Shown here: piece by piece, positions 1 to 25,725 of the stretch
Layout: every line of letters starts with the position of its first letter
Position numbering within the stretch: the stretch's first letter is position 1
DNA from: a virus
Length of the DNA: 25,725 nt
Direction: 5' to 3' (one strand)
Virus record (IMG/VR): IMGVR_UViG_3300025128_000291
Location: 1-25,725 of that record
The notes under the pieces: generated by a model
What the model was told of the DNA's origin: nothing
Database searches by the model: none
The model's input: only the letters and a program-made list of their open reading frames with translations
Program-made: the position numbers and the translations under genes

Positions 1-531
1 TTATTTTGGCCTGTCTACAATAAAACAATAGATGCTACAGATTATTTAATATTAAACACCACTGATGGACCAGCAGACTCTGACGGATACTTTAATGATG
101 CTGAACCTACATCAACTGTATTTAGTTTGGGAGATAAAACTAATCTTAATAGAGATACTTGTATAGCTTATTGCTTCCATTCAGTAGAAGGCTACTCAAA
201 GGTAAGCGTAACCACTATGAATGGTAATACAGATGGAAGTTTTTTGTACTGCGGATTTAAGCCTGCTTACATAATGTTTAAGGATATAGATTCTTATGGT
301 GGTTACAACGGCTGGCCCATTGTGGACAACAAACGATACCCTTACAACGCTGGTTCTGGCCCATACTTAAAAGCACAATCTTCTGATGCAGATGTAACGT
401 CTACACCGATATTTGATTTTGTATCTAATGGGGTGAAAATGAGGGGAACAAACGGGCAGTGGAATGATACTGGTAATTATATATGGATAGCATTCGCAGA
501 ATCACCATTCAAATACTCAAACGCGAGGTAA
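1..531 (+). CDS. Phage tail protein, C-terminal fragment (DUF7483-like)
   Basis: The reading frame is open from the first base of the window with no stop before 529, so this is the C-terminal 176 residues of a gene that begins upstream. A TTG at 127 is not a convincing start. The C-terminus carries the pattern F.P.YI.FK, then GW.I.D..R.PYN, and ends YIWIAFAESPFKYSNAR. That ending is a very common signature of the DUF7483 family, found at the C-terminus of phage tail fibre or tail-tip proteins, where it probably forms a beta-sandwich for surface binding. It is followed after 3 nt by the next gene. The family assignment is from memory of the motif; the role in host recognition is inferred. Confidence 0.8.
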   Translation, partial: LFWPVYNKTIDATDYLILNTTDGPADSDGYFNDAEPTSTVFSLGDKTNLNRDTCIAYCFHSVEGYSKVSVTTMNGNTDGSFLYCGFKPAYIMFKDIDSYGGYNGWPIVDNKRYPYNAGSGPYLKAQSSDADVTSTPIFDFVSNGVKMRGTNGQWNDTGNYIWIAFAESPFKYSNAR

Positions 532-534
532 ATT

Positions 535-1017
535 ATGTGGCACAGTGATACATTAGGTGTCATACGGACACCAAAAGAAATAACGATTAATGGTGTAACT
601 CATCCTCGCCAGATATTCCGCAAATGGAGTAAGGCGCAACTGGCTGAGTTAGGAATTACTCCTGCGCGAGTAGAGCATGTAGATCAGAAGTATTACAACA
701 CTGGTGCAGAGTCTATGACTCTAGTAGATGGCGAGACTGTCATTAGTTATGCAGCAACACCGAAGTCTGTAGATGTGTTGAAGACAACCATGAAGGCTGA
801 AGTAAATTCTATGGCTTTTGGTAAATTATCAGGATCAGATTGGATGACTTATCGTGAAGCGGATGGTGGGAAGGCTATGCCTGTTGATTGGAAAAATTAC
901 AGAACAGCTATCAGAGCTGAGAGTAACGAGAAGGAAGGTGAGATAGATGGTCTAGCCGATCTTGACGCAATCAAGGCTTACAACATTAGTGAAGGCTGGC
1001 CCGAAGAACCTGCGTAA
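535..1017 (+). CDS. Hypothetical tail accessory protein (tail-fibre-assembly-like position)
   Basis: A 160-residue acidic protein with no signal peptide or membrane segment. It starts 3 nt after the tail protein, with AGGT just upstream as a modest ribosome-binding site, and its stop overlaps the next start as TAATG. The N-terminus describes a short beta-rich segment (TPKEITINGVTHPRQIF), the middle is mixed, and the C-terminus is helical and ends WPEEPA. Small proteins directly downstream of fibre genes are often fibre chaperones or capping proteins, so that is a position-based guess. I do not recognise a catalytic motif. Confidence 0.55.
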   Translation: MWHSDTLGVIRTPKEITINGVTHPRQIFRKWSKAQLAELGITPARVEHVDQKYYNTGAESMTLVDGETVISYAATPKSVDVLKTTMKAEVNSMAFGKLSGSDWMTYREADGGKAMPVDWKNYRTAIRAESNEKEGEIDGLADLDAIKAYNISEGWPEEPA

Positions 1018-3062
1018 TGGCATTTATTCCTATAGATAAAGTAGGTGAGGTAGGTATAGTTAAGGAGACTTCTCCTTGGCAGCTACCTCCTAATGTCTGG
1101 AGTGACGGTAATAACATAAAAACAGAGGAAGGCTCTATAAAGAAAACCCCTGGTTATTCAGAGGTAATGAAGACCTGCCCTGTTGCACCTTACCACCTTA
1201 TGCAGCTTACTCTAGGAGAGCCGGAGTTCTGGATAGCTTGTGGTCTTACAGCTATCTATGCGTATGACAATACTAACTCTTCTACTTTGCTGGATGGCGC
1301 TATTGCAAGCACAGATGGTACTGGTGATATTACTGTAGATAGCACAGATGGTTTCGAGGATTCTGGTACTATAACAATAGGAACAGAAAATATAAGCTAT
1401 ACCGAAAAGACTGCTACTACGTTTGCAGGGACTATTGGTAGGGGAGCAGATGGCACTGATGGCGCACTCCACTCTGATGACGCTACCGTAACCAGAGCTA
1501 CTAAATGGTACAACATTACACGATCTAGTGGGGCTTATTCAGCTACAGCAGGTGAGAACTGGACTTCTACCATCATTGGTGGTGTTCTTGTTTTGACCAA
1601 CAACTTTGATAAACCACAGTATTGGGCTTTAACAAATGGTGTACCGTTATCTAGCACTCTTATGCAGGATTTATCTTATTGGCCCAGTCTTACTTTACTG
1701 AATGGGGCTATAACAGGAACTGGAGTTCCTAGCCCTGATGAGATTGTGGTAGATTCTACGGAAGATTTCCCAACTTCAGGAACCTTTACAGTTGGTACTG
1801 AAGATATTTCTTATACAGGTAAAACAGCTACAAAGTTTACTGGTATAGGGCGAGGAGAGAACGGGACTACAGCAGCTACTCATTTAGATAACGCACCTGC
1901 ATTTGTTAATGTTTATTGTAAGTCTATGCGTGCATTTCGATCTTTCTTGGTTGCTCTCAATATAAAGAGGGGTGGTGTATCTTATCCTAGAGTTGTGAAG
2001 TGGAGTACGGAAGCTGGTATACAGGATGTTCCGTCCTCATGGAATGAAACTACGAGTACCGTTGATGCTGGCGAGTTCGAGTTGGCAGATACCAAGGGTG
2101 ATATTCAGGACGGTCTTCAGTTAAGAGACACGTTTATGATATATAAGGAAGATGCTACCTACTCAATGAGTTTTGTTGGCACTCCTTTTATCTTTTCATT
2201 CAGACAGTTATCTCCTACAATTGGAGCAATAGCTAAGAACTGTGTAGCTGAGTTTGATGGTGGTCACGCTATCTTTGGTAAGGGTAACTTCTACATCAAT
2301 GATGGTCAGAGACTAAAGCCTATACTTCCGCAGAAGCTAAAGGAGTATGTCTTCACCACGCTTGATGGCGCTAGGGTAAGTGAGTGTTTTGTTGCTGCTG
2401 ATTATGGCAGGACTGAGATACTCTTCTGCTTCACCGCTGATGGCGCACCTAGCAACCAACCTAACAAAGCTATAGTATGGAATTATATTACTAATACGTT
2501 CTGTATAAGAGATTTACCTGATGTAGCGCATATGGGTTACGGTAACGTAGGAAACCCCACCACAGCAACCACATGGGCTGATACGACTACGTATTGGAAT
2601 ACTATTGATGGTCCGTGGACAATGAGTTATGATCTTCAGGATAAGGTTCTTTTATTTGCTGACCCATCGAATACAAAGTTGTATAGGGATAGGTCTGGCA
2701 ATAGGGAAGATACTACAAACATGTCGTCTTATATTGAGAGAACAGGGTTATCGTTGGATGAACAGGGAAGACCGGACCAAACCTCTGTGAAACATATTTC
2801 TTCTATCTGGCCTAAGATGTCCACTAGCAGCACGAATACTGTTAATGTTTATCTAGGAACCCAAATGAGTACGCAGGGTGGTGTAACCTGGGGTGATCCA
2901 GTTGTATTTGACCCTGATACACAGTCTAAAGTATCTGTTCGAGGGACTGGAAAACTATATGCAGTTAAGTTTGAGTCTACTACGGATATGGAGTGGGAGC
3001 TAGATGGATATACGATTGAGGTGAAAAGTGCTGGTAAGAGGGGTGGTAGGGGTCACGTATAA
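1017..3062 (+). CDS. Large virion protein, head-completion/tail-hub-like, with duplicated beta module
   Basis: A 681-residue protein starting at a TAATG junction and ending at another. The N-terminus (LPPNVWSDGNNIKTEEGSIK and PGYSEV) resembles the start of podovirus packaged-DNA-stabilisation or tail-hub proteins: a 'conditions plus profile of sample points' pattern followed by repeated blades such as FWIACG, VLTNNFDKPQYW and AIVWNYITNTFCIRDLPD. This suggests a beta-propeller-like body. Two copies of a module of about 70 residues, at roughly 91-161 and 227-298, share DST..F..SGT.T.GTE.ISYT.KTAT.F.G.GRG..GT.....H. Similar modules decorate many phage surface proteins. Its place between tail-fibre and internal-protein genes fits a role at the neck or tail. 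Virion protein is confident; the exact role is not. Confidence 0.7.
   Translation: MAFIPIDKVGEVGIVKETSPWQLPPNVWSDGNNIKTEEGSIKKTPGYSEVMKTCPVAPYHLMQLTLGEPEFWIACGLTAIYAYDNTNSSTLLDGAIASTDGTGDITVDSTDGFEDSGTITIGTENISYTEKTATTFAGTIGRGADGTDGALHSDDATVTRATKWYNITRSSGAYSATAGENWTSTIIGGVLVLTNNFDKPQYWALTNGVPLSSTLMQDLSYWPSLTLLNGAITGTGVPSPDEIVVDSTEDFPTSGTFTVGTEDISYTGKTATKFTGIGRGENGTTAATHLDNAPAFVNVYCKSMRAFRSFLVALNIKRGGVSYPRVVKWSTEAGIQDVPSSWNETTSTVDAGEFELADTKGDIQDGLQLRDTFMIYKEDATYSMSFVGTPFIFSFRQLSPTIGAIAKNCVAEFDGGHAIFGKGNFYINDGQRLKPILPQKLKEYVFTTLDGARVSECFVAADYGRTEILFCFTADGAPSNQPNKAIVWNYITNTFCIRDLPDVAHMGYGNVGNPTTATTWADTTTYWNTIDGPWTMSYDLQDKVLLFADPSNTKLYRDRSGNREDTTNMSSYIERTGLSLDEQGRPDQTSVKHISSIWPKMSTSSTNTVNVYLGTQMSTQGGVTWGDPVVFDPDTQSKVSVRGTGKLYAVKFESTTDMEWELDGYTIEVKSAGKRGGRGHV
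1287..1910 (+). repeat. Intragenic duplication of a beta-sandwich module
   Basis: Within the 681-residue virion protein, codons 91-161 (1287-1499) and 227-298 (1695-1910) encode two related modules. The shared core is DST-x2-F-x2-SGT followed by the GTE-x-ISYT motif, then KTAT, a GRG turn and a trailing H. The copies differ at many positions, so the duplication is old or reflects recruitment of two related modules. They are separated by about 65 residues. Confidence 0.8.
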
Positions 3063-3340
3063 TGGCTACTTATGTTGATCGTGTAGAGACAAGTGTGGTC
3101 CGGTACGAGCCAGGACCACTACCAGAGAATGTTGAGGATCTCGGTGGTTACGTTGTTAGTGAGTTAAAAAGATTGGGGGATATAATACTAAACCAGTCTT
3201 TGGTTAGAATAGATAGGACGCACATAGAACCTTCCAAGCCACGCACTGGTGACATACGGTATGCGGATGGGACCGATTGGAATCCAGGGTCTGGTGAGGG
3301 AATTTACTTTTATAATGGGACATCATGGGTAAACTTGTAG
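3062..3340 (+). CDS. Small tail-associated protein with YADG-WNPGSG C-terminus
   Basis: A 92-residue protein starting at a TAATG overlap with the large virion gene. The N-terminal half is helical (LGGYVVSELKRLGDIIL). The C-terminal half has PSKPRTGDIRYADGT followed by WNPGSGEGIYFYNGTSW. This proline-turn plus YADG..WNPGSG..YxYxG..W pattern recurs at the C-termini of many small phage tail or baseplate proteins and looks like a compact beta fold that could contact glycans. Its neighbours on both sides are virion-type genes. The family resemblance is clear; the function is inferred. Confidence 0.65.
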   Translation: MATYVDRVETSVVRYEPGPLPENVEDLGGYVVSELKRLGDIILNQSLVRIDRTHIEPSKPRTGDIRYADGTDWNPGSGEGIYFYNGTSWVNL

Positions 3341-3366
3341 AAGAAACAAAATCTAGGGGTGTTGTA

Positions 3367-3792
3367 ATGGGGGAGTGCAAGGTTGTACTTGTCGCTCAAG
3401 AAGACATAGAGTATGTTTGGGATGAGGTTGCCCCCTTAATGGATTCAGCTTTAAAGCATTCGGAAGGTGAGCTTCTTACTGAAGACCTTGTAGAGCATTT
3501 AGACAATGACGATCTAAGACTTTGGGTAGCTATGAAGAATGATAAGGTGATAGCTGCTATGATAACAGAGATCATCACTTATCCAAGAAAGAAGATACTT
3601 AGGGTTATTACCCTTGCTGGTAAGGACATGAATTTATGGTATGACTTCTTACCATCAGTAGAAGGGTATGCTCTAAGTCATCAGTGCTCTGCGCTAGAAG
3701 CATGGACAAGGAAAGGGATGACTAGAAAACTAAAGGACTGGAAACATTCCTATGATATTATTACAAAAGATTTGAAACCGAGGATGCAATAA
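3367..3792 (+). CDS. GNAT-like acetyltransferase (virion-cluster type)
   Basis: Read from ATG 3367 this is a 141-residue protein. An upstream in-frame ATG at 3325 would add 14 residues and overlap the previous gene by 16 nt. I prefer 3367 because AGGGG lies 8 nt upstream. The core LRLWVAMKNDKVIAAMITEI followed by a strand RKKILRVITLAG resembles strands 2-4 of a GNAT fold, and the C-terminus EAWTRKGMTRKLKDWKH fits the family. GNAT-like proteins of this length lie among tail and internal-protein genes in many short-tailed phages. No clear acetyl-CoA pyrophosphate loop (Q/RxxGxG/A) is visible, so catalytic activity is uncertain. Confidence 0.65.
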   Translation: MGECKVVLVAQEDIEYVWDEVAPLMDSALKHSEGELLTEDLVEHLDNDDLRLWVAMKNDKVIAAMITEIITYPRKKILRVITLAGKDMNLWYDFLPSVEGYALSHQCSALEAWTRKGMTRKLKDWKHSYDIITKDLKPRMQ

Positions 3793-4391
3793 TGGCCTTA
3801 ACAAAACCAGGTTTATTAGGGGGTACTGCTGAAACAGGCTATCCGAGTATATGGGGTGGGGCATCAGGGGGTGCTGGAATTCTAGGTTACACACCTGGAA
3901 GTGCTGCGCCAGCTCCAATGCCTACATACAAGAACCCTGTACGGACAGGCGGTACAATATATGGTAACTATGTTAGAAACTATCCTGACTTGTTAGCTGC
4001 TTTTAGAGATGAGTCTAATACTATACCTAATATTGTGGATTGGGGTAAACAGCATTGGCAAACATTTGGTCAGAATAATCCTAGTAGAATCCTACCTACC
4101 ATAAAACAAACTAACCCCAATATCTCATTAGGTGATACTATAGACTTGGGGTCATCAGCCACAAAGATAGGAACCGCAGGGTTACCCATGCCTGATGTAG
4201 AAGGGTATAAGTATGTTTACCCCAGATATTCTTGGGATAATGATGCTGGGTGGATGCAGAGTGGTTACGAATCAGATATAGATAAGTACGAATACTTCCC
4301 GTATTTTCCAGGTAAGGTAGGAGATAGAAGAACTAAAGATGGTAGGGTAGTACAGCATATGTTAGTTGGCGTACAACTAATTCCAGAGTAG
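3792..4391 (+). CDS. Hypothetical virion protein with NPDL/HW/GR-type motif
   Basis: A 199-residue protein rich in Gly, Pro and Tyr, starting at TAATG. The N-terminus is low complexity (GGASGGAGILGYTPG, SAAPAPMPTYKNP). Residues about 60-100 contain YVRNYPDLLAAF and, about 20 residues on, WGKQHWQTFGQNNPSRILP. This resembles the short repeat written Y..NPD(V/L).AA....HY..FG..EGR, seen in many secreted and phage structural proteins. The C-terminal 60 residues are aromatic-rich. It precedes the S74-domain gene by 9 nt and is probably a virion component. No enzymatic motif was seen. Confidence 0.6.
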   Translation: MALTKPGLLGGTAETGYPSIWGGASGGAGILGYTPGSAAPAPMPTYKNPVRTGGTIYGNYVRNYPDLLAAFRDESNTIPNIVDWGKQHWQTFGQNNPSRILPTIKQTNPNISLGDTIDLGSSATKIGTAGLPMPDVEGYKYVYPRYSWDNDAGWMQSGYESDIDKYEYFPYFPGKVGDRRTKDGRVVQHMLVGVQLIPE

Positions 4392-4400
4392 GAGAATATT

Positions 4401-5606
4401 ATGTCAGGTGGATCAAAAGTACAAACAACAAGAACAGAGCCTTGGGAACAACAGAAACCCTACCTAGAGACAGGCTTTCAGCGGTCCGAGGATTTGTATT
4501 CTAGCGGAGCTATGGAACCAGCTTATTACGGGACTTACTTAGACCCAGCTACTGGCTCTTATGTCACTGACCCTAACTTACCAACTCTTGCAGGGTTTAC
4601 TCCAGCAGAACAGGCAGCACAAGAGGCTGCGCTTACTTACTCTACATCTCCTCTTACAGAACAGTTCATGGGAGCTGCTCAAGGTGGTCTAGGTGGTATG
4701 CTTGATTACGGTCAAGGAGCAATGGGGTACGGAGCTGGAGCTGCTGCACCTCTAACTCAGGATCAGTACGCAGGTTATACACCATTCTCTGGCTCTCAGT
4801 ATGGAGACTTATTATCGGGTCAGGTGAACACTGACGTATTTGGTCCATTAGCAGACGCATATAGAACTGAAGCTATGGGTCAATTGACTGGTGAGGTTCT
4901 TCCTGGTCTACGCACAGCAATAACACAGAATCAAGCAGGTGGTGGTACTAGAGGTGATATATTACAAGCTAATGCAGTCGCTGCTGCACAGCAGAGGATA
5001 TCAGATAACCTAGCTAGAGCTGAATTTGATGCTTACCAACAGGCGCAGAACCGTAGGATGGATGCTGCACAGATGGGGTTAGGCGCACAACAGGCAGCTA
5101 TGGGTTATGGTATGTCTGGGGCTGATGCTACAAGAGGAGCGTTAGGTCAGTATCCTTCTACTCTTCAAGCACCGTTATCAATGACGGATGCTGCATCTGC
5201 TGTCGGTGGTCAGCAAAGAGCTATGGAACAGGCTGCAATAGATCGAGATATGCAGAGGTACGAATATCAGTCCCAGGTTCCTATAACGGGATTGCAGAAC
5301 TATCTTGCTGGTATATCTGGAGAGTATGGTGGCACATCTCAAGCTGTTGGAGCTGGTGGCCCAAGCCCAATGATGGGTATAGCAGCAGCGTTAGCTGGCA
5401 ACCCAGCTTTGTTTACCTCTGATGTAAGAGTAAAAGAAAACATAGCGCCAGCAGGTAAATGGAAAGATCATAATGCCTATACTTTCAATTACATAGGTGA
5501 TGATACTAGGTATAGGAGCGTCATGGCGCAAGAGGTTGAACAGACTCATCCGCAAGCTGTAGTTGAGATAGCAGGTATAAAGCACGTTGATTATAGTAAG
5601 CTATAA
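4401..5606 (+). CDS. Ala/Gln/Gly-rich virion protein with C-terminal S74 intramolecular chaperone domain
   Basis: A 401-residue protein with a strong AGGAG site before the start. It opens with TRTEPWEQQKPYLETGF, a motif common at the start of phage internal or ejection-type proteins. It continues as an Ala/Gln/Gly-rich helical body (about 60-335) that includes QNQAGGGTRGDILQAN. The last 62 residues match Peptidase_S74: the motif SDVRVKENI with Ser340 and Lys345 as the predicted self-cleavage dyad, then YRSVMAQEVEQTHPQAVV and HVDYSKL. S74 domains usually release themselves from trimeric fibres; here the domain is attached to a non-fibre body and the protein ends at YSKL, without the long C-terminal helices seen in tailspike chaperones. 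Confidence 0.75.
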   Translation: MSGGSKVQTTRTEPWEQQKPYLETGFQRSEDLYSSGAMEPAYYGTYLDPATGSYVTDPNLPTLAGFTPAEQAAQEAALTYSTSPLTEQFMGAAQGGLGGMLDYGQGAMGYGAGAAAPLTQDQYAGYTPFSGSQYGDLLSGQVNTDVFGPLADAYRTEAMGQLTGEVLPGLRTAITQNQAGGGTRGDILQANAVAAAQQRISDNLARAEFDAYQQAQNRRMDAAQMGLGAQQAAMGYGMSGADATRGALGQYPSTLQAPLSMTDAASAVGGQQRAMEQAAIDRDMQRYEYQSQVPITGLQNYLAGISGEYGGTSQAVGAGGPSPMMGIAAALAGNPALFTSDVRVKENIAPAGKWKDHNAYTFNYIGDDTRYRSVMAQEVEQTHPQAVVEIAGIKHVDYSKL

Positions 5607-5617
5607 AGAGGCAGTTT

Positions 5618-5977
5618 ATGAATAAAAGAACTATATTAAATATGTTGGGGTTTCAGCGGGACCCTAGAGAAGAAGAGTACCAGCGATGGCTTCAACTTCA
5701 AGGTGGTGGTGGTGTTCCTAATATAGCGGATTACCAAACCATTACTGAAGCTGCTGGTCTTGATCCAGAGTATACTACTACAGATCAACAGGGTTATACT
5801 GAAGCTATGGAGCGTTACGATTGGAAGAGGCGAGCTGAAGACTTGAAGAACCAAAGGTTTATGGCTAGTTTAGCTAATGTTTTTGCACCTCGTTATCCTG
5901 ACCAACCAAGAGCAGGTGCTTGGGGTCCGTCATCAAGGCCATTTACTGACTACATGCCTATGAGGTACTGGTCCTAA
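5618..5977 (+). CDS. Hypothetical virion-cluster protein
   Basis: A 119-residue protein with AGAGG 8 nt before its ATG. The N-terminus is basic and the sequence contains EEEYQRWLQLQGGGG, then a helical stretch ERYDWKRRAEDLKNQRFMASLANVF, and an aromatic Pro-rich tail ending FTDYMPMRYWS. It has no membrane segment or signal peptide. It sits between the S74 protein and another unassigned virion-type gene and is coupled to the latter through TAATG. I do not recognise a family; a small head or internal protein is plausible from position. Confidence 0.5.
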   Translation: MNKRTILNMLGFQRDPREEEYQRWLQLQGGGGVPNIADYQTITEAAGLDPEYTTTDQQGYTEAMERYDWKRRAEDLKNQRFMASLANVFAPRYPDQPRAGAWGPSSRPFTDYMPMRYWS

Positions 5978-6588
5978 TGGCTAGTCTTATGAGTCTTCTT
6001 ACTGGTCACCGTCCTGGTGCGTTTAGAGGGTTTAAGATGGGTGACCTCTTTGACAAGGAACGATGGGATCGTATGCCTAGAACTTGGTCAGGCCAGAGAA
6101 CTCCTACCGGACCTACTGATATAAGGACTAACAGAGCTGGTGAACCTATGATGACTAACTGGTATAGGGGTCGCAACCAAGATGGTGGTGAGGCTGCACA
6201 TACACAACATGCTATGGCTAACCTACCTTCTCCAGTTTATCAAGGGCCGAATACACAGGCTAATGTTCAGACCCGCGCATTGACCCCACGCCCAAAGATA
6301 CAGTCTCAGCCATTGTCTGACCCATTGGCTTCAGGTGCGAAGTGGGGTGGTGGGGCAGCATTGTTACCAGAAAGAGTGCAAACTAGAACGTTTGTTCCAC
6401 CTCTTGACATAGCCACAGAAGAAGAGGTAGAGGCAATGAATGCCTATAGAAGCCAGATGCTGTCAGACCTCTTGGCTGAAACCTCTGAAGAGCCAGAGGT
6501 AAAGGCAATAAGTTATTATAAGAAAAAGAAAAGATCACCAAAGACGTACCGATCTCAGTCCAGAGGGTACAGGTTAAAGAGGATTTAA
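5977..6588 (+). CDS. Hypothetical basic virion-cluster protein
   Basis: A 203-residue protein starting at TAATG. It is largely predicted disordered: Arg/Pro/Gly/Gln-rich through residue 150, with a short acidic helix (IATEEEVEAMNAYRSQML). The C-terminus is strongly basic, with a KKKKR run followed by SPKTYRSQSRGYRLKRI. The basic tail would suit nucleic-acid contact inside the virion, but that is inference. No recognised domain was seen. The next gene starts 1 nt after its stop. Confidence 0.5.
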   Translation: MASLMSLLTGHRPGAFRGFKMGDLFDKERWDRMPRTWSGQRTPTGPTDIRTNRAGEPMMTNWYRGRNQDGGEAAHTQHAMANLPSPVYQGPNTQANVQTRALTPRPKIQSQPLSDPLASGAKWGGGAALLPERVQTRTFVPPLDIATEEEVEAMNAYRSQMLSDLLAETSEEPEVKAISYYKKKKRSPKTYRSQSRGYRLKRI

Positions 6589-6589
6589 T

Positions 6590-7711
6590 ATGGCTAACAT
6601 TAGAGAGCTTTTAAGGGATAAGGATTTCTTAAACCAGAATCTACAGAGATTTGGTATGGATCAGAATACGATTCCTTTTGCACCTGCTGGCATGTTACGG
6701 AGGGTTGTAGGAGGTGGTCTTTTAGGTGGCCCTAAACAATCGGTAGGTTTTCCAAGGGGTACGCCTAGAACAAGGAAGACAGTGGAAGGTGAGGTTCTTC
6801 AAAACCCAGCATTGACCGGACCTAGACAACCACGTGACTTACTCACCCTTTTAGGGATGGGTGGTTATGGGGCGTATAACTTACTAAAGAATAGGGATAA
6901 CCCTGTAGCTGTAGCTGATGAACCACCACCTGTTGATCCTGGTGTTGACCAAGTTGGTAGCGGTGGAGCTGTGGTTACCCCGCCAGCAGATACCTGGACA
7001 CCTGGAGGATTGCAAACAGGGTTAGACTTTATAGCTGATCGTAGGAGATTCTATTTTGATACTTTGTCTGGTGCCACTTCACAAGCTGCTATACTAAATC
7101 TAATGGAGAAGGGTGCTGGAGATAAGTTTCTAGAGCAGATTGGTAAGGATATAGAAGATCAGGAAGAGTTTAAAGATGATGAGTACATAGCTAAGATTAA
7201 TAAAGCTGTGTTCAGTAAGCCTTATAAAAATGCTAAAGAACTATTTGATCGTCTTGTCAAGGCTGAGATCCCTGTAGACATAGCTGCCCAAATTACTGGG
7301 CATGTTCCGAAGGAAAAGATGGTTAATTTTATTAATCCAGATACTGGTGATACCTATACTGGGCCAGAAGATTCTATTCCAGAACCTGGGTATAGGAGAG
7401 TTGATCCTACTCTTGACAAGAGATACTCAGGAAGGAACAGTGAGAGGGAGCGCGTTCTGTCCAGGGCTGTAGAGCTGGGTGGTGAAGCTGGTGCAGAGTA
7501 TCTAGCTAGATGGTTAGTAACAGCTAAAGGTGCAGACTATTCTTATAGGGACGCTATAGCAGAAGCTAGGGAAATGTTAAAGACTAGTGCTGGTGGAGGA
7601 AAGCCAAAGACTAGGGAAGAAGCATTTGCTATTCTAAAGAATGATCCTGCTTGGAGCGACAAGACGGATGAAGAGATAAATGCTGCACTAGATGCTAGAT
7701 GGGGTAGCTAA
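6590..7711 (+). CDS. Hypothetical internal-virion-type protein
   Basis: A 373-residue protein with GAGG upstream of the ATG. Residues 30-60 are Gly-rich and hydrophobic (GMLRRVVGGGLLGG), and 75-110 hold a weakly hydrophobic segment (DLLTLLGMGGYGAYNLL) that could touch a membrane. Pro-rich linkers follow, then a helical domain (about 145-240) and a charged C-terminus with EEAFAILKNDPAWSDKTDEE. The gene is coupled by TAATG to the 995-residue internal protein. Its position and composition resemble the smaller of a set of ejection proteins in short-tailed phages, but no motif proves it. Confidence 0.5.
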   Translation: MANIRELLRDKDFLNQNLQRFGMDQNTIPFAPAGMLRRVVGGGLLGGPKQSVGFPRGTPRTRKTVEGEVLQNPALTGPRQPRDLLTLLGMGGYGAYNLLKNRDNPVAVADEPPPVDPGVDQVGSGGAVVTPPADTWTPGGLQTGLDFIADRRRFYFDTLSGATSQAAILNLMEKGAGDKFLEQIGKDIEDQEEFKDDEYIAKINKAVFSKPYKNAKELFDRLVKAEIPVDIAAQITGHVPKEKMVNFINPDTGDTYTGPEDSIPEPGYRRVDPTLDKRYSGRNSERERVLSRAVELGGEAGAEYLARWLVTAKGADYSYRDAIAEAREMLKTSAGGGKPKTREEAFAILKNDPAWSDKTDEEINAALDARWGS

Positions 7712-10698
7712 TGGCTGATATACCTTTTCCTTGGGAGAAGAAAGAAGCCTCTAAGTTAGCCTTTCCTTGGGAACAGGCAGAGGGTGATGATGAGATGTCT
7801 GCATCAGATGCTATGTGGTATGCTGGTAAGCTAGGATTCTTTGATACTACTAGAGGTGTTGGTCAGCTCACAGGTATTGGTGATGAAGAGGAGATGGCTA
7901 AGAAGCAAGCCAAACTCAACGAGCTTATGGAGCATCCTGAGTATGGTGGGCGTGTAACCGCTGCATACTTTGGCGGTCTTCTTGCTGACCCTGTGGGGTG
8001 GGCATTACCTGTAGCTAAACTAAAGAATGTAGGCACAGGAATAAAAGCTATTGGTAAACTGGCTGGCTATGGTGCTGGCACAGGTGCTACCATAGGTGCG
8101 CTTGGCTACGTTGATCCAGAAGCACAGTCCCTGATAGGTGAAGGCTCGATCACTAGGGGTGAACAAGCATTGCTTGGTGGTACTATGGGTGGTGCTATCG
8201 GTGCAGCAGTAAAGCCAGTAGGTGGAGCTATATCCTCTCTGTATGGGAAGGGTAAGGAAGCGTATGCTCCAGTAGGTGAGGTTGCATGGAAGGCCATGAC
8301 AACCCATCCAGAGCTAGGCACAGGAGCAGGTGGTGGTCTTATAGGGTATAACTATGACCAGGACGCACCTATCTCTGATAGGATGAAGAATGCAGTTATT
8401 GGAGCAACGTTAGGAGCAGGTGGTGCTGGCGCATTAAGACTTAATCCAGACTTAAAGGCTGCTGTAGGTAGGTTTGCTATACCTGACTTTAGGCTTGATG
8501 ACAATTATCTTTCCATGAAAGGTGGGGTAAAGAGGGACCGAAGTAGGATACATAGGGAGTTTGATAGCATAGTAAGGCGTATAGCCGAAGAACCTGAAGA
8601 TGTGAGAAAGGTTTTATATAAAATGCTTACTAACGAAGCTGCTCCAATTAGCAAGTCTCTTACTGGTGTTAGGGATGAGATAAGGGAGTTAGTGACGAAG
8701 TATGGTGAAGAGCTTAGAGATTTTGGGGTTATTGATCCTGAAGTATTTAAAAAGAATGTAGATACTTACATGCACCGTAGTTTTAAAAGACCGAAGACTG
8801 GATTTTGGAGACAGTTTAAAAGCACTGGTGAAAAAATATCCACTATGGGTGATGAACTTAGAATGCGTGGTATAAAGAAAGTTATCAGCGTGCAAAACTT
8901 TAGGGATGGTAGATTCCCAGATCGAGAACCTGGATGGGAGCCTATAGGAAAGCCTACAAAAGATGGGACTATAGAGGTTCGTAGAGACTATACTGAAGCC
9001 GAACGAGCAGAGAGAGGTGAGATAACTGATGCTGCGTTTGCTTTAGACAGGACTGGTAGGTTGATGGCTAATGATGTAGCTGCCTATAGATTCTTCAGAG
9101 ACTTAGCTAATGATGGAAACTATGGTAGGTATTGGTCTGATTCAGATGATGGTAAGTTTACAAAACTTATATCAAGTAAGAACTTTCCAGACTCTCAGGC
9201 TAAAATATTTGGTGACTTACATGGTAAGTATGTAACTCCAGAAGTTTACCAAGACCTGAAGAGAGTGCAGAATTTAAGAGGTGGTATCATCCCATTTCTT
9301 GAGAAGATAAAGTACAGAGCTTTAAATAGGTTTTGGAAGAAGACAAAGACCGGCTTAAACCCTGCTACACATTTCAATAACGTCTTGTCTAATATACACA
9401 TGTACGATGCGTATGATGGAAAGGCAAAGGATTTATTATCTGCTGCTAAAGACTTAAGGACGAAGGGGGGTGACTACCAAGATGCTTTGGATGATGGGGT
9501 ATTTGGTGGTGGCGTGCTTGCCCATGAAATGAATCGAGGCCATGAATCTATACTGAATGCTTACGAAGCGGGGGTTAGAAAGTTCTCTGTAGGTGATAAA
9601 GGGGATAAGGCTCTCGATGAACTTATAGCTCAAGTTCCTGACATAGTTAAGACAGTTGGTAAGTGGACGAAAAACCAATCTTACGATAGGATGTTAAATT
9701 TATATCAGATGGAAGACCATGTGTTTAGGCTAGGTATGTACAAAAAACTTAGGTCTGACTATATGGCTAAAGGTCTAAGCAAAGATGATGCTGGACTTAG
9801 AGCTGCTAAAGAAGCGAGGGAAGGCTTTGTAGATTACGAGAAAACTTCTCCGCTACTTGAAGGGTTAAGGGAAGGTCCATTCCCATTCATTGCCTACATG
9901 TATGGTATAGTCCCACGACTGGCTGAGACTGCTGTTAAGAAGCCTTGGAAGCTGGCAAAGTGGGGGTTAATCTGGCATGGAATTAACCAGATGGGTGAGG
10001 ATATGTCCCCTGACCAAGAGAAAACTGATAAGCAGAGAGCATTAATGGACCCAGAAACGCAAGGTATGCCGTTGATGGGAATCCCTGGTATGCCGAGTGG
10101 TATGATAAAAATGCCGGAAGCTATCTCACCAGATACTCCTGATGACTGGTATGTGAATTTCTCAAGAGGATTGCCTGGGGGTACTGACATGTTTGGTCAG
10201 CGAGAGTCAGCTCCTGGTGTAATACCTGGATTACCGCAGTTTGCACAGCCTTCATTCGGAGCTGCTGGTGCATTGTTTAATACAGCAATGGGGATAGATC
10301 CATTTAGGGGAAGGGGTATACCAGAGGGTGAAAGGTTAAAGTATCTCGGTCAACAGTTTATACCTAACCTTCCTATTCCTGGTATGCCATCTTATGCGGG
10401 GAAGAAACTAGACAGAGCTAGAGCTGGTAGAACCAGTAAAACAAAGGACGATCATACAGTTACCTCTGCTCTATTGTCTGGTCTAGGGTTGAAATTGACG
10501 CCAGTGTCCACTCGTAAGCTGAAGAAGAGGAGAGGATACCCATACGATAAGAAGATACGAGAGCTGTCCACCAAAAGGAGAAACCTTAAAAACAATTGGG
10601 TTGGTGAGTTAGATGAGGATTTCTACAAAGAAAGGGATAAGATAATCAAAGAGATACGGAAACTTAAACGAGAGAAACGACAGGTTCAGAATCCATGA
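7711..10698 (+). CDS. Large internal/ejection-type virion protein
   Basis: At 995 residues this is the largest gene in the window. The N-terminus has two FPWE motifs (residues 6-9 and 18-21). These are followed by a Gly-rich hydrophobic region (about 85-245, with GYGAGTGATIGALGY and GGTMGGAIGAAVKPVGG) that could insert in membranes. A long helical region follows. Residues about 670-760 carry LYQMEDHVFRLGMYKKLR and FVDYEKTSPLLEGLREGPFP, a block I associate with large polyvalent or ejection proteins (possibly the LPD38-type domain). The C-terminus is very basic and coiled coil-like (KRRNLKNNW, KEIRKLKREKR). Its length and place at the end of the virion genes, just before the membrane cassette, fit a DNA-ejection protein. 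It overlaps the next gene by 4 nt (ATGA). Confidence 0.7.
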   Translation: MADIPFPWEKKEASKLAFPWEQAEGDDEMSASDAMWYAGKLGFFDTTRGVGQLTGIGDEEEMAKKQAKLNELMEHPEYGGRVTAAYFGGLLADPVGWALPVAKLKNVGTGIKAIGKLAGYGAGTGATIGALGYVDPEAQSLIGEGSITRGEQALLGGTMGGAIGAAVKPVGGAISSLYGKGKEAYAPVGEVAWKAMTTHPELGTGAGGGLIGYNYDQDAPISDRMKNAVIGATLGAGGAGALRLNPDLKAAVGRFAIPDFRLDDNYLSMKGGVKRDRSRIHREFDSIVRRIAEEPEDVRKVLYKMLTNEAAPISKSLTGVRDEIRELVTKYGEELRDFGVIDPEVFKKNVDTYMHRSFKRPKTGFWRQFKSTGEKISTMGDELRMRGIKKVISVQNFRDGRFPDREPGWEPIGKPTKDGTIEVRRDYTEAERAERGEITDAAFALDRTGRLMANDVAAYRFFRDLANDGNYGRYWSDSDDGKFTKLISSKNFPDSQAKIFGDLHGKYVTPEVYQDLKRVQNLRGGIIPFLEKIKYRALNRFWKKTKTGLNPATHFNNVLSNIHMYDAYDGKAKDLLSAAKDLRTKGGDYQDALDDGVFGGGVLAHEMNRGHESILNAYEAGVRKFSVGDKGDKALDELIAQVPDIVKTVGKWTKNQSYDRMLNLYQMEDHVFRLGMYKKLRSDYMAKGLSKDDAGLRAAKEAREGFVDYEKTSPLLEGLREGPFPFIAYMYGIVPRLAETAVKKPWKLAKWGLIWHGINQMGEDMSPDQEKTDKQRALMDPETQGMPLMGIPGMPSGMIKMPEAISPDTPDDWYVNFSRGLPGGTDMFGQRESAPGVIPGLPQFAQPSFGAAGALFNTAMGIDPFRGRGIPEGERLKYLGQQFIPNLPIPGMPSYAGKKLDRARAGRTSKTKDDHTVTSALLSGLGLKLTPVSTRKLKKRRGYPYDKKIRELSTKRRNLKNNWVGELDEDFYKERDKIIKEIRKLKREKRQVQNP

Positions 10699-11048
10699 AA
10701 GTTATACTACTATTTATTGCACTGACGGCAGCAGCGTTTGCTGGTCCACCTAAGAATGCAACCAAACACATGATGCCCTTCCCTGTTATCTGTACACCAA
10801 CAGTAGGTGATATGATGGAAGCGTTGACTAAAGATTATGCAGTACATATATCTATGACATTCGAGGAGACTCCAGAGAACGGTGTATTTGTGGTACAAAA
10901 CCCCAATACTCAAACGGCTGCTGTGCTACATACGAACCAAGAAAGGACATGCCTAGTATTCTCTGGTTTAAATATGAGAGAGTTCGTTAGACCAGAAGGG
11001 ATGGCTGAACCAGAGGTGGACATTAGCGATCAAGGTCAAGACACGTGA
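10695..11048 (+). CDS. Small secreted protein with signal peptide
   Basis: A 117-residue protein starting at an ATGA overlap. It has a clear Sec signal peptide: Lys2, hydrophobic core VILLFIALTAAAFA, and likely cleavage after Ala16. The mature part has two cysteines (Cys33 and Cys86) that could form a disulfide in the periplasm. It ends in an acidic tail. The pattern of an early Cys, a central beta region (ENGVFVVQNPNTQTAAVL) and a late Cys resembles small periplasmic proteins of unknown function in proteobacteria and phages. It opens a chain of exported or membrane genes, so a role in lysis or envelope modification is likely but unproven. Confidence 0.6.
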   Translation: MKVILLFIALTAAAFAGPPKNATKHMMPFPVICTPTVGDMMEALTKDYAVHISMTFEETPENGVFVVQNPNTQTAAVLHTNQERTCLVFSGLNMREFVRPEGMAEPEVDISDQGQDT

Positions 11049-11251
11049 GCGAGGTGTCTGATGTGGAGTTAGGTAAACTAATCCAACAAATATCCACATT
11101 GGAAGTAATGGTAAAGGAACAGAACATACGATTAGATAAGTTAGATCAACAACTAGAAAGGACTAGGGGCATAGGTATCGGTATAGTCTTAGCAACTGTA
11201 GGGTTATCCGGTGTAGGTGCATCCTTGTTTACGAGGTGGCTAGGTCAATGA
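11045..11251 (+). CDS. Small membrane protein, coiled coil plus C-terminal TM (holin/XhlA-like)
   Basis: A 68-residue protein starting with GTG in a GTGA overlap with the previous stop. Residues 8-40 form a heptad-like coiled coil (LIQQISTLEVMVKEQNIRL). Residues 42-62 form one membrane segment (GIGIGIVLATVGLSGVGASLF), followed by the short basic end TRWLGQ. This layout matches the XhlA-like haemolysin group and some phage holin or antiholin proteins. It is co-translated with the next genes through ATGA. The lysis role is inferred from topology and context. Confidence 0.6.
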   Translation: MSEVSDVELGKLIQQISTLEVMVKEQNIRLDKLDQQLERTRGIGIGIVLATVGLSGVGASLFTRWLGQ

Positions 11252-11640
11252 ATATAGACTCAAGAGTTTTAACGGTACTGCTATTTTTAATAGTCCAGAG
11301 CGCAACAGGTATATGGTGGGCGAGTAACCTATCCAGTGAAGTGGAAAGAGTTGCAGGTGTACAGGGTGGGCAGCATACGAAACAAATTGAGGCGTTGGAA
11401 AAGGACGCCCAAATGTGTCAAATAGAAATCCACAATCTTCAGAAGCTGGTTGCTGACCAAAGTGAAATTGAGGACGCCGTTAAGGGTTTGGATGTTCTTG
11501 CCTTTAAGGTAGAAGAGTTGCGTAAAGAAATCTCTGGCCTGAGAGAAGTTGACAAGGATATCATGACACAGCATGAGAAGATATTTGAGTGGATGGCTAA
11601 TTCAAGCCCGTCACAACAGAAAGGTAACCCCTACGACTAA
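11248..11640 (+). CDS. Membrane-anchored coiled-coil protein with IWWAS motif (i-spanin-like topology)
   Basis: A 130-residue protein read from ATG 11248, which overlaps the previous stop as ATGA; the alternative GTG at 11236 is less likely. It has one N-terminal membrane segment (residues 7-26, ending GIWWAS) and a long periplasmic-type coiled coil (EQIEALEKDAQMC, then a second helix block ending near residue 112). This single TM followed by coiled coil is the topology of Rz-type inner-membrane spanins, but it is also seen in unrelated phage proteins. Its TM and IWWAS-xL motif recur in the next gene, which suggests a tandem duplication. Confidence 0.55.
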   Translation: MNIDSRVLTVLLFLIVQSATGIWWASNLSSEVERVAGVQGGQHTKQIEALEKDAQMCQIEIHNLQKLVADQSEIEDAVKGLDVLAFKVEELRKEISGLREVDKDIMTQHEKIFEWMANSSPSQQKGNPYD

Positions 11641-11924
11641 TGGATGGTAAATTCTTTGTCACTATTGGTGTTGCTTTACTGGTACAGTTAGCGGGTATCG
11701 TATGGTGGGCATCTACCTTACAGTCTGCTGTCCAGCACAATGACTTCCAGATAAAGATGATGTCTAAAGATGTAGACAAGAACAGTTCTTTTGTAGAGCT
11801 TTGGCCAGCAGGAAAGTGGGGATCAGGAAGTCTGCCATCTGATGTAAAGCAGGACTTGAAGATTGAGAGACTGGAAATGCAAGTAGATAAATTAACTGAT
11901 AAAATTTATGGGAATGGAGAATGA
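11640..11924 (+). CDS. Membrane-anchored protein with VWWAS motif, paralogue of the preceding gene
   Basis: A 94-residue protein starting at TAATG. Residues 5-25 form one membrane helix (FFVTIGVALLVQLAGIVWWAS). The stretch Q..AGI.WWAS.L.S.V aligns with the N-terminus of the preceding protein. Residues 52-68 hold a short turn-rich segment (VELWPAGKWGSGSLPSD), and the C-terminus is a short coiled coil (IERLEMQVDKLTDKIY). It lies in the membrane cassette between the coiled-coil gene and the DUF6356 gene. Function unknown; accessory lysis or membrane role inferred. Confidence 0.55.
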   Translation: MDGKFFVTIGVALLVQLAGIVWWASTLQSAVQHNDFQIKMMSKDVDKNSSFVELWPAGKWGSGSLPSDVKQDLKIERLEMQVDKLTDKIYGNGE

Positions 11925-12097
11925 GTCACCTAAAAGAAAATAACATGAGTTGGGGTATGCACCTATGGTACGCGATAACATTGGCTACGAGATTACTTCT
12001 TTTGTCGTTGACTGCTGTGGCACATGGACTGTTACCCTTTATATTTACATCCAAAGTCTCTGATGAGGTTCATAAACTAAATGAAGAATTGTCGTGA
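11921..12097 (+). CDS. DUF6356 family small membrane protein
   Basis: A 58-residue protein starting at ATGA over the stop of the previous gene and ending in a GTGA overlap with the next. The sequence opens with HLKENNMSWGMHLWYA, continues through a hydrophobic segment (about 17-44) with AHGLLPFIFTSKVSD, and ends in a short acidic helix. The HLKENNMS..(Q/H)HL start and HG(L/F)(L/F)PF ending are the signature of DUF6356, a family of small proteins of unknown function in bacteria and phages. It is translationally coupled on both sides, so it is very likely expressed. Confidence 0.8.
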   Translation: MSHLKENNMSWGMHLWYAITLATRLLLLSLTAVAHGLLPFIFTSKVSDEVHKLNEELS

Positions 12098-12393
12098 CGA
12101 TAACGGAGTCAGCCCAACAGAAAGTAGACTCCACTCTAAATGGAGAGGGTTTCTTAGGGATACACTTAGAAGGTGGCGGATGTTCCGGCTATCAAATAAA
12201 GCTGTCTCCAACTACATCTCTACCACAAGATGCAGAGATGCTGTCAGAAACGATCTTCTCAGATGTCACCTCTTTGGAGCTATTAGGTGACGCCACAATG
12301 GACTGGATTGAAGACCCCTTTAGACCTACGTTCCACTTTACCCCACCTTCGGGAGCAACATCCTGTGGGTGTGGCAATAGCTTCACACTATAG
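12094..12393 (+). CDS. HesB/IscA-type iron-sulfur cluster carrier
   Basis: A 99-residue protein that starts with GTG in a GTGA overlap. It matches the A-type carrier family over its length: MTITESAQQKV at the N-terminus, GIHLEGGGCSGYQIKL with Cys30, the WIED segment near residue 71, and SCGCGNSF at the C-terminus with Cys91 and Cys93. These three cysteines are the conserved cluster or iron ligands of IscA, SufA and ErpA, so the protein should be functional. In bacteria these proteins receive [2Fe-2S] or [4Fe-4S] clusters from a scaffold and pass them to apo-proteins. Here it lies in a phage membrane cassette with no other iron-sulfur assembly gene, so it would rely on the host machinery. Family call strong; purpose unknown. 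Confidence 0.88.
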   Translation: MTITESAQQKVDSTLNGEGFLGIHLEGGGCSGYQIKLSPTTSLPQDAEMLSETIFSDVTSLELLGDATMDWIEDPFRPTFHFTPPSGATSCGCGNSFTL

Positions 12394-12401
12394 GAGGTGA
12401 C

Positions 12402-12524
12402 ATGGAAAAATGGAAAGAGTTAAGCCCAGGAAAGAAAAGGTTTTATGCAGCACTAGGAATAATTATCATAGCGGCTATCGTCGGAGCTGTATCTGGCTGG
12501 TGGTCCTCGCCACCTGCTGCCTAG
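12402..12524 (+). CDS. 40-residue single-TM peptide overlapping the lipoprotein gene
   Basis: A short gene just after the IscA-like gene, with the best ribosome-binding site of the cassette (AGGAGG, 4 nt from the ATG). The peptide has a charged N-terminus (MEKWKELSPGKKR), one membrane helix (FYAALGIIIIAAIVGAVSGWW) and a short Pro-rich end. Almost all of it overlaps the lipoprotein gene in another frame. Good SD, balanced topology and a clean stop support it as a real gene. A holin-like or regulatory membrane peptide is possible. It could also be a leader that sets translation of the overlapping lipoprotein. Confidence 0.6.
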   Translation: MEKWKELSPGKKRFYAALGIIIIAAIVGAVSGWWSSPPAA

Positions 12525-12895
12525 CATCTTGTACGACACTAAAGAAGGCAGGAGTTACCAGTCTGGGGGCAGGGACAGGTGCCATTGTGGGGAGTGCATT
12601 GAGTGGGGGTGTAGCTGCGCCGATACTGGGAGCCACGACGGGTGCCTTTGTGACAGATGTGGTGACGGAACTGAAGAGTCCGGCCAAGCCACAGGCTACA
12701 GTTTTGCACACGGAGCAGGGCATGATTGAGTGCGCCCCTGATAATTTTTGGAGTCTACTAGGTTCGCTGGTCAGCAGCGGAGGGACAGTTTTAATATGCT
12801 TTCTGATAATATCAATCGCGTTGCCAATGTTGTTGGGATGGATTCTTCCAGGCCCATTGGAGAGAAAGAAGAAACAAAGAAACTTGTTCTCATAG
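12410..12895 (+). CDS. Lipoprotein with glycine-zipper and C-terminal TM (u-spanin-like)
   Basis: A 161-residue protein from ATG 12410; a GTG at 12500 is the only other start and leaves a poor signal peptide. The N-terminus has RR, then the hydrophobic CIWLVVLATCC, and a lipobox LASC with Cys41. The mature part has a Gly-rich zipper (about 52-80: GAGTGAIVGSALSGGVAAPI), a soluble linker, the conserved-looking DNFWSLLG, then a C-terminal membrane segment (about 125-147) and a basic cytoplasmic end ERKKKQR. An outer-membrane lipid anchor plus an inner-membrane TM with about 80 residues between is the layout of unimolecular spanins such as T1 gp11. The Gly-zipper is not typical of those, so an alternative is a different envelope lipoprotein. 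The first 38 codons overlap the 40-residue gene out of frame. Confidence 0.65.
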   Translation: MERVKPRKEKVLCSTRNNYHSGYRRSCIWLVVLATCCLASCTTLKKAGVTSLGAGTGAIVGSALSGGVAAPILGATTGAFVTDVVTELKSPAKPQATVLHTEQGMIECAPDNFWSLLGSLVSSGGTVLICFLIISIALPMLLGWILPGPLERKKKQRNLFS

Positions 12896-13152
12896 AATGG
12901 GTTGACATAATATCTGACGATGGATGGGTGACAGCAGAAGACTGTCATCTTCCCACGTTCTATTCTGTGGGGTGGTTAGAGTACCAGGATGATAAGGTAC
13001 TAAAGATTTGTAACACCCTAGACTTTGATGACGCATTAGAAGAACACAAGAAAAAAGAAAAGCCCATAGGTTACGCAGTCACCTGCTTCCCCATGGGCTG
13101 TGTTACTAATGTAACAGAGATTAAGTCATCTTTAGGATCTCCCTTTGTGTAA
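12838..13152 (+). CDS. Conserved hypothetical small beta-rich protein
   Basis: This frame is open from 12748, but starts are weak. I place it at ATG 12838 (104 residues); ATG 12796 has a GGAGGG 11 nt upstream and is the alternative. Either way it overlaps the lipoprotein gene. The sequence has VLIEWVDIISDDGWVT, then TFYSVGWLEYQDDKVLKI, and ends with FPMGCVTNVTEI. The W.D....W....C....T.GWL...D......I pattern followed by (I/F)P.GC(V/I) is shared by a group of short phage proteins of unknown function. Its 3 prime end overlaps the convergent metallophosphoesterase gene by 32 nt. Confidence 0.6.
   Translation: MDSSRPIGEKEETKKLVLIEWVDIISDDGWVTAEDCHLPTFYSVGWLEYQDDKVLKICNTLDFDDALEEHKKKEKPIGYAVTCFPMGCVTNVTEIKSSLGSPFV
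13047..13099 (-). terminator. Candidate intrinsic terminator of the leftward operon
   Basis: Read leftward, AGCCCAT pairs with ATGGGCT (13099-13093 and 13067-13061), with an inner AGGT/ACCT pairing, and is followed at once by TTTTCTTTTTTCTT. It lies 22-74 nt beyond the stop of the metallophosphoesterase gene, inside the last rightward gene. The long asymmetric loop lowers confidence. Confidence 0.45.
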
Positions 13153-13873
13153 TGGCGTGTATGCCGTTGTAATACCCCTCGTTATCCAGACCTTCTAGCA
13201 AGATAACTCCTCTCCACCACTGGTACTCAGTGTCTTGACACCAGGATTCGGTGTACTCAGGGTGAGAGTAGCATCCTGCCGACAGACCAAATATCTTTTG
13301 TCCGTCCGGTCTTGTTTGTTCTGCATGGTTATACAAATGTGAGTGTCCTTGTACAGCAGAGCAATGCAACTTAGACACAAGTGCATGTCCTATATGTACA
13401 GAACTTATCGGTCTTCCTGCCACACCTGATGTAAAGTAATGACTGAATACGATACCTTTAATTGTAACACATTTTTTAAACGGTGTCACCTTCCATCCGA
13501 ACTCTTTATACTTCAAGTCTCCTACACCTATGGTTCCGTAAAGCTCTGGGGTTACGTTGACAGCTCTATTAATTCTGTCTTCATGGTTCCCTAGAGTCAT
13601 GTGTAACTTAGGCTTGTAGTTTCTTATCTTTTTGATTGGAGCGAATAGCTTTTCCTGTGCATCTATCACAGCATCCACATCTTTTCTATATCTCCTACCC
13701 TCAAAACCTTTAGTCCCTCTATCGTAGGATGACAAGCTAGGCATATCAGCCATGTCACCTATGCAGACTATCACATCAGGCTTCTTCTTGGCTATAAACT
13801 TCCCTAGTTTAGTAAACCTAGAGTTATCATAGTCAGGGTGTGCATGTGGATCACCAATCACCAGAAGATTCAT
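13121..13873 (-). CDS. Calcineurin-like metallophosphoesterase
   Basis: The frame opens at ATG 13879, but ATG 13873 (TAATG with the upstream stop, AAGGAG 9 nt away) is preferred, giving 250 residues. All five metal-ligand motifs of the calcineurin-like phosphoesterase fold are present, numbered from 13879: GDPHAH (Asp10, His12), GDMAD (Asp42), GNHED (Asn98, His99), SHY (His147) and GHSH (His179, His181). So a two-metal phosphodiesterase or phosphatase is expected. The substrate cannot be told. Phage proteins of this family include 2',3'-cyclic phosphodiesterases, DNA-end processing nucleases of the SbcD type and nucleotide phosphatases. The length (250) is that of a minimal catalytic domain without a cap. 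It is the last gene of the leftward operon. Confidence 0.85.
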   Translation of the reverse strand: MNLLVIGDPHAHPDYDNSRFTKLGKFIAKKKPDVIVCIGDMADMPSLSSYDRGTKGFEGRRYRKDVDAVIDAQEKLFAPIKKIRNYKPKLHMTLGNHEDRINRAVNVTPELYGTIGVGDLKYKEFGWKVTPFKKCVTIKGIVFSHYFTSGVAGRPISSVHIGHALVSKLHCSAVQGHSHLYNHAEQTRPDGQKIFGLSAGCYSHPEYTESWCQDTEYQWWRGVILLEGLDNEGYYNGIHAITQREILKMT

Positions 13874-14103
13874 TACCATTTTCTCCTTATGTATGCTATT
13901 GCAGCTTCGTTTAAGTCATCCATACTCTGGTACTGCTTCCCATCGTAGAAAGCGCAATACTCTCTACTATTAGAAATAAAAAATCTCCACTTGTTCTCAT
14001 CATCCTTGTACCTTTCTACACGATAGTCACTAGCAAAGGGGTTGTCCTTTACCCTACCAAAGTTAAAGGCACTCCCCTTACCCCACTCTATCTCCCAACT
14101 CAT
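13873..14103 (-). CDS. Hypothetical small protein
   Basis: A 76-residue protein from ATG 14103, which overlaps the upstream stop as ATGA; a longer frame to 14133 would add ten residues inside the exonuclease gene. The composition is aromatic and charged (MSWEIEWGKGSAFNFG, then KWRFFISNSREYCAF), which suggests a small compact beta fold with a C-terminal helix (LNEAAIAYIRRKW). It is translationally coupled on both sides. No family is recognised. Confidence 0.6.
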   Translation of the reverse strand: MSWEIEWGKGSAFNFGRVKDNPFASDYRVERYKDDENKWRFFISNSREYCAFYDGKQYQSMDDLNEAAIAYIRRKW

Positions 14104-14930
14104 ACATCTGGACCTGCAATAGAGGCGTCCCACTTAGCCTCTGGTATCCTGGCACTGTTCCAATTCTTTAACTCAACACACTTAAAGAACATATCAATGT
14201 GAGCTTTAGTGTCAAATCTCTTCTCTTGAAACTCTCCAGTTTCTTTATCTAATCTTAGTATTATTCCCATAGGCAAATCTCCCCCTTGCATCATCTGTAT
14301 TGCTGCTGCGTAGGCTGCCACTTGTAGGTAGTACGACTTGTATATTTTCTTTGAAGTCTTGAAGTCAATAACACATAACTTCCCATCTACCATAGCAACA
14401 GCGTCAACAGTACCAGCAAAACTGTAGTTGTTATCCAGCGTAGCGTTATAATATATCTTCTCCTCGGCCTTTAGCCATTCAATATCACATCCATAAGCCC
14501 ATTTCTTAAAGGCATGTATGCAATTGTTTTGTTCCAACCCCTCGATAGCTCCAGCTAACTTAGAGTCTTCCCCCATAATCTTGAGTTTGATTGCTCCAGC
14601 TATCCACTCATGTACAGCGTTCCCAACCTGGGCAGCTTCCCAGCTAATATACTGACTGGCACTCTTTATCCCATTGTGGATATGATCTACCACCCTAGCA
14701 GGTAGCATGTACGTACCAGACTCAACAGTAGGTGCTAACTTGTATTGGGTTAGGGACTGCCTAAAGAAGTCAGCCCCTTCCTTTACCGCCCATTCCGTCA
14801 AGTATTTTGGGAAGCAAGCATCAATAACCCTAGTAACAGAAGGGATTTTCTTACCATCTATGGTGTAGGAGTGTTTGTCAGCGTCATAAACGAGATCAAA
14901 TTCCCTACCATCCTTGTATACTACAGTCAT
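14100..14930 (-). CDS. PD-(D/E)XK exonuclease, RecB/Cas4-like
   Basis: A 276-residue protein with AGGGGG 4 nt before the ATG. The N-terminus (HSYTIDGKKIPSVTRVI) is typical of phage RecB-like nucleases. The active site is visible in order: GNAVHEW with His107, EEKIYY with Glu156 or 157, GTVDA with Asp176, CVIDFKTSK with Asp189 and Lys191, and QVAAYA with Gln203 and Tyr207. All residues needed for metal-dependent DNA cleavage are intact. Such enzymes resect linear DNA and often pair with a single-strand annealing protein. The SSB-like, HNH and annealing-like genes lie in the same operon, so recombination or host-DNA degradation is the likely role. Confidence 0.85.
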   Translation of the reverse strand: MTVVYKDGREFDLVYDADKHSYTIDGKKIPSVTRVIDACFPKYLTEWAVKEGADFFRQSLTQYKLAPTVESGTYMLPARVVDHIHNGIKSASQYISWEAAQVGNAVHEWIAGAIKLKIMGEDSKLAGAIEGLEQNNCIHAFKKWAYGCDIEWLKAEEKIYYNATLDNNYSFAGTVDAVAMVDGKLCVIDFKTSKKIYKSYYLQVAAYAAAIQMMQGGDLPMGIILRLDKETGEFQEKRFDTKAHIDMFFKCVELKNWNSARIPEAKWDASIAGPDV

Positions 14931-14955
14931 AATACCCCCTGAGAGGCTCTGTAAT

Positions 14956-14973
14956 GCCCGTGACGGGCTTTTT
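14956..14973 (+). terminator. Candidate intrinsic terminator for rightward transcripts
   Basis: On the plus strand GCCCG-TGA-CGGGC is an all-GC 5 bp hairpin followed by TTTTT. It lies in the 63 nt leader between the SSB-like and exonuclease genes, which are read leftward. In the leftward direction the stem is followed by ATTACAG, so it should not end those transcripts. It would stop rightward transcription running past 13152. Confidence 0.5.
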
Positions 14974-14993
14974 AGCTTATACCCCTGCCTACC

Positions 14994-15311
14994 CTACCAG
15001 GGTATGTCATCTTTGGGGGCGGGTTCCCTAGCTGGGGAAGAATACTGATCTTCCATAGGCTTGAACTTCAACTTCTTGTACTCGTTACCAGCCTTAGAAG
15101 TCTTATCACTGATAGCAACCCAGTACATTTTGCCATCAACCATAGCCTTACCAGTGAAGTCAGCGTGCCACTCCTCTTGCTTCTTGTTATTGGTAAAGGC
15201 AACCCCATCGTTATCCTTCTGTTCATATGCTTCCACTTTTCTACTCTCCCATTTGTTTAAAGTTTGTACCCAAGGGTCTGGCTTATGATACATCCACTCA
15301 GGATCAGCCAT
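14994..15311 (-). CDS. Putative ssDNA-binding-like protein with acidic DDIPW tail
   Basis: Read from ATG 15311 (overlapping the upstream stop by 8 nt) this is 105 residues; ATG 15344 would add 11 residues deep in the upstream gene. The core WHADFTGKAMVDGKMYWVA followed by SKAGNEYKKLKFKPME matches a phage/bacterial small-domain pattern (TGK..V.G..Y..A.....SK.GK...L.F). The C-terminus is Pro-rich and acidic and ends PKDDIPW, much like the DDIPF tip of SSB proteins that recruits partners. A small beta-barrel ssDNA-binding protein is plausible. The operon also holds an exonuclease and HNH nuclease. Confidence 0.6.
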   Translation of the reverse strand: MADPEWMYHKPDPWVQTLNKWESRKVEAYEQKDNDGVAFTNNKKQEEWHADFTGKAMVDGKMYWVAISDKTSKAGNEYKKLKFKPMEDQYSSPAREPAPKDDIPW

Positions 15312-15618
15312 TTCTCTGATTTGCACTGACAGTTCTATACACATCTATCACAATCTTCTCGGTAGCTCTCTTGTTCTCAAGGAATTTGTGGTCAGCCCAG
15401 GCATTCTCTATCTCTTCAAGGTAATCCTGGTACACATCACTGGTAGCAGCGATAGCATTTCTATCCGCAACTGTGCCAGCAGCCTGAAGATACTCCTTCC
15501 CAAGAATTGTCTTCTTGTTATCCTCTAGTTTCTTTACCAAGGCGAGAGCACTAGCAGCACTATCGTCAGTATCAACCAAGTAATGCAACGCCTTTTCCAT
15601 TCTTTCATCACTAATCAT
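15304..15618 (-). CDS. Conserved hypothetical helical protein (recombination cluster)
   Basis: A 104-residue protein starting at ATG 15618 with GGAG 9 nt upstream; the longer frame begins with TTG 15633. Almost entirely helical: MEKALHYLVDTDDSAASALALVKKL, then KEYLQAAGTVADRNAIAA, and a C-terminal pattern ending YRTVSANQRNG. The TD..AA.A....K...GK.YL....GT.A.R...A..S..Y pattern is shared by small phage proteins that lie next to SSB-like and nuclease genes. Function unknown. It overlaps genes on both sides by 8 nt. Confidence 0.65.
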   Translation of the reverse strand: MISDERMEKALHYLVDTDDSAASALALVKKLEDNKKTILGKEYLQAAGTVADRNAIAATSDVYQDYLEEIENAWADHKFLENKRATEKIVIDVYRTVSANQRNG

Positions 15619-15955
15619 CCAAGTCTTCTCCAAATAATTGCTTTGGTTCTTCCTTTACGCAGTTAAGTATATCAGAGTTAATTGCTCTGGTCAATGTTTT
15701 AAATATAAAATCTGCTTGAAAGTCTAATATACTAGCATCCCCATGATGGGCAGACGCATGACACTCAAAACATAAAGGCATAGTAAAAATATCGTGAGCC
15801 TTCATCCCCATACCACCACCATGAGGCGCATGTCTATGCTTTAAGTGGTGAGCTACTATAGTCTCATCATGTAAGCCACAGTTTACGCAAGGTAGGGTAG
15901 CTACCCAGTTAGTGTAGACTTTTCTGACCCACCTTTTATCCTTTGGAAAACCCAT
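15611..15955 (-). CDS. HNH/zinc-binding nuclease-like protein (Ref/DUF968-like)
   Basis: A 114-residue protein with two zinc knuckles: PCVNCG (Cys23, Cys26) and LCFECH (Cys62, Cys65, His66). Between them lie IVAHHLKH (His36, His37) and GGGMGMKAHD, then MPLC and HASAHHGD. This matches the phage Ref/DUF968-like group, a variant of the HNH fold in which the zinc knuckles hold the His-metal finger together. Members include RecA-dependent nucleases. It lies between ribonucleotide reductase and the SSB-like gene. Upstream on the leftward strand is TATATTATACTGG, a possible weak promoter. Confidence 0.75.
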   Translation of the reverse strand: MGFPKDKRWVRKVYTNWVATLPCVNCGLHDETIVAHHLKHRHAPHGGGMGMKAHDIFTMPLCFECHASAHHGDASILDFQADFIFKTLTRAINSDILNCVKEEPKQLFGEDLDD

Positions 15956-16009
15956 ATAGTTATAACCCCAGTATAATATATGTCACATAGACTGCTATTA
16001 AAATCTCCA

Positions 16010-17671
16010 TCATACGTTACATACCCCCGATAAACATTGTTCCTCTGAGTTATCCTCGTAGACCACACCTCTCTTAGCGTGAGCCTCTTCATAAGGTACA
16101 GCCTGTATAGGTTGACCACCTCTTGACCCATCAGGGTAGAAGGTCAGACCTCTTAGACCATGACCATACTTCCTAACTATCCTAGAGAATTCATCAACGT
16201 GAGACTCATTATTAAACTCACTACCCCAGGGTGGAAGGTTAATGGTAGAGCTGACAGCATGATCTACATGCTTCTGCATCTCATACTGAAATCTTACTCT
16301 CCTTTCCACATCTTGTGCGAGGTCCATTGAGGTTTCGATTTTGGCTGGGTCGATTCCTTTGTCGATGAGTGCTTGGGCTGTACCGTCAATGACATATTGA
16401 TACTTCCATTTGGTTCCATCTGTAAGGTAGCGTCTGCGATATGCCAAACAGTGGACAGTTTCCAGACCACCGGTTGTTCCTGCGAGGATGCTAATAGTCC
16501 CTGTAGGTGCAATTGCTCTGTATCCTTGAGGACAGTTGAGATAAAACTGCTTACAATGTGCGTCAGCGGATCTTTTGCTTTCTGATTCATAGACTTTCAT
16601 CCATTTTTTAAGTTCATCAACCATTTCATAGCGATAATCCCTGGTTAGAAGCCACTCATGTACACCCATCAGACCAAGCCCAAGCCTAGAGTTCTTCTGT
16701 CTAACTTGACCAACCTTCTCGTAGGGTAGGTTAGCTCTCATAAGACCACAGACTAGAAACTTTGAAGCTAGCGCTACTACTTCTTTGAATCTTTCGATGC
16801 TCTCTATGTTAGCCATGTTCACCGAGCCTAAGTTACACACGTCAGAATCGTCACTCGAAACTATTTCGCAGCACGCGTTCCTAAGTGTCTCATCTTTCTT
16901 ATCGCCAAAGTTAAAGGAGAATCCAGGCTCACCAGACTTCATAGCTTGCCTACAGTTCTCCATAAAAACGTCATTATCGTTACCATTTAACCAGTTATCA
17001 CTGTAATTTACACTAATATTCATCATATCTAGTGGAGCAGGGTAGTTGAAGTCTTCCCTTTTAGCATCAGCGATAGTCATGGGAGTACCATCCCCATTGA
17101 ATGCACCCTTCACTGGTATATCACCCCAGTTCTTAGCGTGTAAGAACTTCCATATATCGTCATGGCTTGAATCCATAGAGCCGTACATGGCAGACCTTCT
17201 GCTTCCACCTTGCATGACGTTCCTACCAACCTCATTGATTGTGTAGAGTAGAGGAAGAGGACCAGAGGATATTCCCCCAGTCCTTTCCAAAACTCTACCA
17301 CTCGGTCTACAGACGGAAATGTCAACTCCGATACCACCACCAGTCATTAGGCATGACATAGCTCTCTGAGTGAGGCCAGCCCACTCTTCCCTAGTATCGT
17401 CTAAGAGTCTGAGAAGATAACAGTTGTTAAGGAAGGGAGCTTTCCTACCTGCATACCAAAGGTATCTACCCCCAGGCATAAACTCAAAGTTCTCAATACA
17501 CTTAACGAGTTCTGCTTGATCTTCCTTATCCATTAGGGGATGCGTAGCACCATGCATGTCACCACATACAAAGTTCACCACAGTCCTAGCTCTATCTCCC
17601 CAGGTTTCACCTGGATACTGTTGGTATTTGTTCTTATACGTTTCTTCACCAAACTCTGTTTTGAATTCCAT
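16010..17671 (-). CDS. nrdJ: Class II (adenosylcobalamin-type) ribonucleotide reductase
   Basis: A 553-residue protein with AGGGGG 6 nt before the ATG. It reduces ribonucleotides to deoxyribonucleotides. Motifs in order: RTVVNFVCGD, MPGGRYLWYAG, FLNNC with Cys84, GGGIGVDIS (111-119, typical of class II), NACCEI with Cys267 and Glu269 in place of the usual NPCGE, CNLGSVN with Cys279, GLGLMGVHE, and APTGTISILAG. The C-terminal CLSGVC (Cys546, Cys551) would be the thioredoxin-reducible pair. No ATP-cone is visible and it is shorter than cellular enzymes. No NrdB-like small subunit appears in the window, in line with class II. The host would need to supply or take up B12. Confidence in RNR is very high; class II is strong. 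Confidence 0.93.
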   Translation of the reverse strand: MEFKTEFGEETYKNKYQQYPGETWGDRARTVVNFVCGDMHGATHPLMDKEDQAELVKCIENFEFMPGGRYLWYAGRKAPFLNNCYLLRLLDDTREEWAGLTQRAMSCLMTGGGIGVDISVCRPSGRVLERTGGISSGPLPLLYTINEVGRNVMQGGSRRSAMYGSMDSSHDDIWKFLHAKNWGDIPVKGAFNGDGTPMTIADAKREDFNYPAPLDMMNISVNYSDNWLNGNDNDVFMENCRQAMKSGEPGFSFNFGDKKDETLRNACCEIVSSDDSDVCNLGSVNMANIESIERFKEVVALASKFLVCGLMRANLPYEKVGQVRQKNSRLGLGLMGVHEWLLTRDYRYEMVDELKKWMKVYESESKRSADAHCKQFYLNCPQGYRAIAPTGTISILAGTTGGLETVHCLAYRRRYLTDGTKWKYQYVIDGTAQALIDKGIDPAKIETSMDLAQDVERRVRFQYEMQKHVDHAVSSTINLPPWGSEFNNESHVDEFSRIVRKYGHGLRGLTFYPDGSRGGQPIQAVPYEEAHAKRGVVYEDNSEEQCLSGVCNV

Positions 17672-17681
17672 CCATATCCCC

Positions 17682-17918
17682 CTACATTGTAAATTGACTG
17701 TAATAATTCTCTTGCTTAAACCCTAACTTTCTACCTATATCAGCAGCCTTGTCGTGAACCTCATGGCAGGTGCTTGCCCAGTCTGATCCGCATTCAAGAA
17801 CTGTCGATGCCATACCTCTACTTGTATTAATAAATGCTAACATTTCTTCTTGACTAACACTACATTTCCAATCTTTCTTCTTTGTTGTCTTCTTTACCGC
17901 TTGCTTCTTTGCAGCCAT
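17682..17918 (-). CDS. Hypothetical small basic protein
   Basis: A 78-residue protein with GGGAG 7 nt before the ATG. The N-terminus is Lys-rich (AAKKQAVKKTTKKKDWK) and would bind nucleic acid. The rest is helical with three cysteines (Cys19, Cys43, Cys51) and EVHDKAADIGRKLGF. It lies 2 nt below the possible annealing-protein gene and 10 nt above ribonucleotide reductase. No recognised family. Confidence 0.6.
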   Translation of the reverse strand: MAAKKQAVKKTTKKKDWKCSVSQEEMLAFINTSRGMASTVLECGSDWASTCHEVHDKAADIGRKLGFKQENYYSQFTM

Positions 17919-17920
17919 GA

Positions 17921-18325
17921 CTATGCTCCCTTGTTTTTGAAGTCATCTGATTCGTCCTCACCGTACACACCGTACTTATAAGCACCTGACAATTTGAGGA
18001 CAGCCCTTGCCAATGCTCTCTTCTCAGCCATCTCAGCAACGTAGTTACTGTGACAGTTGCCACCCTGACCATGCCAAGCACTACCAAAGGTTTCGATTAC
18101 TACATCACCTTTAGTAGCTGTTGCTTTAATAACAGCGTAGTCCTTTTGCATTGCTATCCACATAAACTCAACCTTGATGTGGTTGTTGTACTGTATCTTC
18201 TCGATACCAGTCCTGGTGATGATAGCAACCTCTTTACCACCTAACTGTAACTTGAATATGTCCTCTTTTATATCGAGGTCATTTTCTCTTACGAGTTCAG
18301 TCAGAAACTCTTTCTTGCTACTCAT
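17921..18325 (-). CDS. Possible single-strand annealing or recombination protein
   Basis: A 134-residue protein with AAGGAG 7 nt before the ATG. It begins with a short helix, then alternating strands (VAIITRTGIEKIQYNNHIKV, YAVIKATATKGDVVIETFG) and the motif YVAEMAEKRALARAVLKLSG followed by YGEDESDDF. A strand-rich core followed by a helix of the type E.A.KRA..RA is how Rad52/Erf/DdrA-like annealing proteins look, and I have seen this ending in phage proteins of unknown function. It is short for the family. The adjacent resolvase-like gene and downstream exonuclease support a recombination role, but this call is tentative. Confidence 0.45.
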   Translation of the reverse strand: MSSKKEFLTELVRENDLDIKEDIFKLQLGGKEVAIITRTGIEKIQYNNHIKVEFMWIAMQKDYAVIKATATKGDVVIETFGSAWHGQGGNCHSNYVAEMAEKRALARAVLKLSGAYKYGVYGEDESDDFKNKGA

Positions 18326-18602
18326 CAGTGATCTCCTTAAAGTCCTTTAATTTCAACAAGATATAGCTGTCTTCATACTTCATCTGCTTCTCATGGAGTA
18401 CAACCAAAGGCACTCTATGTTCAGCCTCTAGTATAGCCTGATTCATTGCATCATGCAACCATTCTGGTAAACTTTTTCTGTGTTTAACTTCAATTGACCA
18501 GCGAGGATGCTCCACATCACGTCTGGATTCACCATTGCAGCCAGTCCTTTCACCACCAAGGAGCTTGGCTACCATTCTTTCGCAATGCTTCCAGGTAGAC
18601 AT
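18318..18602 (-). CDS. PD-(D/E)XK Holliday-junction-resolvase-like nuclease
   Basis: A 94-residue protein starting in a TGATG overlap with the 42-residue gene. It shows the layout of a minimal PD-(D/E)XK fold: ER..A..LGGER (Glu8), a Cys/Gly loop, RDVEHP with Asp29, SIEVKHRK with Glu38 and Lys40, then LPEWLHDAMNQA with Gln55, and VPLVVLHEK. These are the expected catalytic positions of Hjc-like resolvases and related phage nucleases. The small size fits a structure-specific DNA endonuclease. It overlaps the next gene by 8 nt. Confidence 0.7.
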   Translation of the reverse strand: MSTWKHCERMVAKLLGGERTGCNGESRRDVEHPRWSIEVKHRKSLPEWLHDAMNQAILEAEHRVPLVVLHEKQMKYEDSYILLKLKDFKEITDE

Positions 18603-18730
18603 CAGGCATACATAGCAAAGAAGATCATTCCGGCAATGCCAAGCCCAACGAGGATAAGTGTCTGCTCGCCGTCCCAGCCTCTGATAATCTCTTGTGCCAA
18701 CTCCCTAAACTCTCTCCATCTTTTTTCCAT
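18602..18730 (-). CDS. 42-residue single-TM peptide
   Basis: This short gene lies across the 3 prime end of the zinc-protein gene, in another frame. AGAGGG precedes its ATG by 2 nt and its stop overlaps the resolvase-like start as TGATG. The peptide begins MEKRWREFRELAQEI, is amphipathic up to residue 20, and ends in a membrane helix (LILVGLGIAGMIFFAMYA). The coupling to a well supported gene makes it credible. Function unknown; a tail-anchored membrane peptide among DNA-metabolism genes is unusual. Confidence 0.6.
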   Translation of the reverse strand: MEKRWREFRELAQEIIRGWDGEQTLILVGLGIAGMIFFAMYA

Positions 18731-18912
18731 AACCCTCTTTGCTCCATGTTATGTTTAAATAGCTTTTTGAAATGTATGTCCTTACCCTCTATCCCTAGTT
18801 CCTTACATAACCCAGGCATGAACTGCGTACTAAATCTTTCAGAATAGTGAAAGTCACATAGATGTAGTGGGCTGTAGTGTTTGGCTTCCTTATGACAGTC
18901 ATTGCACTTCAT
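18625..18912 (-). CDS. Small zinc-ribbon-like protein
   Basis: A 95-residue protein whose start overlaps the T5orf172 gene by 14 nt. The N-terminus has a compact metal-binding set: KCNDCHKEAKHY then LHLCDFHY, giving Cys3, Cys6, Cys20 and His23 as likely zinc ligands. The middle is helical and basic (KKLFKHNMEQRGLWKK). The last 20 residues are Ser/Leu/Ala-rich and overlap the 42-residue membrane peptide, so they may be less constrained. Likely a nucleic-acid or protein binder; no family name recognised. Confidence 0.55.
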   Translation of the reverse strand: MKCNDCHKEAKHYSPLHLCDFHYSERFSTQFMPGLCKELGIEGKDIHFKKLFKHNMEQRGLWKKDGESLGSWHKRLSEAGTASRHLSSLGLALPE

Positions 18913-19651
18913 ACATACCCTCTAATGTCTTGATGGCAAGATCAGTGTTTATTTTAAACCATTCCTTGTCGCTATACAATCTATAATCTTCAAGCAACTC
19001 AAATATCTTTGCTTCAGCCTCAAAGCGTCTTTTAAATTCTTTCTTGTACAGACAGGTGAAAGCACCCCAGGTATTGCCTACTTGTAGCCTTTTATCTACA
19101 TCTTTAGTGGCTCCAATCTTTATTAGCCCAGGCATTTTCATCCCATCTTCAAATATATACACCTCTCCTGGCCCTTCCCTGCTCTCTGGCTCCTTTGAGC
19201 TGTCTGTGGGTGTAGCTGGTGAGCTTTTGTAAAGACCTTGGTTAAACTTGGGCTTCTTGCTCTTAAACTTGAGTATTTCGATAGGTACACCAAGCCCCTC
19301 TTCATGATACTTCTTTAATTCATCCATCCCAGATTTTAGCATGGCACCTACAATCTCCTTACTCCACATAACTTCTGCTTTGTCTAGGTAATGCTTCCAT
19401 CCTTGCGTACCTCTGGTACCACCTAGCAATTTGCCGATTCTATACTTCCAATGATTCTTCACTTCCCCAGTAACTGGATGTTTTGGTATAAGTGACCAGC
19501 GATATCTAAAACACCTTCTGCATTTTCCACTCAGACCGGAAGCGTCACTGACCTTCGAGCCAAATCTACTGACTGGAACCATGTGATCTGGATACTCATC
19601 CGAACACGCCCAATGCCCTTTGTAACCCTCGCATCTCTTTAGTTCAACCAT
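18899..19651 (-). CDS. T5orf172/GIY-YIG domain protein with N-terminal zinc cluster
   Basis: Read from ATG 19651, which overlaps the previous stop by 8 nt and has AGAGGT upstream; the longer frame to 19753 is inside the upstream gene. That gives 250 residues. The N-terminus carries Cys7, Cys16 and a CRRC pair (Cys44, Cys47), probably a zinc finger. A Ser/Pro/Lys linker follows. The C-terminal 90 residues are a T5orf172 domain: GEVYIFEDG, PGLIKIGATKDVDKRL with the catalytic-type Arg, then FEAEAKIFELLED and DKEWFKI. The domain belongs to the GIY-YIG nuclease superfamily. A free-standing or homing-type nuclease, or one that degrades host DNA, is possible. Confidence 0.75.
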   Translation of the reverse strand: MVELKRCEGYKGHWACSDEYPDHMVPVSRFGSKVSDASGLSGKCRRCFRYRWSLIPKHPVTGEVKNHWKYRIGKLLGGTRGTQGWKHYLDKAEVMWSKEIVGAMLKSGMDELKKYHEEGLGVPIEILKFKSKKPKFNQGLYKSSPATPTDSSKEPESREGPGEVYIFEDGMKMPGLIKIGATKDVDKRLQVGNTWGAFTCLYKKEFKRRFEAEAKIFELLEDYRLYSDKEWFKINTDLAIKTLEGMYEVQ

Positions 19652-20183
19652 TAGAAAGTACCTCTTTCTTCTGTTTAGCCATCTCCACTCTCCATTCGTG
19701 GGTTGTTGGCTTATGTCTGTGGATGTGGGTAGAGCTATCCATAGGGGGGCCACACTTGGCAGCGTTTAGCTCGCTGTAGTATGGGTTCTTTACCGTCCCT
19801 ACACCGTCAGATAGCATCAAGCCTCTGGCTGTACTAAATCCTAGACCACCTGAGAAGGCTGCTGCTGATGACGCCTCAACTACCGAACCATCGAAACCAG
19901 GGAAGAACTCATCAATAGGTGTCTCTCTATCATGATCCCAGACCTGTCTCTCTGAACCGCTGTACTCTTGAAGTTCTATATACACTTTGAATAGCCTCTT
20001 TTTTGCGTTGTCTTTCTGTTTATCGGAAACTCCTGATAGTTTACTCACTCTTTCCACCGCTTGCAAGCATCTATTCTTATAGATTTCGATTGGTACGGAT
20101 TTGGTCTTCTCCATATCATGTGAGATCTTCCCTCTCAAGTTTTCTACATGGCTTACTAGCCTCTCTAATAAAATATGACTCAT
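19644..20183 (-). CDS. Hypothetical protein, first gene of the leftward DNA-metabolism operon
   Basis: A 179-residue protein from ATG 20183; an in-frame ATG at 20201 would add six residues. No good Shine-Dalgarno is visible. The first 80 residues are helical and basic (HILLERLVSHVENLRGK, KQKDNAKKRLFKVYIELQEY). The second half is loop-rich with RETPIDEFFPGF and a Gly/Ser/Ala segment, and the end has HIHRHKPTTHEWRVEMAKQKK. I recognise no domain. It lies about 60 nt below the predicted start site of the promoter at 20250-20278. Confidence 0.55.
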   Translation of the reverse strand: MSHILLERLVSHVENLRGKISHDMEKTKSVPIEIYKNRCLQAVERVSKLSGVSDKQKDNAKKRLFKVYIELQEYSGSERQVWDHDRETPIDEFFPGFDGSVVEASSAAAFSGGLGFSTARGLMLSDGVGTVKNPYYSELNAAKCGPPMDSSTHIHRHKPTTHEWRVEMAKQKKEVLSNG

Positions 20184-20188
20184 ATATA

Positions 20189-20300
20189 TATACCGTTGCA
20201 CTCTAAGTTATTGTTATTGTTGATGTAATACTACCTGTATTATAATTTAACTATACCGTATTTAACCTTTATTATCAATTAGTTATCGCATAACGGTATA
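20189..20300. repeat. Three copies of TATACCGT in the divergent control region
   Basis: The octamer TATACCGT is found at 20189-20196 and 20252-20259 on the plus strand and as its complement ACGGTATA at 20293-20300. The middle copy overlaps the leftward -10 box. The outer two face each other and flank the intergenic space. This would suit a repressor or activator operator set, though chance AT-rich similarity is possible. Confidence 0.4.
20250..20278 (-). promoter_or_regulatory. Sigma70-like promoter for the leftward operon
   Basis: Read leftward: TTGATA at 20278-20273, a 17 nt spacer and TATAGT at 20255-20250. Each box matches the consensus at 5 of 6 positions with ideal spacing. The expected start is near 20243, leaving about 60 nt of leader before ATG 20183. 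A second TATAAT lies just downstream (around 20240) and could serve another start. Confidence 0.65.
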
Positions 20301-20322
20301 TGTATAGGAGATATACCCTTAT

Positions 20323-20475
20323 ATGGATGACAATCATCATTTACAGAACAAGGTAAGACGTGCCAAACGGCGTAACTTTGTTGCAAAGAACAATAAGCAC
20401 AAGGCCAAACGGCACGCTTCCCTAAAACAGTACAGCAGAAAGCCTAAATACCTAACTCAGTATACAGATGTTTAA
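20323..20475 (+). CDS. Small basic phage protein (NKVRRAKRRNFVAKN type)
   Basis: A 50-residue protein and the only rightward gene between the two leftward groups. AGGAG lies 12 nt before the ATG, which is far but usable. The sequence is very basic: HHLQNKVRRAKRRNFVAKN, then KHKAKRHASLKQYSRKPKY. Small proteins with NxVRR..RRN.VAK.. followed by a Lys/Arg-rich tail occur in many short-tailed phages and may bind nucleic acid. The divergent spacer upstream has TATAAT on this strand as well. The 3 prime end overlaps the next leftward gene by 32 nt. Confidence 0.65.
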   Translation: MDDNHHLQNKVRRAKRRNFVAKNNKHKAKRHASLKQYSRKPKYLTQYTDV

Positions 20476-20623
20476 CAAGATGCTGGGGGTATTCCTTTCT
20501 GTCTGATAAATTCACTGTCTTGTCATCAAGCTGACATTTCCAGTGATTGTTAGAGTTCTTACGAGGCTTGACACCTCTCTTTTTAAGCCTCTTAAATAAC
20601 ACCCTCTGAGTGACTAGCTGCAT
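20444..20623 (-). CDS. Small basic hypothetical protein
   Basis: A 59-residue protein with GAGG 7 nt before its ATG, overlapping the upstream gene by 10 nt in another frame. The N-terminus is basic (RVLFKRLKKRGVKPRKN), the middle holds NNHWKCQLDDKTVNLS, and the end is PQHLVKHLYTELGI. It ends inside the convergent 20323-20475 gene. No family recognised; size and gene packing are typical of phage early genes. Confidence 0.55.
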   Translation of the reverse strand: MQLVTQRVLFKRLKKRGVKPRKNSNNHWKCQLDDKTVNLSDRKEYPQHLVKHLYTELGI

Positions 20624-20790
20624 TGTGTTTCCTCTTTATCATATAAATCATCGACAAAAGACAATGCCTGGGCGATCATTTGATCGTCAAAACTGTAATC
20701 CATGTCTTTCGGTATCTCATAAATGCAACAAAGGTGCAATACCTTTTGAACAGTGTTGTGTACGTACTCCAGCTTCTCTAGGTCAGTCAT
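20614..20790 (-). CDS. Small acidic hypothetical protein
   Basis: A 58-residue helical protein from ATG 20790, with an 8 nt overlap (ATGACTGA) with the upstream stop. It contains EKLEYVHNTVQKVLHLCC, a central PKDMDYSFDD, and an acidic C-terminus ALSFVDDLYDKEE. The gene is supported by coupling to its neighbours on both sides. Function unknown. Confidence 0.55.
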   Translation of the reverse strand: MTDLEKLEYVHNTVQKVLHLCCIYEIPKDMDYSFDDQMIAQALSFVDDLYDKEETQCS

Positions 20791-20959
20791 AGTTATCGTC
20801 CTGGGATTGTTGGTTAAGGTGGTAAGTCTGCTCTACTAAGTGGTGTCTAGGGTCCACATTATCAGCTTGTTTGCTATCTCTTTTACTTCTGATAGCATTA
20901 TAGTCTATTTCTTCTGGTGGATCAAGGGGCGGTTCAGTAGTTAAGTATCTAGGATTCAT
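20783..20959 (-). CDS. Small hypothetical protein, likely disordered
   Basis: A 58-residue protein; the frame also has ATG 20965 but ATG 20959 is better spaced from AGGA. Rich in Pro, Asp, Asn and Gln (TTEPPLDPPEEIDY, HLNQQSQDDNYD), so probably disordered. It overlaps its upstream neighbour by 11 nt and its downstream one by 8 nt. No family recognised. Confidence 0.5.
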   Translation of the reverse strand: MNPRYLTTEPPLDPPEEIDYNAIRSKRDSKQADNVDPRHHLVEQTYHLNQQSQDDNYD

Positions 20960-21101
20960 TGTCATTGTCCTCTGTTCTGATAATAGTATAACCTTGTAGG
21001 GTCAACAAGTCCATCATTTCATTCATTTCTATATCAGCTATTTTAATACCATCCTGATATATACCTGACCCTTGATACCAAATCATAGTGCCCTCATCCA
21101 T
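20949..21101 (-). CDS. Small acidic hypothetical protein
   Basis: Read from ATG 21101 (GGAGAAG upstream, 8 nt overlap with the previous stop) this is a 50-residue protein. A longer frame to 21149 is inside the upstream gene. It contains MIWYQGSGIYQDGIKIAD and NEMMDLLTLQGYTIIR, a strand-turn-strand then helix arrangement. Function unknown. Confidence 0.55.
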   Translation of the reverse strand: MDEGTMIWYQGSGIYQDGIKIADIEMNEMMDLLTLQGYTIIRTEDNDNES

Positions 21102-21303
21102 TGGCTTCTTCTCCTGGTCTACTGTCTTGTGTAGCTGCTTGAATATCATTACATAGATTATTTAGATAATCAAGATCAGTTAAATAAGTGGCTAATATAT
21201 CACCACTAGAATCTTTAATATAGAATAATACACCATTTGATCTAGGTTCATCTATCTTAAAATGAACGTAATCAGGGTGTATCTCAACATCATAGTTACT
21301 CAT
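21094..21303 (-). CDS. Small hypothetical protein
   Basis: A 69-residue acidic protein with AAGG about 10 nt upstream. The first 40 residues look like a beta hairpin pair (YDVEIHPDYVHFKIDE, GVLFYIKDSSGDIL), followed by a helix (LTDLDYLNNLCNDIQAA). It starts a chain of 8-11 nt overlaps running down to 20444. About 100 AT-rich nt separate it from the gene above, so a new transcript could start there, although I see no clear promoter. Confidence 0.55.
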   Translation of the reverse strand: MSNYDVEIHPDYVHFKIDEPRSNGVLFYIKDSSGDILATYLTDLDYLNNLCNDIQAATQDSRPGEEANG

Positions 21304-21410
21304 ATTTGATTAACCTTTTAACTAGTGTGTTTGTGTATAAAGCTCCTGAATTACCCTCGATTATATATCATGAATGATTAACAATCAAGGGCCAATTCAA
21401 GACCAATTGA

Positions 21411-21725
21411 TTATAGTCTGTATCTTTTGCCCTCAATCCTAGTGTTGGGGCAACATCCAGGCCAGATTACCGAGTCTTTATCGCCTACTAAACCACTAGC
21501 CAATATAACAGAGTCTCCAACAGGTTCAGCATCGTCATCGTGAATGTTTTTCCATGGTTTCATTGTGACCTCAAACCAATCTTGTCCCTTATATTCGTAC
21601 AGGCGAGTCTCAATACAGCCTTTCCATGATGCAGCGTTAGTGGTAATACCAGTATCTTTATCACCTTGTGCAGATGGTGTTGTTGCTCTCTTAGATGTGG
21701 GAATTGTTGCATAAAAGTGTGACAT
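21411..21725 (-). CDS. Conserved phage protein of the MSHFY type
   Basis: A 104-residue protein starting at TAATG, with GAGGT 7 nt from the ATG. The pattern is that of a recurrent small phage family that begins MSHFY and contains G(I/L)TT.AASW.G.I...LY, a short acidic insert, and the F.V...PW segment: here GITTNAASWKGCIETRLY and WFEVTMKPWKN. The C-terminus adds a Cys pair (WPGCCPNTR). Function is not known for this family; a beta-sheet domain is likely. Confidence 0.7.
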   Translation of the reverse strand: MSHFYATIPTSKRATTPSAQGDKDTGITTNAASWKGCIETRLYEYKGQDWFEVTMKPWKNIHDDDAEPVGDSVILASGLVGDKDSVIWPGCCPNTRIEGKRYRL

Positions 21726-21913
21726 TATTTATACCTCGCAAGTGTGTTATTCCAGAATTTACCAGTGTTTACTTTAGCTAACATTTGCTCACTAGACAAG
21801 CCGTAATCACTAGCCATTTTCTTAATGGTCAGGTAGTTATTTACCCAGTCTAGGTATATATCTATGTTCAGGTCGGCGTCACTCTTGTCAGCGCATAATT
21901 CTACAAATTTCAT
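21725..21913 (-). CDS. Small conserved hypothetical helical protein
   Basis: A 62-residue acidic protein with AGAGGT 7 nt before the ATG. It ends in the pattern WVNNYLTIKKMASDYGLSSEQ followed by KVNTGKFW, which resembles a short helix-turn-helix-like motif present in small phage proteins (VNN(F/Y)(I/L)T....A..YG.S...A...IN.G). Binding of DNA or a host protein is possible; no function is known. Confidence 0.6.
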   Translation of the reverse strand: MKFVELCADKSDADLNIDIYLDWVNNYLTIKKMASDYGLSSEQMLAKVNTGKFWNNTLARYK

Positions 21914-21916
21914 GGT

Positions 21917-22198
21917 TTATACCTCTGTTGAAGTGTTAGGAAACTTAGACCAGTAATCCCTGGGTTTCGCATCATCACACCACATATTGTCTATCTGTCT
22001 TGTGGTATAGTGAGTGCCAATATCAGCCGTTACTGTCTTATTCCACCAATTCTGAATAGAATAGCCTAGTTGGGTATCAGGTTGCGTAGAACATGTCCAG
22101 CCGTCAACCTTAACCAGAAAGCGCGGGTTTCCATTCTTACTACTGGGCAATCTCTTAACAAACTCAAGTTTGCCTGTACTACGTGCTACATTCTTCAT
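21917..22198 (-). CDS. Conserved phage hypothetical protein (RLPSS-NGNPR type)
   Basis: A 93-residue protein with AGAGGT 8 nt before the ATG. It has GKLEFVKRLPSSKNGNPRF, then VDGWTCSTQPDTQLGYSIQN and KTVTADIGTHYTTRQID. The RLP.S.NGNPR(F/Y)L...DG.T..T..D..LGYS..N..GKTV.A.IGTHY pattern recurs in phage early regions and suggests a small beta-barrel. Its function has not been established as far as I know. Confidence 0.7.
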   Translation of the reverse strand: MKNVARSTGKLEFVKRLPSSKNGNPRFLVKVDGWTCSTQPDTQLGYSIQNWWNKTVTADIGTHYTTRQIDNMWCDDAKPRDYWSKFPNTSTEV

Positions 22199-22202
22199 TG
22201 TG

Positions 22203-22352
22203 CTAAACCTCTGTTAGTAACTCGTTTACCTGACTACGTAAGTAGTCTATTTGTGGCTGCTCCTCGAATACCTCTACAGTATTGTCGGTCAACCATTGAG
22301 CCATTAAAGCGTCTAAATCGTGTAAGAATTCTACTAATTTATCATCCATCAT
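22203..22352 (-). CDS. Small acidic hypothetical protein
   Basis: A 49-residue acidic helical protein with AGAGGTAACC directly before ATGATG. The sequence has DDKLVEFLHDLDALMAQWL and QIDYLRSQVNELLTEV, so two helices and possible coiled-coil pairing. It ends 4 nt before the next start. It shares its ribosome-binding box with the neighbouring genes. Function unknown. Confidence 0.55.
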   Translation of the reverse strand: MMDDKLVEFLHDLDALMAQWLTDNTVEVFEEQPQIDYLRSQVNELLTEV

Positions 22353-22377
22353 GGTTACCTCTGTTAGTTAATACAAC

Positions 22378-22404
22378 AGAGTAGACTCTAACAGAATCTA
22401 CTCT
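22378..22404 (-). other. Intercistronic hairpin
   Basis: AGAGTAGA and TCTACTCT form a perfect 8 bp inverted repeat with an 11 nt loop, between the stop at 22411 and the start at 22352. No T-run follows in either direction, so it looks more like an RNA stability or processing element than a terminator. Confidence 0.5.
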
Positions 22405-22410
22405 AGTGTG

Positions 22411-22566
22411 TCAACGTCTAGCGTTAAGGGGGTAATAGACAGCGTACAATGCGCCCTGTTGGTCAAATACTCTACTGATAGTGTATCGCTGGCCTACCTT
22501 CAAAGTAAGGTTACTATCGGCCCACAGTTCAGCCTGTTCACGTGTCTGGAAGTAAGAATATACCAT
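22411..22566 (-). CDS. Small hypothetical protein
   Basis: A 51-residue protein with CGAGGTAACACC before the ATG. It starts with a short helix (YFQTREQAELWADSN) followed by a strand-turn-strand part (LKVGQRYTISRVFDQQG, LYAVYYPLN). The layout is a minimal alpha-beta fold. It is spaced 4 nt from the upstream gene. Function unknown. Confidence 0.55.
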   Translation of the reverse strand: MVYSYFQTREQAELWADSNLTLKVGQRYTISRVFDQQGALYAVYYPLNARR

Positions 22567-22570
22567 GGTG

Positions 22571-22780
22571 TTACCTCGTAATGTTTGCAATTAAGGTACC
22601 GACAGAACTATACACTTTAGCATCTGTTGCAGTGAAATTATCAGTCTTATGCGCTTGATTGTAAGTCTGCAAGGCATTCTGTGCACACTGTGGCGCGAAT
22701 CCTTCAGATAGAATGCTAGTCTGACTAACCTCTACCTGATGCCCGTCTAACTCATGTAGAACAACAGTAACATTAATCAT
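22571..22780 (-). CDS. Small hypothetical protein, first of the leftward early genes
   Basis: The frame is open to 22894, but the first 38 codons look non-coding. ATG 22780 gives 69 residues and ATG 22792 gives 73; neither has a clear ribosome-binding site. The likely protein begins MINVTVVLHELDGHQVEVSQ and has helical and Ala/Thr-rich parts up to TLIANITR. It would be the first gene of the leftward tiny-gene cluster. No promoter can be fixed with confidence. Function unknown. Confidence 0.5.
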   Translation of the reverse strand: MINVTVVLHELDGHQVEVSQTSILSEGFAPQCAQNALQTYNQAHKTDNFTATDAKVYSSVGTLIANITR

Positions 22781-22924
22781 AAGAGATCTCATGTAGTGAA
22801 TCGGTATAGAGAATGTAACAAGGTTATAGCAGGAAGTATAGTACCAATGATGAACCAATGATAGGTAAATAAGATAAAGTTCCCACACACTCACACACAG
22901 GTTCTAGGGTTTCCCAGTTCCTAG

Positions 22925-22973
22925 GTTCTGGTTAGTTCGTAAACCGGACACGCGATAAGGTTTAATCCAGAAC
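22925..22973. repeat. Nested inverted repeat
   Basis: GTTCTGG (22925-22931) pairs with CCAGAAC (22967-22973), and inside it AAACC (22941-22945) pairs with GGTTT (22959-22963). The result is a two-part stem of 7 and 5 bp. At 49 nt it is too short for a tRNA. Confidence 0.55.
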
Positions 22974-23036
22974 TAATATATCAGTAAAGCCCCACAATGG
23001 GCAGGGATATAGTGATATATCTAGTAATATATCAGT
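22974..23036. repeat. 12 nt direct repeat TAATATATCAGT
   Basis: Identical copies at 22974-22985 and 23025-23036, offset by 51 nt, with a third partial form (TGATATATC) between them. The first copy begins right after the nested inverted repeat. Confidence 0.5.
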
Positions 23037-23190
23037 GATGACAGGGGTACCCCACCCCCCTTTTTATTTTCTCTTTTATATATATATCCATCCTTCTAAC
23101 CCAAGGGTAAAATAAGGAACATAAGGAGTATCTAATATACAGTTGTGGACGGTATTAGAAGTGGTGCTCCCTATATACTTACGTCCTAAT

Positions 23191-23243
23191 GAATAAACCG
23201 CCATATAGAGGAAGGATCGAATAAACCGTCATATAGAAGGAGA
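23191..23243 (+). promoter_or_regulatory. Tandem promoter-like repeats before the packaging genes
   Basis: GAATAAACCG(C/T)CATATAGA occurs twice, at 23191-23209 and 23219-23237, 28 nt apart, with one mismatch in 19. Each is followed by a purine-rich GAGGAAGG or AGGAGACAGG. The pattern AATAnnnnnnnCATATAGnnGGAGA resembles a T7-type phage RNA polymerase promoter (ending TATAGGGAGA), or may be a regulator site. The second copy ends in the ribosome-binding site of the next gene. Confidence 0.5.
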
Positions 23244-23249
23244 CAGGAG

Positions 23250-23492
23250 ATCAAGCTTACACCTAAACAAAGAAAGGCCAGGAAGAAACCTGGAGGTTCC
23301 AACGTAGGGAAATATAAGAGGGTTAAATCCTCTGATTTCTGTGGTCCTGCTGGTGGTGCACCTGCGGGTAGTTTTCCTGTGAATACGTTAAAGAGAGCCA
23401 AGTCTGCTTTAAAACTAGCACATAATGCACCAAGCCCTTCTGGGATAAAAAGCTGTGTATATAATAAATACCCACAATTGAGAGAGAAATAA
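23250..23492 (+). CDS. Conserved phage protein with AHNAP and KYP motifs; apparent ATC start
   Basis: The frame from 23193 has no ATG, GTG or TTG before the conserved region. AAGGAG at 23237-23242 lies 7 nt before ATC 23250, which I take as the start, giving 80 residues. Its stop overlaps the next start as TAATG. The N-terminus is basic (KLTPKQRKARKKPGG), and the rest has SSDFCGPAGGAPAGSFPVNT, then LKRAKSALKLAHNAPSPSG and CVYNKYPQL. This matches a common phage family of unknown function (FAGP...G.YP(I/V)..L.RA..AL..AHNAP.P..I...V..KYP.L; perhaps DUF6582). It is the first gene of the packaging operon. Confidence 0.75.
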   Translation: MKLTPKQRKARKKPGGSNVGKYKRVKSSDFCGPAGGAPAGSFPVNTLKRAKSALKLAHNAPSPSGIKSCVYNKYPQLREK

Positions 23493-25126
23493 TGGCATGG
23501 ATTAATGGACAATGGGTAGATGAAGACGAACTCCAGGGTATGTTATATTCTGGCGTGAAACCCACATTGCCATTCTATGACCAATCCTCGTTTACCTCAC
23601 CTTTAAGTACGTTAAATCAAGAGGCTACTGGTAACTTCAGTATGTGGGGTAGTCCTGCTGCGCTACACGTAGAAAGCACCCTACCTCAATCGGTAGCGGG
23701 TGGTTCAGGTGTTACCCAAAATTATGGGGGGTTTTCACCACAGATGGGTATGCTTACTGATATGGTATCCAATCAACCTCCTATGATTGATTACAGTGTG
23801 GTTACAGACGATCCTGTTAGACCTGTTATTGACTACTCAATGTTTACAGAGAATATGCCTACAGCTACATTGCCAGCAGAGACTGAGTTGCAGCTACTAG
23901 ATAACACAATGCCTAATATACAGGCAGCCGTTAATCAGGATACTGGGATTGTGCCAGCCAGCAACCTTTCTGTAAACCCACAAACAGATCAAGATTATCT
24001 TAACCTTGGCGTAATACCGCCAGGAACACCTATAGGAAGCAACATAAACCAAAGTAACATGTTCGTTGCTCCTGAATATAGAGCCTCTACCCCCTCAATG
24101 ATTGGGTTGGGTACAGGATGGGGGCAAAAGGATGCTAGTGGTATATTTGGTACGCCTACTGTTGTTGGTGTGCCTACTGCTGACAACCAGGGTGATGTTA
24201 TGCCAGATTTGACAGGGAACATAGATATACCTGCTGCTATAGATCTTGGGTGGCGTATGACTGGAATGAAGCCAGGACTGAGAACTTCTGGTCAGAACAC
24301 TGGTCAGACCATGTATACTGACGAGGGTGAGACAGATATTACAGACCTGATGGACAAACATTTTGAAGACCCTAATGCTACGAAGAATGTTGCTTTAGCC
24401 ATAGCCCAGAATTATCAGGATAACCCTCAAACACAACTATGGAATGACTCTATTGCTAAAAGTTTGGGCCTAAGTAAGCATGATGTTGAGGTTGCTAACT
24501 CCTTACTGGGGCATGTAGATTCATCTGATCCTGGTACGACAGTAACTGTAGCACCAGGGATGGGTTTAGCTCCAGCAGTAACTATATCTGAAGAGTCTAC
24601 GTTTCAACCTGGGGTGGTTCCTACACATACTTTAGGGAACAAGTATCTTGATGAGGTTGTAGCTGCGATTACTAAGCCTACCCAAACAACCACAAATTGG
24701 GTAGATAAGCCCTTCCAATCTTCCAATAAAGAGGAGAATGAAAGGTTGAAAGCAATAGCCAAGCAACTAGCACATGACGAGAAAGTGGCTAAAGCAAAGA
24801 AAGATAAGGATGATAAAGCTCGGTTAGCTAGAGTGCAGAAGGCAATGGCAGCTAAACAGAAACAAATACAACAGCAACAGCAAGCAGAGAAGACGGCAGC
24901 GCAGCAAACAGCAAGAGTGCGTAATGAGATACGAGCTATGTTAAATGCCAATAGGGATAGAGGCGAGGCTTCAGAAAGGGAAATAAATGCAGCCGTTGAA
25001 GCTATGGGTTTAGATTTTGGTGGCTTGACAAATAAACAATTTGCAGCGTTAGCTAGGAATACTAGAGGTGAGGCAGGTATGGATGAAACTGGTTATACAG
25101 ACCATGAAGGTCTTGGTGTTGGTTAA
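23492..25126 (+). CDS. Hypothetical large protein upstream of terminase
   Basis: A 544-residue protein starting in TAATG with GAGAG nearby. The first 380 residues are poor in charge and rich in Pro, Thr, Gly, Asn and Met, with a near repeat (PMIDYSVVTDDPVRP and PVIDYSMFTENMP). Residues about 285-350 look helical (NVALAIAQNYQDN, IAKSLGLSKHDVEVANSLLG). Residues about 415-490 form a charged coiled coil (NERLKAIAKQLAHDEK, KQKQIQQQQQAEK), and the end is again helical (FGGLTNKQFAALARNTRGE). I recognise no domain. Its position just before TerS and a coiled-coil/disordered make-up would allow a virion or internal role. The next gene overlaps by one base. Confidence 0.55.
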   Translation: MAWINGQWVDEDELQGMLYSGVKPTLPFYDQSSFTSPLSTLNQEATGNFSMWGSPAALHVESTLPQSVAGGSGVTQNYGGFSPQMGMLTDMVSNQPPMIDYSVVTDDPVRPVIDYSMFTENMPTATLPAETELQLLDNTMPNIQAAVNQDTGIVPASNLSVNPQTDQDYLNLGVIPPGTPIGSNINQSNMFVAPEYRASTPSMIGLGTGWGQKDASGIFGTPTVVGVPTADNQGDVMPDLTGNIDIPAAIDLGWRMTGMKPGLRTSGQNTGQTMYTDEGETDITDLMDKHFEDPNATKNVALAIAQNYQDNPQTQLWNDSIAKSLGLSKHDVEVANSLLGHVDSSDPGTTVTVAPGMGLAPAVTISEESTFQPGVVPTHTLGNKYLDEVVAAITKPTQTTTNWVDKPFQSSNKEENERLKAIAKQLAHDEKVAKAKKDKDDKARLARVQKAMAAKQKQIQQQQQAEKTAAQQTARVRNEIRAMLNANRDRGEASEREINAAVEAMGLDFGGLTNKQFAALARNTRGEAGMDETGYTDHEGLGVG

Positions 25127-25491
25127 TGACAATACTACAAGACAAATTCATTGAATACTACACACTGACTGGTAATGCTACCAAGGCAGCGATAGAGGCT
25201 GGCTATTCAGAGAAAACAGCAAAGATTAAGGGATCACAATTAAAGGCGCAGTTTAACAATGAGATACGAGAAGCAACACAGAGACTCTTACAGGACAAGG
25301 TTCCAGCAGGGTTACGCTGGCTTTCGGAACTTGCTGAGAAGGCTGAATCCGAGTCAGTCAGATTGGGTGCTGTCCGTGACCTACTGGACAGAGCTGGACT
25401 TAAACCCGTCGAGCGAATCGAAACTACCACAATCGAAGCCATGTCCAACGAGGAAATCCAGAGGGAATTAGATGCCCTCCTCAAACACTAG
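25126..25491 (+). CDS. terS: Terminase small subunit
   Basis: A 121-residue protein starting in TAATG. The N-terminal part FIEYYTLTGNATKAAIEAGYSEKTAKIKGSQL is the usual helix-turn-helix of small terminases that binds the packaging site. A central helical oligomerisation region follows (PAGLRWLSELAEKAESES), and RLGAVRDLLDRAGLKPVERIE is a strong hallmark of the family. The acidic C-terminus would contact TerL. It overlaps the large subunit gene by 20 nt, as is usual for the pair. Confidence 0.88.
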   Translation: MTILQDKFIEYYTLTGNATKAAIEAGYSEKTAKIKGSQLKAQFNNEIREATQRLLQDKVPAGLRWLSELAEKAESESVRLGAVRDLLDRAGLKPVERIETTTIEAMSNEEIQRELDALLKH

Positions 25492-25725
25492 AGCATTAGA
25501 ACTTTTAAAGGAGTTAAGGCAGCGAGAACGCTTTAACAGGGTAGATGCTTATGACCCCTACCCCTACCAGCTAAAGTTCCATAAGAGTGGCTCACAGGCC
25601 AACCAGAGGCTCCTGATGGCTGCTAACCGTATAGGCAAGAGTTACTGTGGTAGCATGGAGCTTTCTTATCACCTAACTGGATTATACCCAGAGTGGTGGG
25701 AGGGTAAGGTATATCACCAACCAAT
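25472..25725 (+). CDS. terL: Terminase large subunit, N-terminal fragment
   Basis: The gene starts at ATG 25472, inside terS in another frame, and runs off the end of the window (84 full codons). The residues include LELLKELRQRERFNRVDAYD, then YPYQLKFHKSG and LLMAANRIGKSYCG, which is the Walker A (P-loop) of the packaging ATPase, with AANR-x-GKS as in other terminases. EWWEGKVY follows, as in TerL proteins of short-tailed phages. The motor would hydrolyse ATP and later cut the DNA, but those domains are outside this window. Confidence 0.9.
   Translation, partial: MPSSNTRALELLKELRQRERFNRVDAYDPYPYQLKFHKSGSQANQRLLMAANRIGKSYCGSMELSYHLTGLYPEWWEGKVYHQP

Follow-up and report, generated by a model that had tools for sequence, protein, structure and literature searches.

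A u-spanin-like lipoprotein family with an overlapping transmembrane-peptide gene and a probable internal start in mostly marine phages

Organization of the locus

The analysed DNA (the window) is the 25,725-base viral record IMG/VR IMGVR_UViG_3300025128_000291, positions 1 to 25,725. At the end of its structural module lie two overlapping predicted genes, one for a 40-aa peptide with a single transmembrane (TM) segment (12402–12524) and one for a 161-aa lipoprotein with u-spanin-like topology (12410–12895), the latter delineated from sequence, relatives and alignment. These genes, the features within them and the next gene downstream are all on the + strand. Directly upstream of the TM peptide and its AGGAGG Shine-Dalgarno (SD) site is a gene for an IscA/HesB-like iron-sulphur carrier (12094–12393), the product of which matches PF01521 with an E value of 5.5e-5, slightly under the Pfam cut-off. 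This gene recurs at the same place in relatives and shows only ~ 30% identity to the few similar genes in phage records. The next gene (12796–13152) encodes a 118-aa protein to which no function was assigned. It starts, in a third frame, at an ATG within the lipoprotein gene, and the two genes share 100 nt at the lipoprotein 3' end; a similar overlap occurs in three relatives (G001, G002 and G006), and several larger contigs encode relatives of the 118-aa protein close to the lipoprotein.

The cluster is headed by a gene (10695–11048) for a secreted protein of ~ 117 aa with two cysteines, which is conserved in many relatives. Three small proteins encoded in tandem by overlapping or abutting genes (11045–11251, 11236–11640 and 11640–11924) each combine one TM segment with a coiled coil, and proteins of this kind recur in the same cluster in relatives. 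The product of 11236–11640 gave weak Rz-like and hemolysin PHROG hits. The three proteins could be holin-like or i-spanin-like partners. Elsewhere in the window, a B12-dependent ribonucleotide reductase (16010–17671, - strand) is closest to that of Roseobacter phage CRP-3, with 51% identity.

Searches of IMG/VR retrieved 60 relatives with the full protein as query, 136 with its C-terminal module and 397 with a profile. The family thus comprises hundreds of phages, mostly marine and uncultured. Seven further contigs sit in genome bins labelled as unrelated phyla and are probably binned phage contigs. For comparative analysis, 210 loci were collapsed to 49 representatives with less than 80% identity to each other. 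Searches by tblastn of 50,697 phage records with the lipoprotein, a divergent relative and the C-terminal module returned nothing relevant, and at the sensitivity used the family appears absent from those records.

Anatomy of the lipoprotein

The lipoprotein begins with a 40-aa signal peptide (12410–12529) that has a long basic n-region and was detected by pattern scan; the AlphaFold model places a helix at residues 23–42. The lipobox, LAS, precedes Cys41 (12530–12532), which is invariant in the alignment (A3). A lipobox cysteine is present in 49/49 representatives, with one atypical sequence (NSGC), and the +2 residue, Thr in the window, is never Asp among them. The signal is followed by a Gly/Ala-rich, Gly-zipper-like segment (about 12551–12667) with weak matches to OsmB, below the cut-off, and to PF05433 (Rick_17kDa_Anti / Gly-zipper 2TM), which scored 11.8 bits against a cut-off of 24.2. 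A second conserved cysteine, Cys108 (12731–12733), found in 45/49 representatives, is situated just outside the C-terminal TM helix (residues 113–145; 12746–12844), which is predicted by AlphaFold with pLDDT of about 67–83. The helix carries the motif P-M/V/L-x-x-G/S-W in 48/49 representatives and leads into the basic tail PGPLERKKKQRNLFS, the ORF ending at 12895. Invariant elements of the C-terminal region are GG, P, W and PGP. About 72 residues separate Cys41 from the TM helix. The mean pLDDT of the model is 59, with residues 42 to 106, including the Gly-rich part, devoid of confident structure, and a profile search of the PDB gave no match.

The original prediction, made from the window alone, had described the lipobox at Cys41, the Gly-zipper segment and the C-terminal TM with its basic tail. 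The first and last are kept across the representatives at the frequencies given above, the Gly-zipper-like stretch is real and conserved, and the pattern that it had named as contrary evidence, relatives lacking the lipobox or the C-terminal TM, was not seen.

The overlapping transmembrane peptide

The AGGAGG sequence (12392–12397) precedes the TM-peptide ATG by 4 nt and the lipoprotein ATG by 12 nt; an SD-like sequence occupies the same place in 40/43 representatives. Translation from ATG 12402 through 40 codons to the TAG at 12522–12524 yields MEKWKELSPGKKRFYAALGIIIIAAIVGAVSGWWSSPPAA, a peptide with a basic N-terminus, a predicted N-in orientation and only about 8 residues beyond its TM segment. 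Its sequence varies widely, with clade types MEKWK, MWAKFQ, MESLKxW and MKHD. The lipoprotein ATG at 12410 is at +8 from the TM-peptide ATG, which places it in the -1 frame, and the two ORFs share 115 nt. The TM-peptide stop begins 8 nt ahead of the lipobox Cys codon, so that nearly the whole signal peptide is encoded within the overlap.

Forty-three representatives with enough upstream DNA were scanned for an SD-preceded single-TM ORF of 25–60 codons. Such an ORF was found in the same relative frame in 40/43 and in the other frame in 1/43, and two shifted control places gave 0–1/43. In one of the three sequences with no scored ORF (L167), inspection confirmed that the peptide is absent. Judged from these counts the overlap is real and conserved, not a product of chance. 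The lipoprotein frame is open through the overlap in 24/24 sequences, each having a mean chance of 0.56 under synonymous recoding, and its net charge there is 4.6 versus 2.5 from recoding; the sequences are related and these figures are therefore not independent. Between close pairs, third-position changes in the TM-peptide frame amount to 0.20 versus 0.09 and 0.07, and amino acid identity is 0.88 in the TM-peptide frame versus 0.75 in the lipoprotein frame. The substitution pattern indicates that selection in the overlap is dominated by the TM-peptide frame. The original prediction of a 40-codon TM peptide, with its AGGAGG, inside the lipoprotein start is thus borne out, and both frames, the conservation of which it had proposed to check, are kept in relatives.

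All members of the window's clade have the lipoprotein ATG at +8, a position partly forced by the conserved Lys-Trp of the TM peptide, and no better start gives a signal peptide in the window. A GTG at 12500, raised by the original prediction as a possible true start, was rejected because it is just 10 residues ahead of the Cys, too few for a signal peptide. The MWAKFQ clade has a GTG two bases past the peptide ATG and other clades have an ATG or TTG nearby; in the clade of L131 no ATG, GTG or TTG occurs within 56 codons of the lipobox Cys. Since some clades lack a good lipoprotein start, entry into the lipoprotein frame by frameshifting within the TM peptide was considered as an alternative. 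It was rejected: visual inspection of the window showed no slippery site, and the window's clade is explained by the +8 ATG. Comparison of these sequences shows that a single-TM peptide of 30–45 aa and a lipoprotein use overlapping frames, from starts a few nucleotides apart and behind one SD.

A probable internal start

Within the lipoprotein gene, a GGAG sequence (12712–12715) lies 6 nt before an in-frame ATG at 12722, from which a 57-aa TM protein, MIECAPDNFW...PGPLERKKKQRNLFS, would be produced (12722–12895). Both the start and the SD-like site are conserved in relatives. This internal start is new here and was missed by the original prediction. Every representative that has the second Cys also has an ATG, GTG or TTG 1–6 codons ahead of it, including one first scored as having none (L119), in which the ATG lies between two Cys residues. 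The start codon is at -2/-3 from the Cys in 36/44, versus a background of 0.19. Although the linker ahead of the C-terminal TM is variable in both length and sequence, a start codon is kept near the Cys. A larger set contains 84 sequences with the internal start (ATG 77, TTG 4, GTG 3); of two listed as lacking it, L105 has an ATG directly before the Cys and L040 has neither Cys nor start. Both are likewise absent from L202, L216 and L243.

Pairing of the upstream sequence with the anti-SD averages -7.4 kcal/mol in the 49-representative set. The first set examined gave a mean of -6.9 kcal/mol, versus -3.6 kcal/mol at other codons of the mature protein and -5.0 kcal/mol for synonymous recodings, 0/300 of which were as low. 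Use of the start at 12722, giving a third product of 57 aa, is graded as probable because the GSTSSSDMNSC clade keeps the internal ATG without an SD. That clade, and the finding of no standalone copy of the C-terminal TM module among relatives, would also suit a structural Met placed before the Cys that does not serve as a start. We consider this doubtful, as the replacements of the ATG are GTG or TTG, both start codons, synonymous recoding gives weaker SD-like purine tracts than those observed, and Met and Cys are lost together. The possibility that the module is a separate gene was rejected, the module being in frame with the lipoprotein in every untruncated relative; because it never occurs alone, the full-length protein must matter too.

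Lysis context and alternative functions

A lipoprotein pattern scan that recovers T1 gp11 and Cor identified the 12410–12895 ORF as the only lipoprotein in the six frames of the window. The family lipoprotein is also the only credible one in most of the larger relatives, barring short or antisense pattern hits. The scan found none in G012, probably because the lipoprotein start of that clade was not placed. Since the window holds no second lipoprotein, it holds no bona fide spanin pair, which the original prediction had named as evidence against its candidate, and no second lipoprotein was credible in the larger relatives. No endolysin was recognised in the cluster, nor by Pfam among the scanned ORFs of two larger contigs (G006, 39.8 kb; G010, 42.9 kb), which may be incomplete; searches by PHROGs (25 of 37 families listed in one search) and with PF13539 in 15 records also gave none. 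The cassette in which a u-spanin accompanies a holin and an endolysin was thus not found around the lipoprotein, and the enzyme may have escaped recognition. Two relatives encode a secreted protein of 330–343 aa (L143 3165–4157 and L062 7806–8834 (-)), directly downstream of the lipoprotein in L143. The L062 copy has no Pfam match, and the protein could be a hydrolase that escapes recognition.

A role outside lysis, in which a Gly-zipper envelope lipoprotein, partnered by the TM peptide, would act in superinfection exclusion or alter the envelope of the infected host, is unlikely. It would accommodate the weak similarity to PF05433 and OsmB, the lack of a recognised endolysin nearby and the PF01521 hit of the IscA/HesB-like neighbour; however, its location where the structural module ends, beside several small TM/coiled-coil proteins, the C-terminal TM with its basic tail and the absence of another lipoprotein fit a spanin better. 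We think it quite unlikely that the lipoprotein is instead the outer-membrane subunit of a two-component spanin, with the product of 11236–11640 or 11640–11924 as inner-membrane subunit and the C-terminal TM as an extra anchor. Many relatives do encode coiled-coil proteins with an N-terminal TM and a conserved Cys in this cluster, in L095 and L131 immediately after the lipoprotein, and Rz-like PHROG hits were obtained with E values of 0.013 and 0.059, but these hits are not significant, some of the coiled-coil proteins are encoded apart from the lipoprotein, and nearly all representatives (48/49) carry the C-terminal TM with its basic tail, for which an o-spanin has no need. A TM peptide functionless as a protein, serving as a translated leader through which HesB translation is coupled to the lipoprotein, would explain the divergence of its sequence between clades and a start placed to position ribosomes on that of the lipoprotein, but it is very improbable given that an SD and one TM segment are nearly always kept and that the peptide frame is the more conserved one in the overlap.

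Proposed function

The preferred explanation is a new family, u-spanin-like, whose genes overlap and probably include an internal start. That the lipoprotein works like a u-spanin we regard as evenly balanced, and membership of that class is not claimed, because of the conserved Cys, the Gly-rich segment, the lack of a recognised endolysin and of similarity to spanins, and the TM/coiled-coil proteins. The topology put forward in the original prediction therefore stands, whereas the periplasmic Cys, the unrecognised endolysin and the nearby i-spanin-like proteins weaken its assignment as a u-spanin candidate.

As a u-spanin-like system, the locus would be a compact group of late genes that serve to disrupt the envelope, in a family of tailed phages that are mostly marine. 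The lipoprotein would be exported, lipidated and sorted to the outer membrane, its +2 residue not being Asp, while its C-terminal TM would anchor it in the inner membrane, the topology of a u-spanin. After wall degradation it would draw both membranes together. The Gly-rich segment may be a membrane-active element; counting against this scheme, its insertion in the outer membrane would leave a linker of about 25–30 aa that could hardly span the periplasm. The TM peptide, in the inner membrane, may be a small holin-like or regulatory peptide. From the internal start the C-terminal TM part would also be made by itself, and this short product might pair with the full-length lipoprotein, via the TM or the Cys common to both, and tune it. 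More tentatively, ~ 500 nt may encode three membrane products of a self-regulated one-piece spanin, in which a TM end made from the internal start has the Cys in common with the full-length protein and tunes it. Such a spanin might have arisen from an overlapped i-/o-spanin pair through reduction of the inner-membrane partner to the TM peptide.

Should the lipoprotein be a spanin, it would supply the outer-membrane disruption protein of a large group of mostly marine phages. The virion protein of the window (1017–3062) shares about 33% identity with LUZ24-type proteins; both LUZ24 and tf have been listed among phages with no recognised spanin (PMC6139136), and our pattern scan of LUZ24 found no lipoprotein. 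If the proposal is true, the family is, to our knowledge, the first known u-spanin family in which a TM gene overlaps the spanin gene and translation also starts internally. It would then be a candidate link from two-component to one-piece spanins, a route of origin on which there has so far been only speculation.

Comparison with known systems

Gly-zipper lipoproteins (Rick_17kDa_Anti PF05433 and OsmB) share with the window protein a lipobox followed by a Gly/Ala-rich hydrophobic segment, at match scores far below the cut-offs; we know of no C-terminal TM with a basic tail in those proteins. The dual-start holins S105/S107 of lambda are two membrane proteins made from nearby starts on one message. 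In contrast, the nested start of the window comes about 100 codons into the gene, and its product would be confined to the C-terminal TM part.

In its anatomy the lipoprotein matches u-spanins as described by Kongari et al. (PMC6139136), both the lipobox signal and the C-terminal TM being found by sequence, whereas sequence searches detected no similarity to known spanins. None of the 58 catalogued u-spanins has a periplasmic Cys (PMC6139136), a regularity that is observed, not definitional, and from which this family departs; their periplasmic part is β-rich (PMC6139136). Like the u-spanin T1 gp11, the window protein has an N-terminal lipoprotein signal, a single C-terminal TM and a basic tail, and is the only convincing lipoprotein of its window. 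The mature lengths are 121 aa and 112 aa, respectively, and the Cys-to-TM distances about 72 and about 84 residues, above the 62-residue minimum length of spanin complexes (PMC6139136). Unlike T1 gp11, the window lipoprotein has a Gly/Ala-rich hydrophobic segment, a conserved Cys next to the TM, a start overlapped by the TM-peptide gene and a probable internal start, and no adjacent holin-endolysin pair was recognised beside it.

An i-spanin with an N-terminal TM and a periplasmic domain, as in overlapped two-component spanins, does not overlap the lipoprotein: hardly any of the TM peptide would be periplasmic and it cannot be an i-spanin as known, and the lipoprotein, unlike Rz1-type partners, carries its own TM. 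Nonetheless, the gene arrangement resembles that of overlapped Rz/Rz1-type spanins such as P2 LysB/LysC, in which genes for a TM protein and a lipoprotein overlap in different frames with the lipoprotein extending beyond, and the -1 register is known for the overlap of 116 o-spanins (PMC6139136).
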